From: Thalassotalea sp. HSM 43 | Lineage (GTDB): Bacteria; Pseudomonadota; Gammaproteobacteria; Enterobacterales; Alteromonadaceae | Direction of reading: 5' to 3' | Length of the DNA stretch: 64,000 bases | NCBI RefSeq assembly: GCF_004752005.1 | Contig: NZ_CP038493.1 | Span: 2,938,302-3,002,301 of the forward strand | Part shown: positions 1-64,000 of the stretch, in pieces | How positions within the stretch are numbered: position 1 is the first letter of the stretch | Layout of the letters: every line of letters begins with the position of its first letter | Program-made: the position numbers and the translations under genes | Notes under the pieces: generated by a model | What the model was told of the DNA's origin: nothing | What the model saw: only the letters and a program-made list of their open reading frames with translations | Databases searched by the model: none

Positions 1-65
1 ATAATTAATTATCAATCCTGACTGCTAATTGAATCAGAAAGAATGAATATTGAGGTATATACCGT

Positions 66-1343
66 ATGACCGATGAAATAAAAGGTAGCGGTGACAACGA
101 AAAGTTATTGTATTGCTCGTTTTGCGGCAAGAGCCAACATGAAGTGCGTAAACTTATTGCAGGTCCATCTGTGTTTGTGTGCGATGAATGTGTCGAGCTT
201 TGTAATGATATTATTCGCGAAGAAATAAAAGATATTTCACCGAAGGCTGATACGGAAAAGTTACCGACGCCGAAGGAGATTCGCTCTCACCTTGACGATT
301 ATGTAATCGGTCAGGAACATGCCAAAAAAGTGCTTAGTGTTGCGGTTTATAACCACTATAAGCGCCTTAAAAATGGCGATAGCCATAATGGTGTTGAGCT
401 AGGAAAATCGAATATTCTACTTATCGGACCTACTGGGTCAGGTAAAACCTTACTAGCAGAAACATTAGCGCGTATGCTTGATGTGCCTTACACAATGGCA
501 GACGCGACGACGCTAACAGAAGCAGGCTATGTAGGTGAAGATGTCGAAAACATCATTCAAAAACTTCTGCAAAAATGTGATTACGACGTTGATAAAGCTC
601 AGCGTGGTATCGTTTATATCGATGAGATTGACAAAATATCACGTAAGTCAGATAACCCATCCATCACTCGTGATGTGTCTGGTGAAGGTGTACAACAAGC
701 ATTATTGAAACTGGTTGAAGGCACGATTGCTGCGGTACCACCACAAGGTGGCCGAAAGCACCCTCAACAAGAATTCTTGCAAGTTGATACATCAAAGATA
801 CTGTTTATTTGTGGTGGTGCTTTCGCTGGCTTAGACAAAGTCATCGAGCAACGTGTGGTGACGGGTACCGGTATTGGTTTTGGTGCCGAGGTTAAAGGTA
901 AAGACGCTGAAAAGTCGCTAACCGAACGTTTCCAAGAAGTTGAGCCTGAAGATTTGGTGAAATACGGCCTGATCCCTGAGTTCATTGGTCGTTTACCTGT
1001 CGTAGCAACGTTAAGCGAACTCGATGCAGGTGCATTAATCCAAATCTTACAAGAGCCGAAAAACGCGCTGACTAAGCAGTTCACAGCGCTATTTGATATG
1101 GAAGGTGTCGAACTTGAGTTTAGAGAAGATGCACTGAAAGCGATTGCCAACAAAGCGATGATCCGTAAAACCGGCGCGCGTGGCTTACGCTCGATTGTTG
1201 AAGGCGTGTTATTGGAAACCATGTACGAGTTACCGTCATTAACTGACGCGACCAAAGTGGTTATCGATGAATCTGTTATTAAAGGTGAATCGAACCCAAT
1301 TATCTTGTTTGAAGCACCAGAAGAAAAACAAGCAAACGAATAA
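66..1343 (+). CDS. clpX: ATP-dependent Clp protease ATP-binding subunit ClpX
   Basis: ClpX is the hexameric AAA+ unfoldase that recognises tagged substrates and threads them into the ClpP peptidase in the cytoplasm. The 425-residue length is normal for the family. Visible features are the N-terminal zinc-binding domain with Cys17, Cys20, Cys39 and Cys42, Walker A GPTGSGKT at residues 121-128, Walker B VYIDEID near residue 186, and the sensor-2 segment RKTGARGLR near the C-terminus. The ATG at 66 follows an upstream TTGAGG. clpP is expected just before the window edge, and lon follows in the same direction behind its own promoter, the usual gammaproteobacterial order. Identity is essentially certain; no anomaly is seen. 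Confidence 0.98.
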
Positions 1344-1373
1344 TCGGTTTGCTTGATTGCTTTCATATAATCA

Positions 1374-1400
1374 AAAAACCAGCTGTCGATGCTGGTTTTT
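1374..1400 (+). terminator. Rho-independent terminator after clpX
   Basis: A perfect stem AAAAACCAGC / GCTGGTTTTT with a 7-nt loop ends in a T-run, 30 nt after the clpX stop. It separates clpX transcription from lon. Confidence 0.85.
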
Positions 1401-1463
1401 GCTTTTTAAATAATCAATTATTGGGGCCATGCGTTATCAACAGCAGCTTTTAGCAATTAGCTG

Positions 1464-1490
1464 TTGAATCTTAAACTTCAATCCCCATAT
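1464..1490 (+). promoter_or_regulatory. sigma-32 (heat-shock) type promoter of lon
   Basis: A TTGAAT element (1464-1469), a 13-nt spacer and CCCCATAT (1483-1490) match the known RpoH architecture (CTTGAA, 12-14 nt, CCCCATnT). It lies about 75 nt before the lon ATG. lon is a classical heat-shock gene, so motif and context agree. No transcription start was measured. Confidence 0.75.
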
Positions 1491-1562
1491 ACTGAGTTAT
1501 ACGATTCAGAATAATGATAAAAACATTCTGAATGAAGCACATCACTTTCAAGAGATTTTCCC

Positions 1563-3911
1563 ATGACTAAAGAGCATTCAGGACAGATTGAAACCCCCGT
1601 ACTCGCTTTGCGTGATGTCGTTGTTTATCCACAAATGGTGATCCCACTGTTTGTTGGTCGCGAAAAATCAATTCGCTGTTTAGACCAAGCTATGGAAAGC
1701 GATAAAAGAGTATTTTTAGTAGCGCAGAAAGACGCCGGGGTAGATGACCCTGCAGAGACTGATTTATTTGAAATCGGTACAGTGGCGACGATTTTGCAAA
1801 TGCTGAAACTGCCTGACGGTACCGTAAAGGTATTAGTCGAAGGTATGCAGCGTGCGAAAATTGCTGACTTTACTGAAACCGATGACTTTTTTATTGCCAA
1901 TGTCGACTTTATAGAGGCAGACAATAGTGGTGTTGAAAACCACGAAGTATTGGTTCGTTCAGCGGTATCGCAATTTGAAGGTTATGTGAAACTGAATAAA
2001 AAGATCCCACCAGAAGTTTTAACCTCTGTGTCGGGCATCGATAACGCCGAGCAATTGGCGGATACCATGGCAGCACACATGCCATTGAAGTTGCAAGACA
2101 AACAACATGTCTTAGAAATTACCAATGTGGCTGAGCGTCTTGAATATTTAATGGCGTTAATGGAAGGCGAAATCGATCTATTACAGGTTGAGAAGAAAAT
2201 CCGTGGTCGCGTTAAAAAACAAATGGAAAAATCGCAACGCGAGTACTATCTGAATGAGCAAATGAAAGCGATTCAGAAAGAACTTGGCGATATGGACAAC
2301 GTGCCTGATGAAGGCGAGCAGTTGACCAAGAAAGTCGAAGAAGCACAAATGCCAGCGGAAGCCAAAGAGAAAACCATGGCGGAGTTGCAAAAGCTGAAAA
2401 TGATGTCGCCAATGTCGGCAGAAGCGACTGTTGTGCGCAGCTATATCGACTGGATGATTTCTGTGCCATGGAAAAAACGCAGTAAATTAAAACGTAATTT
2501 AAAATTGGCTGAAGATGTTCTTGAGCAAGATCATTACGGCCTAGAAAAAGTTAAAGAACGCATTATTGAGTATCTAGCGGTACAACAACGTGTTACTCAG
2601 TTACGCGGTCCTATTTTGTGTTTGGTTGGTCCTCCAGGTGTTGGTAAAACCTCACTAGGGCAATCAATTGCTCGTGCAACGGGTCGTAAATATGTGCGTA
2701 TGGCGTTAGGTGGTGTGCGTGATGAAGCGGAAATCCGCGGTCACCGTCGAACCTATATTGGCTCTATGCCAGGCAAGCTTATTCAAAAAATGGCGAAAGC
2801 AGAGGTTAAGAACCCTCTATTCCTATTAGATGAGATTGATAAGATGTCGTCTGATATGCGCGGTGACCCTGCGTCTGCATTGCTGGAGGTGTTGGATCCA
2901 GAGCAAAACAATGCCTTTAACGATCATTATTTAGAAGTCGATTACGATTTATCTGATGTAATGTTTGTCGCCACCTCAAACAGTATGAATATTCCTGGGC
3001 CATTATTGGATCGTATGGAAGTCATTCGCTTGTCGGGTTACACCGAAGATGAAAAGCTTAATATTGCTAAACGTCATTTGATGACCAAACAAATTAAGCG
3101 TAATGGTCTTAAAGCGAAAGAAATTGAGATTGAAGATAGCGCCATTATTGGCATTATCCGTTACTACACCCGGGAAGCGGGTGTGCGTAGCCTTGAACGT
3201 GAAATTTCAAAACTATGTCGTAAAGCGGTTAAGAAAATCTTGCTAAGCGATGACATTAAAGCGGTTACCATTAATCAAGAAAATCTTGAAGAGTTCCTTG
3301 GTGTACAGCGTTTTGATTACGGTAAAGCCGAAGATGAGAATCGCATTGGTCAAGTAACCGGTTTAGCATGGACCGAAGTCGGTGGTGAGTTACTTACCAT
3401 TGAAGCTGCATCGGTACCAGGCAAAGGTAAATTAAGCTTTACTGGTTCATTAGGTGAAGTAATGCAAGAGTCCATTCAGGCGGCGATGACGGTTGTTCGC
3501 AGTCGTACCGAAGGATTGCGCATTAATAGCGATTTTAATGAAAAACGTGATATTCATGTCCATGTTCCTGAAGGTGCGACACCAAAAGATGGTCCAAGCG
3601 CTGGTATTGGCATGTGTACGGCGTTAGTTTCAAGTCTAACAGGTAATCCTGTGCGTGCTGATGTGGCGATGACAGGTGAAATTACCCTTCGTGGTGAAGT
3701 ACTTGCGATCGGCGGTTTGAAAGAAAAACTGTTAGCGGCGCATCGAGGTGGCATCAAAACCGTCATTATTCCAAAGGATAATGAGCGTGATTTGAAAGAA
3801 ATTCCAGAAAATGTGAAGGCCGATTTGTCAATTCACCCGGTAAAATGGATAGATGAAGTACTTGAACTGGCTTTAGCTGAGTCACCATCAAAGTGGTCAG
3901 TCGCTAGTTAA
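1563..3911 (+). CDS. lon: ATP-dependent protease La (Lon)
   Basis: Lon is a homo-oligomeric AAA+ serine protease that degrades misfolded and short-lived regulatory proteins in the cytoplasm. The protein is 782 residues, close to the 784 of E. coli. Order: N-terminal LON substrate-binding domain (about 10-200), AAA+ module with Walker A GPPGVGKT (356-363) and Walker B LLDEID (Asp423-Glu424), then the C-terminal protease domain. The catalytic dyad is visible as Ser679 (in DGPSAG) and Lys722 (in GGLKEK), the same numbers as in E. coli. The start is an ATG just after TTTTCCC. A sigma-32-like promoter sits upstream and hupB follows. No defect is seen. Confidence 0.98.
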
Positions 3912-4113
3912 AATGCACCCTTCAAGGCGTGTTTGTTGGTTTTTTAAACAAAAAAGTGAAAAAAAATCAAAAAAAAACGCAATTAAGGGGTTTTCAAACG
4001 CTGAAACTGTGGTAGTCTGGATATCGAAAGTTAGCAAAACTGCTCTACAGGCTAATAACAGCAAGGGTTTTGCAAATTTATTAACATTTTTTTCAATTTT
4101 GCTGGTTCGGGGC

Positions 4114-4142
4114 TTGCAGTTGTTAAAAATGCTTGTTATAAA
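4114..4142 (+). promoter_or_regulatory. sigma-70 promoter candidate for hupB
   Basis: TTGCAG (4114-4119), a 17-nt spacer and TATAAA (4137-4142) precede hupB by about 57 nt. A TTGACA at 4159-4164 is also present but has no acceptable -10 at a usable distance. The rest of the lon-hupB gap is A/T-rich with long A-tracts and holds no credible gene. Confidence 0.55.
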
Positions 4143-4199
4143 ACTAATCGAGCAAATTTTGACAAGCTCCAAATAATAACAATTAAAGGGGAAGACATA

Positions 4200-4472
4200 G
4201 TGAATAAGTCTCAACTAATCGAAAAAATCGCTGAAGGCGCAGATATTTCTAAAGCAGCAGCTGGTCGTGCACTAGATTCTTTTATCGACGCAGTTTCTGA
4301 TGAACTAAAAGCTGGTGAGCAAGTTGCTCTTGTTGGTTTCGGTACTTTTTCAGTACGTGACCGTGCAGCACGTTCAGGCCGCAACCCACAAACTGGTGCG
4401 ACTATTGAAATTGCAGCAGCTAAAGTTCCAGCGTTTAAAGCAGGTAAAGCTCTTAAAGACGCTGTAAACTAA
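4200..4472 (+). CDS. hupB: DNA-binding protein HU-beta
   Basis: A 90-residue histone-like nucleoid protein that bends DNA as a dimer. The whole HU fold is present: N-terminal helices, the segment [21 protein letters not shown] leading into the beta arm (the conserved RNPQTG proline motif that intercalates in DNA), and a C-terminal [13 protein letters not shown] helix. The start is GTG at 4200, preceded by AAAGGGGA as ribosome-binding site; no ATG fits. The position after lon and before ppiD is the conserved gammaproteobacterial arrangement and favours HU-beta over HU-alpha. An intrinsic terminator follows directly. Confidence 0.97.
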
Positions 4473-4489
4473 GAATTAGATTCTTGTTT

Positions 4490-4517
4490 AAAAAAGCTGG
4501 CTCTTGCCAGCTTTTTT
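4490..4517 (+). terminator. Rho-independent terminator after hupB
   Basis: A perfect 12-bp stem AAAAAAGCTGGC / GCCAGCTTTTTT with a TCTT loop, 17 nt after the hupB stop. Confidence 0.9.
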
Positions 4518-4648
4518 CGTTTTAGCCACGCCATTCCACACTCCGTTATTTTTCATTTATTTTTGCTTAAATTAACTTCAAGGTAGGGCGTGGGTCTGTT
4601 ACAATCGGGCATCGAAAATTTATGTCCTGATGTTTTAACGAGAGACAC

Positions 4649-6562
4649 ATGTTAGAAAGAATAAGAGAAGGCTCTACAGGCTATACTGCAAAAGCGATCC
4701 TAGGATTAGTAATCCTGACTTTTGTATTTGCTGGTGTAGGCACATACAACAACTCGGTTGATACGTCGGTAGCAATTGTTAATGGTGAAAAAATCACTCA
4801 ACAACAGTTTGAAACTGCCTATCGTAACCAACGCGCTCGTATGGAGCAGCAATACGGTGAAATGTTTGCCCAATTAGCAAACAATGACGTATACATGCAA
4901 TCGCTTCGCACTAATGTACTTGAGCAATTGATCAATGAAGAATTGATGGATCAGCAAGTAGCCGAGCTAAAAATTAAGGTAGGCGACGAGCAGATCAAGC
5001 AAGCTATTCGTACCATGCCTGAGTTCCAGGTAGATGGTCAGTTCAATAATGATCGCTACATCATGCTTATTAATCAGGCTGGTTTTTACCAACCGTCTGC
5101 ATTTCGTGATTACTTGCGTACCGATATGGCGCGTCGTCAATTGCAATCTGGCGTAATGGCGACCGAATTTAGCTTACCATATCAACAGCAATTGGCTGCC
5201 AAGCTTGGCAATCAAAGCCGTGATGTACGTTATGCGACTATCGCTTCAGAACCATTTAAAGCGACAGTTACTGTTGAAGACAGTGAAATTAGTGAGTACT
5301 ACGAAGCGAATAAGAGCAATTTTGCTGTTGCTGAGCAAGTTAAGTTGCAATATGTGGTGCTAGATATCGCTAAATTACGCGCTGAGAGCGATATTAGTGA
5401 TGCAGACGTTGAAATGTACTATGAAGACAATAAAGCCTCATATTCAACGGAAGAGCGTCGTCGTGCTTCTCATATTTTAATTGAGTTTGCCGATGATGAA
5501 GCAGCGGCTGAGCAGCAAGCACAAGATTTGTTAGCAAAAATTCAAGCCGGTGAAGATTTCGCTGAGCTAGCCAAAGCACATTCTGCTGATACGTTCTCAG
5601 GTGAGAATGGTGGTGACCTTGATTGGTTTGACCGTGGTGTCATGGACCCAGCTTTTGAAGATGCAGCGTTTGCGTTAACAATGGATAACGCAGTATCTGG
5701 TGTGGTTAAGTCTGATTTTGGTTTCCATATCATCAAACTTACCGACATCGAAGAAGTGAAAACCAAAGAATTCGCTGAAGTTGCTGACGAAATTCGTGAA
5801 CAGTTAGTGACTGATGAAGCTCTTGAAAAGTTCTATGCAATGCAAGGTGAGATGGCAACCATCGCATTTGAATCTCCGGATTCTCTTGACGAAGTCGCTA
5901 CCGTTGCAAATGCACAAGTGCAAACCAGTGATTGGATTTCTCGTGCTAATAACCCAGCTCCATTTAATAACAGCAGTCTAGTTGAAGCGGCATTCTCTGA
6001 TGAAGTTATGCTAGATAGCCTAAATTCAGATGTGATTGAAGTGGCTAGCGATGAAATGGTTATGGTTGTACGTCTAGCTGAGCATAAGCCTGCTACGACT
6101 AAGCCACTTGCTGAAGTATCTGCGCAAATCTCTGAGCAACTTATTGCTAAGAAAGCATCTGAAGCGGCTAAGGCTGCAGCTGATGAGTTGGTTGCAGCAG
6201 TTAATACTGGCTCTGATACCGCAAGCTTGTTGGCGGCTAACAACGCTGAGTTTGTTGAAGTGAAAGCGTTGGCTCGTAATGGTGCCGATGTTGACAGAAA
6301 TATCGCTTCGCAAGCATTTACTATGGCACACCCAAGCTCAAAGTCTGCTTCTGTAGCCAGTACTGTGCTGCAAAATGGTGACTATGCTGTTATTCAAGTT
6401 CAAGCGGTAAATGAAGGTTCTGTTGAAGAATTGGATGAGCGCATGAAGCAAATGCAAATGTCGCAATTAGCGCAGTCAGCATTAGAAAGTTATGTTGCTA
6501 ACTTAAAAGAAAAATCTGAAATAACTCGTAATTTAACAAGTGCTCCGGCACAACTTTACTAA
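4649..6562 (+). CDS. ppiD: Periplasmic folding chaperone PpiD (SurA-like, membrane-anchored)
   Basis: PpiD is an inner-membrane-anchored periplasmic chaperone near the Sec translocon that helps newly exported proteins fold. This 637-residue protein has a single N-terminal transmembrane segment (about residues 14-34), a SurA_N-like region (about 35-200), one parvulin-type PPIC domain (about 267-366, with RRASHILI and FGFHIIKL) and a long helical C-terminal region. The ATG follows AACGAGAG. A -10-like TACAAT at 4600-4605 lies upstream with a weak -35. In E. coli ppiD also follows hupB. The parvulin domain is often inactive as an isomerase in this family, so chaperone is the safer function. Confidence 0.93.
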   Translation: MLERIREGSTGYTAKAILGLVILTFVFAGVGTYNNSVDTSVAIVNGEKITQQQFETAYRNQRARMEQQYGEMFAQLANNDVYMQSLRTNVLEQLINEELMDQQVAELKIKVGDEQIKQAIRTMPEFQVDGQFNNDRYIMLINQAGFYQPSAFRDYLRTDMARRQLQSGVMATEFSLPYQQQLAAKLGNQSRDVRYATIASEPFKATVTVEDSEISEYYEANKSNFAVAEQVKLQYVVLDIAKLRAESDISDADVEMYYEDNKASYSTEERRRASHILIEFADDEAAAEQQAQDLLAKIQAGEDFAELAKAHSADTFSGENGGDLDWFDRGVMDPAFEDAAFALTMDNAVSGVVKSDFGFHIIKLTDIEEVKTKEFAEVADEIREQLVTDEALEKFYAMQGEMATIAFESPDSLDEVATVANAQVQTSDWISRANNPAPFNNSSLVEAAFSDEVMLDSLNSDVIEVASDEMVMVVRLAEHKPATTKPLAEVSAQISEQLIAKKASEAAKAAADELVAAVNTGSDTASLLAANNAEFVEVKALARNGADVDRNIASQAFTMAHPSSKSASVASTVLQNGDYAVIQVQAVNEGSVEELDERMKQMQMSQLAQSALESYVANLKEKSEITRNLTSAPAQLY

Positions 6563-6586
6563 TCGAGTCAGATTATAAAGACAAAT

Positions 6587-6612
6587 AAAAAGGCCGCATC
6601 AGCGGCCTTTTT
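6587..6612 (+). terminator. Bidirectional terminator between ppiD and the Yip1 gene
   Basis: Stem AAAAAGGCCGC / GCGGCCTTTTT with an ATCA loop, T-rich on both strands. It can serve ppiD (+) and the convergent membrane-protein gene ending at 6657 (-). Confidence 0.88.
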
Positions 6613-6656
6613 TGTTTCATTCAGTTTATTTTATCTGATGTTTATATTTGAATTGC

Positions 6657-7256
6657 TTATCTGAATTCAGGGATAAAACCGAAGTTAGTCCAAAGAATAG
6701 CAGTACCTGCTAATACACAGACCAATAAAACCAAACCAACAGTTACCACTGAGCTCGAGTAAATAAAGCCTTTCTCTTCAGGAATATGCATCATAATCGG
6801 AATACCTGAATACAATAGGTAGACTGAGTAAGCGATGGCCGCACAACCTGCCAAGGCGACAAACCATAGCACTGGATATAATGCTGCAACACCAACCATC
6901 AGTACCGGTGTCGCTGCATAGGCTGCCAGTTCGATACATTGTGTAAAGGTGGGTTTTGAGTCAAATGTGATAGCCATCCATTGGATCAGATAAGCCAGTA
7001 AAAATACGCCTCCAATGATGGCAACATACATACTCATCGCCAACAGTAAGGCACTTTGTTCGGTAATTTTAATTGGATCGCCTGCACCAATGCTCCAGCC
7101 GATGTGGGCTGCTGCGTAATAACCGCAAATGGCAGGAATGAGCGCCACAAGCAATATATGGCTTAGGCCATACATCATGTTTTCGTGACGATTATCTATT
7201 TCAGTCCACTCGTCTTTCGGGTGAGCGTACAATCCCCAGATATGATTTAGTATCAT
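6657..7256 (-). CDS. Yip1-family inner membrane protein
   Basis: A 199-residue polytopic membrane protein of the Yip1/DUF1282 family. About five hydrophobic segments are visible (roughly residues 33-52, 69-95, 110-132, 135-155 and 165-190) after a short cytoplasmic N-terminus starting MILNHIWGLYAHPKDEW, a beginning typical of bacterial Yip1 proteins. No enzymatic motif is present. Bacterial members have no settled function; links to membrane homeostasis are only suggestive. It is transcribed alone towards ppiD and shares the bidirectional terminator. Confidence 0.8.
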   Translation of the reverse strand: MILNHIWGLYAHPKDEWTEIDNRHENMMYGLSHILLVALIPAICGYYAAAHIGWSIGAGDPIKITEQSALLLAMSMYVAIIGGVFLLAYLIQWMAITFDSKPTFTQCIELAAYAATPVLMVGVAALYPVLWFVALAGCAAIAYSVYLLYSGIPIMMHIPEEKGFIYSSSVVTVGLVLLVCVLAGTAILWTNFGFIPEFR

Positions 7257-7569
7257 CTTTCACTTCCTCTTTCGCTATCCCCATGTTCAAAAAAACATTA
7301 TAGATGTTATTATTTGAACGTTTTTTAGACAACTTACGATCTGTTTTTGTTATTATTTTTTAAGTTGCTTGATCTAGTTATGTAATATGTTGAACTATTC
7401 GTCAAGACTTGAGTGAAAAATAATCACTAATATTGATCTATTCGATGTAAATGGGTTGTTAATATTGAGGTTTGTGGACATCTATCTGTCCAGAGAGTAC
7501 TAAATGTGGCAATTCAGCAACGCCAGTTGCATGTCTACTACAAGGGGAATAAAAGGGATATCTTGGCGT
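7257..7569. other. Gene-free interval of about 310 nt
   Basis: A/T-rich interval upstream of the Yip1 gene and downstream of the small gene at 7570. It must hold the Yip1 promoter on the minus strand. A short dyad GGACA-TCTATC-TGTCC lies at 7476-7491. A + strand reading frame from 7504 runs antisense over the next gene and is not believed. Nothing else is recognised. Confidence 0.5.
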
Positions 7570-7845
7570 CTAACTGCGACGTATACGCACCACTTTCATG
7601 TATTCAAATTGCAGCCCTGCAATGTCTTCACTGTCAGGGTAATAGGTAAGGTTAACTCGGCTACCTTGCAGAGTCTGATATGCTTTTTTACGTTTGTACT
7701 TAAATGGTGTATCAATGCCTTCGAGCATAATAGTATTTAGAAACCACTCACCATCTTGGCGCTGCACATGAGAAACTACTTTACGGTTTTCGCTATGCAC
7801 CAACTTGTCGTGATTGGCCAACAATTTTTTGTTGTCTTTATCCAT
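7570..7845 (-). CDS. Small hypothetical protein, 91 aa
   Basis: I do not recognise a family. The 91-residue product is charged and basic at the end (VVRIRRS), with no signal peptide, membrane segment or cysteine. The middle (QRQDGEWFLNTIMLEGIDTPF) and the stretch RVNLTYYPDSE look like beta strands of a small compact cytoplasmic domain. The ATG start at 7845 follows GGAGTG in the transcript. It lies 60 nt downstream of the aldehyde dehydrogenase gene with a terminator hairpin between, so it is probably its own transcript. Coding is supported by good start context and a coherent protein. Confidence 0.65.
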   Translation of the reverse strand: MDKDNKKLLANHDKLVHSENRKVVSHVQRQDGEWFLNTIMLEGIDTPFKYKRKKAYQTLQGSRVNLTYYPDSEDIAGLQFEYMKVVRIRRS

Positions 7846-7867
7846 TAAGGGTACACTCCAAAATATT

Positions 7868-7891
7868 AAAAGGGCCTCATTAGGCCCTTTT
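7868..7891 (-). terminator. Terminator after the aldehyde dehydrogenase gene
   Basis: A perfect 10-bp stem AAAAGGGCCT / AGGCCCTTTT with a 4-nt loop, 15 nt past the aldehyde dehydrogenase stop on the minus strand. Confidence 0.75.
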
Positions 7892-7905
7892 ATGTTTTCA
7901 GCAAG

Positions 7906-9273
7906 CTATCGTATTTTGCGCAGCAAACTGAATTTTAAATCCGTATAGGGGGCAAAACGTACCGGTAAGTCTTTTAAGAATGGACGTTTTAAAACCGACT
8001 TTAAGTGACTGAAATTATCGAAACCTGTTTTGCCACTGTATTGGCCCATGCCACTTGGCCCGGTGCCACCAAAAGGCAATTCCGGTACCGCATTAAACAT
8101 GATCACATCGTTAATACATTGACTACCAGAGCTGATGGTGTGTATCCAATCTTGCTGTTGAACCGTGTTCTTAGTAAACAAATACGCCGCTAAAGGTTTA
8201 TCTTCAGCGATGATATGGTCTTTTGCTTGCAGGTAATTGTCGACGATAATTATCGGCATTACGGGACCAAAAATCTCTTCTTTCATTATTGCCGAATCTA
8301 ATGCTGCATCGACAACGATCGTTGGCTCTATGTATTTATTTTCAATATCAACCTTGCCACCAGCAACAACATTTTGTTGTTCTAGATAGGCGGCAATGCG
8401 ACTGGTATGACGTTCATTTACAATACGCCCATAACTGTCACTTTGCTGCGGGTCTTGACCGAACATCGCGGTGATCTGCTGCTTCAGCTCGGCGACTATT
8501 GGTTCAACCATGTCCTTTGTGGTGATGATGTAATCAGGTGCAATACACGTTTGCCCTGCGTTCATCCATTTACCCCAGGCAATACGCTGACAACTGATCG
8601 CTAGGTTAGCAGAGTTGTCGATATAAACTGGGCTTTTACCGCCGAGCTCTAAGGTTACCGGTGTTAAATGTTTTGCTGCGGCACTCATTACGATGCGCGC
8701 CACCATGCCATTACCGGTATACATAATATGATCCCAAGGTAACTCGAGCAATGCGGTGGTTTCAGGAATCGCACCTTCGACAACCGTAAATGCTTGCTTA
8801 TCAAGGTACTGAGGTACCAACTGGGCAATAATGTTTGATACTGAGGGAGCGAGCTCTGATGGTTTTAATACCGCACAATTACCAGCGGCAATCACCGCAA
8901 CGAGCGGTGCAAAGACTAATTGAAACGGATAATTCCAAGCCCCCATGATAAGCACAGAGCCAACAGGTTCTGGCTGGACAAAGGATTTACCAGGTTGAAC
9001 GACCAATGGCGTACGTACTTTTCGCGGCTTCATCCATTTTTTTAATTTGCCAATGACATGATCAACATCGCCGGTTATATAAGACAGCTCTGTGGTCCAA
9101 GCTTCTTGCGCAGGCTTGTTAAGATCTGCATTAATTGCCGCTAGGATCTGCTGTTCGTTTTCAACAACCAACTTTTTAATTTGTAAAAGCTGTTGCTTAC
9201 GCCATTGATAGTCACGAGTGACATTGCTATTAAAGTAGGCTTTTTGGCCATCAAGTATCGCTTGGTAGTTCAA
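7906..9273 (-). CDS. Aldehyde dehydrogenase, coniferyl-aldehyde dehydrogenase-like
   Basis: NAD(P)-dependent oxidation of an aldehyde to the acid. The 455-residue protein is a compact ALDH of the class that includes coniferyl aldehyde dehydrogenase and fatty/aromatic aldehyde dehydrogenases. The catalytic general base is Glu209 in LELGGKSP and the nucleophile is Cys243 in NAGQTCIAP; the C-terminal motif EEIFGPVMPI is also present. The N-terminus is short and there is no signal peptide. A TetR regulator gene lies 24 nt upstream on the same strand, so the pair is probably one transcript controlled by an aldehyde- or lipid-type signal. True substrate unknown; the coniferyl label is only nearest-family naming. 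Confidence 0.85.
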   Translation of the reverse strand: MNYQAILDGQKAYFNSNVTRDYQWRKQQLLQIKKLVVENEQQILAAINADLNKPAQEAWTTELSYITGDVDHVIGKLKKWMKPRKVRTPLVVQPGKSFVQPEPVGSVLIMGAWNYPFQLVFAPLVAVIAAGNCAVLKPSELAPSVSNIIAQLVPQYLDKQAFTVVEGAIPETTALLELPWDHIMYTGNGMVARIVMSAAAKHLTPVTLELGGKSPVYIDNSANLAISCQRIAWGKWMNAGQTCIAPDYIITTKDMVEPIVAELKQQITAMFGQDPQQSDSYGRIVNERHTSRIAAYLEQQNVVAGGKVDIENKYIEPTIVVDAALDSAIMKEEIFGPVMPIIIVDNYLQAKDHIIAEDKPLAAYLFTKNTVQQQDWIHTISSGSQCINDVIMFNAVPELPFGGTGPSGMGQYSGKTGFDNFSHLKSVLKRPFLKDLPVRFAPYTDLKFSLLRKIR

Positions 9274-9296
9274 ACTTCATTCCCAATTATGGTTAC

Positions 9297-9953
9297 TTAG
9301 CGCTTGAGTTTTAATACCCACGCAAGTTGACGGTATACAAGCTTGCGAATTTGTTCGATATCAACGTCATTTTTGTCTTGTGACAAACATTGATACTGAA
9401 TACGGGTGATGGTCATCAAGGCCAATTCTGCGTCAATTTCCGGGTCAACTTTATTAAAATATGAAGCAAGTTTAATAAACGGCTGACGTAACTTTTCAAC
9501 GTGTGCTATTGCCAAATCTTGCAATTCTGGCTGGTACATCATTTCGGTGAAAAATATTTGTTCAACAGCGAGGCCGACAGGGCGATGAATAATATTTTCA
9601 TACATATGCTGTGTCGCGGCATCAGTAACCTTGTGGCAAATCTCTTCGCGAGTGGTGACTTTGCGCATCGACGTAGCATCAAATTCATCTAGGTAAGCGA
9701 AAACCTTGTGCCAAATACCTGACGAGCTTTCAATAAAAATAGTCGAACTCAATATGATAGCTTCGCGAATTAACTCTTTGATGTCTTTAAAGTAATAGGT
9801 CGTTAACGATAGTTGAGCGTCGGCTTTTTTAGCGACAGCTCGGTGCGTAGTCCCTTTAATTCCAACCGAGGCAATAACTTCTATAGCCGCTTTTAGAATC
9901 TTTTCGCGAGTTTTTTCACCTTTGGCGCGTCGTGTTACTTTAACTGCTTCCAT
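9297..9953 (-). CDS. TetR/AcrR-family transcriptional regulator
   Basis: One-component repressor with an N-terminal TetR helix-turn-helix (about residues 10-60, GEKTREKILKAAIEVIASVGIKGTTHRAVAKKA) and a helical ligand-binding C-terminal domain. I prefer the internal ATG at 9953 (218 aa) over the one at 9995, because ACGGGAAA lies just upstream of it and the family usually has few residues before the HTH. Two perfect DNA dyads sit 40-75 nt upstream, fitting autorepression. It is immediately upstream of the aldehyde dehydrogenase gene and likely controls it. Ligand unknown. Confidence 0.88.
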   Translation of the reverse strand: MEAVKVTRRAKGEKTREKILKAAIEVIASVGIKGTTHRAVAKKADAQLSLTTYYFKDIKELIREAIILSSTIFIESSSGIWHKVFAYLDEFDATSMRKVTTREEICHKVTDAATQHMYENIIHRPVGLAVEQIFFTEMMYQPELQDLAIAHVEKLRQPFIKLASYFNKVDPEIDAELALMTITRIQYQCLSQDKNDVDIEQIRKLVYRQLAWVLKLKR

Positions 9954-9996
9954 ATATTTCCCGTGCTTTTCAACTGCTTGCAATGAGAATTGCATA

Positions 9997-10029
9997 CGCT
10001 TAACGATTAAGCGGTTAACATAAATGTTA
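9997..10029. promoter_or_regulatory. Paired dyads upstream of the TetR gene, candidate operator
   Basis: Two perfect dyads lie side by side: CGCTTAA-CGA-TTAAGCG at 9997-10013 and TAACAT-AA-ATGTTA at 10016-10029. A third, imperfect repeat (ACAAAC...GTTTGT, 10060-10087) is further out. Position in the regulator-miaE divergent region fits a TetR autoregulatory operator. Binding is inferred. Confidence 0.5.
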
Positions 10030-10220
10030 CAATTGAATTTAGCAAATAATTTTCACTGTACAAACGTACTAGAACCGTGCTGTTTGTCAACATAATTCGA
10101 CATTTTATAACCGTTTTTTCATAATTTATGAAAATTAGTTATTAGCCAATGAAAATCGATGTAATACACATTTTCATCGTCCTCTATGCTACACTTGCGC
10201 CATAAATTTTTGCGGTAATT

Positions 10221-10988
10221 ATGCTGATGTACGAACAATTATTAGCCCCTATAAAAGAATTTTTACAATGTGAAACGCCTGAGTCATGGATTGAGCAAGC
10301 GAAAAAGCCAGAAAACCTGCAAGTATTGCTGACAGACCACATGGTATGCGAGCTTAAAGCGGCGCAAACTGCGATGTGGCTGATTCGTAAATACGCGGTA
10401 GATAAAGACAGTGGCGATGCATTATTGGCTTGGTTAAAACCATTTGAAGAATTTATTTATAAAAAGAATGGCAGTATCACCGATTTAGCCAAGGCCAATA
10501 AGTTATCCAAAGCTATAGTGCCGAAAGCACAGTCGCAATATGGCCAAGATTTGGTTGATAAGATGGTCTTGCTTATAAAGGAAGAATTGCATCACTTTTA
10601 TCAAGTGTTGGAAATTATGCATAATCGCGATATTCCATACCAAAACATCAGCGCGGGTCGCTACGCGAAAGGTATGATGCGCCATGTGAAAACCCATGAG
10701 CCGGATACCTTAATTGATAAGTTGATCTGCGGTGCTTATATAGAAGCACGTTCATGCGAGCGTTTTGCCAAACTGGCGCCGTTTCTAGATGATGAACTGA
10801 ACAAGTTTTACGTCAGCTTATTACGCTCTGAAGCACGCCACTATCAAGATTATCTTGAACTGGCACAGCAAATCTCTGACGTTGATATTAGCGAACGGGT
10901 TGCTATGTTTGGTCAGGTTGAAGCGGAGCTTATCAGCAGCCCTGATACCGACTTTAAATTTCACAGCGGCACACCTGCATCATTTTGA
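10221..10988 (+). CDS. miaE: tRNA-(ms2io6A)-hydroxylase MiaE
   Basis: Non-haem di-iron monooxygenase that hydroxylates the isopentenyl group of 2-methylthio-N6-isopentenyladenosine at position 37 of tRNAs reading U-initial codons. The 255-residue all-helical protein carries ferritin-like ExxH ligand motifs (EELHH near residue 118 and EARHY near residue 204) and an EARSCERF segment, all typical of MiaE. The ATG at 10221 has another ATG two codons in, so the exact start is uncertain by two residues. It is transcribed alone, divergent from the TetR gene. Function needs MiaA and MiaB, not in this window. Confidence 0.92.
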   Translation: MLMYEQLLAPIKEFLQCETPESWIEQAKKPENLQVLLTDHMVCELKAAQTAMWLIRKYAVDKDSGDALLAWLKPFEEFIYKKNGSITDLAKANKLSKAIVPKAQSQYGQDLVDKMVLLIKEELHHFYQVLEIMHNRDIPYQNISAGRYAKGMMRHVKTHEPDTLIDKLICGAYIEARSCERFAKLAPFLDDELNKFYVSLLRSEARHYQDYLELAQQISDVDISERVAMFGQVEAELISSPDTDFKFHSGTPASF

Positions 10989-11028
10989 AACAAAATAAGT
11001 CATTGACAAATTTTGCGTTTTTCTTTCA

Positions 11029-11068
11029 CTGTGCTTATTATTTGATCGGTTAATAATAATAAGCACAG
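11029..11068. promoter_or_regulatory. 14-bp perfect inverted repeat in the DUF885 gene promoter / 5' region
   Basis: CTGTGCTTATTATT (11029-11042) and AATAATAAGCACAG (11055-11068) form a perfect 14-bp inverted repeat with a 12-nt centre, ending 8 nt before the ATG at 11077. TTGCGT (11013-11018), 17 nt and TATTAT (11036-11041) form a plausible promoter whose -10 lies inside the left arm. If that promoter is used, the repeat acts as DNA (operator); if transcription starts further upstream, it forms an RNA hairpin against the ribosome-binding site. Confidence 0.6.
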
Positions 11069-11076
11069 GGATCCAA

Positions 11077-12948
11077 ATGAAAAAGACACCGATTGCGCTA
11101 ATGCTTAGCGTTGCTTTATTTGCTTGTTCAGAGCAAGAAGCTGAAACCCTCACTACCGCTGAAGCCAGCGCACCTGCCGTAGAAACCCCATACGTTGAAA
11201 CTGAAGCCGAAATTTCAGAAACAGAACGTTTAAACCAATGGTTTGCGGCCAAGTATGAAGAGCAATTACAACGCAGTCCTTTATGGATGACCATGTTGGG
11301 GCGTAAAGATAAATACGACCAAATTGACGATGTATCAGAGCAAGCTGAAGACATCGATTTTGCATGGCGTGAGCAGTCGGTTAAAGAGCTAACAGCCAGC
11401 TTTGATTACGACAAGTTGACCGATGAAGCGAAAATATCTTATGACATTTGGATTTACCAATATGAGCAAGCCAAACAAGGCATGCCTTTCCGTCATAATA
11501 ACTATGTATTCACGCAGATGCAGGGTATGCAAGCATTGGCGGCACAATTTTTAATTAGCTTCCATCGTGTTGATGATGTAGCTGATATGCAGGCATATAA
11601 TAAGCGCGTGAGTGGTATGGCAAATGCTATTTCTACTTTATTAGAGCGTGCCAAATTGCATGCTGAAAAAGGCGTTAGACCACCAAGGTTTGCCTACGAA
11701 GGTGTCATTGAGCAAGCGCGTAACCTGGTTACCGGTGCCCCATTTACCGAAGGCGATCCATCAGCGCTTTATGGTGATGCTAAACGCAAAGTTGATGCAT
11801 TATTAACAGCCGAAACAATCGATCAGAAAACCGCTGATGAACTTATTGCCGGTACTGAGAAAGCATTGAAAGAAGACTGGGGTCCAGCCTATCAAGCCTT
11901 GATTGCTTGGTTTGAAAAAGACATCAGCAATACCGCCGAAAACCCAACCGGTGTTGGCAAACAGCCAAACGGCGCTGACTTTTATAACTTCCGCTTAGCG
12001 GCAAGCACAACCACCAACTTAACCGCCGATGAAATTCATAAAATCGGTTTAGATGAAGTGGCACGTTTGACCGGTGAAATGGAAGCGATTAAAAAACAAG
12101 TGGGTTTTGAAGGTTCATTGCAGGACTTCTTCAAGTTCATTAAAGAAGATGACCGTTTCTACTACCCGAATACCGATGAAGGTCGTCAAGGTTACATCAC
12201 CGATACCGAGACGTATCTAGCCTTCATTAATGAGCAACTACCTAAATACTTCGGCATTTTGCCAAAAGCTGATTTGGTGGTTAAACGTGTAGAACCATTT
12301 AGAGAGCAAGACGGTGCGGCACAGCACTACAGCTCAGGCACGCCTGACGGTTCACGCCCAGGTGTGTACTACGCGCATTTGTCAGACATGCGAGCAATGC
12401 CGAAAAATGAAATGGAAGCCATCGCCTATCACGAAGGTAACCCAGGGCACCATATGCAAATCTCTATCGCTCAAGAGCTGACCTCAGTACCACAGTTTCG
12501 TACTCAAGCGGGCTTTACCGCCTATTCTGAAGGTTGGGGTTTATACGCTGAGCTACTGGCCAAAGAAATGGGTGCCTACAAAGACCCATATTCAGATTTT
12601 GGTCGTCTAATCACCGAAATTTGGCGTGCTGTGCGTTTGGTGGTTGATACCGGCCTACACTCTAAAGATTGGACCGAGTCACAAGCGGTTGAGTATTTCA
12701 AAAAGCATGCGCCAGTTGCTGAAGAGGCGGTTGTCTCTGAAGTGCGTCGTTATATCGTATGGCCTGGCCAAGCGACCGCATATAAGATTGGTATGCTGAA
12801 GATTCAAGAGCTAAGAGCTTACGCTGAAAAACAATTAGGTGATAAGTTCGATATCCGCGGTTTCCACGATACCATTCTTGGTGGTGGTGCTATGCCGTTA
12901 GACATACTTGAACGTCGCGTTAAAACATGGGTTAAAGAGCAAAGCTAA
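11077..12948 (+). CDS. DUF885 family lipoprotein (putative metallopeptidase-like)
   Basis: A 623-residue exported protein of the DUF885 family. The signal peptide ends in the lipobox LFAC-S, so Cys17 should be lipidated and the protein anchored in the outer or inner membrane facing the periplasm. The conserved signature AYHEGNPGHHMQ near residue 450, followed by EGWGLYAE about 40 residues later, resembles a zinc-peptidase HExxH-plus-Glu arrangement, but HEGNPGHH is not a canonical HExxH. Function in the family is not established. The start is the ATG at 11077 after CACAGGGA. It stands alone with its own promoter region and terminator. Confidence 0.85.
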   Translation: MKKTPIALMLSVALFACSEQEAETLTTAEASAPAVETPYVETEAEISETERLNQWFAAKYEEQLQRSPLWMTMLGRKDKYDQIDDVSEQAEDIDFAWREQSVKELTASFDYDKLTDEAKISYDIWIYQYEQAKQGMPFRHNNYVFTQMQGMQALAAQFLISFHRVDDVADMQAYNKRVSGMANAISTLLERAKLHAEKGVRPPRFAYEGVIEQARNLVTGAPFTEGDPSALYGDAKRKVDALLTAETIDQKTADELIAGTEKALKEDWGPAYQALIAWFEKDISNTAENPTGVGKQPNGADFYNFRLAASTTTNLTADEIHKIGLDEVARLTGEMEAIKKQVGFEGSLQDFFKFIKEDDRFYYPNTDEGRQGYITDTETYLAFINEQLPKYFGILPKADLVVKRVEPFREQDGAAQHYSSGTPDGSRPGVYYAHLSDMRAMPKNEMEAIAYHEGNPGHHMQISIAQELTSVPQFRTQAGFTAYSEGWGLYAELLAKEMGAYKDPYSDFGRLITEIWRAVRLVVDTGLHSKDWTESQAVEYFKKHAPVAEEAVVSEVRRYIVWPGQATAYKIGMLKIQELRAYAEKQLGDKFDIRGFHDTILGGGAMPLDILERRVKTWVKEQS

Positions 12949-12966
12949 GGCTGTGCATTAGCCAAT

Positions 12967-12994
12967 AAAAAAGGAAGGGTAACCTTCCTTTTTT
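12967..12994 (+). terminator. Bidirectional terminator between the DUF885 gene and lpxH
   Basis: A perfect 12-bp stem AAAAAAGGAAGG / CCTTCCTTTTTT with a GTAA loop. It lies 18 nt after the DUF885 stop, and lpxH converges on it from the other side. Confidence 0.9.
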
Positions 12995-13033
12995 TATGTC
13001 TACTAAACAGCTCTGTTAATAATTAGCGAGTGT

Positions 13034-13756
13034 TTATAGCGGTCTGTTGAGCAACTCAAACCCTTGTTCGGTATACTTTAACCACGCACCTTGCTCGTAC
13101 CAGTCACCCAAGACAATGCGCGTTGCTGGTTTACCGTCTAGTTCAAATTGATGTACATTTGGTCTATGAGTATGACCATGAATCAATAAGTCGATGTCAT
13201 GCTCGCGCATTTGTGCTTCCACTTCGCTTTGACTGACGTCCATGATCTCTTTGGCTTGCATCTTTTCGCTACTGTCGGCCTTTTGACGGTAGTTTTGCGC
13301 CATTTTTCGACGAGTCTTTAATGGCAGGGATTTAATAATAAATTGCCACCACCAAGAGCGAGATTTCTTACGAAACTTTTGATACTCAATATCATTGGTG
13401 CATAAGGTGTCACCATGCATGATAAGCGCACGCTGACCGTATAAGTCGATGACTTTGCTGTCAGGCAAGAGCGTCATGCCGCAATTAGCTGCAAAGCGCT
13501 CGCCAATAAGAAAGTCACGATTACCAACAATGAAAAATATTTCGGTGCCTTTTTCACTGAGTTGTTTCAGCTTTGCGGCAATATTTAACACGTAGGGATT
13601 GTCATCGTCATCACCAATCCAATACTCAAAAAAATCTCCGAGTATATACAGGCGGTCGGCAATGGGAGCTTGCTCTTCGATAAAGCTCAGGAAGCATTCG
13701 GTGATGTCCGAACGCTCCTGAGTTAAATGCAAATCAGCAATAAAATAGGTGAGCAA
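13034..13756 (-). CDS. lpxH: UDP-2,3-diacylglucosamine diphosphatase LpxH
   Basis: Peripheral membrane calcineurin-like phosphoesterase that cleaves UDP-2,3-diacylglucosamine to lipid X and UMP in lipid A synthesis. Length is 240 residues. Metal-binding motifs are visible in order: DLH (Asp8, His10), GDFFEYWIGDD, GNRDF, HGDTLC and HGHTHRP. The start codon appears to be TTG at 13756, immediately after the ppiB stop codon, giving MLTYFIADLHL, which aligns well with the family's N-terminus; no ATG is available. It is translationally close-coupled to ppiB, a pairing also common in other gammaproteobacteria. Confidence 0.95.
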   Translation of the reverse strand: MLTYFIADLHLTQERSDITECFLSFIEEQAPIADRLYILGDFFEYWIGDDDDNPYVLNIAAKLKQLSEKGTEIFFIVGNRDFLIGERFAANCGMTLLPDSKVIDLYGQRALIMHGDTLCTNDIEYQKFRKKSRSWWWQFIIKSLPLKTRRKMAQNYRQKADSSEKMQAKEIMDVSQSEVEAQMREHDIDLLIHGHTHRPNVHQFELDGKPATRIVLGDWYEQGAWLKYTEQGFELLNRPL

Positions 13757-14248
13757 TTACGCTACCTCAACTGACTCAACAACGATATCTTCTTTTGGTA
13801 CGTCATCGTGGAAACCGTAACGACCGGTTTCAGCAAGTGTCATTTTATCAACCACATCCATGCCTTCGACAACTTTACCAAATACACAGTAACCCCAGCC
13901 TTGAATGCTTTCATTTTTGAAATCAAGGAAGTTATTGTCTACCAAGTTAATAAAAAATTGCGCTGATGCTGAGTGAGGGTCTTGCGTACGTGCCATGGCT
14001 AGGCTGCCACGAACGTTACTTAGGCCATTGTTGGCTTCGTTATCGATAGCTGCACGCGTTGTCTTTTCACCCATGCCTGATTCAAAACCACCGCCTTGAG
14101 CCATGAAACCTTTGATTACACGATGAAAAATCGTACCGTTGTAAAATCCTTCTTCGCAGTACTGCTTAAAATTTGCTGCCGTTTTTGGGGCATTATCAAA
14201 ATCCAATTCAATTTTAATATCACCCAAGTTGGTCTTAAATGTGATCAT
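13757..14248 (-). CDS. ppiB: Peptidyl-prolyl cis-trans isomerase B (cyclophilin)
   Basis: Cytoplasmic cyclophilin-type prolyl isomerase. From the ATG at 14248 the product is 163 residues, matching PpiB, and begins [16 protein letters not shown]. The frame is open 34 codons further upstream, but that part has no family similarity, and GTAGGAAGAAAA just before 14248 is a good ribosome-binding site. Family motifs are [13 protein letters not shown], the active-site arginine in FHR, and the segment around [11 protein letters not shown]. There is no signal peptide, so it is the cytoplasmic form. Its stop codon abuts the lpxH start. Confidence 0.95.
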
Positions 14249-14486
14249 TTTTCTTCCTACACAGATTCTTGTCTTAACATTACCGCTAAATTGTAACCTT
14301 TTAAGCGCCTCTGTAAAGGGCAGAGCCTTGAAATATAAAGAATCTGTCACAATATCTAGCCTCTAGAACAGATACAATGTGAAAGTCGCGCCTTAAACTA
14401 GTGAAATCAATCCAGTTACGGTAGAATTGCCAGCGAATTTATAGTGTAACACGCACCTTAATTAACTTTATCAAACGAGAGATACG

Positions 14487-15866
14487 ATGCTTCAGATATA
14501 CAATACATTAACCCGTCAAAAGGAAGAATTTAAACCTATCAATCCTGGTAAGGTGGGTATGTATGTTTGTGGTATTACCATTTATGATTTGTGCCATATC
14601 GGTCATGCGCGTACCTATGTTGCATTTGATGTGATAACTCGTTACCTGCGCCATGTAGGTTATGACGTGACGCATGTGCGCAACATTACCGATGTTGATG
14701 ACAAGATCATTAAACGTGCCGCAGAAAATAATGAGACCTGTGAGTCGTTAGTTGATCGCATGACCGCCGAAATGTACGCCGATTTGGATGCGCTAAATGT
14801 CGAGCGACCGGATATCGCACCGACTGTTACCACTCATATGCCAGAGATCATCGCAATCGTCGAGCGTTTAATTACTAATGAACATGCGTACGTCGCCACC
14901 AACGGTGATGTGATGTTTGATGTGTCATCGTATAAAGATTACGGTCAATTAAGCATGCAAAATCTCGATATGTTGCAAGCCGGCGCCCGAGTGGATGTTG
15001 ACGATGCCAAACGTAACCCACTTGATTTTGTGTTGTGGAAAATGGCCAAGCCAGGTGAACCAAGCTGGTCATCGCCATGGGGTGAAGGCCGTCCAGGCTG
15101 GCATATTGAATGTTCGGCAATGAACTCTAAACACTTAGGTCCGCATTTTGATATTCATGGTGGTGGCAGTGATTTACAGTTTCCACATCATGAAAATGAA
15201 ATCGCACAATCTTGCTGTGCTTTTAATACCCCGTATGTAAATTATTGGATGCACGGCGGTATGGTACAGGTAGATAAAGTTAAAATGTCTAAGTCATTAG
15301 GCAATTTCTTTACTTTGCGTGATGTATTACAAAAATACGATGCTGAGACAGTACGTTATTTCTTGATTTCAAGCCAATACCGCAGTCAGCTGAACTACTC
15401 TCAAGAAAATCTTGGCCAAGCGCGATCGTCTCTTGAGCGTATTTACACGTCGTTACGAGGTGTTGAGCCTGTTGCGGTTGAGTTAAACGGTAATGACTAT
15501 GTTAATCGTTTTGAAAAAGCGATGAACGATGACTTTAATACCCCAGAAGCGTTGCCGGTTATTTTTGAATTAGCCAAAGAAGTGAATCGTATTAAACAAG
15601 CGGAACCGGTTAAAGCGGCGCAACTTGCGTATATCCTGATCAAACTTGGCGCGATTATTGGTATCGCTCAAAATGATCCAGAAAGCTTCTTTATGGGTGA
15701 TGCACAAGACGATGATGCGGCTTTGATTGAGCAATTGATTGAACAACGCAACAGCGCGCGCGCCAATAAAGATTGGGCGGCAGCGGATGATGCCCGAGAC
15801 AAGTTAAAAGCAATGAATGTTATTCTTGAAGACAGTGCCGGCAAGACGACTTGGCGTCGCGGATAA
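14487..15866 (+). CDS. cysS: Cysteinyl-tRNA synthetase
   Basis: Class I aminoacyl-tRNA synthetase that charges tRNA-Cys. The 459-residue length is standard. Key motifs: zinc ligand Cys28 in [10 protein letters not shown], the HIGH signature HIGH at residues 37-40, WHIECSAM with another zinc-ligand Cys, HHENEIAQS, and KMSKS at 266-270. The C-terminal anticodon-binding extension is present. The ATG follows ACGAGAGA. It is monocistronic and divergent from ppiB-lpxH, as in many relatives. No anomaly. Confidence 0.98.
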
Positions 15867-15891
15867 GTTAGTTCAATTGACAATGATAAAT

Positions 15892-15915
15892 AAAAACGGG
15901 CATTAGCCCGTTTTT
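15892..15915 (+). terminator. Bidirectional terminator between cysS and the Lrp-type gene
   Basis: A perfect 10-bp stem AAAAACGGGC / GCCCGTTTTT with an ATTA loop, followed by more T. The convergent regulator gene ends at 15916, directly next to it. Confidence 0.9.
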
Positions 15916-16383
15916 TTATTCACTAAAATTAGGAATGACTGGACTTCGACTGTGCTCAAATACCAAAGCGGTTTCGACGTTGGTGACCTCATCTCGGGAG
16001 GTAATCGCTTCAAACACAAAGCGACGCAAATGTTCAGTGTCTTTTACTGACATATGGATATAGAAGTCAAACGCGCCGCCCATATGAAACATCGAAACGA
16101 TTTCGGGTAATGGCAATAACTCATCGCGTAAATTATTGACGATTTGCTCGGAGTACGGCTGCAACTGAATCGCTGCGATGGCCTGAATGTTGCCTCCGAT
16201 GGTGTTGTAATTCACATCAATAAAAGAGCCTTTTATAACACCTGAGGCTTTCATGCGCTTTACCCGCTCGAGGCAGGTTGATGGTGCGATACCAATGTGT
16301 GCTGCAAGGTCTTTGTTGGTGATATCTGCATCTTTAAACAATAAAGTTAAAATTTGCTGATCAATGTCATCGAGTTTTTTCAT
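15916..16383 (-). CDS. Lrp/AsnC-family transcriptional regulator
   Basis: A 155-residue feast/famine regulator. The N-terminal winged HTH (residues 3-60, LDDIDQQILTLLFKDADITNKDLAAHIGIAPSTCLERVKRMKASGVI) is followed by a RAM/AsnC ligand-binding domain (about 65-150). The overall form is like the small Lrp paralogues that sense amino acids; the ligand cannot be read from sequence. It is divergent from epmC. The interval between them holds a dyad CGAATAT...ATATTCG (16477-16509) that could be its operator. It is not the global Lrp by sequence feel, but I cannot exclude that. Confidence 0.9.
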   Translation of the reverse strand: MKKLDDIDQQILTLLFKDADITNKDLAAHIGIAPSTCLERVKRMKASGVIKGSFIDVNYNTIGGNIQAIAAIQLQPYSEQIVNNLRDELLPLPEIVSMFHMGGAFDFYIHMSVKDTEHLRRFVFEAITSRDEVTNVETALVFEHSRSPVIPNFSE

Positions 16384-16542
16384 GTCATTGCTTTTGTTAT
16401 TTTGTCGTTAATCTATCTACTATATCCAAAAAATCAGTCCGCTATAAAATTATTTAGTAAAAAATAACGTATTAACCGAATATTAGATTAATTTTACTGC
16501 GTATATTCGTTAAAATATCGACAATTTCCGCAAAACGTTAAG

Positions 16543-17136
16543 ATGATGGTGCAACCGATACATTGTTATGAAGATTTGATTCGAATTTTTTCGAATACAT
16601 TTTCTCAGACCTACAATACGCGCTTAGTTAAAGGCACGGATGAGCCAATATATATACCGGCGTCTGATCAGACCGAGTACCATCAAGTGGTATTCGCTCA
16701 TGGTTTTTATGCCAGTGCTTTTCATGAAATCGCGCATTGGTGTATTGCCGGCGCCCAGCGTCGTTTGCTCGAGGATTACGGTTACTGGTATGCGCCGGAT
16801 GGTCGTGATGCGCAGCAGCAAGTGGAATTTGAAAATGTTGAAATTAAACCGCAAGCAATCGAATGGGCGTTTTGTGTCGCCAGTGGTTTTCAGTTCAATG
16901 TTTCGGCGGATAATCTATCGGGTATCGATGTTGACCGTTATGGTTTTCAAAGTCGAGTGCATCAGCAAGTCATGAGCTTTTTACAGCATGGCTTTCCTAA
17001 GCGAGCACAAATGTTTATTGATGCGTTACTAGGCCATTATCGACCTGGGGCCACTTTAACCGAGCAGGACTTTGCGTTTGCAAATCCATTACAGCTTCAA
17101 GACAACAAGAATTTTCATCATTATGACGCAGTTTAA
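16543..17136 (+). CDS. epmC: Elongation factor P hydroxylase EpmC (YfcM)
   Basis: EpmC hydroxylates the beta-lysyl-lysine modification of elongation factor P that EpmA and EpmB install. The 197-residue protein shows the family pattern clearly: FHEIAHWCIAG (an HExxH-like metal site at about residue 65), the segment DYGYWYAPDGRD, and VEIKPQAIEWAF. The start is ATG 16543 with a second ATG next to it. Its 3' end overlaps the next gene by 14 nt. In E. coli yfcM neighbours yfcL and mnmC as here. Presence implies beta-lysylated EF-P in this organism. Confidence 0.93.
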   Translation: MMVQPIHCYEDLIRIFSNTFSQTYNTRLVKGTDEPIYIPASDQTEYHQVVFAHGFYASAFHEIAHWCIAGAQRRLLEDYGYWYAPDGRDAQQQVEFENVEIKPQAIEWAFCVASGFQFNVSADNLSGIDVDRYGFQSRVHQQVMSFLQHGFPKRAQMFIDALLGHYRPGATLTEQDFAFANPLQLQDNKNFHHYDAV

Positions 17137-18259
17137 ACTTGGATTTTTAGTCAACCCGGTTGCCGGTATCGGTGGTAGCGTTGGCCTTAAAGGCAGCGAC
17201 GGTATTGATACACCGCAAAAAGCTCTGGCATTAGGGGCGAAGCCCAAGGCAAATTTACGCGCGGCGTTAGCGCTGGAAGTGTTAGTCCCTTACCAAGATC
17301 GTATTAAAATATATACCGCCAGTGGTGACATGGGCGAGTCTTGTGCCAAACAATTAGGATTTGATGTTGAGGTCGTCTATCACACGGATAACGCGCAAAC
17401 CACACCTCAAGACAGTGAGCAGTTAGTGCAATTGTTGCAACAACAAGGGGTCGACCTGCTGTTGTTTGCCGGCGGTGATGGCACGGCGCGTAATGTCAGT
17501 CATCAGGTTGATGGTTATTTTCCGGTGTTGGGTATTCCTGCGGGCTGTAAAATACATTCAGGTGTCTATGCCTTAACCCCAAGTGCCGCTGGCCGAGTGG
17601 TTGAGCAAATGGTCAATAATGAATTGGTCTCTTTTACTGACGCCGATGTGATGGATATAGACGAGCAAGCATTTCGCAGCGGTGTGGTTAAAGCCCGTCG
17701 TTATGGTGAAATGCAGATCCCAAGCCAATTGCAATACATTCAAGCGGTAAAAGCTGGCGGCAAAGAATCTGATGAGTTGCTGCTTATGGATATCGCCGCA
17801 CATGTTATTGAGCTGATGGAAGAACAGCTGTTTATCATTGGCTCTGGTTCGACAGTTGCTGCTGTCATGGACGAATTGGCGCTTGATAATACCCTATTAG
17901 GGGTCGACTTAGTGCAAGAGCAAGAATTACTCGCCATCGACGTAATTGAGTCGCAAATTATGCAATCGATTGAACAAGCTGAGCACGGCGTGAAACTGGT
18001 CATTACCGTGATTGGTGGGCAAGGCCATATATTTGGTCGAGGCAATCAACAACTTAGCCCTAGAGTTATCCGCGCAATCGGTAAAGAAAACATTATTGTG
18101 GTGGCGACCAAAGCCAAACTTCAGGGGCTTGAGCAACGGCCATTGATAGTGGATACCGGTGACAAACAATTGGATGCCGAGCTTAGTGGTTATATACCGG
18201 TTATTACCGGTTTCCATGATCAAGTATTATATCCAGTAGCCAGTCCAGGGCTTGAATAA
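17123..18259 (+). CDS. ATP-NAD kinase family protein
   Basis: A 378-residue protein of the ATP-NAD/AcoX kinase superfamily. The N-terminal Rossmann-like part has FLVNPVAGIGG (residues 6-16) and the signature GGDGTARNV near residue 118, the GGDGT motif that binds the nucleotide in NAD kinases and lipid kinases. The C-terminal half (LFIIGSGSTV, VITVIGGQGHIFGRGNQQLSPRVIR) is typical of this longer subfamily. I start at ATG 17123, overlapping epmC by 14 nt, because the upstream extension is not conserved-looking. True substrate unknown; the canonical NadK is usually a different, shorter protein. It lies between epmC and yfcL, interrupting their E. coli adjacency. Confidence 0.85.
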   Translation: MTQFKLGFLVNPVAGIGGSVGLKGSDGIDTPQKALALGAKPKANLRAALALEVLVPYQDRIKIYTASGDMGESCAKQLGFDVEVVYHTDNAQTTPQDSEQLVQLLQQQGVDLLLFAGGDGTARNVSHQVDGYFPVLGIPAGCKIHSGVYALTPSAAGRVVEQMVNNELVSFTDADVMDIDEQAFRSGVVKARRYGEMQIPSQLQYIQAVKAGGKESDELLLMDIAAHVIELMEEQLFIIGSGSTVAAVMDELALDNTLLGVDLVQEQELLAIDVIESQIMQSIEQAEHGVKLVITVIGGQGHIFGRGNQQLSPRVIRAIGKENIIVVATKAKLQGLEQRPLIVDTGDKQLDAELSGYIPVITGFHDQVLYPVASPGLE

Positions 18260-18302
18260 CAAACGAACAAATGAAAGGGCGCTTAGCGCTAATAGAAAAA
18301 TT

Positions 18303-18578
18303 ATGCTTTTAGAAAATGTAAACACACTGGAACAGTTAAGCCAGTATTTTGACAGCATCGTTGAATTAGAAAACGATGACTTGTTATTTGCCAGCAGTTA
18401 TTTACGCGGTTTTATTGAGGTCGCCGCAGTCGATTTTGGCGATGATGAGCAGCCGTTAAGCGAACGCTTAGCGCAAAAGGTCAGTGAGCAGTTGCAAATT
18501 GCCCGTTCAGAATTAAACCCAAATGATCAACAAATCGTCAGTCATTTTTGGCAAACGTTACAACCAGCATTCGCCTAA
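18303..18578 (+). CDS. yfcL: YfcL family protein
   Basis: A 91-residue small cytoplasmic protein of the YfcL family, of unknown function. The pattern DDLLFASSYLRGFIEVA matches the family core ASGYLRGH of E. coli, and the length (92 in E. coli) agrees when the ATG at 18303 is used. A TTG 17 codons upstream keeps the frame open but adds an unconserved tail. It follows the NAD-kinase-like gene by 43 nt and ends one base from the convergent mnmC stop. Conserved clustering with mnmC, epmC and fabB suggests a translation or tRNA link, unproven. Confidence 0.88.
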   Translation: MLLENVNTLEQLSQYFDSIVELENDDLLFASSYLRGFIEVAAVDFGDDEQPLSERLAQKVSEQLQIARSELNPNDQQIVSHFWQTLQPAFA

Positions 18579-18579
18579 T

Positions 18580-20610
18580 TTAAACGTCACCTCGAATCAG
18601 ATTTCTAACGATAAATCGATTTGGACTGAGATTAAATAGCATGTCATTGTCTACCGGATAGTCGCTATTGCTAATTTCTGCGGCAATGATGTCGGCCAGC
18701 AACGGCGCCGAACATAACCCTCGCGCGCCCAATCCTGTTAATACATACAATCCTGATTTTAGTGGCGCAGGCGTATCGAAAAACCAATTTTTGTCATAAC
18801 GTAAATGATCATAGGCGTCGATATGTCGCTCCATGATTGGCATACGTCCTGCCATAGGCAAATGATCCGGTGTACAGCACCTTAACCTCGCTTTGCTGGC
18901 GACCACATCAGCTTGTTGCCAGCGATGAAATTCACCAAGACAGCTATTTAACGTCGTTAAATTAAAGATGTCATCGTGACGATTTGGTGTTTGTTCGACG
19001 CTATGTTTATCAAATGTAGCACCGATACAATGGCTACCATTGTGCTCTGGGGTGACATACCCCTTATGACAGAGCACGGTTTTTAGCGGTTTTATAACCT
19101 CGTTACTGCGCATTTGACTGACCTGACCGCGAACTGCCGTCAATGGCAAATCGTTTAGGATGTCGATATTTAGCGAATCCGCACCGATACAAAAAATAAG
19201 ATTCTGCACCGTTTTGCTTTCTTTGTTTGTGGTGATATGCCAACGGCCACTATCAGCTTGCTTAACGTGTTTAAGGTGACGGTTGTACTTTATGGTCAGC
19301 AACCCTGTATCGATAGCTGCCTTACTGATGGCATTAACCAATTCCGGTGGGCAAACCCAGCCGGCGCGTTCCATAAATAAGCCACCGTATTCGAGGCTTA
19401 TATTGCTCAGCTCGCTCGCTTGGGTTGGCGAAACGCTGCGTATTAGATCTTCAGGCCAGCTTTGTTGCTCGGCAAATTTTTGCTGACGTTTTATTAACGG
19501 CTCTTTATATGCGACCTCTAACAAACCATCAAAACCGTGGCTAAATTGGTAACCCTTGTCTAATAGTTGCTGATAAAACGGCATGGCGAAATCAAATGCT
19601 TGCTGATAAAAATCGCTAATATTGTCGCGCTGAACATGCAATAACGGATAAATCGCCCCAATAGCATTGGATGATGCCCCTTGAGCAAGGTGCTCATCTT
19701 TACAGTATAAAGTTACACGAATGCCTTTGCTGACCAGCGCATGGGCGACACAGGCACTGGCTAAACCGCCGCCGATTATTGTCGCATGTTGCGAGGCTTC
19801 GGTTTTACTGCGCACTTTAAAGCCATTAATCGGCTTTGCCTTATCTTTACCCACGTAATTGGCCATAAGCGATTCAGCTTTAACTGGGTTTTGCTCTACA
19901 TCGTTAGTTAAACGGTTGCGATGTTGGCGCTTACTGACCTTAAACCCTGCATCTTCAAGCCCTCGGCGGACAAAGCCGGCAACAGTAAAGGTGCCAAGCG
20001 TGGCGTCTGGTTTGGCAAGTCGCGCGAATTCTGCGAACAAGGTTTCTGACCACATATCGCTATTTTTGCGCGGCGCAAAGCCATCGAGGAAAAACGCATC
20101 GATCATGGCGCCATTATCATCCGCTAACGTCCGATAGCTTTGCAGTGCATCCGCAAAATAGATAGTAAGGGTGATGTCATTGGCAAAGCGAATGTTCAGT
20201 TGGGATTGCTCAAGTTGGTAATCACGCAATAATAAATTACTGATATCGCTAAATTGTGGCCACAGTTTGAGTGCCTGGCAAAGATCGTCTTTACTCAGCG
20301 GGAATTTTTCTACTGTGATGAAATTTAACTGGAGGTCTGATTTGGTATTGGCTTTAAATTCGGTAAACTTAGCGGCGGTAATTAAAAAGTTTAGTCCAGT
20401 GCCAAATCCGGTTTCGGCGATAACAAAGCTTTTGCCGTCAAATTGATGCCAACGATCAGGTAAACCATTGTTTTCGATGAACACTTGTTCACTTTGTAGG
20501 CAGCCATGTTTGTTGTCAAAATAGATGTCATCAAACTGATCTGAATAGGGCGCGCCAAATTCATCGAATTTGACCTTAGCGGTTTTAATTTCAGTGGCTT
20601 TATCTGACAC
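18580..20610 (-). CDS. mnmC: Bifunctional tRNA mnm5s2U biosynthesis protein MnmC
   Basis: Carries out the last two steps of 5-methylaminomethyl-2-thiouridine synthesis at tRNA wobble U34. The 676-residue protein has both halves: an N-terminal SAM-dependent methyltransferase domain (about 1-250, FVIAETGFGTGLNFL and DAFFLDGFAPRKNSDMW) and a C-terminal FAD-dependent oxidoreductase domain (about 275-645) beginning ATIIGGGLASACVAHAL, the dinucleotide-binding motif. Start is ATG 20610. It is divergent from fabB and convergent with yfcL, preserving the E. coli neighbourhood. Acts with MnmE-MnmG and MnmA. Confidence 0.95.
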   Translation of the reverse strand: MSDKATEIKTAKVKFDEFGAPYSDQFDDIYFDNKHGCLQSEQVFIENNGLPDRWHQFDGKSFVIAETGFGTGLNFLITAAKFTEFKANTKSDLQLNFITVEKFPLSKDDLCQALKLWPQFSDISNLLLRDYQLEQSQLNIRFANDITLTIYFADALQSYRTLADDNGAMIDAFFLDGFAPRKNSDMWSETLFAEFARLAKPDATLGTFTVAGFVRRGLEDAGFKVSKRQHRNRLTNDVEQNPVKAESLMANYVGKDKAKPINGFKVRSKTEASQHATIIGGGLASACVAHALVSKGIRVTLYCKDEHLAQGASSNAIGAIYPLLHVQRDNISDFYQQAFDFAMPFYQQLLDKGYQFSHGFDGLLEVAYKEPLIKRQQKFAEQQSWPEDLIRSVSPTQASELSNISLEYGGLFMERAGWVCPPELVNAISKAAIDTGLLTIKYNRHLKHVKQADSGRWHITTNKESKTVQNLIFCIGADSLNIDILNDLPLTAVRGQVSQMRSNEVIKPLKTVLCHKGYVTPEHNGSHCIGATFDKHSVEQTPNRHDDIFNLTTLNSCLGEFHRWQQADVVASKARLRCCTPDHLPMAGRMPIMERHIDAYDHLRYDKNWFFDTPAPLKSGLYVLTGLGARGLCSAPLLADIIAAEISNSDYPVDNDMLFNLSPNRFIVRNLIRGDV

Positions 20611-20700
20611 AGGATAAACTCTATTATCATAAATAGTTCATAATGAGCTGCTATTTTATAGACTTGGAAAATGATATGCCAGTGGCTGTTTTGTAAAAAC

Positions 20701-20718
20701 AGCGTACACCTGTACACT
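20701..20718. promoter_or_regulatory. FabR-like operator upstream of fabB
   Basis: AGCGTACACCTGTACACT, with core dyad GTACA-CC-TGTAC, closely resembles the palindrome bound by FabR, the repressor of fabA and fabB in gammaproteobacteria. It lies about 70 nt before the fabB start, upstream of a -10 TATCAT (20748-20753). Binding inferred from motif and position. Confidence 0.65.
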
Positions 20719-20732
20719 GGACAGACCAGATG
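20715..20732. promoter_or_regulatory. FadR-like activator site upstream of fabB
   Basis: CACTGGACAGACCAGATG matches the FadR-type dyad CTGG(T)C-N-GACCAG with one mismatch. Its centre is about 37 nt upstream of the start predicted from the -10 TATCAT at 20748-20753, and there is no good -35, as expected of an activated promoter. FadR activates fabB in E. coli. Confidence 0.6.
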
Positions 20733-20789
20733 TTACTGTAAACGGTGTATCATAGCCCCAGTTCAATCAATTAACATGGTTATTTTTTA

Positions 20790-22001
20790 ATGAAACGTGT
20801 CGTAATTACAGGTTTAGGTATTGTTTCTAGTATTGGTAACAACGCCGAAGAAGTACTGGCTTCACTTAAAGAAGGTCGTTCAGGTATCTCTCGTTCAGAG
20901 AGCTTCGCTGAGTATGGTTTGCGTTCTCAAGTTTGGGGTAAACCAAACATCGAGCCAAAAGAGCATATCGATCGTAAAGTTTTCCGCTTTATGGGTGATG
21001 CAGCAGGCTATTCATATATTGCTATGGAAGAAGCAATTAAAGACGCAAAATTAACGGACGATCAAGTATCTAACTATCGTACAGGTCTTATTGCTGGTTC
21101 TGGTGGTGCATCGTCATTGAATGTTGTTAATTCAGCTGACACCTTGCGCAACAAAGGCGTAAAGCGCGTTGGTCCTTATGCCGTGCCTAAGACAATGTCT
21201 TCAACATGTTCTGCATGTTTGGCGACACCGTTCAAGATTCTAGGTAATAACTACTCTATCAGCTCTGCATGTGCGACATCAGCACACTGTATTGGTCACG
21301 CTGCTGAATTGATCCAATTAGGTAAGCAAGATATCGTTTTCGCCGGTGGTGGTGAAGAAGTAGATTGGTCATTGGCTATGATGTTTGATGGCATGGGCGC
21401 ATTATCGACTAAGTATAATGACAACCCTGAAAATGCCTCACGTACCTATGATGCAAACCGTGACGGTTTCGTTATCTCTGGCGGTGGCGGTATGGTTGTC
21501 GTTGAAGAACTTGAGCATGCATTGGCTCGTGGCGCACATATCTATGCTGAAATCGTTGGCTACGGTGCGACCTCTGACGGTTACGACATGGTTGCCCCAA
21601 GTGGTGAAGGCGCTGTTCGTTGTATGCAACAAGCGATGGAAGGTGTTGACGGTAAGATTGATTACTTAAACACACACGGTACATCGACTCCAGTTGGTGA
21701 CGTTAAAGAGCTTGGCGCTATTCAAGAAGTATTCGGTCATGACTCTCCAGCTATCTCTGCAACGAAAGCGATGACTGGTCACGCTTTAGGCGCTGCAGGT
21801 GTTCATGAAGCGATTTATACTATGCTGATGATGGAGCACAACTTCATCGCGCCATCAGTAAACGTTGAAGAATTGGATGAGAAAGCTGAAGGCTTAAACA
21901 TCGTAACTGCAACGCAAGACGCTGAAATCAACTTAGCAATGTCTAACAGCTTTGGTTTTGGTGGTACTAACTCAACACTTGTATTGCAAAAATATAAGTA
22001 A
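20790..22001 (+). CDS. fabB: 3-oxoacyl-[acyl-carrier-protein] synthase I
   Basis: Condensing enzyme of type II fatty acid synthesis, needed for elongation in the unsaturated branch. The 403-residue thiolase-fold protein has the complete Cys-His-His triad: Cys161 in [10 protein letters not shown], His296 in [11 protein letters not shown] and His331 in [12 protein letters not shown]. The C-terminal NSFGFGGTN is typical. ATG 20790 is the first codon of [16 protein letters not shown]. FabR-like and FadR-like sites upstream predict control by fatty acid supply. FabB rather than FabF is indicated by length, these regulators and its position beside mnmC. Confidence 0.96.
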
Positions 22002-22025
22002 TTTGTCGAGTTAGAAAGATTGATG

Positions 22026-22056
22026 AAATCCCCGCATCTGTGCGGGGATTTTTTTG
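22026..22056 (+). terminator. Terminator after fabB
   Basis: A perfect 11-bp stem AAATCCCCGCA / TGCGGGGATTT with a TCTG loop and a long T-run. The convergent gene ends at 22058 right beside it. Confidence 0.92.
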
Positions 22057-22057
22057 T

Positions 22058-22444
22058 CTATTCGCAGCTCGACGGTGCGATAATTAAGTTTGTTGCATTA
22101 AGATATTTATCACCAGACGCTTGAATCGTTTTCTGATCTAAGCTTTCCGACGCTAAGTGCACTTTCTCAAGCTCTACGGCAATGTTATCTAAGTCTTTTT
22201 GTAAGCGAATAACCGCATTTTCAAGGGTGTAGGTCAATTCATGCACTTTCACCATATCTTCTGCCGTTAACTGCTGCTTACTCGTCAATGCCGCTAATTT
22301 GGCGTTAAACTGTTGCAGATTACACAAGGCGACTTCAGTATTTGGCGCATCGAGTGAGGCAAAGTGTTGATACTTTTCCTCTGCCATTGTGTTGAGTGAG
22401 GCAAATAAAACAGCGCCAGTGGCCATGGTTATTAATGTCTTCAT
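22058..22444 (-). CDS. DUF6746-like exported protein
   Basis: A 128-residue periplasmic protein with an N-terminal signal peptide (cleavage probably near NTMA-EE, residues 21-22). The mature part is helical, with two long amphipathic helices around NLQQFNAKLAALTSKQQLTAEDMVKVHELTYTLENAV, a pattern I associate with the DUF6746 family. Two cysteines (about residues 41 and 127) could form a disulfide. Function unknown. It is transcribed alone from 22444; no operon partner is evident. Confidence 0.7.
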   Translation of the reverse strand: MKTLITMATGAVLFASLNTMAEEKYQHFASLDAPNTEVALCNLQQFNAKLAALTSKQQLTAEDMVKVHELTYTLENAVIRLQKDLDNIAVELEKVHLASESLDQKTIQASGDKYLNATNLIIAPSSCE

Positions 22445-22500
22445 GTGTTCCTCATTAAGTGATTAAGGATTGTCGATATAAGTTAGCGGGTAATCGCTAG

Positions 22501-23199
22501 CTAGGCACCCGGCCAGTCTAATAACCAAGGCTTAGCAATTTCTTGCAATCGTGAGTTGGCGCTGGCAAACAGCTCGCCTTGATCCGGCGGGCAAATAAAC
22601 TCAAACGCCTCACCTTGATAATGAAAGCGCAAGCCCCAGGCATGCAAGTAGCCCCGATCGCTTTGATCCTGACTGTTATACAAAGGATCACCAGCAATAC
22701 TGCTGCCTAAGCTGTTAAGTGCAACACGTAACTGGTGGGTTCTGCCAGTAAGCGGTTTTAATACAAACAAGCGCAGACCTGCGCCAAGACTATAACTGAA
22801 GAATCGCGTTTTCGCAGGGTTGTGACAGGTGCGCAAAAGCTTAAAACTGCCACGACGACTCTTTTCCATATCACCTTGGATCAAGCCCTGTTTTTTCTTT
22901 GGCTTGATTTTGCTGATCGCCAGATAATATTTATCTATACGTCGCTTACTGAATAATTGACCAAACTGACTTGCCGCGTCGCTTGTTTTAGCAAACAGCA
23001 ACAAACCGGATGTCATTTTATCGAGGCGATGCACAGGGTAAAGCTCAGCTAAGTTGCATTGCTTTTTGACTTGATTGAATACACCTTGGCCTAACGCGCC
23101 TTCGTCGTGAAAATTGCTGTCAGCGGGTTTATTAATCAGCAGGAAATCTGCGTGTTCAAATACGATATCAATATGCATATGACTAAAATGGTCAGCCAT
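22501..23199 (-). CDS. RluA-like pseudouridine synthase (TIGR01621-type)
   Basis: Cytoplasmic RNA pseudouridine synthase of the RluA superfamily, 232 residues, without an S4 domain. The catalytic motif VHRLDKMTSGLLLFAK near residue 58 has the essential Asp, and PLTGRTHQLRVALNSLGSSIAGDPLY is the conserved second motif. It resembles the short uncharacterised family TIGR01621 of marine gammaproteobacteria, so the RNA target is unknown. Start ATG is at 23199; it is 5 nt downstream of the nhaC stop and so likely co-transcribed. The product should modify rRNA or tRNA. Confidence 0.85.
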   Translation of the reverse strand: MADHFSHMHIDIVFEHADFLLINKPADSNFHDEGALGQGVFNQVKKQCNLAELYPVHRLDKMTSGLLLFAKTSDAASQFGQLFSKRRIDKYYLAISKIKPKKKQGLIQGDMEKSRRGSFKLLRTCHNPAKTRFFSYSLGAGLRLFVLKPLTGRTHQLRVALNSLGSSIAGDPLYNSQDQSDRGYLHAWGLRFHYQGEAFEFICPPDQGELFASANSRLQEIAKPWLLDWPGA

Positions 23200-23204
23200 T
23201 GGCG

Positions 23205-24563
23205 CTAAAAGGTAGCGCCAACAATTAAGAAGCCAATGATGGTTAATACGGCAGCAACAATGGTGTATGGCAACTGCGTTTTGACGTGTTCATAGTGATC
23301 ACAACCCGAGGCAATCGAGGCGACGACTGTTGAGTCAGATATCGGTGACGCGTGGTCGCCAAACACACCGCCACTTAATACCGCGGCAACCAAGAACGAG
23401 ACCGGTAAATTCGCATCAAGGGCGATCGGCACGGCAATAGGGATAAGTAAGGCGAAGGTACCCCATGAGGTGCCCGTTGAGAATGCCATAATACCCGCAG
23501 CAAGGAATATCAATGGCGCGATAAATATCACCGGAAAGTCAGGGTTTAATAGGTTACTTACATAAGTGCCCGTACCTAACGCGTTAATGGCGTCACCAAA
23601 GGCGAATGATAATACTAAGATCGTTACCGCAGGCACCATATTTTTGATGCCTTTGACACAGCCTTTGGCTATTTCTTTTGCTGTCATCAATCGATAGGTC
23701 AAGATCATGATCACCAGCAATGTTATTGCCGTACAAATCGAGGTAAATACTGAAAAGGCACCTGAACCACGGCGGATATCACCGTTACCTGTAATGTACA
23801 TGATGGTCAATGTCAGCCCTAATAGAGTCAACATAGGTAACCACATCACACGGGCTTTGGCTGGGGTGATGTGATCGTCACTGACTTGCTCTAAAGCTTT
23901 AGCTTCTGCTTGTGCCATTGGTCCAAACAGCTTGCCTGTATAAGCAGTGTAATAGGCAATCAGAACGGCAATAATGGCATAAAAGTTATAGCTTAGGGTG
24001 CCAATTAATACACCAACGGGATCGGATAAATTATAGCCATCAAGCAACCCGAGTAGGTAAGCGCCCCAACCGTTGATTAAAAACAACACACTGATTGGTG
24101 AACAGGTTGAATCAAGCAAAAACGCCAGCTTGGCTCGGCTTAGCTTGTGTTGGTCGAATAGCTTTTGCGACGCCATGCCGGCAGAAAACATGCTCAGGTT
24201 GGTATCGGTAAAAATACTGGTGCCAACCACGGTAGGCAATAAACTTGCCTGACGACGGGTTTTAACTAAGGATAATTGTGCCAAGTTATCAATAAAGCCT
24301 TGTACCGCTCCAGAGCGGTTCATTAACTCAACCAATGCACCTATTAATAAACTAAAGGCGATAATTTGTGCATTGTAAGTCGAGGTAAAGATGGTTGCTA
24401 TGCCAAGACCACTATCAACCGCAGCGGTGAAAGGGTTGTACATACCCACCAATAGATAGCAAAGGAATAACCCACAAATAAGCGCTAACGTGGCGTTTTT
24501 ACGCCAGATCGCAATGGCAATCGCCGCAAAAGGTGGGATTAAAGATAACGCTGATTCCTGCAT
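23205..24563 (-). CDS. Na+/H+ antiporter, NhaC family
   Basis: Inner-membrane sodium/proton antiporter, 452 residues with about eleven or twelve hydrophobic segments. Typical NhaC features are the polar loop SIFTDTNLSMFSAGMASQ, STGTSWGTFALLIPIAVPIA and GGVFGDHASPISDSTVVAS. It expels Na+ and helps hold cytoplasmic pH in a marine setting. ATG start at 24563. The following pseudouridine synthase gene is 5 nt downstream. Cation specificity (Na+ versus Li+ or an organic substrate) cannot be told from sequence. Confidence 0.9.
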   Translation of the reverse strand: MQESALSLIPPFAAIAIAIWRKNATLALICGLFLCYLLVGMYNPFTAAVDSGLGIATIFTSTYNAQIIAFSLLIGALVELMNRSGAVQGFIDNLAQLSLVKTRRQASLLPTVVGTSIFTDTNLSMFSAGMASQKLFDQHKLSRAKLAFLLDSTCSPISVLFLINGWGAYLLGLLDGYNLSDPVGVLIGTLSYNFYAIIAVLIAYYTAYTGKLFGPMAQAEAKALEQVSDDHITPAKARVMWLPMLTLLGLTLTIMYITGNGDIRRGSGAFSVFTSICTAITLLVIMILTYRLMTAKEIAKGCVKGIKNMVPAVTILVLSFAFGDAINALGTGTYVSNLLNPDFPVIFIAPLIFLAAGIMAFSTGTSWGTFALLIPIAVPIALDANLPVSFLVAAVLSGGVFGDHASPISDSTVVASIASGCDHYEHVKTQLPYTIVAAVLTIIGFLIVGATF

Positions 24564-24941
24564 AGATTAAGACATGATTAACAAATAATAGTGCTAACTC
24601 TACAAGGGCTAAAAGATAAGTTCAAAGTATAGTTGAGTTTTTATCGCTTAATTTACAAACTGATACGCTGTTAAGAGCAGGGTTGTGCAATTGTTATGCG
24701 ATTGTTGCTGGCTTAGACAATGGTAATGTTAAACAGGCATAGCCCGAATCACCATTAATCTTGCCATGTATTCGCCCTTGCTGTCGCCTGTTCAAAAAAA
24801 AGTATTTGAAACAATTGAATTTCTGTATACTTAGTCGCATATAGAGTTTACCGACTATAATTGCAAAACAAAGGCTCAGGGCACAGATTGACTGTCAGTC
24901 TTCCTTGGTCGTTTTTGTTAGCAACGCTTGCAGGAGCAATT
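24564..24941. other. Gene-free interval between nhaC and gshA
   Basis: About 380 nt once the gshA start is moved to 24942. It must hold the divergent nhaC promoter. A -10-like TATACT lies at 24826-24831 with only a weak -35, and could start gshA with a roughly 100-nt leader. No hairpin, repeat or small gene is convincing. The open frame upstream of 24942 encodes a hydrophobic stretch not found in GshA. Confidence 0.5.
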
Positions 24942-26510
24942 TTGGCTTTAACTATTGCAGATCTTACCTTGGCATTGAGCAAGGAAAACCCAGAGTCTCT
25001 GACCTCAATTAAACGTGGAGTTGAACGGGAAACCTTACGCATTCAAGCCAATGGTAAATTATCTACCCAAGGCCATAATGCGGCACTTGGCTCCGCACTA
25101 ACCCATGATTACATCACAACCGATTATTCTGAAAGTTTGTTGGAGTTTATTACGCCGGCAACAGAATCAATCGACACCACACTGGCACAATTACAAGATA
25201 TCCAAAAATACACCTTAGAAAATATTGATGGTGATTGGTTTTGGCCGATGAGTATGCCGTGTGTGGTTGAGGATGAAGAGCAAATTCAATTGGCACAATA
25301 TGGTTCATCCAATATTGGTCGAATGAAAACAGTCTATCGTCAAGGCTTAAAGAATCGTTATGGTTCAATGATGCAGGTGATTGCCGGCATTCACTTTAAC
25401 TTTTCTTTTCCGCAGAAATTTTTTGCTAGCTTGCAAACGATCAGCAACGATCAGCAACCATTGCAAGAGTTTATTTCCGAACGTTACTTTGCCTTGATAC
25501 GTAACTACAAACGTTACGGCTGGTTAATTCCATACTTGTTTGGCAGTTCGCCAGCGTTATGTCCGACATTTTTGCAGGGCAGAGAGCATCAAATTCCCTT
25601 TAAGAAAGCGCCCAAAGGGTGTTTGTATCTTGAATACGCAACATCGTTGCGGATGAGTGATTTGGGCTATACTAATTCGTCACAGTCGGCATTGCAGATA
25701 TGCAATAACTCATTGCAAAGCTATGTCGAGTCGGTAGAAAACGCGATTTCTTTGCCATCCCCCGAATTCGCCAAGATAGGTGTCAAAGTTGACGGTCATT
25801 ACCAGCAACTTAACAGTAATATTTTGCAAATCGAAAACGAACTGTACGCGCCAATCAGACCTAAGCGAGTGGCTAAATCGGGGCAGAAACCGTCACAAGC
25901 ACTCAAAGATGGTGGAGTTGAATACGTTGAAGTTCGCGCGATGGATGTTAATCCATTTGTGAGTACCGGCATCAGTAAGCAGCAGATGCAATTTTTGGAT
26001 TTGTTTTTAACTTATTGTTTGTTGCAAGATAGCCCGCAAACCAGTGCGCAAGAAATGCAGGTATTCACTGACAATACCGACAAGGTGATTCTTGAAGGGC
26101 GTAGACCGGGATTGTTGTTGAACGATAAGGGAACAGATAAGACCATTGAGCAATGGGGCAACGAAATATTTGCGGAATTGCAGCATATTGCAGACTTGTT
26201 TGATCAAGCGCATCAAAACAATGATTATCAAACGGCTTTGGCGATAGAGCTAGCGAAAATAAACGATGCGAGCAAAACACCTTCGGCGCAAATCTTAGAT
26301 GATTTGGTCAATGGCGAACGCGGTATTGTTGGTTGGTCTTTAATTAAAGCCAGCGCCTTTATGCAGCAAACTCAAGCACAGCCATATCAGGTTTTCAGTG
26401 AGCAGTGCTTTAAAGACATGGCACAGACCTCGTTGCAACAACAACAGCAAATAGAACAATCCGATACCCTCAATTTCGATGACTTTTTAGCGGATTACTT
26501 TAGTAAATAA
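24942..26510 (+). CDS. gshA: Glutamate-cysteine ligase
   Basis: Catalyses the first step of glutathione synthesis, joining L-glutamate and L-cysteine with ATP. Core motifs of the proteobacterial GshA are visible: RGVERETLRI, GSALTHDYITTDYSESLLEFITP, WPMSMPC, SNIGRMKTVYRQGLKNRYG, and VRAMDVNPF. I choose the TTG at 24942 because AGGAG lies at 24932-24936, five bases before it, giving 522 residues (E. coli 518). The frame continues upstream to 24861, but that part is hydrophobic and unlike the family. A 3' intergenic element, likely a small RNA, follows. Confidence 0.92.
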   Translation: MALTIADLTLALSKENPESLTSIKRGVERETLRIQANGKLSTQGHNAALGSALTHDYITTDYSESLLEFITPATESIDTTLAQLQDIQKYTLENIDGDWFWPMSMPCVVEDEEQIQLAQYGSSNIGRMKTVYRQGLKNRYGSMMQVIAGIHFNFSFPQKFFASLQTISNDQQPLQEFISERYFALIRNYKRYGWLIPYLFGSSPALCPTFLQGREHQIPFKKAPKGCLYLEYATSLRMSDLGYTNSSQSALQICNNSLQSYVESVENAISLPSPEFAKIGVKVDGHYQQLNSNILQIENELYAPIRPKRVAKSGQKPSQALKDGGVEYVEVRAMDVNPFVSTGISKQQMQFLDLFLTYCLLQDSPQTSAQEMQVFTDNTDKVILEGRRPGLLLNDKGTDKTIEQWGNEIFAELQHIADLFDQAHQNNDYQTALAIELAKINDASKTPSAQILDDLVNGERGIVGWSLIKASAFMQQTQAQPYQVFSEQCFKDMAQTSLQQQQQIEQSDTLNFDDFLADYFSK

Positions 26511-26526
26511 AATAATCACGTTTTTT

Positions 26527-26554
26527 GGAACTTTCATCTTAGTTGAGACTCATA
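26527..26554 (+). promoter_or_regulatory. Sigma-E-type promoter candidate
   Basis: GGAACTT (26527-26533), a perfect match to the RpoE/AlgU -35, is followed after 16 nt by TCATA (26550-26554), a fair match to the TCxxA -10. The predicted start is near 26560 and an intrinsic terminator follows about 65 nt later. Confidence 0.45.
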
Positions 26555-26559
26555 AGGAA

Positions 26560-26627
26560 GGTAAGACATTTAAATTCCTTATGAATGACACACGTTTTTA
26601 AGCGCATCTTGGATGCGCTTTTTTTTT
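26560..26627 (+). ncRNA. Candidate envelope-stress small RNA, about 68 nt
   Basis: A short transcript is predicted from the sigma-E-like promoter upstream to an intrinsic terminator. The 5' half is A/U-rich and free of strong structure. A U-rich stretch (CGTTTTTAA) then directly precedes a terminator stem AGCGCATC / GATGCGCT (26601-26608, 26612-26619) with a nine-base T-run. This is the layout of Hfq-binding sRNAs such as MicA and RybB. There is also a DNA-level inverted repeat CATAAGGAA...TTCCTTATG (26551-26583) over the start region. The hairpin alone could simply be the gshA terminator, which is the main alternative. Confidence 0.45.
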
Positions 26628-26720
26628 CAGTTAAGATAATGCTAGGTGTTATTCATATTTGAATAAATGTACTGCCGCCAAAGAGTTATAAGCGGTTAAT
26701 CTAATAGAGTATTGCTGTTT

Positions 26721-27323
26721 ATGATGACTTTTGTTAGCGGTTTCTTGCTAGGCCTTTCTTTGATTCTTGCCATCGGTGCGCAAAATGCGTTTGTTCTTAA
26801 ACAAGGCATTAAAAAACACCATGTATTTTTAGTGTGTGCTATTTGCGCGGTGTCTGACGCCTTCTTAATTGCCCTTGGCGTCGGCGGTTTTGGCATCGTC
26901 GTTGAAAAGTATCCTCAATTAGAAGTTTGGGCTCGTTACGGTGGAGCGGCCTTTGTGTTTGTTTATGGCATCTTAAGTTTTTATTCCGCATTCACCAAAA
27001 ATCATGCGTTACAAGCTGCAGGTAGTGACATTAGCTCAGCGTTTAAAACCGCCAGTATTTGTCTTGCCTTTACTTGGTTAAACCCACACGTTTATCTTGA
27101 TACCTTAGTGTTGCTCGGCTCTATATCCAGCCAATACCCAGGTGAAGAGTTCACCTTCGGTTTTGGCGCTGTCTCGGCATCTTTTGTGTTCTTTTTCAGT
27201 CTTGGCTATGGCGCTCGATTTTTAGCGCCTATATTTGCTCGAGCCAAAGCTTGGAAGGTTTTAGAGTTTGTTGTTGGTCTGATCATGATGGCCATCGCCG
27301 CATCATTAATTTTTTCCAGTTGA
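26721..27323 (+). CDS. LysE/ArgO family amino acid exporter
   Basis: Inner-membrane exporter of basic amino acids, 200 residues with about six transmembrane segments. Family signatures are GLSLILAIGAQNAFVLKQGI near the N-terminus, CAVSDAFLIALGV, and FTWLNPHVYLDTLVLLG, closely like E. coli ArgO. I use ATG 26721 rather than the TTG nine bases earlier; ATG 26724 is also possible. It lies between two candidate small RNA loci. Likely exports arginine or lysine; specificity is not proven. Confidence 0.88.
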   Translation: MMTFVSGFLLGLSLILAIGAQNAFVLKQGIKKHHVFLVCAICAVSDAFLIALGVGGFGIVVEKYPQLEVWARYGGAAFVFVYGILSFYSAFTKNHALQAAGSDISSAFKTASICLAFTWLNPHVYLDTLVLLGSISSQYPGEEFTFGFGAVSASFVFFFSLGYGARFLAPIFARAKAWKVLEFVVGLIMMAIAASLIFSS

Positions 27324-27519
27324 TGCTTTACTGCTTGATTTAATTGCTGCTTGCTCGGTTTTTCGTTTGGTGACTGTCTAGCGGCTGACATGGCAGGTTT
27401 TGCCCAGTATTTAAAGATTGGTTGAAAAAACATTATTATTTTTACTGTATAAAATTCAGTGGATTAACTTGGCTTTACGCTAAAGAAATCGATTTGTTAA
27501 AAAAATATTAGAATTTTTT

Positions 27520-27547
27520 TGAACCTTTTGATTATTGGCGCGTCCTA
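27520..27547 (+). promoter_or_regulatory. ECF/sigma-E-type promoter candidate
   Basis: TGAACCT (27520-27526), 16 nt, TCCTA (27543-27547): the same spacing as the candidate at 26527, with the AAC core of ECF -35 elements. Predicted start is near 27553. Confidence 0.38.
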
Positions 27548-27552
27548 TTTAA

Positions 27553-27621
27553 TGAAAGCAATTTTTCCCTGGACTGCTTTTGACTCTATAAGCGCGTATT
27601 AGTGGTAACGCGCTTTTTTTT
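27553..27621 (+). ncRNA. Candidate small RNA, about 69 nt, with intrinsic terminator
   Basis: A second short transcript is predicted from an ECF-type promoter to a clean terminator: AGCGCGT (27591-27597) pairs with ACGCGCT (27608-27614) and is followed by eight T. The 5' part contains U- and C-rich single-stranded sequence (AATTTTTCCCTGG). A 16-codon frame starting at 27552 is inside it, but has no ribosome-binding site. No protein gene uses this terminator unless argO runs 230 nt past its stop, the main alternative. Confidence 0.42.
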
Positions 27622-27705
27622 GCCCAAAATTTAGTGGCGCTGCTTATTTGAGCACAATTATCTGTCGCATCCCTTATTAGCTCTACCAAACCAACTCTGC
27701 CAAAT

Positions 27706-27734
27706 CGAACATTAAATTAGCTTTAAACGTCTGA
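27706..27734 (+). promoter_or_regulatory. Third sigma-E/AlgU-type promoter candidate
   Basis: GAACAT (27707-27712), 17 nt, TCTGA (27730-27734) is close to the GAACTT-N16/17-TCTGA consensus. It could start a transcript with a roughly 185-nt leader for the lipoprotein gene at 27928. Motif evidence only. Confidence 0.35.
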
Positions 27735-27764
27735 CTTTGTCTGGTCAGGCAATAAATTACAGGC

Positions 27765-27793
27765 AAAAAAAAGAGCACCTAAATGAGGTGCTC
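27765..27793 (-). terminator. Terminator-like hairpin on the minus strand
   Basis: GAGCACCT / AGGTGCTC with a 5-nt loop, followed on the minus strand by eight T (A-run 27765-27772). No minus-strand gene leads into it, so it may end an unannotated minus RNA or simply be a leader hairpin of the + strand transcript. Confidence 0.5.
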
Positions 27794-27927
27794 AAAAATA
27801 AATAATCCAAGGAGAAATAAAAACTTCATAAGTTAAGAGCATGATTACGTAAAAAAGTTCAAAACTGATTAAAAAAATTTAAAAAATCTGGCACACTGAT
27901 TCTAACAACACACATTAAAACTCTGTT

Positions 27928-28545
27928 ATGAAAATAAAAACAAGTATTACAGCGTTGGTTTTAACCACATCTTTAGCGGGATGCATGGCGCCACCACCTG
28001 AAAATCCAGAAAATATCTGTGATATTTTCCGTGAGCATCATTCTTGGTATGAAGGCGCTAAGGATATGCAGGAACGCTGGGGCGTGCCTATACATGTGCC
28101 AATGAGCATGATGTATCAAGAGAGCTCGTTCCGGGGGGACGCTTTACCGCCTAGAGATTATCTGTTTGGTTTTATTCCTTGGGGGCGTGTCAGCAGTGCT
28201 TATGGCTTTGCTCAGGCGAAAACCCTGACTTGGGATGACTATACCCGTGAGACCGACAATAGCGGCGCAGATCGTGATGATTTTGATGATGCCATCGATT
28301 TTATGGGCTGGTTTATATATAAGACGCAAAAGGTCAATGGCGTGTCGAAATGGGACCCATATAACCAATATCTAAATTACCATGAAGGTTGGGGCGGTTA
28401 TAAACGCAAGACTTACACCAAAAAAGCTTGGTTAGCAAAAGTTGCACGCAAAGTAGAAAGCCGAGCCAAAATTTATGGCAGTCAATTAAAGACCTGCGAG
28501 GAAGAGCTCGACAGCAGCTGGTTATGGCGAGCCTTGTTTTATTAA
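27928..28545 (+). CDS. SLT-like (lysozyme-fold) lipoprotein
   Basis: A 205-residue lipoprotein with lipobox SLAGC (Cys19). The domain resembles lytic transglycosylases: Glu65 in MSMMYQESSF is placed like the catalytic Glu of the SLT motif ESxF, followed by SAYGFAQAKTLTWDDY, which resembles the GxMQ(I/V) region of the fold. The C-terminus ends in WLWRALFY. It probably acts on, or binds, peptidoglycan in the periplasm. Activity is not certain because the family contains uncharacterised members. A sigma-E-like promoter may drive it, which would fit an envelope function. Confidence 0.75.
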   Translation: MKIKTSITALVLTTSLAGCMAPPPENPENICDIFREHHSWYEGAKDMQERWGVPIHVPMSMMYQESSFRGDALPPRDYLFGFIPWGRVSSAYGFAQAKTLTWDDYTRETDNSGADRDDFDDAIDFMGWFIYKTQKVNGVSKWDPYNQYLNYHEGWGGYKRKTYTKKAWLAKVARKVESRAKIYGSQLKTCEEELDSSWLWRALFY

Positions 28546-28594
28546 CTCGCTCTTTAATGTCTATGATGACATCGCAATAACATTTGCTCGATAC

Positions 28595-28619
28595 AAAAAA
28601 GCCCGCTAAGCGGGCTTTT
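28595..28619 (+). terminator. Bidirectional terminator after the SLT-like gene
   Basis: AAAAGCCCGC / GCGGGCTTTT hairpin with a 3-nt loop, flanked by A and T runs. The convergent corB-like gene ends at 28621. Confidence 0.88.
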
Positions 28620-28620
28620 C

Positions 28621-29901
28621 TTATTCAGTTCTTGATTTGCGATAATGCTCAGGCATGATGCGAACGGTTTTCACCATGTTCTCGGTGACATCAATGATTT
28701 CCATTGGATACCCAGCTATACGCATACTTATGTTCGGCTCAGGAATATCTTCTAGGTACTCCAAAATCAATCCATTCATTGTTTTTGGCCCATCGATAGG
28801 CATATGCCAAGACATCTCTTTATTTATGTCTCGCACGTTTGCACTACCATCAACCAAATAACTGCCATCCGGTTGCTTGTGAACTTCCTCGCTCGGCGTT
28901 GGTTCCATCGTCGTGGTAAAATCACCGACAATCTCTTCGAGAATATCTTCTAAGGTTACCAGCCCCTGAATATCACCATACTCATCAACAACTAAACCTA
29001 ATCGTTCTTTGGCGTGTTGGAATTTCAAAAGCTGCACATTGAGTTGTGTACCTTCTGGAATAAAGTACATTTCACGCACCGCTCTTAGCAACGTCGCTTT
29101 GGTGAACTGGCTTTTAGATAGCATTTTCACTGCGTCACGCATATGCACATAACCAACAACATCATCAATGCTGTCACGATACAAAATAACGCGGGTATGG
29201 TTGGCTTGTGTTAATTGTTTCTGGATGACTTTCCAGTCATCGTTGATATCGATACCTTGGATTTCACTGCGCGGTATCATGATGTCTTCAACGGTGACTT
29301 TTTCTAAATCAAGAATACTGACCAACATATCCTGATCTTTTTCAGGCAGCAATGCGGTTGATTCATTTACCACCGTGCGCAGCTCCTCACTGCTCAGGCT
29401 ATGTTCTTGTCTATCTTCAGGACTGATGCGTAATAAGGTTAACAAGCCATTGGTTATCCAATTCACGGCAATGACAAACGGTAACAGGATCTTCAATAAC
29501 ACGCTTAATATGATCGAGCTCGGAAACGCGATGCGCTCAGGATGCAATGCCGCTAATGTTTTTGGCGTAACTTCGGCGAAAATCAAAATGATAAGGGTTA
29601 ATACTAAGCCGGCGTAAAAGATACCGGCATCACCATAGAAACGCGAAAATATAACACCCGCGACCAGTGAGGCAAATACATTGACAAGGTTGTTACCGAT
29701 AAGGATCAAGCCGATAAGACGATCAGGGCGATCGAGCAATTTACTGACTCGACGAGCACCTTTATGGCCATTGTTTTCCATGTGTCGTAATCGATAACGA
29801 TTAAGTGACATCATGCCTGTTTCAGAACCAGAAAAATAAGCGGAAATGAAAATTAGAATACCAAGTATGCTGAGCAGCGTACTGGTTGATATGTCGTCCA
29901 A
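28621..29901 (-). CDS. CNNM/CBS-domain membrane protein, HlyC/CorC family (YfjD-like)
   Basis: A 426-residue integral membrane protein of the UPF0053/CorB group. An N-terminal DUF21/CNNM membrane domain (about 1-190, starting with FISAYFSGSETGMMSLNRYRLRH) is followed by a CBS pair (about 200-325) and a C-terminal CorC/HlyC domain (about 340-415). Family members are linked to Mg2+ or Co2+ efflux and magnesium homeostasis. Gene order ypjD then this gene on the same strand, next to ffh, matches E. coli ypjD-yfjD. ATG start 29901. Assignment to CorB/YfjD is secure at family level; the transported ion is inferred. Confidence 0.9.
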   Translation of the reverse strand: MDDISTSTLLSILGILIFISAYFSGSETGMMSLNRYRLRHMENNGHKGARRVSKLLDRPDRLIGLILIGNNLVNVFASLVAGVIFSRFYGDAGIFYAGLVLTLIILIFAEVTPKTLAALHPERIAFPSSIILSVLLKILLPFVIAVNWITNGLLTLLRISPEDRQEHSLSSEELRTVVNESTALLPEKDQDMLVSILDLEKVTVEDIMIPRSEIQGIDINDDWKVIQKQLTQANHTRVILYRDSIDDVVGYVHMRDAVKMLSKSQFTKATLLRAVREMYFIPEGTQLNVQLLKFQHAKERLGLVVDEYGDIQGLVTLEDILEEIVGDFTTTMEPTPSEEVHKQPDGSYLVDGSANVRDINKEMSWHMPIDGPKTMNGLILEYLEDIPEPNISMRIAGYPMEIIDVTENMVKTVRIMPEHYRKSRTE

Positions 29902-29952
29902 AAAGGGGATCCTTTATTACTTAATTCACAGTTTGTATATATACAGCATTTC

Positions 29953-30753
29953 TTAAGATAAAAGAACTTCTTTTACAAATCTACTGCCAAAGTACGACAA
30001 AGTAAGCACTGTGGTTGCAATAATCGACAATATCATCACCCGATGACCGCGCCAGCCAAGACGGAAGTGGCCCCAAAGGATCACCGAATACATCACCAAG
30101 GCAATCACAGATAATACCGTTTTATGAACGTTTTCGGTGGCAAAAAAGTTGTCAATAAACATCATGCCAATCAACTGCGATAGCGCCAAACACACGGTGC
30201 CGGTAAACATGATGGCAAACAATTGACCTTCAACTTGCATCAATGGCGGTAAGTGATTAACCGCGGCTATGTTTTTCGACTTCAATTTAAAGTTGATGTA
30301 GTTCACCTGGAATGAATACAAAGTCGCAATAACCAATATGCCATAGGACAGCAAAGCAAAGGTGATATGGGTGACTAAAACCATGGTGCTGGTATCAATA
30401 ACTAGGTGTCGTTTTTCAGGTAGAAAAAACAAAATAGCCAGTAAAACCGCTGAAAAACCATAAACCACAGGTAATATTAAATTGGTTTTATAGCGCAACG
30501 AGATGGCCGTTACCGCACCAGAAATGCTCACCGCTACCAAGGACACAACATTTATTAGACTGAAGTCGAGTTGTTGCTGAAAATAAAAATTATTCGACAA
30601 TAATACACAATGACAAAGTACCGCGAAGGTGCCTAGGCTTAGGTAAAGTTTGGGATTTGGTCCCTGAGCATCAAATAGCTTCAGTGATATTGACAGTGCG
30701 GCGCCTAAATAAAAGGTAACGGCCAACAGTGTCAGGATGTTTACCAAGTCCAA
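29953..30753 (-). CDS. ypjD: YpjD, cytochrome c assembly (CcsA/CcmC-like) membrane protein
   Basis: A 266-residue inner-membrane protein with eight hydrophobic segments, related to the CcsA/CcmC haem-handling family. The stretch STMVLVTHITFALLSYGILVIATLYSFQ and the later WGHFRLGWRGHR hold the conserved histidines. In E. coli ypjD lies next to ffh in the opposite direction. Here the SO_0444-type permease has been inserted between them. ATG 30753; the corB-like gene follows by 51 nt, likely co-transcribed. Physiological role of YpjD is not established. Confidence 0.88.
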   Translation of the reverse strand: MDLVNILTLLAVTFYLGAALSISLKLFDAQGPNPKLYLSLGTFAVLCHCVLLSNNFYFQQQLDFSLINVVSLVAVSISGAVTAISLRYKTNLILPVVYGFSAVLLAILFFLPEKRHLVIDTSTMVLVTHITFALLSYGILVIATLYSFQVNYINFKLKSKNIAAVNHLPPLMQVEGQLFAIMFTGTVCLALSQLIGMMFIDNFFATENVHKTVLSVIALVMYSVILWGHFRLGWRGHRVMILSIIATTVLTLSYFGSRFVKEVLLS

Positions 30754-30828
30754 TACTTTACTCCTTTATTGCTCGGTTTTTATTTTGATTTACCAATACT
30801 AACAAAAATTTAGCGGCTGTCGCTAGCG

Positions 30829-31878
30829 CTATTTCAGTATCAACGAGCGCAGTGGCTTAATCGCCGCACAGACGAGAATTGCCGAACATAAATAGGCGAA
30901 CCAACCAGGCAGCATTTGGTGAGAGTGGCTCATCTGGTCAATGATGTTTATTTGATATGCCGCTAATAAATAATCCAGTAAAAAACCAAACGCGACAGCC
31001 GACAGAATCAGCCCAGCTAAGTAGCGTATCAATACCCCTGTACCCATTTCTGTTTTAATCACACCTAAGGTAGAAATATTGGTTGCCGGTCCTGCCATCA
31101 TGAAGACTAAAGCGGTGCCAGGCGAGATGCCTGCGAAGATAAAACCTGCGGCGATAGGGGTAGAGGCCGTAGCGCAAATATACATCGGCACGGATATCAC
31201 TATCATCAACATCATGGCTGGCAGGCCACTGCCGTATTGGGTTAAAAATTCCGTCGGTACAAAGGTGCGAATTAACGCCGCAAACAACAGACCCAATGCC
31301 AACCACTTGATTAAGTCGTCGATTAACTGGGTAAACGAATACCGTACCCCAGTAGTTAGCTTAGCAAAGAATTGCTCGCTGGCGCTTTGTTGCTTGCTGG
31401 CGCAACAACTGGGTTTTTGCGCTTGCTTAGTGCAACATGACTCATGTTGTTGGGCAGCACTTACGTAGGCAGATTTATCCGTGCTGACCAGCATGCCGGT
31501 GATGATCGCTGAGCTTATTGCGGCAATAGGACGATAAATCGCCATAATAGGGCCAAGCAAGGCATAAGACACGCTTACCGAGTCGACGCCGGTTTCTGGC
31601 GTCGCCACTAAAAATGATGAGGTTGCCGGCGATGAGGCACCAGAGCGTTTCAATTGTGTTGCCACCGGAATGACGCCACAGGAGCATAACGGTAACGGCG
31701 CGCCAATAAACGCCGCTTTTACCACGGCGAAACGACCTTCGCCGAGATGCTTGCTGAGTATCTTGGTTGGCACGAACGACTTCATCAACCCGGCAATAAT
31801 CAAACCAAGCAATAGCCAAGGGCTCGCTTCATTGGTTAGATCGAGTAAGTTGTTGAAAAATATCACCAGCGTATCCAT
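30829..31878 (-). CDS. SO_0444 family Cu/Zn-type efflux permease
   Basis: A 349-residue polytopic permease of the DUF318 (YraQ-like) superfamily. The metal motif LCSCG (Cys65, Cys67) is in the membrane part, and a Cys-rich central loop has Cys148, Cys149, Cys158 and Cys159. The segment AIRTFVPTEFLTQYGSGLPAM begins the second repeat. These features match the SO_0444 group thought to expel Cu or Zn. ATG 31878. No metalloregulator gene is beside it, and it sits between ypjD and ffh, where E. coli has nothing: an accessory insertion. Ion specificity is inferred. Confidence 0.82.
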   Translation of the reverse strand: MDTLVIFFNNLLDLTNEASPWLLLGLIIAGLMKSFVPTKILSKHLGEGRFAVVKAAFIGAPLPLCSCGVIPVATQLKRSGASSPATSSFLVATPETGVDSVSVSYALLGPIMAIYRPIAAISSAIITGMLVSTDKSAYVSAAQQHESCCTKQAQKPSCCASKQQSASEQFFAKLTTGVRYSFTQLIDDLIKWLALGLLFAALIRTFVPTEFLTQYGSGLPAMMLMIVISVPMYICATASTPIAAGFIFAGISPGTALVFMMAGPATNISTLGVIKTEMGTGVLIRYLAGLILSAVAFGFLLDYLLAAYQINIIDQMSHSHQMLPGWFAYLCSAILVCAAIKPLRSLILK

Positions 31879-32050
31879 ATCAGTACTACCTGCAACGGTA
31901 ACGAAAAACTTTATCGGTATCAGATTGCTATTGTAACCTAGTTATTGCAACGACCCAATAATTACCCTGGGGTTTTGCATATGGTTACAAAAAACAGGCG
32001 TTTTATCGTCATATTAGGCAAATTATGCTTTTACTGTACTCCGGTCGGGG

Positions 32051-32056
32051 TATAAT
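32051..32056 (+). promoter_or_regulatory. -10 element of ffh promoter
   Basis: A perfect TATAAT preceded by a GC-rich spacer (ACTCCGGTCGGGG) with no good -35 at 16-18 nt, about 65 nt before the ffh ATG. Confidence 0.55.
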
Positions 32057-32121
32057 GTTGCCAGATTCCGATTTCATCAGGTCTGCAATGTCAGACTTAG
32101 CAATGAGCAAGAAAGAAATTT

Positions 32122-33507
32122 ATGTTTGAGAATTTATCTGACCGTTTATCGAAAACGTTGAAGAATATCAGTGGCCGTGGTCGCCTTACTGAAGACAACA
32201 TCAAGGAAACGTTGCGTGAAGTGCGCATGGCGTTACTTGAAGCTGATGTGGCACTTCCGGTTATTCGTGAGTTTGTTGCCAAAGTTAAAGAGCGCGCAGT
32301 TGGCCAAGAAGTCAGTAAAAGTTTAACCCCAGGCCAAGTATTCGTAAAAATCGTTCGTACTGAACTTGAATCGGCTATGGGTCAAGCCAATGAGCAGCTT
32401 GATTTAAAAGCGACACCACCAGCGGTCATCTTGATGGCGGGCTTGCAAGGTGCCGGTAAAACCACCTCTGTTGCCAAACTCGGTAAGTTTCTAAAAGAGC
32501 GTGAAAAGAAAAAAGTGTTAGTGGTCAGTGCTGACGTTTATCGTCCAGCAGCGATCAAACAGTTGGAAACCCTCGCCAATGAAATTGACGTAGAGTTTTT
32601 CCCAAGTGACATTAGTCAAAAGCCGAAAGCCATTGCCGATGCGGCGATAGCGCACGCTAAAAAACAATTTATAGACGTTGTTATTGTCGATACCGCAGGT
32701 CGCCTGCATGTCGACGGCGAAATGATGGACGAGATTAAGGAATTGCATGCCAGCATTACGCCGGTAGAAACCTTATTCGTTGTTGATGCCATGACCGGTC
32801 AAGATGCTGCCAATACGGCGAAAGCGTTTGACGATGCATTGCCTTTAACCGGTGTTATTCTTACCAAAACTGATGGTGATGCACGTGGCGGTGCGGCGTT
32901 ATCTATTCGTCACATTACCGGTAAGCCGATTAAGTTTTTAGGTGTTGGTGAGAAAACCGACGCATTAGAACCATTCCACCCTGATCGCGTTGCTGGTCGT
33001 ATTCTTGGTATGGGTGATGTTTTGTCACTTATCGAAGAAGTCGAGCATAAAGTTGATAAACAAAAAGCGGAAAAGTTAGCGAAGAAGGTAAAATCTGGTA
33101 AAGGATTTGACTTAGAAGACTTCCGTGAGCAGCTGGTGCAAATGAAAAGCATGGGCGGCATGATGGGGCTAATGGATAAATTGCCGGGCATGGGCAATAT
33201 GTCAGAACAGGTAAAAGGCCAGTTAGATGATAAACTCACGGTTCGTATGGAAGCCATCATCAATTCGATGACACCAGCTGAACGAGCCCGACCTGATATC
33301 ATCAAAGGTTCGCGTAAGCGTCGAATCGCTGCGGGTTCTGGAACGCAAATTCAAGACGTCAACAAGTTGCTTAAGCAGTTTACGCAAATGCAGAAGATGA
33401 TGAAAAAAATGTCTGGTAAGGGCGGTATGCAGAAAATGATGCGCTCAATGAAAGGCATGATGCCACCAGGTGGCGCCGGTGGTATGGGCGGAATGTTCCG
33501 CCGATAA
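32122..33507 (+). CDS. ffh: Signal recognition particle protein Ffh
   Basis: GTPase of the bacterial SRP that, with 4.5S RNA, targets inner-membrane proteins to FtsY and the Sec translocon. The 461-residue protein has the N domain, G domain with GLQGAGKTTS (about 107-116), DTAGR and TKTDGDARGG, and the methionine-rich M domain with GSRKRRIAAGSGT as the RNA-binding helix and a Met/Gly-rich tail. ATG 32122. Start of the E. coli-like ffh-rpsP block, though three accessory genes are inserted before rpsP. Identity certain. Confidence 0.98.
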   Translation: MFENLSDRLSKTLKNISGRGRLTEDNIKETLREVRMALLEADVALPVIREFVAKVKERAVGQEVSKSLTPGQVFVKIVRTELESAMGQANEQLDLKATPPAVILMAGLQGAGKTTSVAKLGKFLKEREKKKVLVVSADVYRPAAIKQLETLANEIDVEFFPSDISQKPKAIADAAIAHAKKQFIDVVIVDTAGRLHVDGEMMDEIKELHASITPVETLFVVDAMTGQDAANTAKAFDDALPLTGVILTKTDGDARGGAALSIRHITGKPIKFLGVGEKTDALEPFHPDRVAGRILGMGDVLSLIEEVEHKVDKQKAEKLAKKVKSGKGFDLEDFREQLVQMKSMGGMMGLMDKLPGMGNMSEQVKGQLDDKLTVRMEAIINSMTPAERARPDIIKGSRKRRIAAGSGTQIQDVNKLLKQFTQMQKMMKKMSGKGGMQKMMRSMKGMMPPGGAGGMGGMFRR

Positions 33508-33521
33508 TGAAAAAAATGACG

Positions 33522-33547
33522 AAAAAGCCAGATTTATCTGGCTTTTT
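33522..33547 (+). terminator. Terminator after ffh
   Basis: A perfect 11-bp stem AAAAAGCCAGA / TCTGGCTTTTT with a TTTA loop, 15 nt after the ffh stop. Confidence 0.9.
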
Positions 33548-33677
33548 TATTGTGCTCAACCCGCCCCTTGGTTAATATCGTTTTAGTACACTTGTATATG
33601 TAACCTAGCTCGAGGTTAGCATGCAGTGAAAATTGTTTTACGTTTTAGCGAACAATAATAATAAAGGGAAATCGTTC

Positions 33678-34784
33678 GTGCAGTTCATCAAGTCTTTATT
33701 CTGTTTACGTGGTCACGATAATGCCGACAGGTTTTTAACCTTGTCTTTGAGTGCGTTATTTGGCGGCTTTTTTATCAATGCGTTACTGTTAGAGTCAACG
33801 GTCGCGAAAGTCGTCTTTGCGATTTTGTCTTTCGCCATATTTTTCACCTCAGCGATACGTCGTTGCCGTGACAGCGGCATGCGTTCATATAATGCCATTG
33901 CCGTATCAGCGGTCATGTTACTCACCTTGCTGATTGTTAGCTTCATTGACAGTAAGCTAAGTCTGCTGAGTGTATTATTACCTCTTTTATTAAGTTTGTT
34001 TTTATTTGCTCGACCATCACAGCAAGCGCGTATCTATATTACCGGTTACCAAGGGCCAGTCGATTTGACTGAGTTAACCAAAATTGAGCAAAACGAACGT
34101 CAACAGGTGAATCGCCGAGTTGAACCAAGTTTATTTGGTGAATCGTTAGACGCTGACGATGCACACGCTGCTGCTCAAGCACAGCAAGTCCCTGTGACCA
34201 CCTCATTACAAGCTAAATTGGCAAAGAATGATTTTGCTGAGTTGTTACAGCGCTGGATGCAGCATAATCATGGCGCGACCAAGGCCATTGTTGCTATATC
34301 GGCGCTAATGGCAATCAGCTCTGTTGCGTTACCAATGTTATTGTCGACAACGACCGAGCAAGTGGTGGTCACTGAGCAGGCGCAACAAGCGAATAAAATG
34401 GTTGTTGCTGCCAATACTCAACGAGCGCATAAATTGTCGATGCCAGATGATTATTATCTGTTACTTGATGATAATCACGGTTTGATTATCCACTGGAAAG
34501 CGGATCGCACCACAGATGGTGAAATATGGTCGCAATTAACCGCTCAAGGTGATGATAGTTGTCAAATAATCGAATTTAATAAAGGCGATAAAATCCGAAC
34601 CATAAACGTTACCGTCGAAAACAGTGGTGATTACTATGCTAACTTCTCGCCATTAGACAGTGCAAAAGTTGTTAGCTTGTTAGCACGTCGCGGCAATTTT
34701 GGTTTATGTGGTTATAACTTTTCATTAAAAGGCTCACAAAAAGCACTTAACTCGCATCCTGAGTATATTGATTGGGCTAATTAA
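33678..34784 (+). CDS. DUF805-like membrane protein with C-terminal extension
   Basis: A 368-residue membrane protein. The N-terminal part has four hydrophobic segments (about 20-125) with the cytoplasmic motif RRCRDSGMRSY, which resembles the RRLHDxGRSGW motif of DUF805 proteins. A charged linker, one further transmembrane segment (about 225-245) and a mostly beta extracytoplasmic region ending SLKGSQKALNSHPEYIDWAN follow. I use the GTG at 33678 because AAGGGAA lies seven bases upstream; a TTG at 33633 is possible. The function is unknown. Accessory insertion between ffh and rpsP, with its own terminator. Confidence 0.65.
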   Translation: MQFIKSLFCLRGHDNADRFLTLSLSALFGGFFINALLLESTVAKVVFAILSFAIFFTSAIRRCRDSGMRSYNAIAVSAVMLLTLLIVSFIDSKLSLLSVLLPLLLSLFLFARPSQQARIYITGYQGPVDLTELTKIEQNERQQVNRRVEPSLFGESLDADDAHAAAQAQQVPVTTSLQAKLAKNDFAELLQRWMQHNHGATKAIVAISALMAISSVALPMLLSTTTEQVVVTEQAQQANKMVVAANTQRAHKLSMPDDYYLLLDDNHGLIIHWKADRTTDGEIWSQLTAQGDDSCQIIEFNKGDKIRTINVTVENSGDYYANFSPLDSAKVVSLLARRGNFGLCGYNFSLKGSQKALNSHPEYIDWAN

Positions 34785-34801
34785 GCCTATTTATAGCGTC
34801 A

Positions 34802-34839
34802 AAAAAAGCCGTTATGTGATATCGCATAACGGCTTTTTT
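34802..34839 (+). terminator. Terminator after the DUF805-like gene
   Basis: AAAAAAGCCGTTATG pairs with CATAACGGCTTTTTT around an 8-nt loop, a 15-bp stem, 17 nt after the stop. Confidence 0.92.
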
Positions 34840-34912
34840 ATGATAAAGATCAGCAAATTAATCTCGTTGGACTAATATTAATAAGCACCAGTAACCCCTG
34901 CAAAGGTGCATC

Positions 34913-35587
34913 ATGAGTGACCCAACCAAGCCAGGCGATAAACGTACAACATTAAAGTTAATCGCATCGGTAGCCAGTTTGTCGGTACTGGCTCAAGCCA
35001 AAGCATCACCGTTTGAACATTCCACACCATCACAAACCATGGGGCCATTTTTTCCTGTCGCTCGTCCACTTGATAGTGATATGGACCTGACTCAAGTTAA
35101 AGGTAAAGATGGTGTCGCCAAAGGACAAGTGATTGAACTAAGTGGCCAAGTGGTTAACAGTGAAGGTAAACCCGTAGCTAATGCGGTGATTAAAGTTTGG
35201 CAAGCCAATGTCAATGGGCGCTATGATCATAAGGGTGATATAAATCCTGCGCCACTGGATCCAAACTTTCAGGGCTATGGCGAGCAAATCACCGATGAAC
35301 AGGGACGCTATCGTTTTAAAACCATTAAACCGGGGGCTTACCCAATAAACCCTGTCAACCCTGATAATGTACGTCCTCCTCATATTCATTTTGATGTGGC
35401 AGGCAAGGTCGATCGCTTAGTGACGCAAATGTATTTCCCGGATGAGCCGGGTAATAAAGAAGACATCATCTTTAAACGTTTAGGTGACGGGCAAAAGCTT
35501 GTGGTCGCGTCGCCGGCAAAAAATAGCCCTGACATGGCGAAAGACAGCATTCATTTAAATTGGAATATTGTCTTACCGCATGGTTAA
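34913..35587 (+). CDS. Intradiol ring-cleavage dioxygenase-like protein
   Basis: A 224-residue protein related to protocatechuate 3,4-dioxygenase beta. The four iron ligands of the family are all present: Tyr104 (NGRYDH), Tyr143 (GAYP), His157 and His159 (RPPHIHF). The N-terminus DKRTTLKLIASVASLSVLAQAKA looks like an export signal of Tat type with KR instead of RR, so the enzyme may be periplasmic, unlike the classic cytoplasmic dioxygenases. ATG 34913 follows AAAGGTG. No partner genes for aromatic degradation are near, so the substrate is unclear. Similar exported single-subunit enzymes occur in many bacteria. Confidence 0.82.
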   Translation: MSDPTKPGDKRTTLKLIASVASLSVLAQAKASPFEHSTPSQTMGPFFPVARPLDSDMDLTQVKGKDGVAKGQVIELSGQVVNSEGKPVANAVIKVWQANVNGRYDHKGDINPAPLDPNFQGYGEQITDEQGRYRFKTIKPGAYPINPVNPDNVRPPHIHFDVAGKVDRLVTQMYFPDEPGNKEDIIFKRLGDGQKLVVASPAKNSPDMAKDSIHLNWNIVLPHG

Positions 35588-35609
35588 TGAGTTAAATTAC
35601 GCAGATAAA

Positions 35610-35634
35610 AAAAGGCGGTAATTACCGCCTTTTT
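35610..35634 (+). terminator. Bidirectional terminator between the dioxygenase and RarD-like genes
   Basis: AAAAGGCGG / CCGCCTTTT with a TAATTA loop, T-rich on both sides, between convergent genes. Confidence 0.88.
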
Positions 35635-35662
35635 AGTGGATAAGGTTTTAACGGTTTGGTTA

Positions 35663-36628
35663 TTACAATCGCACCATACGTTTTAACGAACGAAACTTTT
35701 CTTTGGTTAAGATTTTATTACCCAATGCCGTTAACATCGAGCCGGTTACCACCAGACAAGCACCGATATACGCCAAGCCGTTTAATTCTTGTGCAGAGAA
35801 CAGGTGTGGCCATATAGATTCAGCGATGGTCGCAAACAACACGGTTAATAATGGCGTAATAGCCAATACCGCACTTACTTTGCTGGCAGGCCAATACTCC
35901 ATTGCTTTGGCAAACGTGCCATAGGCCACTAAGGTATTAGCACAGCAAAACAGCAACAATAATAAAGCCACAATATTTAAACTACCGATATCCGCCGGTG
36001 CTGACAGTGGCAAAAAGAATAGGCTAGAGAAAAGATAGATAAACCACATGATTTGGTTTGAGCTAAAGTGGTTAAGCATCTTCTTTTGTAATATGGCGTA
36101 AATAGCCCAGGTCGATGAGGCGCCAAGCATAATAATAAAGCCAGTAATAAAGTCATCATTAGCAATATCTCCAGCTTGACTGAATTGCTGGTTAAAGAAC
36201 AACAATAAGCCACTGATCAAGACAACCGAACCGACCATTTGTCCGCGAGTAAAACTTTCCTTTAAAAACACAACAGAACCAATCAGCATCATAAACGGTG
36301 CCATTTGAATTAACATCTGCGCGGTTTCAGCAGGCACAAAGTACAGTGATGATAAATACAGTATGTAGTTTAGCGACAAAAATATGGCGGCAAAAAATAA
36401 ACGTTTAAACAAACCTTTGTTTTTGAAAATCGCCGTTGGGATATTTTTATTGTTGTACAATATGAAAGAAACAAAGACAGCAGCAAACAAAAAGCGGTAC
36501 ATAGTAATGGTATAAGAGTCCATTAATTGCAAAACGCTCATTAAGGCTAACGGCAGTAAGCCCCACATGACTGCGGTAACCAAAGCTAACAGCAAACCTG
36601 TCATGTTATTACTAGATGATGCCGACAT
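35663..36628 (-). CDS. EamA/DMT-superfamily permease, RarD-like
   Basis: A 321-residue inner-membrane permease with ten predicted helices in two EamA repeats (about 10-145 and 155-300). The start MTGLLLALVTAVMWGLLPLAL and the ratio of residues fit RarD or a close DMT relative. Substrate unknown; DMT permeases export metabolites or drugs. ATG 36628. It converges with the dioxygenase gene and is divergent from the rpsP operon. Part of the accessory block in the ffh-rpsP interval. Confidence 0.78.
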   Translation of the reverse strand: MSASSSNNMTGLLLALVTAVMWGLLPLALMSVLQLMDSYTITMYRFLFAAVFVSFILYNNKNIPTAIFKNKGLFKRLFFAAIFLSLNYILYLSSLYFVPAETAQMLIQMAPFMMLIGSVVFLKESFTRGQMVGSVVLISGLLLFFNQQFSQAGDIANDDFITGFIIMLGASSTWAIYAILQKKMLNHFSSNQIMWFIYLFSSLFFLPLSAPADIGSLNIVALLLLLFCCANTLVAYGTFAKAMEYWPASKVSAVLAITPLLTVLFATIAESIWPHLFSAQELNGLAYIGACLVVTGSMLTALGNKILTKEKFRSLKRMVRL

Positions 36629-36772
36629 CGATGTAGTGTCCTGTTAAAAGGGGATCTGTTAATATATAGGCTTAATTATGGATAAACCTGTAAACGGAGC
36701 GCGATTTTAGCGCAGAAATTGTGGTTTAGCCCGAATTTTTTGGAATAATTTAGTCGATTTTTTCTATTAAGG

Positions 36773-36800
36773 TTGCATTTTCCCTGTAAAAGCGTAAAAT
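36773..36800 (+). promoter_or_regulatory. Promoter of the rpsP-rimM-trmD-rplS operon
   Basis: TTGCAT (36773-36778), a 16-nt spacer and TAAAAT (36795-36800). Predicted start is near 36807, giving a leader of about 70 nt that begins with the hairpin at 36808. Confidence 0.65.
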
Positions 36801-36807
36801 CTGCGAG

Positions 36808-36834
36808 CTTTTCCAACCCTGTGGGTTAGGAAAG
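36808..36834 (+). promoter_or_regulatory. Stem-loop at the 5' end of the rpsP leader
   Basis: TTTCC-A-ACCC and GGGT-T-AGGAAA pair around a TGT loop with one internal irregularity. Located at the very start of the predicted transcript; may stabilise the mRNA or serve as a ribosomal-protein autoregulatory target. No protein partner is shown. Confidence 0.5.
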
Positions 36835-36876
36835 TGTCTGGAAAATTCGTTTTATAACTTACATATAGAGGACGGT

Positions 36877-37119
36877 ATGGTAACCATTCGTTTAGCTCGT
36901 GGTGGCGCTAAGAAGCGTCCATTTTATCAAGTAGTTGTCGCTGACAGCCGCAACTCTCGCGATGGTCGTTTCATCGAGAAAGTTGGCTTTTTCAACCCAA
37001 CTGCACAAGGCAACGCTGAGAAGCTTCGTTTAGACCTAGATCGTATCAACCATTGGGTTGGTCAAGGCGCTAACGTTTCTGATCGTGTAGCTAAGCTAGT
37101 TAAAGACGCGCAAGCTTAA
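36877..37119 (+). CDS. rpsP: 30S ribosomal protein S16
   Basis: Small-subunit ribosomal protein, 80 residues, starting [25 protein letters not shown], the unmistakable bS16 N-terminus, followed by [10 protein letters not shown] and [14 protein letters not shown] 36877 after TATAGAGGAC. First gene of the rpsP-rimM-trmD-rplS operon. Confidence 0.98.
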
Positions 37120-37154
37120 TTAACTGGTCATTGTTGAGAGAGATTTAGATAAAG

Positions 37155-37676
37155 ATGGAAAACAACGTAATCCTTGGAAAAATTGGTGCCGTTTACGGTA
37201 TTAAAGGTTGGTTGAAGATTCATTCTTATACTGAAAATCCTGAAGCAATATTTGAATACAGCCCTTGGGTGTTAAATCTCAATGGCAAACAACTAAACGT
37301 CGAAATCAGTGAATGGCGCCGTCATAATAACGGTTTAATCGTCAAATTTGCTGATATTAGTGATCGCAATGATGCCCAGTTACGCACTGGTGCGGAAATT
37401 ACGGTAACAGGTGACGTTTTGCCAGAACTTCCGCAAGGCGAGTTCTACTGGCGTGATTTGATCGGTATGGATGTGGTTAATGAGTCGGGTTATAACCTTG
37501 GCAAAGTAACGGACATCATGGAAACCGGTTCTAATGATGTATTAGTTGTTAAAGCTAATCGCACTGATGCGTTTGGCAAAAAGGAACGTTTGATTCCTTA
37601 CTTAGAAGACCAAGTGATTAAAGATATTTCACTTGAGTCTAAACAGATTAACGTGGACTGGGACCCAGGTTTCTAA
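37155..37676 (+). CDS. rimM: Ribosome maturation factor RimM
   Basis: Binds S19 and assists 30S head assembly and 16S rRNA processing. The 173-residue protein has an N-terminal RimM domain ([22 protein letters not shown]) and a C-terminal PRC-barrel domain with [14 protein letters not shown] and the ending [19 protein letters not shown] 37155, 35 nt after rpsP. It ends 4 nt before trmD. Confidence 0.97.
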
Positions 37677-37680
37677 CTCA

Positions 37681-38436
37681 ATGAGTGAAAGTAAATTACG
37701 GATAGAGGTGATAAGCCTGTTTCCAGAAATGTTTACTGCAATCACTGAGTCTGGGGTGACTGGTAGGGCGATTCGTAAAGGCCTGATTGATTTTAATTGT
37801 ATCAATCCTAGGGACTTTACCCATGATCGACATCGTACTGTGGATGACCGACCTTATGGCGGTGGCCCAGGGATGCTGATGATGGTTCAACCTTTACGTG
37901 ATGCGATTCATGCGGCCAAATCGGCAGCAGGTGATGATGCTCATGTGATTTACCTATCACCGCAGGGACGAAAGCTTGACCAGGCGGGTGTACGTGAACT
38001 GTCTCAACATAAAAAGCTGGTATTAATTGCTGGCCGTTATGAAGGGATAGATGAACGATTGATCGAGTCAGAAGTTGACGAAGAATGGTCAATCGGCGAT
38101 TTTGTGTTAACCGGTGGTGAATTGCCAGCGATGACCTTAATCGACGCGGTAGCACGATTTGTGCCCGGTGTATTAGGACACAATCAATCAGCTGAACAGG
38201 ATTCATTTTCTGATGGCTTACTTGATTGCCCACATTACACCAGGCCAGAGGTATTAGATGATAAGTCTGTACCAAAAGTGTTGCTAAGCGGTAATCACCA
38301 ACACATACGTCAATGGCGCATGCAGCAGTCATTACAGAGAACTTGGACTCGACGTCCTGAACTTTTAGAAAACCTAGCTCTGACTGAGGAGCAGGAGACA
38401 ATGTTAAAAGCCATTAAGGCCAAACATAACTCTTGA
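37681..38436 (+). CDS. trmD: tRNA (guanine-N1-)-methyltransferase TrmD
   Basis: SAM-dependent SPOUT methyltransferase that forms m1G37 in tRNAs, preventing frameshifting. From ATG 37681 it is 251 residues, the standard length; an upstream in-frame ATG at 37633 lies inside rimM and is not used. Motifs: ISLFPEMF near the start, [28 protein letters not shown], and [14 protein letters not shown], all parts of the trefoil-knot SAM site. Follows rimM by 4 nt in the conserved operon. Confidence 0.97.
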
Positions 38437-38472
38437 TCGGTTCGGTGTAATCTAGGAAAAAAAGGTAATATT

Positions 38473-38823
38473 ATGAGTAATATCATCAATGCTCTTGAAC
38501 AAGAGCAAATGAAAAAAGACGTACCAGCGTTCGGCCCTGGTGACACTTTAGTAGTTAAAGTAAAAGTTAAGGAAGGCGACAAAGAACGTCTTCAGGCTTT
38601 TGAAGGTGTTGTAATCGCTAAGAAAAACCGCGGTTTGCATTCTTCTTTCACTGTTCGCAAAATCTCAAACGGTGAAGGTGTAGAACGTGTATTCCAGACA
38701 CACAGCCCGTTAGTAGCGGAAATCGACGTTAAGCGTCGCGGTGATGTACGTCAAGCTAAACTTTACTACCTACGTGAACTTTCTGGTAAGAAAGCGCGTA
38801 TCAAGGAAAAGTTGGCTAAGTAA
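38473..38823 (+). CDS. rplS: 50S ribosomal protein L19
   Basis: Large-subunit ribosomal protein at the 30S-50S interface, 116 residues. Conserved [35 protein letters not shown] and the C-terminal [26 protein letters not shown] are typical of bL19. ATG 38473, preceded by AAAAAAAGG. Last gene of the operon, followed by a strong terminator. Confidence 0.98.
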
Positions 38824-38839
38824 TTTATTACTTACTCAT

Positions 38840-38869
38840 AAAAAAGGCTGCCCACGGGCAGCCTTTTTT
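38840..38869 (+). terminator. Terminator of the rpsP-rplS operon
   Basis: A perfect 14-bp stem AAAAAAGGCTGCCC / GGGCAGCCTTTTTT with a 2-nt loop, 17 nt after rplS. Confidence 0.95.
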
Positions 38870-39032
38870 GTTTCTGTAGTTATTTGCCAGTTATTTGCCA
38901 GTTATATGCGCACACAAGACTACCGAAATAGCGCCAGAATAACAGTACGAATGTTCGGAACTTGATTAGATTGCAATTCGCTCATTACAGCCTTTGAGTA
39001 TAACTGTTTGCCACAAACTCAATAACTAAACT

Positions 39033-39305
39033 CTATCGTAACTCTTCTATTTTTACTATCTTGCCTTGCTTTACGGTAAACACCATCGGCGCTTTATTAG
39101 GTAATGTGTAATACATTCTTTCGACTAACTCTTCAGAATCGCCTGAAATTTTTTCAGAACTTTTTGGCGCTCCACATCGTTCAAGCAACATAAATTTATC
39201 ATCTGAAACTCGTACAAATTTAGATCCGCATTGCACCGCTTTTATTGTCGCCGCTTGTACACTAAACACAAAAGTTGCTAATAATAATAAACTTATCGTT
39301 TTCAT
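39033..39305 (-). CDS. DUF2845 family exported protein
   Basis: A 90-residue protein with an N-terminal signal peptide (cut near VQA-AT, residue 18-19). The mature part has CGSKFVRVSDDKFMLLERCGAP, the pattern of DUF2845 (two Cys around a GDxxxxVLxRCG-like stretch), and ends in a short beta strand VFTVKQGKIVKIEELR. Periplasmic, function unknown. ATG 39305 follows AAAGGAA. Stands alone, convergent with rplS. Confidence 0.75.
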   Translation of the reverse strand: MKTISLLLLATFVFSVQAATIKAVQCGSKFVRVSDDKFMLLERCGAPKSSEKISGDSEELVERMYYTLPNKAPMVFTVKQGKIVKIEELR

Positions 39306-39743
39306 TCGAATTTCCTTTTATTTTTTTAGTTACTTGTTAGCTGCACTTGATAAAAACTGTGATGCTATTGATGTTCATCGCTTGAACTTACAGCTGTTAG
39401 CAGATAGTCGTCTGTTTTGTTATCTCGTTAATATTAAAGTTATTCAATTATAAATCAATGATTTATATAGGAGAATGGCGGGGGAGTTGGAGTGCATATT
39501 GCTCAAACAGCCTTCATAGGTACGTAGTTGCGTAATGCTGATATTTTGCAAAAATGTTAAATAAATAGATGACAGCGCTGTCATTTTGTGTTTTTATTTG
39601 TCCTATTAAGTCAATTCTATAGGCGAATTTGCGGAAAAGGTGTATAACTTAGACAGTAAGCATCTTGCCTTTTGGCCCTAATTGATAGTTAAATAAATTA
39701 GTTAAATAAAGTAAAAATTATTCTAATAAAACCAGGCAACACT
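39306..39743. other. Regulatory interval upstream of acs
   Basis: About 440 nt shared by the divergent DUF2845 gene and acs. It holds the perfect palindrome at 39569-39584 and a -10-like TATAAC at 39643-39648 preceded by TG. No gene or intrinsic terminator is convincing. Confidence 0.55.
39569..39584. promoter_or_regulatory. 16-bp perfect palindrome, LacI-type operator candidate
   Basis: ATGACAGCGCTGTCAT is a perfect 16-bp palindrome with the central CG step typical of LacI-family operators. It lies about 160 nt upstream of the acs start. From memory it resembles sugar-regulator operators (such as those of NagR in marine gammaproteobacteria); this match was not checked. Confidence 0.6.
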
Positions 39744-41684
39744 ATGAATCCATTACAAAAGTATTATCCAGTAAAAGATGTGGCAGCAAGCCGCAGTTAT
39801 CTTGACGCCGACACCTATAAAGCCATGTACCAGCAATCTATTGAAGATCCCGACGGTTTTTGGGGCGAGCAGGCGAAACAGCACATCGACTGGTTTACGC
39901 CGTTTGAGAAAGTCAGCTCAGTGGACTTTCATAGTGCCAATATTAATTGGTTTGAGGGCGGTAAATTAAACGTCAGCTATAACTGTATTGATCGTCACTT
40001 AGCCAGCAAAGGTGAACAAACAGCGATCATCTTTGAAGGTGACGAAGTTGATGATACTCGTCACATCAGTTACAACGAACTGCACCAACAGGTGTGTAAG
40101 TTTGCCAATGTATTAAAAGCTCGTGGCGTTAAAAAAGGCGACCGTGTTTGTATCTATATGCCAATGGTGCCTGAAGCCGGTTATGCCATGTTGGCTTGTG
40201 CTCGCATCGGCGCCGTGCATTCTGTTGTGTTTGGTGGTTTTAGTAGCGAGTCCATTAAGTCTCGCATTCTCGATGCGGATTGTCAGGTGGTGATCACCGC
40301 CGACCAAGGTGTTCGTGGTGGCAAAATTATTCCATTGAAAGCTAATGTTGATGCCGCTGTCGCCGATTGTGCCAATGTTCATTCTGTAATCGTTGTTAAC
40401 CGTACCGGCGCCGATGTTGCCTGGAATGATGATATTGACGTTCGTTACGATGACATTGTGAAAACCGTATCTGCAGAGTGCGAACCTGAGGTAATGGACG
40501 CCGAAGACCCGTTATTTATTCTCTATACCTCTGGCTCGACAGGCAGTCCGAAAGGGGTACTGCATACCTGCGGTGGTTATATCTTGTATACCGCGATGAC
40601 GCACAAATACGTGTTTGATTATCGTGATGGTGACATTTACTGGTGTACGGCAGATGCAGGCTGGATCACCGGTCACAGCTACGTGTTTTATGGGCCTCTT
40701 GCCAATGGCGCAACCACATTAGTCTTTGAAGGTGTGCCAACTTACCCTGATGCCTCACGCTGTTGGGATATGGTTGAGCGTCATAAAATCAATGTGTTTT
40801 ATACCGCACCTACTGCGATTCGCGCGTTAATGGGCTTAGGTGATGACTTTGTCAATGATAAAGACTTATCGTCTTTGCGTTTGCTTGGCACCGTTGGCGA
40901 GCCGATTAATCCAGAAGCATGGCATTGGTATTATGAAATTGTTGGTAAAGAAAAATGCCCAATTGTCGATACTTGGTGGCAAACCGAAACCGGTGGTGTA
41001 CTGATCACCTCTTTGCCTGGTTCTGCTGGCAGTAAACCTGGTGCCGCAGGCTTGCCATTCTTTGGAGTTAAGCCAGCCATTATCAATAAAGAAGGTGAGA
41101 TTCTTGAAGGTGAAGCCCGTGGCGGTTTGGTGATGTCAGGCAGTTGGCCTGGCCAAATGCGCACTGTGTATGGTGATCATCAACGTTTTCATCAAACCTA
41201 CTTTAGCCAATTTGACGGTTATTATTTTACCGGTGACGGCGCACAACGCGATAGTGATGGTTACTACTGGATCTTAGGTCGATTGGACGATGTACTGAAC
41301 GTATCTGGCCATCGCTTAGGTACTGCTGAAATCGAAAGTGCATTGGTGTTACACCCAGCTGTTTCAGAGGCGGCGGTTGTTGGCTACCCACATGATATTA
41401 AGGGCCAAGGTGTTTATGCGTATGTCACGTTAATGCAAGGTGAACAAGAAAGTGATGCGCTAATCAGTGATTTAAGAGCGTTGGTCGCAAAAGAGTTAGG
41501 CAGCTTCTCTAAACCTGATTTGATTCAATATGCGCCGGGGTTACCTAAAACACGCTCAGGTAAAATAATGCGTCGTATTTTGCGTAAGATTGCTGAGAAC
41601 GAGTTAACAAACTTAGGTGATACCACAACGTTAGCTGACCCGAGTGTTGTTGAAAACCTGATTGAACAACGTCTGATTCGTTAG
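39744..41684 (+). CDS. acs: Acetyl-CoA synthetase
   Basis: Converts acetate, ATP and CoA to acetyl-CoA via acetyl-AMP. The 646-residue protein is full length. Motifs: [16 protein letters not shown] (the P-loop-like adenylate motif), [46 protein letters not shown] and the C-terminal [12 protein letters not shown], whose Lys is the usual acetylation site. ATG 39744, in the context GGCAACACTATG without a strong ribosome-binding site. Monocistronic, with its own terminator. An upstream palindrome suggests carbon-source control. Confidence 0.96.
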
Positions 41685-41708
41685 TGCTATATACGCTCGC
41701 TGTGTATG

Positions 41709-41738
41709 AAAAAACCGAGGCTTAGCCTCGGTTTTTTT
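41709..41738 (+). terminator. Bidirectional terminator after acs
   Basis: A perfect 13-bp stem AAAAAACCGAGGC / GCCTCGGTTTTTT with a TTA loop. It can also serve the convergent AraC gene. Confidence 0.93.
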
Positions 41739-41796
41739 ATGATACATGTTTTTCTTGCAGGCATTTTACATGCCTTTATCGATAAAATTCGCTGAT

Positions 41797-42774
41797 TCAA
41801 TTGCCAATAAGTGAGCGTCGATATGCCGGCGCCGTTGTCCCTGTCCATTTTTTAAAGGCTCTATTGAAGTTACTCAGATCGTTATAGCCGACTTGCCAGG
41901 CGATATCATCAATGCTGTATTGCGCGTCTGCTAATAACGCCAGTGCTGTATCGCGTTTTGTTTGCTCTTTGACGTCTTTAAAGGTGATATCTTTTTGCTT
42001 GAGGTTGCGCTGCAATGTGCGTGAGGTCATACCCAATCTATCGGCAAACCATTCGATACTAAACCAAGGCAGTGTCGCGTAGGTGCGAATTAATTTGACC
42101 ATGGCATCGTGCCAGTTTGGGGTGTTATTGACGACATTATGCAGCGGATAATCATCGTTCAGGTCAATGCTTATCGCGCCAAATAAATAACCAAATTGTA
42201 TCTCTGACTGCTTAAAGTGAATAGGTAACCTGTCTTGGTTTTTATCTGATGAGATCAGCTTAGCTTTGTCTGGTCGCCATGCTTGGCCTAAATATTTTCG
42301 GCAAAAGTTAATAAGCGCCAAGGTGCGAAACCACTCGGCTTGTTCAAATCCCGGTAGGGTTGGCCGATATGCGCTGCGATGGCATAACCAGCATTGTTGT
42401 TCAAATCGCTCGACCCATATGGTTACGTGGTTGCTGAGCTGAGGCATTTCATCGATTAGCGTTGATATGCCCTGAATTAATGATTGGCATTGGTCGAGTT
42501 TTTCATCCAACTCAACGGATAAATGACGAACCGTGACCAAACGGCCAACATCAATGGCAACTTGATAACCATAATGTCGATCGATTGCGGCAATAAAATT
42601 TAATAAGTCTCTGGTTGGTAACCAGTTATCCGTTGCCATTAAATCTAACGGCAACCGACACTCCTTTGCCAAAGCTTGCCAGTCGAGTTTATGGCGCTGG
42701 CAGTAGTCTATAAACGGCTTAATGTTAACCGTCGACGATATCAGCAATTGGCTCGTTGCAGCCGTGGATTTCAT
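41797..42774 (-). CDS. AraC-family transcriptional regulator (OruR/ArgR-like)
   Basis: A 325-residue regulator with an N-terminal arabinose-binding-type domain of the OruR class (about 25-205) and a C-terminal AraC double HTH (about 230-320) with WFADRLGMTSRTLQRNLKQ and IDDIAWQVGYNDLSNFNRAFKKWTG. I use ATG 42774, which has AAGGAG five bases upstream, over ATG 42792. It is divergent from the serine hydrolase gene at 42895, with a 120-nt intergenic region, so it probably activates that gene. Inducer unknown. Confidence 0.9.
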   Translation of the reverse strand: MKSTAATSQLLISSTVNIKPFIDYCQRHKLDWQALAKECRLPLDLMATDNWLPTRDLLNFIAAIDRHYGYQVAIDVGRLVTVRHLSVELDEKLDQCQSLIQGISTLIDEMPQLSNHVTIWVERFEQQCWLCHRSAYRPTLPGFEQAEWFRTLALINFCRKYLGQAWRPDKAKLISSDKNQDRLPIHFKQSEIQFGYLFGAISIDLNDDYPLHNVVNNTPNWHDAMVKLIRTYATLPWFSIEWFADRLGMTSRTLQRNLKQKDITFKDVKEQTKRDTALALLADAQYSIDDIAWQVGYNDLSNFNRAFKKWTGTTAPAYRRSLIGN

Positions 42775-42862
42775 ATAGCTCCTTGTCGACATATTCTGCC
42801 AAGCCAGATGTCAATGCATAGCAAATGTCGTGAAATGACCTAACGATATCAGTGTAGCTCAA

Positions 42863-42868
42863 TATAAT
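42863..42868 (+). promoter_or_regulatory. -10 element of the serine hydrolase promoter
   Basis: A perfect TATAAT without a recognisable -35 at 16-18 nt, as expected for a promoter activated by the divergent AraC regulator. Confidence 0.5.
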
Positions 42869-42894
42869 GTGCTCAACTTATTTAGGAGACCATT

Positions 42895-44268
42895 ATGAAC
42901 ATCAAACGTTTATCACTACTGACATCAATTATTGTCGCATCAAGCTCATTCTTTATTGTTAAAGCACTGGCTGAACAAAACCCAATGGAGGCAGCGCTGC
43001 AAGTCGATGGTGCCAAAGTCAACCTCAGTGTTGAAGCAGCAAAACATGCTTACACGCCAGAGTTTATTGATGCAGCACGTGCAAATTTCAGTAACTTTCA
43101 CTGGCAAATGGGTGGCGATCACGCCTTGTATTACAACATGCACATGAACGAGTTTATGCCAACGGCTATCGCCTCACCACATGTTGATTACAAGCCTTTG
43201 CCAAGAAACATTAATGCCGAACTTGACGATTTAAAAGTGCAAACCAGTGCTAAAGGCGAAATGACAATGGCACAGTACTTAGCTGATCCACAGTTTCGTA
43301 CCCAAGGCTTTATGCTCATTCACAAAGGTGAGGTGGTTTATGAAAGCTACCCGGGTATGAAACCAAGCGATCGTCATATCTGGACTTCGGCAGCAAAAAC
43401 CAGCGTAGGGCTAGTGGTCGCACAACTTGTCGATGAGGGTAAGATCGACCCACAAAAGCCGGTGCCGGTTTATGTACCGGAGCTTAAAGGCACGGTATGG
43501 GAAGATGTCAGGGTGTTAGATTTACTAAACCACACCACAGGTTTAGACAATGAAGAGACTTTGCAATCTATCTTAAATCCAGACTCCCCTGTGGTGCGCT
43601 TTTTTGCCGCTGGATTTGGTTCGCCAAGACATTCCACAGGACAAGTGGAAAGCTGGATGGATGTTGCTTTAGATACCGAGAAACTGCCCGGCGAAAAAGC
43701 AGGCGAGCATTTTCGTTACGCCTCATTGAACACCACGGTATTAACGCAAATGGTCGAGAATATTGAAAACACCAGCTGGGTTAAAGTATTTGAAGATCGT
43801 GTGTGGAGCAAAATGACCGCCAGACAACCGGCGTTGTTTAACCTAACACCAGATGGCATGGCGCTGCCTGTAGGCTTGATGTCTACCACATTGGAGGACA
43901 TGGCGCGTTATGGCACGTTGTTCACCCCAAGTTGGCCTGCGGTGGCCACTGAGCAAGTGGTATCGGCAGATGTGTTGCACACCATTAAAACAAGTGGTGA
44001 CGAGAAAACCCATGAAAATTCATCTAAACAGTTAAGTTCTGTCGGTATCTTCAATGAAATGACATCGTCACAGTCTTATCAGTTTGATTTTATTTTCGCT
44101 GATGGCGCCATTGGTAAAAGCGGCAACTTGGGGCAATTCCTATACATAGACTCAGATAGAGACTTTGTCGGAGTGGTGTTCTCAACCAATCCTTACCATT
44201 CGGGCTTTGGTGAAAGTAAGGCGCCAGCACTAATGCGCTCAGCAGCCAAACAACTCGCTGGTAAGTAA
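42895..44268 (+). CDS. Serine hydrolase, class C beta-lactamase family
   Basis: A 457-residue exported hydrolase of the AmpC/EstB-like penicillin-binding-protein fold. Signal peptide at about residues 1-27. Catalytic Ser165-x-x-Lys168 is in TSAAKTS, the Tyr of the YxN-type motif is Tyr275 in YASLN, and GAIGKSGNLGQF near the end resembles the third KTG-type motif. Substrate cannot be told: esterase, D-amino acid peptidase or carboxylesterase are possible, and resistance should not be assumed. ATG follows TTAGGAG. It is divergent from an AraC regulator and followed by an outer-membrane-type protein. Confidence 0.85.
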   Translation: MNIKRLSLLTSIIVASSSFFIVKALAEQNPMEAALQVDGAKVNLSVEAAKHAYTPEFIDAARANFSNFHWQMGGDHALYYNMHMNEFMPTAIASPHVDYKPLPRNINAELDDLKVQTSAKGEMTMAQYLADPQFRTQGFMLIHKGEVVYESYPGMKPSDRHIWTSAAKTSVGLVVAQLVDEGKIDPQKPVPVYVPELKGTVWEDVRVLDLLNHTTGLDNEETLQSILNPDSPVVRFFAAGFGSPRHSTGQVESWMDVALDTEKLPGEKAGEHFRYASLNTTVLTQMVENIENTSWVKVFEDRVWSKMTARQPALFNLTPDGMALPVGLMSTTLEDMARYGTLFTPSWPAVATEQVVSADVLHTIKTSGDEKTHENSSKQLSSVGIFNEMTSSQSYQFDFIFADGAIGKSGNLGQFLYIDSDRDFVGVVFSTNPYHSGFGESKAPALMRSAAKQLAGK

Positions 44269-44349
44269 GGCTCTTATCACCTTAGAACGTCAATTCTAAC
44301 CGTTATTTAACTCGCTTCAGGGACGAAGCACTTCTTAAGCTTTTTAATT

Positions 44350-45135
44350 ATGAAACAATTTACTTTATTGGTGCCTATGGCACTGCTTTTCGCTGCGCCT
44401 GTGTTGGCAACGCAAAGCAAGGAAATCGATCCCGCGGATGTGACTAACGTCTATACCCAAGGCGCTATTATGCTAAACGGCAGCTCTGATACGCAGCTGC
44501 AAGGGCAATTCTCTGGCAGTCTCGAAGATGGACGTCAATTTGCCCTGTTAGGCGAGCTAACGTTAACCGATGAACAAAACGTTGCGCAGCGCGACGATAA
44601 TGAGTTTGGCACGCGCTTTAGCGCTGGTCGTTTGCAATATTTTCATGTGTTTGATGCCAACAGTGAAGATATTCCCAAGGTCGGCATCTCTGTTGATTAC
44701 ATCAAAACCAATAGCGAGATAAAAACCGACTTATTATCAATTGGTGGTGTATTTGCCATTAATCCAGAGCACACCTCTGGTTTATTGCTATACCCAAGGT
44801 TTGGTCTAACCACAGGCACCATGAAAGTGAACGGTGTCTCCGACGGCTATGACGATGTCATGGGGTACTCTTTGAGTGTCATAAGCGCAAAATACCTTGG
44901 TACAAATGGCGCCTATGTAACGGTTGTCCCTGAGTGGCAAGACTTAACAGGTGATGATATCGACATGCACAGTTTATCGGTAAAAACCTCACTGAATGTG
45001 CCTTTAAATAAAGGCCGAAGTTGGTGGCTAAATACCCGCTACGATGTCAGTAAAACCGAAGTGGATGTATTCAATCGTAGTGTCCCAAGTGAATGGCAAA
45101 CCCAAGCCTGGATAGGTGTGCGTCATTACTTCTAG
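44350..45135 (+). CDS. Outer-membrane beta-barrel-like protein
   Basis: A 261-residue protein with a signal peptide (cut near VLA-TQ, residue 20-21) and many alternating strands. It ends in aromatic Phe (IGVRHYF), the C-terminal signal for Bam-mediated insertion. Strands such as GSLEDGRQFALLGELTL and WWLNTRYDVSKTEV fit an OmpA/OmpW-sized barrel of 8-12 strands, but no family is recognised. It follows the serine hydrolase by 81 nt, so the two could be one transcript under the AraC regulator. A hairpin without a T-run follows. Confidence 0.65.
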   Translation: MKQFTLLVPMALLFAAPVLATQSKEIDPADVTNVYTQGAIMLNGSSDTQLQGQFSGSLEDGRQFALLGELTLTDEQNVAQRDDNEFGTRFSAGRLQYFHVFDANSEDIPKVGISVDYIKTNSEIKTDLLSIGGVFAINPEHTSGLLLYPRFGLTTGTMKVNGVSDGYDDVMGYSLSVISAKYLGTNGAYVTVVPEWQDLTGDDIDMHSLSVKTSLNVPLNKGRSWWLNTRYDVSKTEVDVFNRSVPSEWQTQAWIGVRHYF

Positions 45136-45148
45136 TGAACGCATCGAT

Positions 45149-45189
45149 AAGTTCTCACCGGGCAATTATCTTGTTCAAGGTGGGAACTT
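45149..45189 (+). repeat. Stem-loop after the outer-membrane protein gene
   Basis: AAGTTCTCACC (45149-45159) and GGTGGGAACTT (45179-45189) form an 11-bp stem with one G-U pair and a 19-nt loop, 14 nt after the stop. No T-run follows. Confidence 0.6.
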
Positions 45190-45310
45190 ACCGGTAATTA
45201 ATCGCTTTTAAATGGGCATTTGTCGCTTTTGTTATAAAAGATAACAAATTGTTGAAAATTAGTACTTGCCAAACAGAAGCCATAGCTGTTACAAATAACT
45301 GCATAGGGCA

Positions 45311-45357
45311 GCAAGTAATCGCTGAAACCACAAAACAGCGGCCTTGCATTATTTTTT
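45311..45357 (+). terminator. Terminator-like hairpin upstream of the Tyr leader peptide
   Basis: GCAAG and CGCTG (45311-45323) pair with CAGCG and CTTGC (45336-45347), with a 4/2 internal loop; seven T follow after ATTA. It lies before, not after, the leader peptide, so it may end upstream transcription. The GGGCAGCAAG at 45306-45315 could instead pair with CTTGCCTTGCCC at 45448-45459. Confidence 0.5.
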
Positions 45358-45375
45358 TCTTTTTGCGATAAAAGT

Positions 45376-45432
45376 ATGACACTACTAGCAATTTCTTTTC
45401 GATATTATCGCTACACCTATCTTTATTACTAG
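45376..45432 (+). CDS. Tyrosine-rich leader peptide of the aroF-tyrA operon
   Basis: An 18-codon reading frame encodes MTLLAISFRYYRYTYLYY and stops at TAG, 95 nt before aroF. Six of its last nine residues are Tyr, and it also has one Phe. Such clustering just upstream of a Tyr-sensitive DAHP synthase and prephenate dehydrogenase is what a ribosome-stalling leader would look like. The start has only a weak ribosome-binding site (ATAAAAG). No intrinsic terminator follows; instead 45471-45502 is C-rich and nearly G-free (12 C, 1 G). The reading frame is a direct observation; the role is inferred from the amino acid match to the operon. Confidence 0.72.
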   Translation: MTLLAISFRYYRYTYLYY

Positions 45433-45527
45433 AAACATCTGGTAACCCTTGCCTTGCCCGGCAGATAAAAAACACACTCGCAACACCTAACAAACACACA
45501 TTAAAAAGAAACTGGGATCATTTTATT

Positions 45528-46610
45528 ATGACGACGCAAACGATTAAGCTTAGCGATATTCACGTTAACTCCGAAGAAGTACTGATTACACCTAATGCGC
45601 TAAAGGCGAAGTTACCGCTTACTGACGCGAACCGTGAATTCATTTTGCAAGCAAGACAAAACATCGCCAACATCATTCACAAGCAGGACCATCGCTTATT
45701 GGTTATCTCTGGTCCGTGTTCAGTGCACGACGTGGATGCGGCAAAAGAATACGGTCGCAAGTTAAAAGAATTGCATGACAAGTATCAAGACAGTTTGTAT
45801 ATCGTTATGCGTGTATATTTTGAGAAGCCAAGAACCACTGTCGGATGGAAAGGCCTGATTAACGATCCAAATATGGACGGCAGCTTTGATGTCAGCAATG
45901 GTCTTGAAACCGCTCGTGAATTGCTGATTTACTTAACCGAGCTTGGCTTGCCTTTGGCCACCGAAGCATTGGATCCAATTTCACCACAATATATGGCTGA
46001 GTTATTCAGTTGGTCGGCCATAGGGGCGCGAACCACAGAATCGCAAACGCATCGTGAAATGGCCAGTGGTTTGTCGATGCCAATCGGCTTTAAAAATGGT
46101 ACCAATGGCTCGTTAGATGTGGCAATTAATGCTATGCAATCAGCGGCTTCATCACACCGTTTTATGGGCATAAACCGCGAAGGTCAGGTGGCCTTAATTA
46201 AAACCTCGGGTAATCCAGATGGTCACGTAATTTTGCGTGGCGGTAAGCAACCAAATTACGATTCTGTTAATGTCTCGTTATGTGAGCAGCAATTGCAAAA
46301 GGCCAATTTACCTCAAGCTTTAGTGGTCGATTGCTCGCACGCTAATTCAAGCAAAGATCATAATCGCCAACCTTTGGTGGCGGATAATGTGGTTAATCAA
46401 ATTTGTGAAGGTAACCTTTCTATCATAGGCTTGATGTTGGAAAGTCACTTGCATGAAGGCAATCAGAGTACTAACCTGCCTAAGCACCAATTAAAATATG
46501 GTGTATCGGTAACCGATGCATGTATTGACTGGCAAACAACTGCAACCTTGATGGACAATACATACCATAAACTGCGCTCGGTATTACCTGAGCGAATCAG
46601 TGGCGAATAG
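45528..46610 (+). CDS. aroF: 3-deoxy-7-phosphoheptulonate synthase, Tyr-sensitive type
   Basis: First enzyme of the shikimate pathway, condensing phosphoenolpyruvate and erythrose 4-phosphate. The 360-residue type I alpha enzyme has LLVISGPCSVHD, VMRVYFEKPRTTVGWKGLINDP, SWSAIGARTTESQTHRE and VDCSHANSSKDHNRQ, all active-site or metal motifs. Assignment to the Tyr-sensitive isozyme rests on linkage to tyrA (20 nt downstream), as in E. coli. ATG 45528 has a distant GGGA. A Tyr-rich leader peptide precedes it; no TyrR box was recognised. Confidence 0.95.
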   Translation: MTTQTIKLSDIHVNSEEVLITPNALKAKLPLTDANREFILQARQNIANIIHKQDHRLLVISGPCSVHDVDAAKEYGRKLKELHDKYQDSLYIVMRVYFEKPRTTVGWKGLINDPNMDGSFDVSNGLETARELLIYLTELGLPLATEALDPISPQYMAELFSWSAIGARTTESQTHREMASGLSMPIGFKNGTNGSLDVAINAMQSAASSHRFMGINREGQVALIKTSGNPDGHVILRGGKQPNYDSVNVSLCEQQLQKANLPQALVVDCSHANSSKDHNRQPLVADNVVNQICEGNLSIIGLMLESHLHEGNQSTNLPKHQLKYGVSVTDACIDWQTTATLMDNTYHKLRSVLPERISGE

Positions 46611-46630
46611 ACTACGAGTAATCTGCAAAT

Positions 46631-47758
46631 ATGAAGGATTTTGAACAGCGACTAGGGCAATGTCGCGACGAAATAGACCAAATAGACAAGCAATTGCTTG
46701 AACTATTGGTCAAACGTCGTCAGGTGACCAAGCGTGTTGGCGAATTGAAAAGCCAAGTGGGTATGCCAATTTTTGCCCCAGAGCGTGAGCAACAGCTGTT
46801 AGACAGTTTAAAACAACGAGCCGACGCCAAAGCAATAAACCCGCAATTGGTTGAAGACGTATTTCGTCGCATTATGCGTGATTCTTATAAATCGCAAGAT
46901 GAACAAGGTTACCGCTGTGTAAATCCCGACATCAATAAGGTCGTCGTCATCGGTGGTGGCGGCCAATTAGGCTCGGTATTTGTTGATTTATTTACCCGCA
47001 CTGGCTATCCGGTGCACATTATTGAAAAACACCAATGGCAGCAGGCGAAAGCGATATTGATGGATGCCGACTTGGTTATCGTTGCGGTGCCAATCAACAT
47101 CACCGACGAAATCATTAAGCAATTATCTTATTTGCCAGAGCAATGTATTTTGGCGGATATAACCAGTATCAAAGAGCAGCCTTTGGCGGCCATGCTTGCG
47201 GTGCACAAAGGGCCTGTATTGGGCTTGCACCCGATGTTTGGTCCTGGTGTAACCGGTTTTATCAAGCAAACCATTATTATTTGTCATGGTCGTATGGCCG
47301 ATAAATACCAATGGCTATTGCAGCAGTTTCAGGTTTGGGGCGCGAATAATTATCAGGTAGAGGCCGCAGAGCATGACAATGCCATGGCCATGGTTCAGGT
47401 CATGCGACATTTCTCTACCGCCTGTTACGGTTATCATTTAATGCATGAGCAGGCAGACTTGGAAAAGTTGTTGGCGATGAGTTCACCAATCTATCGTTTG
47501 GAGCTTGCAATGGTAGGGCGCTTGTTTGCTCAAGATCCCCAGCTTTACGCTGATATCATATTTTCCAATGCAGATAATGTCGCCATGATGGAACGTTTTA
47601 TTGACCGTTTTCGTGATATGCTTGTTGATGTTAAAGCCAATGATAAACAAGGCTTTATTGAAAAGTTTAATCAAGTGGCGAATTGGTTTGGAGACGATGC
47701 CAAAGCGTTTCTTGAAGAGTCATCGATAATGTTAGATAAAGCAAAAGAGCGTGAATAA
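46631..47758 (+). CDS. tyrA: Bifunctional chorismate mutase / prephenate dehydrogenase
   Basis: Converts chorismate to prephenate and then to 4-hydroxyphenylpyruvate for tyrosine. The 375-residue protein has an N-terminal AroQ-type chorismate mutase (about 1-88, [33 protein letters not shown]) and a C-terminal prephenate dehydrogenase starting with the NAD-binding [19 protein letters not shown] (about 100-120), then [11 protein letters not shown] 46631, 20 nt after aroF. Its stop codon overlaps the thioredoxin-like gene by one base (TAATG), so the three genes form one operon. Confidence 0.97.
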
Positions 47759-48288
47759 TGAGCGAGCAAGAAGATAATAAAATTGGTTTTTTAAGCAAAT
47801 ACAAAAAGCAGATTATGGCACTTGCCATCATCGCTTGGATTGTGTTCGCCGCGGCCTTGTATATGGATGAATCTTTTGCTGGCGAGCATGAATCAACGGG
47901 ACCAATTTCAGCCAAGGTGTTGCTAGAGCAACAGCCTGAATTTGCTGAAAACTATCAAAACTATACACCGTCAGAAACAGAATTAACGGCTGTTGCCGAG
48001 ATTGCTGATAATGTCAGTATTGATGTTTACTTTGGTTCATGGTGCCATGACAGCCAACGTGAAGTACCAAGATTTTTAAAAGCATTTGTCGATTCACCGG
48101 CAAAGATTCGTTTAATCGCATTGGATACTAAAAAGTCTGATGCTCACGGTGAAGCTAAAGCGGCTAACATAAAGTTCACGCCGACTTTTGTGGTTATCAA
48201 AGATGGTCAGGAAATTGGCCGTGTTGTGGAAAGACCAAAGACGACCAATGGTGAAGATATTCTTGCTATTTTTGCCCAAGCAAAATAG
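47758..48288 (+). CDS. Membrane-anchored thioredoxin-fold protein
   Basis: A 176-residue protein with one N-terminal transmembrane helix (about 20-38) and a thioredoxin-like domain outside (about 75-170). The active site reads GSWCHDSQREVPRF, that is C-x-x-S: only one catalytic Cys is kept, as in several WCxDS-type thioredoxin-like proteins. KFTPTFVVIKDGQEIGR contains the cis-Pro loop. It is likely periplasmic and monothiol, so not a simple disulfide reductase. Overlap with tyrA shows translational coupling, although a link to aromatic synthesis is not evident. Confidence 0.75.
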   Translation: MSEQEDNKIGFLSKYKKQIMALAIIAWIVFAAALYMDESFAGEHESTGPISAKVLLEQQPEFAENYQNYTPSETELTAVAEIADNVSIDVYFGSWCHDSQREVPRFLKAFVDSPAKIRLIALDTKKSDAHGEAKAANIKFTPTFVVIKDGQEIGRVVERPKTTNGEDILAIFAQAK

Positions 48289-48726
48289 CTAATCCAACTC
48301 ATTCAGTGTGCTCAGAACTTCTGAGCGCACCTCTTCTATCGCTTTATTAACCTGCTCGTTACTGTCTGACTTGGTTTCTAAATGCTGCCAATGATCACCC
48401 CATAGATTGTGCAACTGTGCCGCGTCGCTTTCTACGGCGACATTAACTGTTTTTGATAAATCATTGATATACAAAACAAAGCGCCAGCCACGAATGTTAT
48501 CCAGTGGGGTTTTATCGTAATACGCACTGTCGACTAAAAGTTGCAGATCGGCCAGTGATTTAAGTATTTCAAACGACGAGGTTCTGACATTACGGTTATG
48601 TTCGGTAACTTCATTACGCCAGGTATTATAAGACAAAGAGGTGATAGCAATAATCATCGAGATTATTGCTATCATGTGCTGTTTAATTTGTTGGCCAAAA
48701 CTTTGTGTTTTGTTATTGGACGTCAT
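48289..48726 (-). CDS. Hypothetical membrane-anchored protein, 145 aa
   Basis: I do not recognise a family. The 145-residue product has one transmembrane helix at about residues 17-35 (HMIAIISMIIAITSLSYNTW) and a helical, acidic C-terminal region ending in EEVRSEVLSTLNELD. The asparagine-rich post-helix part could form a coiled bundle outside or inside the membrane. ATG 48726. Its stop is adjacent to that of the convergent thioredoxin-like gene, without room for a terminator. An AsmA-like gene is 21 nt upstream on the same strand, so they may be one transcript. Confidence 0.6.
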   Translation of the reverse strand: MTSNNKTQSFGQQIKQHMIAIISMIIAITSLSYNTWRNEVTEHNRNVRTSSFEILKSLADLQLLVDSAYYDKTPLDNIRGWRFVLYINDLSKTVNVAVESDAAQLHNLWGDHWQHLETKSDSNEQVNKAIEEVRSEVLSTLNELD

Positions 48727-48747
48727 AACGGTTGCCAGAATAACGGC

Positions 48748-49536
48748 TTAACTGCCTTGCTTTTCCGGTTCTTCATCTTTGCTTTTACCGCGCAACTTAT
48801 CGAGGAAGCCCTTGGTTTCTTTTTCAACTTTGTCTTTTAATTGCTGCTTCGCGGCCTTTTCGAACTGCTTTTTCGTTTCTTTGCTGATTTGACTAAACAC
48901 TTCTTTGGCAACCACGGCGCCAATTTGGCTCGCCGGCAAACCTTCGCTACCGCCAATATTACCGAGCTTAGACGCTGGAATTTCAACGTCCATGGTTTTA
49001 CCGTTAACTTTGGTTAAATCAAGCGTTAAGGCGATACCTGCCAATTCCAAGTTAGAGATGGCAATGCGCTTTTCTTCGCCTTGCTTGGCAGGGCGATCAG
49101 TTTGTACATCTTCATTAGGCTGGCCATTTTTATCAAACTTACTGTTGATAATTTTCATCAAGTCACTGATGTTGTTACTGCCATCTTTTTCAAATTCAAC
49201 AAACACTTGCGGGTCAATTAATTTAACCGACTCCAATACGATAGGTTGCTTGGTGATGGTTTTTAGGTCGATATCTAACGACACTTCGCCAAGATAAAAA
49301 GCATTTTTTTGCTGATACTTACTTGGGTTATTAAAGGCGATACCGTAAATACCGCCAAAACCTTGGGTAAGTTTTAAATCGACCTTATCAACGGTCACGG
49401 TATTTTCGGTCAGTTTGCTGCCGACGATTTCAATTTGACTGCGAATAAAACCATTCCAGTCGACTGAGGCGAGAAACCACAACACACCACCAAAGATCAA
49501 CAACAAGGTGGCAGCTACAATTGCAAGTTTATTCAT
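48748..49536 (-). CDS. AsmA-like exported protein
   Basis: A 262-residue protein with an N-terminal membrane anchor (about 3-24) and a region like the start of AsmA/YdbH-type lipid-transfer proteins: VDWNGFIRSQIEIVGSKLTENTVTVDKVDLKLTQGFGGIYGIAFNNP, then SVKLIDPQVFVEFEKDGSNNISDL. The last 60 residues are highly charged and Lys/Glu-rich. I start at ATG 49536, which has TTAGGAAA upstream, rather than GTG 49560. The short length means only one AsmA-like repeat is present. Function unknown; envelope location is likely. Confidence 0.68.
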   Translation of the reverse strand: MNKLAIVAATLLLIFGGVLWFLASVDWNGFIRSQIEIVGSKLTENTVTVDKVDLKLTQGFGGIYGIAFNNPSKYQQKNAFYLGEVSLDIDLKTITKQPIVLESVKLIDPQVFVEFEKDGSNNISDLMKIINSKFDKNGQPNEDVQTDRPAKQGEEKRIAISNLELAGIALTLDLTKVNGKTMDVEIPASKLGNIGGSEGLPASQIGAVVAKEVFSQISKETKKQFEKAAKQQLKDKVEKETKGFLDKLRGKSKDEEPEKQGS

Positions 49537-49710
49537 AATTTTCCTAAGCTTAGTTAACACATTTTATATCTATGTTTTTATTATAGACATGCTTGCGTTT
49601 TATTTAACCTGAAAAATGTGTAATTCAACGTTTAGAAATCGTATAGGGATGTAAATTCGTATATAGTGCCGCTAATTTAACCTAGCTGTAACTTTGGATA
49701 TCTGATTTTC

Positions 49711-50769
49711 ATGGAAAATAATAAAATTTCGCGTTGGCCGATTATATTTCTAGCGCTCGTTTTGATTGCCTTACTAGCCTACATTAATTGGCCACAGGAG
49801 CAAAACAAGGCATCTCGTGGTGCGCGTATTATTAATGTCATCACCACACCGGTTGTGATGGCCGATTTCAGTGACGAATTTGAAGCATTGGGTACCGCCA
49901 AAGCCAACGAGGAAGTGGTATTAACCGCACAGTACACTGACATTATTAAGTCGGTGCATTTTAATGACGGTGATGAAGTTAAAAAAGGCCAGATATTGGT
50001 CGAACTGTCTAAAGATGAAGAAGAGGCAAAAATTGCTGAGTTGCAAGCCAACTTAGAAATTGCTGAAGCGCAATTATTGCGTTACCGCGAACTATTAAAT
50101 AAGGGCGTTGGTTCGGTATCACAACGTGACGAGCAAAAAGCCAAGGTTAAAGCATTAGAAGCACAATTAAAAAGTGCGCGAGCGATACTCTCAAATTTAA
50201 CCATTAAAGCGCCTTTCGACGGGCAACTAGGTTTTCGTCAAGTCTCGGCGGGTGCCTTGGTCTCACAAGGCGAAGAAATCACGTCCCTTGACGATATAAG
50301 CACAATCAAAGTCGATTTTAATATTCCAGAGCGTTTTATCAATACCATTGAATTAGGTCAGTCAATCAGTGCCAGTAATATTGCTTTCGCTGACAAATTG
50401 TTCGTCGGTAAAGTGACCGGTATTTCACCACGTGTTGATGCGGTAACTCGTACCGTACAAATTCGCGCTGAAATTCCAAATGCACAAAAACAGCTACGAC
50501 CGGGCATGTTGATGAGCATCATTTTACAGCGTGATGTTGAGCAGTTATTGCAAATACCTGAAAGTGGCATTATTCCTTTTGAAGATAAGCACTTTGTGTT
50601 TATCGCCCGTGACGGTGTGGCTAAAAGAATTGACGTGGTTATTGGTCGTCGTAAACCGGGTTCCGTTGAAATTCTCTCGGGCATTGCTGAAGGTGAGCAA
50701 ATTGTTATTGAAGGTGCGTTGAAATTGCGCGATGGCGCGATGATCAAAACGCAGCTGGATACGGAGTAA
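49711..50769 (+). CDS. RND efflux periplasmic adaptor (membrane fusion protein)
   Basis: A 352-residue adaptor with an N-terminal membrane anchor (about 8-26), lipoyl/barrel-sandwich halves, an alpha-helical hairpin (about 98-155) and a beta-barrel domain; GFRQVSAGALVSQGEEITSLDDISTIKVDFNIPE is characteristic of the MexH/VexC-like group. It bridges the RND pump and an outer membrane channel in the periplasm. ATG 49711. The permease starts 6 nt after its stop, so they are one operon. No outer-membrane factor is encoded here; TolC from elsewhere is likely used. Confidence 0.92.
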   Translation: MENNKISRWPIIFLALVLIALLAYINWPQEQNKASRGARIINVITTPVVMADFSDEFEALGTAKANEEVVLTAQYTDIIKSVHFNDGDEVKKGQILVELSKDEEEAKIAELQANLEIAEAQLLRYRELLNKGVGSVSQRDEQKAKVKALEAQLKSARAILSNLTIKAPFDGQLGFRQVSAGALVSQGEEITSLDDISTIKVDFNIPERFINTIELGQSISASNIAFADKLFVGKVTGISPRVDAVTRTVQIRAEIPNAQKQLRPGMLMSIILQRDVEQLLQIPESGIIPFEDKHFVFIARDGVAKRIDVVIGRRKPGSVEILSGIAEGEQIVIEGALKLRDGAMIKTQLDTE

Positions 50770-50775
50770 CGACGG

Positions 50776-53700
50776 GTGATTTTATCGGATTTATCAGTTA
50801 AACGTCCGGTTTTTGCAACCGTACTTAACCTATTGATCGTTACGTTTGGTATCGTTGCCTTCTTAACCTTACCGTTACGTGAATACCCAGATACCGACAA
50901 ACCAGTGGTAACGGTACAGACGTCATACCCTGGCGCATCCGCCGCTATTGTCGAAACCAAGATAACGCAATTGTTGGAAGACAAAATTAGCGGTATCGAA
51001 GGGGTTAAATCAATCACCTCGACATCAACTGATGGTCGTTCGCGTATTACCATTGAATTTGAACTAGGTCGCGATATTGATGGTGCTGCCAATGATGTGC
51101 GTGACAAGATTTCAGCGGAAGTACGACGCTTACCAGATCAAGCCGATCCGCCAGAGGTGCTAAAAGCCAATGATGATGGCGATGTTATCGCTTGGTTTAC
51201 CTTGCAAAGTGATGTGTTTAACACACTTGAATTAACCGATTACGCCAATCGCTATATTACCGATCGTTTCGCCACGGTAAATGGTGTCGCCGAAGTGATG
51301 GTCGGTGGTGGCCGAACCTATGCGATGAAAATATTACTTGACCGCAAAGCCATGGCGGCACGTAATATCACCGTAACTGACGTAGAAGATACCTTAAGAG
51401 CAGAAAACGTTGAATTACCTGCCGGTGAAATTGAATCGGTCGACCGAGATTTTAGCGTCCGTGTTGCACGTAGCTATAAGAACGAACAAGACTTTGCCAA
51501 TATGGTTATTGCCCGTGGTGATAATAATTCATTGGTACGTCTAATTGATGTAGCTCAGGTCAAGGTCATGGCCGAAGACGATGAAACCATGTTTAAAGGC
51601 AATGGCCGAAACATGGTTGGTCTTGGTATTATCAAGCAATCTACCGCGAACACCATCTCTGTGGTTGATGCGGCGCGCAAGGAAATGGATATCATCAAAG
51701 ACAATCTGCCTTCCGGTACCACTATCGTACCAAGCTATGATTCGTCTATTTTTATCAAAGAGTCTATCGACGAAGTATACAATACCTTAGGTATTGCCAT
51801 GTTTATGGTGGTGCTGGTTATCTTTATCTTCCTTGGTAATATTCGGGCAACCTTGATCCCGGCGGTTACGGTTCCAGTTGCTTTGATTGGCTCAATGATG
51901 GTGCTCAGTGCCTTTGGCTTTTCCATTAACTTGTTAACCTTACTGGCGTTGGTGCTTGCCATAGGTTTGGTGGTTGATGATGCGATTGTTGTGCTCGAAA
52001 ATATTTACCGTCGAATTGAAAACGGTGAAGCGCCTTTGCTGGCGGCATACAATGGTGGCCGTGAAGTGGCGTTTGCGGTTATTGCAACAACCTTGGTATT
52101 GGTGTCGGTATTTGTGCCATTGGTGTTTATGTCTGGCGATATCGGCCGTTTATTTACCGAATTTGCCCTTGCCATTGCTGCAGCGGTTATCTTTTCCAGT
52201 CTCACCGCACTGTCATTGACACCAATGATGTGTTCAAAATTATTGAAACATCGCCAACGTAGCTCGTCATTTGGACAACTGTTAGATAAAGGCTTTGCCA
52301 AGCTTGAAGTGGGCTATGCCAACTTATTGCATTCGACCATTAAACAGCCGGTTATGTTGACCTTTATTATGATCTTAGCATTTGCGTTACTGGTGACTAT
52401 TTTCAATAAGTTGCCGAATGAATACGCGCCAAAAGAAGATCGTGGCGGCGCCTTTTTGATTATGAGTGGGGCTGAAGGGGCAAGTTACGAAAGTAATGTC
52501 AGTAATATGCGTCAAATTGAGCAGAAGCTATTACGTCATTATCAAGAAGGTACATTAGAACGCGTTATTGTTCGTGTTCCCGGTTTTCGAGATACCGGTG
52601 GTATCGCCATTATTGGTCTGCCGGCTTGGGATCAGCGTGACATCTCTACTCAAGAGTTTATCAGTGATTTCAACCGTGAGCTATCGACGGTAACCGATGT
52701 ACGTGCCTTTGTGATGAGTCGTGGTGGTTTAGGTGGTCGTGGTGGCGGTGGTCGTCCAATCGGTTTTGTTCTGCAAGGTAATAGTTATGAAGAGTTGGCG
52801 CGCTGGCGCGACATCATTATGACTCGTGCGCAACAAAACCCAGGTATCATCGGCTTAGAAAGCGACTATAAAGAAACCTCGCCACAGTTATTGGTGAACA
52901 TCGATCGCACGCGCGCATCCGATCTAGGTGTTTCTGTTGGCGATATCGGTAAAACCCTGGAAACCATGTTGGGTAATCGTCGAGTTACAACATACATTGA
53001 TCGCGGTGAGGAATACGATGTCATCTTAGAAGGTGACGAAAGTGATTATCGTAGCCCTAGCGCCATTGATAATATTTATGTGCGTTCAAAAGCAACAGAT
53101 CAGCTGATCCCTATGTCTAACTTGATCAGCTTTTCTGAAAATGCCCGCTCCAAACAACTGAACCGCCATAACCGACTGCGCAGTATTACCCTGGAAGGTA
53201 ATTTAGCTGAAGGTTATACCTTAGGTGAAGCATTAGACTTTTTAAATAATGTGGTTAAGGAAGAGCTGCCTGTTGAAGCCTCCGTTGATTACACAGGACA
53301 ATCATTGAAGCTAAAAGAAGGGGCCAGTTCGATGACCTTCATTTTTGCTTTGGCATTGTTGATTACCTATTTGGTTCTAGCTGCACAGTTTGAAAGCTTT
53401 GTGCACCCATTTGTGATCATGCTGACCGTACCGCTTGCTTTGGTTGGTGGTCTATTAGGTTTATACCTCATGGGCATGAGTCTTAACATTTACAGTCAAA
53501 TTGGTATTGTGATGTTGATTGGTTTGGCGGCGAAAAACGGTATCTTAATTGTTGAATTTGCCAATCAATTACGTGATAAAGGAATCGAGTTTAGTGACGC
53601 CATTGTACAAGCGTCGCAGCAACGATTACGACCTATTGTGATGACATCGTTTACCACGGTAATGAGTGCTATTCCTTTGGTTATTGCCATAGGCCCTGGT

Positions 53701-53856
53701 GCGGAAAGCCGCATGGTACTTGGTGTGGTTATTTTTGCTGGGGTTAGTATCGCCACTATCTTTACCTTGTTTGTTGTTCCGGGCGCGTACTACTGGTTGT
53801 GTCGTAATACCAAATCACCAGAATTTATCGCCAAGCAAATCGATGAGCAAAGCTAA
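50776..53856 (+). CDS. RND-family multidrug efflux permease
   Basis: A 1026-residue proton-driven inner-membrane pump with twelve transmembrane segments and two large periplasmic loops. N-terminus LSDLSVKRPVFATVLNLLIVTFGIVAFLTLPLREYPDTDKPVV and the TM4 motif LVVDDAIVVLENIYRR, which holds the proton-relay Asp pair, identify the HAE1 family. The C-terminal half has GLAAKNGILIVEFANQL. GTG start at 50776, with CGGAG upstream. Substrates unknown. Forms a pump with the upstream adaptor; ends in a strong terminator. Confidence 0.95.
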   Translation: MILSDLSVKRPVFATVLNLLIVTFGIVAFLTLPLREYPDTDKPVVTVQTSYPGASAAIVETKITQLLEDKISGIEGVKSITSTSTDGRSRITIEFELGRDIDGAANDVRDKISAEVRRLPDQADPPEVLKANDDGDVIAWFTLQSDVFNTLELTDYANRYITDRFATVNGVAEVMVGGGRTYAMKILLDRKAMAARNITVTDVEDTLRAENVELPAGEIESVDRDFSVRVARSYKNEQDFANMVIARGDNNSLVRLIDVAQVKVMAEDDETMFKGNGRNMVGLGIIKQSTANTISVVDAARKEMDIIKDNLPSGTTIVPSYDSSIFIKESIDEVYNTLGIAMFMVVLVIFIFLGNIRATLIPAVTVPVALIGSMMVLSAFGFSINLLTLLALVLAIGLVVDDAIVVLENIYRRIENGEAPLLAAYNGGREVAFAVIATTLVLVSVFVPLVFMSGDIGRLFTEFALAIAAAVIFSSLTALSLTPMMCSKLLKHRQRSSSFGQLLDKGFAKLEVGYANLLHSTIKQPVMLTFIMILAFALLVTIFNKLPNEYAPKEDRGGAFLIMSGAEGASYESNVSNMRQIEQKLLRHYQEGTLERVIVRVPGFRDTGGIAIIGLPAWDQRDISTQEFISDFNRELSTVTDVRAFVMSRGGLGGRGGGGRPIGFVLQGNSYEELARWRDIIMTRAQQNPGIIGLESDYKETSPQLLVNIDRTRASDLGVSVGDIGKTLETMLGNRRVTTYIDRGEEYDVILEGDESDYRSPSAIDNIYVRSKATDQLIPMSNLISFSENARSKQLNRHNRLRSITLEGNLAEGYTLGEALDFLNNVVKEELPVEASVDYTGQSLKLKEGASSMTFIFALALLITYLVLAAQFESFVHPFVIMLTVPLALVGGLLGLYLMGMSLNIYSQIGIVMLIGLAAKNGILIVEFANQLRDKGIEFSDAIVQASQQRLRPIVMTSFTTVMSAIPLVIAIGPGAESRMVLGVVIFAGVSIATIFTLFVVPGAYYWLCRNTKSPEFIAKQIDEQS

Positions 53857-53882
53857 CCGCTAATCTCTGTTACATAACGAAT

Positions 53883-53914
53883 AAGCCGCACGGTTAATAG
53901 GTGCGGCTTTTTTT
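53883..53914 (+). terminator. Terminator of the RND operon
   Basis: AAGCCGCAC / GTGCGGCTT, a perfect 9-bp stem with a 9-nt loop and a long T-run, 26 nt after the permease stop. Confidence 0.9.
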
Positions 53915-53943
53915 ATCTGCGTGATAAGCGTTTTTATTTGAGC

Positions 53944-53969
53944 TGTCATTAATTTTCCCTATAATGACA
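53944..53969. promoter_or_regulatory. Inverted repeat overlapping the yjdM promoter
   Basis: TGTCATTA (53944-53951) and TAATGACA (53962-53969) form a perfect 8-bp dyad with a 10-nt centre. A promoter, TTGAGC (53938-53943), 16 nt, TATAAT (53960-53965), overlaps it, so a protein bound there would compete with RNA polymerase. Confidence 0.5.
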
Positions 53970-54046
53970 ACGGCATTGCAGCCTTTAAACTAGACTGAGA
54001 TGGATGCCAAATGTTTATATTTTAGCCGTCAAAAGAAGCCAATATT

Positions 54047-54385
54047 ATGTCTTTTCCTCCTTGCCCTGAATGCAAATCTGAATACGTTTACCAAGATCAA
54101 AATCAATTAATTTGTCCTGAATGTGGCCACGAATGGAACCCCGAACAGGCGGTCATTGATGACGACGCGGTCATCGTTAAAGATGCCAATGGAGCACAGC
54201 TTAATGAGGGTGACAAAGCAACGGTCATTAAAGATTTAAAAATTAAAGGCAGTTCACAGGTTATTAAGATTGGTACAAAAGTATTGATTAGACGTATTCA
54301 AGACAGCAAAGATCATCAACTCGACTGTAAGGTCGATGGTGCCGGCGAAATGATGGTGACCGCTAAGTTCGTTAAGAAGTCGTAA
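54047..54385 (+). CDS. yjdM: YjdM/PhnA zinc-ribbon protein
   Basis: A 112-residue cytoplasmic protein with an N-terminal zinc ribbon (Cys6, Cys9, Cys23, Cys26) and a C-terminal PhnA-type domain (VKDANGAQLNEGDKATVIKDLKIKG...VLIRRI). Named for alkylphosphonate uptake, but its role is unknown; PhnA of E. coli is not needed for phosphonate use. ATG 54047, after a promoter that overlaps an inverted repeat, suggesting regulated expression. Not in an operon. Confidence 0.9.
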   Translation: MSFPPCPECKSEYVYQDQNQLICPECGHEWNPEQAVIDDDAVIVKDANGAQLNEGDKATVIKDLKIKGSSQVIKIGTKVLIRRIQDSKDHQLDCKVDGAGEMMVTAKFVKKS

Positions 54386-54482
54386 GTGAGCATCATCATA
54401 CAAGTAATATGGGGCTGTCGCGGTTTGTTGCGCTAACTTACTCATTTGCTAATTCGATAATTTAAAATACAAAGGGTCGTTA

Positions 54483-54977
54483 ATGACTAAAGTCGTGGTT
54501 TTTGGCAATTCAGGCTCTGGCAAATCAACGCTGGCAAAACAGCTACGCGATAGCTGTGCGTGTGCACACTTAGACTTAGATACTATCGCTTGGCAAGCTG
54601 TGGTGCCGCCACAACGCAAACCGCTTAGTCAGTCTCGGCAATTGATTGATGAATTTTTAGCGCGTAATCAAGATTGGGTGATTGAAGGCTGTTACGCGGA
54701 TTTATTAGACATGGTGATGGCTGATGCTGACGAGGTGATTTTCTTAAACTTACCTATTCACGCCTGTATTGAAAACGCCAAACGTCGCCCATGGGAACCT
54801 CATAAATACCCATCAAAACAAGCGCAAGATGAAAATTTAGCGATGTTGATAGACTGGATTTCAGCCTATACACGTCGTGATGATACATTCTCATATCGTG
54901 CGCACCAGCAACTGTATGACGACTTTAAAGGCAAAAAATCAATTCGAGTCGAAAATCAGGCAATAAAAAACAGTTAG
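54483..54977 (+). CDS. P-loop NTPase, adenylate-kinase-like
   Basis: A 164-residue small nucleoside-kinase-like ATPase. Walker A is GNSGSGKST (residues 8-16), near the start as in shikimate and adenylate kinases. The substrate-proximal part has HLDLDTIAWQ, and NAKRRPWEPHKYPSKQAQDENLAMLIDWI lies in the lid region. Annotated elsewhere as shikimate kinase-like or adenylate kinase-like; its substrate is unknown. ATG 54483 follows CAAAGGG. It converges with pheA; an inverted repeat lies between the stops. Confidence 0.75.
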   Translation: MTKVVVFGNSGSGKSTLAKQLRDSCACAHLDLDTIAWQAVVPPQRKPLSQSRQLIDEFLARNQDWVIEGCYADLLDMVMADADEVIFLNLPIHACIENAKRRPWEPHKYPSKQAQDENLAMLIDWISAYTRRDDTFSYRAHQQLYDDFKGKKSIRVENQAIKNS

Positions 54978-55026
54978 CGCACCAGTCTTGGTTGGCTTAA
55001 CTGTTTATTATCTAACAAGGTTATGC

Positions 55027-55062
55027 ACTCTTGGCTAACGGCAAATCGAATTAACCAAGAGT
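55027..55062. repeat. Inverted repeat between convergent genes
   Basis: ACTCTTGGCTAA (55027-55038) and TTAACCAAGAGT (55051-55062) pair with one mismatch around 12 nt. T-rich sequence is only at 55071-55077, within the end of pheA. May act as a bidirectional end signal. Confidence 0.5.
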
Positions 55063-55068
55063 CCTCGA

Positions 55069-56250
55069 CTATTTTTTCAATGCCTCTACGGGAACTTGCG
55101 TCGGTTTGATTTGTTCACTGGCATAACAACCCAGTACCTTGATGAAACGGGTCAGCTTGGTCAGCTTATTCAACACTTCTTGCATCGCTGCCGTTTGCAA
55201 ATTGGCTTCAACGTCAATATAGAACATCTCTTCCCAAGGTCGCCCTTGAATCGGTCTCGATTCAAGTTTGGTCATGTTGACGCCGTATTCTTTTAAGACA
55301 ATCAAACAGTCCACCAACGCCCCAGGATTTTGATCCGTTGCCATAATAAACGTGGTTTTCGCTGGGATTTGTTCTGCTACATCAACCGGCTTTCTCGCCA
55401 CTAAAATAAAACGGCTATGGTTTTCTTGTTGATTAGCAATGGATTTTACCAATGGCAATAAATCGTATAACTTACCACCTTCCTCAGAACCAATAACCGC
55501 AATGTTTTGGTCTTTGGTTTGTGCCACTTTTTGCATTGCTTGCGCACTGGAGTCGCAATACTCAATGCGAATGCCATCTTGCTTATGCAAGAAGTTGCTG
55601 CATTGTACCGCAGGTTGCGCATGGGCGTAGATAACCTTGATATCTTCCAGCTTACTGTTAACCGAGGTCAGCAAACAGTGATCGATTGGCTGTGATAGCT
55701 CGCCGACGATGGAAAGGTTGGTGTGTTGCAGTAAATCATATACCTCATTTATCGAACCCGAACTGGTATTTTCAATTGGCAATACACCGTAATCAACGTT
55801 ACCAGACTCCACTTGATTGAGGATTTCGGCAAAGCTGTCACAACCATATTCAGTGATTTCTTCAGCACGGCGAGAGAAATAACGATAGGATGCCAAATAA
55901 CTATACGAGCCTTTATCCCCTAGGAAAGCAACGCTAACTCTAGGTGTTTTAATATTTGGGTTTTTAAGTTGCTGCAAAAATGCTTGCTGGTTTAATACCG
56001 AGTCTTCAATAATGGTTTGGAAAACACTGGTCACATAGTGCGCATCAAGGCCTTTTTCTTTACCTATTTGAATGAGGCGAACTAATAGTTCTTGTTCGCG
56101 TTGTTGGTCACGCACTGGGCGCACCTGATGAGCCTTACTTTTCGCCACATTTAAGGTTAAAGCTCGGCGCTCGGCAAATAGCTCAAGCAGTTGCTGATCA
56201 AGATCGGTGATCTGTTCTCTAATTACGTTTAAATCCAAACTGTCGGTCAT
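55069..56250 (-). CDS. pheA: Bifunctional chorismate mutase / prephenate dehydratase
   Basis: Converts chorismate to prephenate and then to phenylpyruvate for phenylalanine. The 393-residue protein has an AroQ chorismate mutase (about 1-95, VIREQITDLDQQLLELFAERRALTLNVAKSKA), prephenate dehydratase (about 108-285, VAFLGDKGSYSYLA, IENTSSGSINEVYDLL) and a C-terminal ACT domain with LESRPIQGRPWEEMFYIDVE, where Phe binds for feedback inhibition. ATG 56250. A Phe leader peptide and attenuator precede it on the same strand. It faces aroF-tyrA, as in E. coli. Confidence 0.97.
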   Translation of the reverse strand: MTDSLDLNVIREQITDLDQQLLELFAERRALTLNVAKSKAHQVRPVRDQQREQELLVRLIQIGKEKGLDAHYVTSVFQTIIEDSVLNQQAFLQQLKNPNIKTPRVSVAFLGDKGSYSYLASYRYFSRRAEEITEYGCDSFAEILNQVESGNVDYGVLPIENTSSGSINEVYDLLQHTNLSIVGELSQPIDHCLLTSVNSKLEDIKVIYAHAQPAVQCSNFLHKQDGIRIEYCDSSAQAMQKVAQTKDQNIAVIGSEEGGKLYDLLPLVKSIANQQENHSRFILVARKPVDVAEQIPAKTTFIMATDQNPGALVDCLIVLKEYGVNMTKLESRPIQGRPWEEMFYIDVEANLQTAAMQEVLNKLTKLTRFIKVLGCYASEQIKPTQVPVEALKK

Positions 56251-56276
56251 GACAACACCTTAAATTGTCCAAAGGC

Positions 56277-56309
56277 AAAAACAAAGAAACCTCCGCTTGG
56301 GGAGGTTTC
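56277..56309 (-). terminator. pheA attenuator (regulated terminator)
   Basis: On the minus strand GAAACCTCC pairs with GGAGGTTTC around a 6-nt loop, followed by a T-rich run (56277-56285). Upstream RNA TTGGGGA (56331-56337) is fully complementary to TCCCCAA (56297-56303) in the terminator's left arm and loop, so an antiterminator excludes it. It is placed between pheL and pheA. Confidence 0.88.
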
Positions 56310-56339
56310 GTGAAAATTATTTACGAAAAATCCCCAACG

Positions 56340-56387
56340 TCAGTCGGTAAAAAAGATAAAAAAGAAGCGGCTGGTGAATTTATTCAT
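56340..56387 (-). CDS. pheL: pheA operon leader peptide
   Basis: A 15-residue peptide MNKFTSRFFFIFFTD with six Phe codons, five of them in a span of six. Followed by the antiterminator/terminator pair, it is a classic attenuation control peptide: ribosome stalling on Phe codons when charged tRNA-Phe is low lets the antiterminator form. The ATG at 56387 coincides with the transcription start predicted from TTGACA-17-TAGAGT, so translation may be leaderless or begin from another upstream promoter. No good ribosome-binding site is visible. Confidence 0.9.
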   Translation of the reverse strand: MNKFTSRFFFIFFTD

Positions 56388-56393
56388 GGTTTT

Positions 56394-56422
56394 ACTCTAT
56401 TAACCTTAAGGAAAACTGTCAA
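56394..56422 (-). promoter_or_regulatory. Promoter of pheL-pheA
   Basis: On the minus strand, TTGACA (56417-56422) and TAGAGT (56394-56399) are 17 nt apart. The predicted start, about 7 nt downstream of the -10, is at or next to the A of the pheL ATG. A weaker upstream pair (TTCAAT-16-TATCTT) would give a longer leader. Confidence 0.6.
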
Positions 56423-56491
56423 CGAAAAACTTGAAATCTGTTAAGATAGCGCCATTTATATGCTATTGAACTTACTAACTGGGTGTGAACG

Positions 56492-57040
56492 ATGTCTTCT
56501 TTACAAGATCAATTGCTAAAGGCTGGGTTGACGACTAAGCAAAAAGCGCGTCAAGCCAATACCGATAGGCGTAAAAAGAAAAAACAAAAAAACAGTGGCG
56601 TTAAAGTTGAAGCCACGTTGCAAGAGCAAGTGCAGCAAGATCTTGCCAAAGCGAAATCTGACAAAGCTGAGAAAGACAAAGCACTGAATCAGCAAAAGCA
56701 GCAACAGCTTGCCGAGAAAGAGCAGCAACATCGTATTTTGCAGATATTAGAACATCACCATATCAAAGACATTGATGGTGAACTTGAGTACAACTATACC
56801 GAGCACGGCAAGGTGAAAAAGTTGTACATTAATGCGCAAACGCAAAAGGCGTTAATTAATGGCCGTTTGGCGATTTGTGCGATGAATGGTAATAGCTTTG
56901 TGGTGACCGCGGAGACAGCAGCGAAACTGGCGCAGATTGACGAGTCAGTGGTTTTGCTTAGTAACGACAAAGCCGATGATATGGTCGATGAAGATGATCC
57001 ATATGCCGATTATCAAATCCCAGATGATTTGATGTGGTAA
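56492..57040 (+). CDS. DUF2058 family protein (YaiL-like)
   Basis: A 182-residue cytoplasmic protein of the DUF2058/YaiL family. The N-terminal part is a basic, lysine-rich region (SLQDQLLKAGLTTKQKARQANTDRRKKKKQKN) followed by a long Glu/Lys/Gln helix likely to form a coiled coil (about 45-85). The C-terminal domain is beta-rich, with FVVTAETAAKLAQIDESVVLL, ending in an acidic tail. Similar proteins are nucleolin-like in annotation, but their role is unproven. ATG 56492. The glutaredoxin gene follows by 34 nt. Confidence 0.88.
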   Translation: MSSLQDQLLKAGLTTKQKARQANTDRRKKKKQKNSGVKVEATLQEQVQQDLAKAKSDKAEKDKALNQQKQQQLAEKEQQHRILQILEHHHIKDIDGELEYNYTEHGKVKKLYINAQTQKALINGRLAICAMNGNSFVVTAETAAKLAQIDESVVLLSNDKADDMVDEDDPYADYQIPDDLMW

Positions 57041-57074
57041 GCCAAGTTTTAAATATTTTTTTGAGGAGTAGTAA

Positions 57075-57443
57075 ATGGCGGTAATTCGTTTTATTTTGGG
57101 CCGTTTGATTTTATTGTTTAATTTTATTTTTTCACCAAAGTCGGTGCAGCGTGACAGTGACAGTCAGCAAAAATTAGATCAAACAACCGATAGTTTTAGT
57201 TTGTACCAGCTTAATGCTTGCCCATTTTGTGTCAAAGTACGTCGTGCAATGAAGCGTCAGGGCTTAAACATTAAATTGGTCGACATTAAACAAGATGATA
57301 ACTTACAACACTTGATTGAAAGCGGTGGCAAGCGCACCGTACCGTGTCTGCGCATAGATAATCAAGATGGCAGCAGTCAGTGGATGTACGAGTCATCTGC
57401 GATCATCAAGTATCTTGATGATGTGGCAGCCAAAGCCGCGTAA
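57075..57443 (+). CDS. Glutaredoxin-domain protein with membrane anchor
   Basis: A 122-residue protein with an N-terminal hydrophobic segment (about 3-20) and a glutaredoxin / GST_N-like domain (about 41-115). The dithiol site is Cys49-Pro-Phe-Cys52 in NACPFCVKVRR, and KRTVPCLRID is the cis-Pro loop with an extra Cys. It likely reduces disulfides or glutathione adducts while tethered at the inner face of the membrane. ATG 57075 follows TGAGGAG. Co-transcribed with the DUF2058 gene. Confidence 0.88.
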   Translation: MAVIRFILGRLILLFNFIFSPKSVQRDSDSQQKLDQTTDSFSLYQLNACPFCVKVRRAMKRQGLNIKLVDIKQDDNLQHLIESGGKRTVPCLRIDNQDGSSQWMYESSAIIKYLDDVAAKAA

Positions 57444-57560
57444 GTTAAATCCGCGCAATGATAGTTATATCGTCAGCAAAAAGCCGGTGCTCCGGCAAGC
57501 TATTGACCGTTCGTGTTTATTTTATCGCCAATAGGTCTTAAGCAATAAACTATACAAAAT

Positions 57561-57596
57561 AAAAAGCCTCAGCCAAATATTTGGCCGAGGCTTTTT
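57561..57596 (+). terminator. Bidirectional terminator after the glutaredoxin gene
   Basis: A 17-bp stem, AAAAAGCCTC then GCCAAAT paired with ATTTGGC then GAGGCTTTTT, with one internal mismatch. It is 118 nt after the glutaredoxin stop. Confidence 0.85.
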
Positions 57597-57701
57597 ATTA
57601 GGATATGGATGGTTCTTTACGTCCGCTCAGTGCCATTCAGAGACGGTCACAATACATATTAAAAAATCACCAAAGAAGTACGCACATAATTAGAAAAGTT
57701 G

Positions 57702-57780
57702 CACCGTCATTCCCGCGAAGGCGGGAACCTCCATCAGGTTCGAAGTGACTTTGAAGGGCAGCTTTGAGCCAATGACGGTG
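57702..57780. repeat. REP/MITE-like palindromic element
   Basis: CACCGTCATT (57702-57711) and AATGACGGTG (57771-57780) are perfect 10-bp terminal inverted repeats. An inner hairpin CCCGC-GAAG-GCGGG follows the left end. The sequence GTCATTCCCGCGAAGGCGGG is typical of dispersed intergenic palindromes in proteobacteria. Only one copy is in the window and no direct target repeat is evident. Confidence 0.7.
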
Positions 57781-58177
57781 TTATTTTTGAGAGACAGTGT
57801 ATAGCCGCTTATCGCTCAAAGCGGAAGTTTAACATCCGCTGCCAGACTGTTAATCTACCCATTAATAGCAATATGTCAAATCGCCAAAAAAGGCCTTTCG
57901 TATTATGCACACGAAAGGTCAATAGCTTGGTTCTCCGGCCTTTTTGTGTCTGTGGTTTGGTAAAAAGTCGATTGGCAAGAGTAAATGAGATGAACTGTCA
58001 GTAATTTTATGCAACGAGTGCGTGGCTTCTCGACATATCATCGTCTAATAGTATTTCTGCAGCCATAGCATGACTTACACAAATATTTGTTGTTGAATAT
58101 GATGAACTGAGGAAATTTTATGTTCGTATCATCTGTCCTAGTTTAAAGTTAACCTATATTTGGGGCACAGTACCGTT
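57781..58177. other. Gene-free interval with nested stem-loops upstream of msrP
   Basis: No gene is recognised. AAAAAGGCC (57887-57895) and GGCCTTTTT (57937-57945) form an outer stem enclosing TTTCGT / ACGAAA (57896-57901, 57911-57916), with T after the outer arm. CCGCTT...AAGCGG (57813-57832) is another stem. A 12-bp palindrome ACAAATATTTGT is at 58079-58090. An 8-codon frame MFVSSVLV (58120-58146) with a very good ribosome-binding site (GAGGAAATTTT) lies 31 nt before msrP. Confidence 0.5.
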
Positions 58178-59179
58178 ATGGCAAAATTATCGAAGCAGCA
58201 GTTTAACTGCAAAGAAAGCCAAGTTACCGATGAAAAAATTTATCAGCAACGTCGCCAGTTGTTGAAAAAGTTAGGCTATGTTGGCGCTGCCGGACTATTA
58301 GCCCCTTATGCAGGCCTAAGCATGGCCAATGGCAAAGAATCAAACGAATTCAGTTTGCGTGAATTAGCGTTCTCCAAAACCAACAAAGCGTCGATTAGTG
58401 AAAAACTCACCCCTGAGTCAAAAGTGACGACGCACAATAATTTTTACGAATTTGGTGCGCAAAAACACCAACCTGCCGAGCTCGCGCAAAAGTTTAAGGT
58501 CAATCCATGGCAATTAAAAATAAGCGGTGAAGTAGAAAAACAACTGACCTTAGATTATGACGACTTATTCAGTCGCTTTGACATAGAAGAGCGCATTTAC
58601 CGCTTACGTTGCGTTGAAGCGTGGTCGATGGTTGTGCCTTGGTTAGGGTTCCAATTAAGCGATTTGATTAAACTGGCACAGCCAACCAGCAAGGCAAAAT
58701 ACGTAAAATTTAAAACCCTGTACGATCCGAAACAAATGCCAGGACAAGCCAATCGCTATTTAGGTGGCGGTATAAAGTACCCGTATCAAGAAGGTTTGCG
58801 CATGGATGAAGCCATGAACCCACTCACTATTATGGCTGTGGGGCTTTATGGTAAAACCTTACCACGACAAAATGGCGCGCCGATTCGCTTGGTGTTACCG
58901 TGGAAGTATGGGTTTAAAAGCATTAAGTCGATTGTTGAAATAGAATTTACCGAGCAACAACCCGCGACAACCTGGAGTAAACTGGCACCTAAAGAGTATG
59001 GCTTTTATGCGAATGTTAACCCTAATGTTGATCACCCTCGCTGGTCACAAAAAAGCGAGCGCCGAATCACCTCCGGGGGACTGTTTAGTCGCAATCGCAT
59101 CGACACACAAATGTTTAATGGCTATGGCGAACAGGTAGCGCAGATGTACCAAAACATGGATTTGGCTAAGTATTATTAA
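58178..59179 (+). CDS. msrP: Protein-methionine-sulfoxide reductase catalytic subunit MsrP
   Basis: Periplasmic molybdopterin enzyme that repairs oxidised methionines in envelope proteins. From ATG 58178 it is 333 residues. A Tat-type signal has [14 protein letters not shown], the twin-Arg motif. The Mo ligand Cys is in [39 protein letters not shown] and [19 protein letters not shown] are characteristic of YedY. A TTG at 58160 could add six residues. Operon with msrQ, 18 nt downstream. Confidence 0.95.
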
Positions 59180-59197
59180 TACGGTATTCGATTAACT

Positions 59198-59839
59198 ATG
59201 GCGATGAATAGAACGAAAATATGGTTGCTTAAAGCGCTGATCCACATCGCCGCTTTACCTGTGGCGGTGTACTATTATTATCTCGCGATTAGTGATCAAT
59301 TTGGCGCAGATCCGGTTGAGGCGATCATTCATTTTACCGGCATTGGCGCATTGAATTTATTATTGATTACCTTAGCCGTCTCGCCTGTTGCGAAATATTT
59401 CAAACAGCCGTGGCTGCTTAATGTCAGGCGCCTGTTAGGACTTTATGCTGCGTTTTACGCATTGCTTCATGTGGCTAACTTTTTTCTATTTGAATTACAG
59501 TTGGACTTTAGCTTATTCATTGCTGAAGTTATTGAGCGGCCGTATATCACCGTCGGTATGATTGCGTTTGTATTGATCGCAGCATTGGCAATTACCTCAT
59601 GGAGTCGAATTCGTCGTAAAATGGGCCGCAGTTGGCAAAAGCTGCATAATTATAATTACCTGTTAACGGCGTTGGTGACTATCCACTTTTATTGGTCAGT
59701 CAAATCCGAACTGATTGAACCTTCTATCTATATTTTAGTGTTATTGGTGTTGCTATCGTTTCGCCAGCGCAAGTTTAAGCCTTGGCTTAAAGCACTAAAA
59801 AGCCTGTCCTTTGCTCGCTTGTTGTCGCGTAAAACCTAA
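59198..59839 (+). CDS. msrQ: Haem-binding membrane subunit MsrQ
   Basis: A 213-residue inner-membrane b-type haem protein that passes electrons from the quinone pool to MsrP. It has about six transmembrane segments and the ferric-reductase-like core: HFTGIGALNLLLITLAVSP, RRLLGLYAAFYALLHVANF and WQKLHNYNYLLTALVTIHF, whose His residues bind haem. ATG 59198, 18 nt after msrP. Complete MsrPQ pair. Confidence 0.94.
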   Translation: MAMNRTKIWLLKALIHIAALPVAVYYYYLAISDQFGADPVEAIIHFTGIGALNLLLITLAVSPVAKYFKQPWLLNVRRLLGLYAAFYALLHVANFFLFELQLDFSLFIAEVIERPYITVGMIAFVLIAALAITSWSRIRRKMGRSWQKLHNYNYLLTALVTIHFYWSVKSELIEPSIYILVLLVLLSFRQRKFKPWLKALKSLSFARLLSRKT

Positions 59840-59886
59840 CAACAAGGTACACTTACACTTCTATCAATAATTGTTAATAAAATGAT

Positions 59887-60720
59887 ATGGATACGCCTGA
59901 GCAGTGGCACGTCACAGTCAGCAGCGCTGATCATAACGCGGTAAATTTACTGGCTAATGCCAGTGGCTTGTCGGCGCAATGGGTTAAGCAAGCAATGCAA
60001 AAAGGTTGCGTTTGGCATACGCGCAATAAGCATACTCAGCGTCTGAGGCGCAGCAAAAAAGCCTTGCAAGTAGGTGATGAAATACACTTTTATTATAACT
60101 CACAAGTGCTCAACCAAGAGGTTGATGACGCCATATTGATTGATGATCAGCTTGCATTCAGTGTTTGGTTTAAGCCTTATGGCATGGTGTGCCAAGGGTC
60201 TAAGTGGGGCGACCACACGACCATCAATCGTTTTGCCGAAACCCACCTTAAGCCGCAACGCCCGGCATTTATTGTTCATCGCCTTGATAAAGCAACAACC
60301 GGCATCATGGTCATGGCTCATAGTAAAGCCGCGGCGAGAGAGTTGTCGACAGCGTTTGAACAACGCTTAACGGCAAAGATCTATCAAGCGGTGGTCTCAA
60401 CCGCATGGCAATTATCTGACGATAAGGTGACCGTCGACTTGGATGTCGATGGCAAACATGCCGTCAGTCACATTACGCTTTTGCAAAACGATGTAATCAA
60501 TAATAAAGCCTTAGTCTCGGTTAAAATTGATACCGGCCGTAAACATCAAATACGCAAACACCTTGCGTCGCTAAACATGGCCATTCTAGGTGATCGTTTA
60601 TATGGCGATGCAACAACCTTTGCCTGCGATTTGCAGTTAAGAGCCGTTGCATTGGCGTTTGATTTTCAAAATCAACGTTACAGTTACCAATTACCAGAAC
60701 AGCAATATTTGTCACTGTAA
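59887..60720 (+). CDS. RluA-family pseudouridine synthase
   Basis: A 277-residue RNA pseudouridine synthase. A short S4-like N-terminal region (about 15-75) precedes the catalytic domain, with VHRLDKATTGIMVMAH near residue 137 and DTGRKHQIRKHLASLNMAILGDRLYG near residue 213. The target RNA is not identifiable; it is not clearly RluA, RluC or RluD. ATG 59887, 47 nt after msrQ. Possibly transcribed with msrPQ. A second, shorter RluA-like gene is at 22501. Confidence 0.87.
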   Translation: MDTPEQWHVTVSSADHNAVNLLANASGLSAQWVKQAMQKGCVWHTRNKHTQRLRRSKKALQVGDEIHFYYNSQVLNQEVDDAILIDDQLAFSVWFKPYGMVCQGSKWGDHTTINRFAETHLKPQRPAFIVHRLDKATTGIMVMAHSKAAARELSTAFEQRLTAKIYQAVVSTAWQLSDDKVTVDLDVDGKHAVSHITLLQNDVINNKALVSVKIDTGRKHQIRKHLASLNMAILGDRLYGDATTFACDLQLRAVALAFDFQNQRYSYQLPEQQYLSL

Positions 60721-60780
60721 CGCGACGATTATTAATGGCATACTTTGCATATTAAAACGTTGCAAGCCAATCCCAAATCA

Positions 60781-60816
60781 ATGCTCGCAACTATGCTTGC
60801 AACTATGCTCGCAATT
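60781..60816. repeat. 12-nt tandem repeat, three copies
   Basis: Three adjacent copies of ATGCTCGCAACT, the second with C-to-T and the third with C-to-T changes, between the pseudouridine synthase and the AraC gene. It does not code for a believable protein. Confidence 0.7.
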
Positions 60817-60876
60817 ATGTTTATCATCTTGATGTGTTAACTTTATCGACACGAAAATAGGCATTCGGAATTTAAT

Positions 60877-62010
60877 ATGGCAATTGATGTAGTACCAACG
60901 GTGCTTTACTCAGGCATGTTGGGGGTCGTTATATCGGCACTTGTTCAAGCCACTAGCAAACCTAAGCATAAACAGACAATGTATTTGTCTGGGCTGTTAG
61001 TACTGTTGATCATTCATATTTTAGGAGAGCTCTATATATATTCTGGTGCTTACCGATTTGCACCTGGGTTAGCTGGCTTTCAGTTACCTATTCGAATGCT
61101 ATTGGGGCCGGCTCTTTATTTTTATGCCTATGCGGCGATGTCAGCAGACAGCAAACGCTCTGTGCGAAGTTATTTAACCGCGCTACTCGGGCCGCTTGTT
61201 GTTATTGTTGCTATGTTACCGTTTATTTTCGCCATGACTGCCGAGCAGAAACTAGCCTTGGCGGATCCTGCAACCCGTGATCCAGAGCTATGGCAGATAG
61301 CCATATATACCTGCTTGTTTTCTGCAGTAGCTTTTATTTTCTTTACCTTTGCATACTTGTTTGCAGCGTTAAAATTGCACGCACAACATCGCAAGCAGTT
61401 AATGGATAAATACTCTGCCATTGAAAAACGCTCAATGGATTGGTTTCGAGTTGTGTTGATTTTGTGGGGGCTAGCTTGGCTTGTTTACGCAGCTAACTAC
61501 GCTGCAACGTTTATTGGCGTTAAATGGTTTGCTGTCGCTACACTGTTGCCATTATTTGAATTGTTAATCTTAATCGCATTTACGCACCTTGCTCTTAATC
61601 AATCGGAGCTGAGAGAGTCGGAAAAGGGCAGTGCTCAACAAACCCAACAAAGAACAACGGTGATTCCGCCGGAAAAAATGCATCAAATCGCTGAGAAGTT
61701 ATCGGCTACCATGGCAGAAAAGCAACTCTATAGAGACGATGAGTTATCGTTAAATAGCTTATCAACGTCAATTGCAGTAAGTGAGAATTATATTTCAGAA
61801 ACACTGTCACAATTTCTCAATACCAATTTTTTTCAATTCGTCAATAGCTACCGAGTTGAAGAAGCGAAAAAGCTACTAATGGATAGCGACATGTTGGTTT
61901 CAACGATTGCCTATGAAGTGGGTTTTAAATCAAAATCGACCTTTAATTCGGCTTTTAAAAAAATCGTAGGCACCACCCCGACCGCGTTTAAAAAAGCACC
62001 ACAAATCTAA
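60877..62010 (+). CDS. Membrane-bound AraC-family regulator
   Basis: A 377-residue protein. The N-terminal 240 residues form about seven transmembrane helices, and the C-terminal 100 residues are an AraC-type double HTH, with LSLNSLSTSIAVSENYISETLSQFLNTNFFQFVNSYRVEEAKKLL and ISTIAYEVGFKSKSTFNSAFKKIVGTTPTAFKK. Such regulators sense a signal in the membrane. The DUF2306 gene lies 121 nt downstream on the same strand, and both genes have CATTCGGA upstream, so it may be the target. ATG 60877. Confidence 0.88.
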   Translation: MAIDVVPTVLYSGMLGVVISALVQATSKPKHKQTMYLSGLLVLLIIHILGELYIYSGAYRFAPGLAGFQLPIRMLLGPALYFYAYAAMSADSKRSVRSYLTALLGPLVVIVAMLPFIFAMTAEQKLALADPATRDPELWQIAIYTCLFSAVAFIFFTFAYLFAALKLHAQHRKQLMDKYSAIEKRSMDWFRVVLILWGLAWLVYAANYAATFIGVKWFAVATLLPLFELLILIAFTHLALNQSELRESEKGSAQQTQQRTTVIPPEKMHQIAEKLSATMAEKQLYRDDELSLNSLSTSIAVSENYISETLSQFLNTNFFQFVNSYRVEEAKKLLMDSDMLVSTIAYEVGFKSKSTFNSAFKKIVGTTPTAFKKAPQI

Positions 62011-62049
62011 AAGTAGGCGAAATAATAGACGGTTAACGGACTAATTAGA

Positions 62050-62067
62050 CCGAATGTGCCCATTCGG
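62050..62067. promoter_or_regulatory. Dyad upstream of the DUF2306 gene
   Basis: CCGAATG (62050-62056) and CATTCGG (62061-62067) are a perfect 7-bp inverted repeat with a TGCC centre. The half-site with one more base, CATTCGGA, recurs at 60862-60869 just before the AraC gene. Either a regulator site or a weak terminator of the AraC gene. Confidence 0.45.
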
Positions 62068-62131
62068 ACGACATTAATGGCCTTTTTTTAGAAACTTTGC
62101 AGACACTTTTCATGTAATAGAGAAACTTGAT

Positions 62132-63025
62132 TTGCAAACAACATCAAAAAATATTTCGTTATCAAGCGAACAACAAAAAAGCGTTTCGAGCGACCAGCTA
62201 ACGAAAAAATCGACATTAGCCTTAGCCAATAATCTATTAAAGTACTCCGCAATATTTTGGTTTTTGGCGATAATGGCAGGCCAATGGTTGTTCTTTTATT
62301 ATATTTTATCCTTTTACGGCTTTTCAGTGATCAACGATAATATGGAAATCTGGAATCGCTGGGAGGCATTAGGCAGTAGCCCATATAAAGCTGGTGACAG
62401 TGCCGGAAATCTGGTTTTTGCAGCGCATACTATTGGGGCTGGCATTGTTGCCTTTGGCGGTGCATTGCAATTGATCCCCAAAGTGCGGGCGGTTGCGCCA
62501 AGGTTTCACAAGATAAATGGTTATATCTATCTAGCGACCGTGTTTTGCTTGGCCATGTCAGGCTTCTATTTATCTTGGATTCGCGGCGCGAGTCCCGATA
62601 CGGTGTCGGCGATAGGAACAAGTATAAATGGTTTTCTTATTTTGGGGTTCGCCTTCCTTGCCGTTAAACATGCCATAAATAGAGACATCGCCACTCATAG
62701 ACAATGGGCTATACGATTATTTCTTGTCTCCAATGCACAGTGGTTTCTGCGTGTAGGCGTGTTCAGTTATATGATCACAGGGACCGTTTTAGGAGCCAAA
62801 CCTGCATTTGGCGATCCATTTTTTACTATTTGGACCTTTGCTTGTTTTCTTTTACCACTGGCGGCTGCGCAACTTTATTTTTATGCGTCTACTCGTCCTA
62901 ATGCCAATCTAAAAATCGTCGCTGCTGCGGTGCTGTTTATATTAACTATGTTAATGATAATTGGTGTCATTGGCTTAACACCATTCCTTATGCAAATAGT
63001 AAGTGGCGAGCCAATTAGCTTCTAA
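62132..63025 (+). CDS. DUF2306 family membrane protein
   Basis: A 297-residue inner-membrane protein with about seven to eight transmembrane segments. Conserved DUF2306 features are FAAHTIGAGIVAFGGALQLIPKVRAVAPRFHKINGYIYLATV and INRDIATHRQWAIRLFLVSNAQWFLRVG; the His residues in HTIGA, FHKINGY and THRQW suggest a metal or haem site. Function unknown. No ATG is near the start; TTG 62132 with GAGAAAC upstream is my choice. Probably controlled by the neighbouring membrane-bound AraC regulator. Confidence 0.8.
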   Translation: MQTTSKNISLSSEQQKSVSSDQLTKKSTLALANNLLKYSAIFWFLAIMAGQWLFFYYILSFYGFSVINDNMEIWNRWEALGSSPYKAGDSAGNLVFAAHTIGAGIVAFGGALQLIPKVRAVAPRFHKINGYIYLATVFCLAMSGFYLSWIRGASPDTVSAIGTSINGFLILGFAFLAVKHAINRDIATHRQWAIRLFLVSNAQWFLRVGVFSYMITGTVLGAKPAFGDPFFTIWTFACFLLPLAAAQLYFYASTRPNANLKIVAAAVLFILTMLMIIGVIGLTPFLMQIVSGEPISF

Positions 63026-63130
63026 TGGTAAATGTTAATAGCTAGAACAAGAATGGTAGAAAAAGTTTGGTGCCTGAACGCGGGGGAGACAATGCATTCG
63101 AGGCACCACTACGTATGATGGTGAAAACGA

Positions 63131-64000
63131 CTAAAAGTTCACAACATTTGGCGGCGTTGGTTGGGCAATTTTTGTCAACGCGTGTTTTAGGTCGTCAATA
63201 ATGTCGTCAACGGACTCTAAACCCACTGAGATTCGGATTAATGTATCGCTAATACCGGCATCGCGACGCTCTTCTTCACTATAGGGAGAGTGGGTCATCG
63301 ATGCTGGGTGTTGAATTAATGACTCTGCATCACCTAAGCTTACCGCAATTGAAAACAGCTGCATGCTATTAATAAAGCGTTCACCATCGATAATGCTGCC
63401 TGCTAGCTCAAACGCTATCACACCACCGGCAGCCTGCATTTGCGTGCCGATGTATTTATGATCTGGATGACTAGCCAAGCCAGGGTAATAAACGCTGCGA
63501 ACTTGAGGTTGGCGTTGCAGAAACTCGGCAACCGTCTGCGCGTTTTGACAATGTCTTTCCATGCGCAGGTTAAGAGTTTTCAAACCGCGAATGATCAGCG
63601 ATGCATCATGCGGACTAATGGTGCCACCAAAGTCCTTTAAAATGGTCAATTTAATATGTTCAATCATCTCGTTGCTACCGCACACTATGCCGGCAACGAC
63701 ATCACCATGGCCGTTAAGGTATTTAGTTGCACTGTGAATCACGACATCAATGCCAAACTGTTTTGGTTGTTGCAACATTGGCGTTAAAAAGGTGTTGTCG
63801 ACGATAGAGACTAGGTTATGTTGCTTGGCAATGTCGGCAACCATCTGCAAATCGATGACCGCCATATTGGGATTAATAGGGGTTTCCAAAAATATTGCTT
63901 TGGTATTGTCCTGAATCGCTTGTTTGATGTTCTCTGCACAACTCATATCAACGAGGCTGACCTCTACGCCAAAACGGGTAAGCTGATGGCTAATAAAGGC
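63131..64000 (-). CDS. Methionine gamma-lyase, partial (5' end beyond window)
   Basis: PLP enzyme of the Cys/Met metabolism family. The C-terminal 289 residues lie in the window and the frame is open to the edge, so the start lies beyond 64000. The PLP-lysine motif is VIHSATKYLNGHGDVVAGIV. The end, FSIAVSLGDAESLIQHPASMTHSPYSEEERRDAGISDTLIRISVGLE, is much closer to methionine gamma-lyase (methanethiol, 2-oxobutyrate and ammonia from methionine) than to cystathionine gamma-synthase. The decisive active-site Cys near residue 116 is outside the window. A MetB-like activity cannot be excluded. Confidence 0.82.
   Translation of the reverse strand, partial: AFISHQLTRFGVEVSLVDMSCAENIKQAIQDNTKAIFLETPINPNMAVIDLQMVADIAKQHNLVSIVDNTFLTPMLQQPKQFGIDVVIHSATKYLNGHGDVVAGIVCGSNEMIEHIKLTILKDFGGTISPHDASLIIRGLKTLNLRMERHCQNAQTVAEFLQRQPQVRSVYYPGLASHPDHKYIGTQMQAAGGVIAFELAGSIIDGERFINSMQLFSIAVSLGDAESLIQHPASMTHSPYSEEERRDAGISDTLIRISVGLESVDDIIDDLKHALTKIAQPTPPNVVNF

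Follow-up and report, generated by a model that had tools for sequence, protein, structure and literature searches.

The aroF-tyrA operon of Thalassotalea sp. HSM 43 is preceded by a short, Tyr-rich open reading frame (ORF). On balance, the comparisons of related sequences described below lead us to believe that this ORF encodes a true regulatory leader peptide, through which charged tRNA-Tyr is sensed and the expression of aroF-tyrA is set. Sensing through the Tyr codons is the part of this model that we consider very likely. A translational output on aroF in the genus of HSM 43 (a Thalassotalea-type clade, hereafter the genus) is a closer call that we would put a little under even. Among proteobacterial operons, those for Trp, Phe, His, Thr, and the branched-chain amino acids are well-described cases of leader-peptide control; aroF-tyrA serves as a standard case of control by TyrR. 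We refer to the whole stretch of DNA that was analyzed, 64,000 nucleotides in length, as the window, and positions are given on its forward strand unless stated otherwise.

The leader ORF (MTLLAISFRYYRYTYLYY, then a stop codon) runs from an ATG to a TAG at positions 45376 to 45432 and was defined by reading the sequence and by conservation. Its stop codon is separated by 95 nt from the aroF ATG at 45528. Re-reading the coordinates bore out the frame as it had been described in an initial sequence-only reading, with Tyr at six of the nine final codons. This density did not arise in any of 5,000 dinucleotide shuffles of the 392-nt region upstream of aroF, where the maximum was five Tyr per nine codons (three cases in 5,000). 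When both strands were checked, the leader was the only small ORF in the window with at least five Tyr per nine codons. Downstream are aroF, the proposed controlled gene, which encodes a 360-residue DAHP synthase (45528 to 46610; NCBIfam NF009395, 557 bits; TIGR00034, 511 bits), and tyrA, which encodes a chorismate mutase/prephenate dehydrogenase (46631 to 47758; NCBIfam NF008400, 559 bits).

A strong Shine-Dalgarno (SD) sequence is absent ahead of the leader ORF. Reading the sequence further upstream, we identified a probable promoter for a leader-aroF-tyrA transcript, TTGCCA-18 nt-TACAAA, at 45266 to 45295. It ends about 80 nt 5' of the leader start, and thus the leader probably lies inside the transcript. 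Congeners have the same layout by eye (TTGCCA or TTGCTA, followed by TACAAA, TACAAC, or TATTAA), and a strict consensus promoter scan of the window did not list the TTGCCA-18-TACAAA element. Between this element and the leader, a 5' untranslated stem (GCAAG..CGCTG with CAGCG..CTTGC) was read at 45311 to 45347. A shorter stem or palindrome, ACTC-NNNN-GAGT, is found just 3' of the predicted aroF promoter in six congeners (L008, L012, L013, and L015 to L017), while the stem in HSM 43 is larger and has T-rich sequence next to it. This 5'-terminal element could be a stabilizing stem, an early terminator, or an operator.

In order to compare relatives, we gathered AroF homologs from whole genomes and from GTDB contigs, extracted their upstream regions, and put these in one orientation. 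The leader is present in 16 of the 17 genomes of the genus, where it typically reads FRYYR-x-[TS]-[YH]-LY[YW]-stop, and in 64 of 95 distinct Colwelliaceae-type upstream regions. By our genus handles, a leader was found at least once in 14 of the 18 genera that have a close AroF. The Colwellia version is RYYYLPYF[SNI]-stop, and other genera have RYYYYLPFFC-stop, SYRYYRLYSFFSK followed by a stop, CFYYFLYFCC-stop, and similar peptides. The leaders of L021, L041, L127, and L131 depend on TTG starts and are less certain. The leader was absent from the aroF upstream regions examined from Vibrio, Shewanella, and several Colwellia. One member of the genus, L005 (genome G005), no longer has the leader or the TyrR operator before aroF but has kept the promoter-like element.

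Across these leaders the N-terminal codons and the flanking DNA diverge while the frame and a tandem Tyr pair stay. The pair is kept in nearly all leaders, usually with Arg before it, and in HSM 43 it forms the core codons CGA TAT TAT (Arg-Tyr-Tyr) at 45400 to 45408. This conservation and a modeled scan of stall positions (below) make these codons the proposed main stall site. In different genera the peptide has been cut down to this core with nothing kept beyond it (FRYYN-stop, FRYYH-stop, RYYY-stop, and SYRYYL-stop). The leader pattern occurs once in each genome tested, HSM 43 included, and, in the relatives searched, at aroF only. The sequence-only reading had proposed a comparison across Colwelliaceae and other Alteromonadales for conserved Tyr codons with synonymous or compensatory change, and the comparison returned both: TAT/TAC swaps within the conserved Tyr codons and compensatory changes in a hairpin described below. 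A conserved frame and Tyr pair, synonymous swaps, and specificity for aroF-tyrA are what a Tyr-tRNA sensor predicts. That reading had also held that the operon is controlled by stalling at Tyr codons, with emphasis on the terminal Tyr run. The first part stands on the tandem pair; the terminal codons, however, are not conserved as Tyr, since most relatives have Trp, Phe, Ser, or Cys there, and there is no classical terminator switch.

The last codons and the stop codon of the leader are covered by a hairpin, P2 (UUACUAGA-AACA-UCUGGUAA, 45426 to 45445), which was identified from z-scores against shuffles and from compensatory changes. Over 60 leaders P2 had a mean z of −2.24, compared to +0.5 for a window 60 nt to its 5' side and +0.4 for one 40 nt to its 3' side, and the stop codon was fully paired within it in 48 of the 60. 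Paired cells made up 96.1% of the P2 alignment versus 84.7% in shuffles, a level reached by 0 of 500 shuffles, and 13 cells were doubly changed versus 4.7 in shuffles. Slid versions of the pairing failed this covariation test. Within the genus, the change of the last codon from TAC to TGG (Tyr to Trp) is matched in the opposite arm, and two pairs vary as A-U 8, G-C 6, G-U 3 and as G-C 9, C-G 7, G-U 1. P2 thus overlaps the stop codon, as the 1:2 hairpin does in classical attenuators. A consensus fold of the Colwellia alignment by RNAalifold returned no structure because the linker misaligns; in Colwellia, P2 and a second hairpin are visible only in single-sequence folds. A second hairpin, in the linker between the leader stop codon and aroF of Colwellia-type leaders, was seen by eye in L134, L139, L141, L143, L034, and L169, with stem letters that vary between species and pairing that is kept.

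The 5' half of the leader is predicted to pair with the aroF ribosome-binding region. In HSM 43, minimum free energy folding placed UUUCUUUU against AAAAGAAA and CUAG against CUGG. The 5' strand of this pairing, P1, spans 45385 to 45399, and its 3' strand spans 45504 to 45515, reaching the first two bases of the aroF SD sequence GGGA (45514 to 45517). Most congeners have a different sequence, UUCCGAUA in the leader and UAUCGGAA in the ribosome-binding site (RBS). The expected number of pairs between the two regions exceeded that of shuffles in the genus (mean z of 1.24) but not in three other groups (mean z of −0.38, −0.06, and −0.07). With ten genus representatives, one per close cluster, Fisher p was 0.002 when the leader was shuffled and 0.0001 when the RBS was shuffled. 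Swapping partners within the genus did not weaken the pairing, so P1 is conserved and not covarying. The pairing is absent from two members of the genus, L007 and L009.

We then placed a modeled ribosome on these RNAs. In RNA cut off immediately 3' of the start codon, region −26 to −6 of aroF cost on average 5.8 kcal/mol to open, and 3.2 kcal/mol once a ribosome occupied the first Tyr codon. The drop averaged 2.6 kcal/mol and was greater than 1 kcal/mol in 14 of 16 cases; for HSM 43, a ribosome on the first Tyr codons brought the cost from 6.5 to 3.5 kcal/mol. With the ribosome moved to the stop codon, the mean cost stayed at 5.7 kcal/mol. In a scan of stall positions, the site was opened by ribosomes placed between about five codons upstream and four codons downstream of the first Tyr codon, but not by those close to the leader's end. 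The drop shrank to 0.7 and 0.4 kcal/mol when 30 and 60 nt of aroF were added, and it is clearest in nascent RNA. Since the clade and region −26 to −6 were picked after earlier tests and the species are not independent, these results give moderate support to a P1 output. In the earlier energy tests, region −16 to +4 showed little or no opening effect. Sequestration of the SD sequence as a universal mechanism was therefore rejected, as region −16 to +4 was without effect and the pairing equals that of shuffles outside the genus. Compared to a translational attenuator, the pairing is enriched in the genus and absent in other genera, modest in size, and not covarying.

From these results, we infer the following mechanism for the genus. 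When Tyr is plentiful, the ribosome would pass through the leader and exit at the stop codon buried in P2. The 5' half of the leader could then pair with the aroF ribosome-binding region and reduce translation of aroF, after which the transcript, left untranslated, may be terminated by Rho. Under Tyr shortage, the ribosome would stall at the tandem Tyr codons, cover the leader strand of P1, and free the aroF RBS.

A scan of the window found no intrinsic terminator on the forward strand between the leader and aroF, while the identical scan detected the terminator of pheA (55069 to 56250, reverse strand) and so provided a positive control. The pheA gene is preceded by a Phe leader, MNKFTSRFFFIFFTD followed by a stop codon in a hairpin, in a region at 56280 to 56391 (reverse strand), with a 9-bp, GC-rich terminator followed by a U-tract (56309 to 56286, reverse strand). 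This Phe leader scored 26.7 bits against an Rfam gathering score of 55, which marks it as diverged but structurally complete. No Rfam family (the Phe, Trp, His, Leu, and Thr leaders and others) matched the window at the gathering score, and the aroF leader matched none even at a relaxed threshold. One intergenic stretch (57496 to 57607) had subthreshold matches to the Thr_leader and MicC models. Measured against a textbook attenuator of the trp, phe, or his type, the aroF leader has the ORF, with predicted translation, and the hairpin over the stop codon, but the 3:4 terminator/antiterminator is missing. For this reason, we do not file it as a classical attenuator.

The linker without a terminator (45446 to 45513) is poor in G. 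Between the stop codon and the SD sequence, the genus has a C/G ratio of 3.1; the ratio is 2.1 in the other genera with a leader, compared to 1.3 in leaderless Colwellia and 0.67 in Vibrio and Shewanella. In none of the 64 leader regions is C equal to or lower than G, and the HSM 43 stretch is within the extreme 0.2% of window segments for C-over-G skew. These data, together with the missing terminator, fit an output through Rho, which would use the pyrimidine-rich, G-poor sequence lying between the Tyr codons and the aroF SD as its loading site. A stalled ribosome and P2 would mask this site, and normal translation would leave it naked, with termination before or within aroF. At least 78 nt separate the Tyr pair from the aroF ATG, and there are precedents in terminator-less leader peptides (PMC1262725) and in the coupling of Rho to a leader ORF at topAI (PMC12121999). 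However, G depletion would also simply keep the linker unstructured, and the roughly 60 nt after the stop codon in several genera are short for Rho. It is also not obvious that an upstream stalled ribosome would cover a site that is mostly downstream of it. The composition of the region fits a Rho-dependent attenuator of the tnaC/mgtL type, in which access to a C-rich, G-poor Rho site would depend on translation of the leader. We consider Rho-dependent attenuation possible, though rather unlikely, as the explanation; it is the main rival for the output step in the other genera.

Alternatively, P2 itself could be the regulated hairpin, either a weak terminator or a pause hairpin, held open by stalling at the last Tyr codons. 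No structure in the region is better supported than P2. Terminator-like scores occurred in 15 of the 64 regions, where 1.7 would be expected, and almost every one was P2 followed by a loose U-rich tail. Most of the genus, though, has no U-tract after P2, and the last Tyr codons are the ones that most relatives have replaced. Moreover, with a ribosome stalled at the tandem pair P2 could form, which would give the wrong sign. We therefore find a P2 switch improbable, and the tandem pair acting through P1 remains our preferred reading for the genus.

A further model would have the nascent peptide sense free tyrosine on the ribosome, as an arrest peptide of the TnaC type, instead of the codons sensing tRNA charging. 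Conservation of the core does extend beyond Tyr, with R before YY and LPYF in Colwellia. The Colwellia RYYYLPYF codons are also almost invariant, even at third positions (ATATTATTACCTCCCATACTTTA; alignment columns 21 to 48), which suggests a constraint at the RNA level; no pairing partner for these codons was found. Yet a biosynthetic operon whose Tyr synthesis rose upon Tyr-induced arrest would be regulated in the wrong direction, and what follows YY in the peptide differs freely from genus to genus and is missing from the truncated leaders. An arrest peptide is thus very unlikely. A chance or neutral ORF in a conserved noncoding region would agree with the lack of a leader in one genus member and several relatives, but this is already largely refuted by the shuffles, the conservation across 14 genera, and a Tyr pair that is kept while neighboring codons diverge.

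We searched for TyrR operators as tandem TGTAAAN6TTTACA boxes 23 bp apart and counted scores of at least 18 of 24. A tandem operator was found in 3 of 17 regions of the genus versus 71 of 78 other Colwelliaceae regions, and among the latter it accompanied 42 of 48 leader-bearing and 29 of 30 leaderless regions. The three exceptions in the genus (L015 to L017) have degraded box copies that overlap the TTGCCA element. The median tandem score was 14 in the genus, equal to the shuffled median, and 20 in other Colwelliaceae. The best tandem score of the HSM 43 aroF promoter was likewise 14 of 24, which does not place it in the TyrR regulon, while TyrR-type proteins are encoded in this genome and in all tested congeners. 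With the operators lost, the leader is the only Tyr-linked control that we found at aroF in the genus. The sequence-only reading had set the leader against E. coli aroF-tyrA, which uses TyrR instead. TyrR control is indeed known, but the opposition is incomplete, as the leader occurs together with TyrR boxes in most relatives, and the boxes were lost only in the genus.

The relatives therefore show three states: TyrR alone, TyrR with the leader, and the leader alone. We tentatively propose that Colwelliaceae first added a terminator-less Tyr leader to TyrR control, and that in the genus this leader then took over as the TyrR operator decayed and the RBS pairing was gained. If this is true, a protein repressor was naturally exchanged for ribosome stalling with the operon and signal unchanged. 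The three states form a natural series in which to study the replacement of a repressor by a ribosome-based sensor. A conserved Tyr-codon leader at aroF-tyrA also fills a gap in the list of leader-controlled amino acid operons. Since leaders without a terminator occur in multiple genera, the output step is open to comparison and to simple reporters.

In the literature that we searched, with subscription literature largely outside its coverage, we found no description of a Tyr leader in gammaproteobacteria. According to PMC8632094, Acholeplasma aroF has a Phe-type leader motif, and attenuation had at one time been hypothesized for E. coli aroF. A table entry for Shewanella aroF reads "attenuator sensing tyr-tRNA," citing Camakaris 1980 (PMC2659441); an RYY-type leader was not seen in the Shewanella aroF loci that we examined. 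TyrR controls aroF-tyrA in E. coli and most gammaproteobacteria (PMC5343134). It shares the operon and the signal with the leader but is a DNA-binding repressor, and its tandem operator has been lost in the genus.

Within the same window, the pheA Phe leader (Rfam RF01859) resembles the aroF leader in being a short peptide rich in the pathway residue, with Arg before the aromatic run and a stop codon in a hairpin. It differs in its GC-rich terminator and U-tract, which the aroF P2 and linker do not have. The AroR leader of Corynebacterium glutamicum (Neshat 2014, as reviewed) also precedes a DAHP synthase gene, aroF, and has Tyr among its Phe-Tyr-Phe codons. It is reported to respond to Phe and not Tyr, is described as transcription attenuation, and is an unrelated peptide (PMC11802643). 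At E. coli topAI, stalling in the short upstream ORF toiL frees the downstream RBS, with Rho secondary (PMC12121999), as we propose for aroF; toiL senses antibiotics instead of an amino acid and is unrelated in sequence. The LEU element and cys leader peptides of Actinobacteria are leaders without a terminator, and the regulatory codon run of LEU pairs with the Shine-Dalgarno box; codon mutations in LEU were reportedly without effect (PMC1262725). The LEU geometry is the one that we propose for the aroF leader, in a different phylum and with different amino acids.
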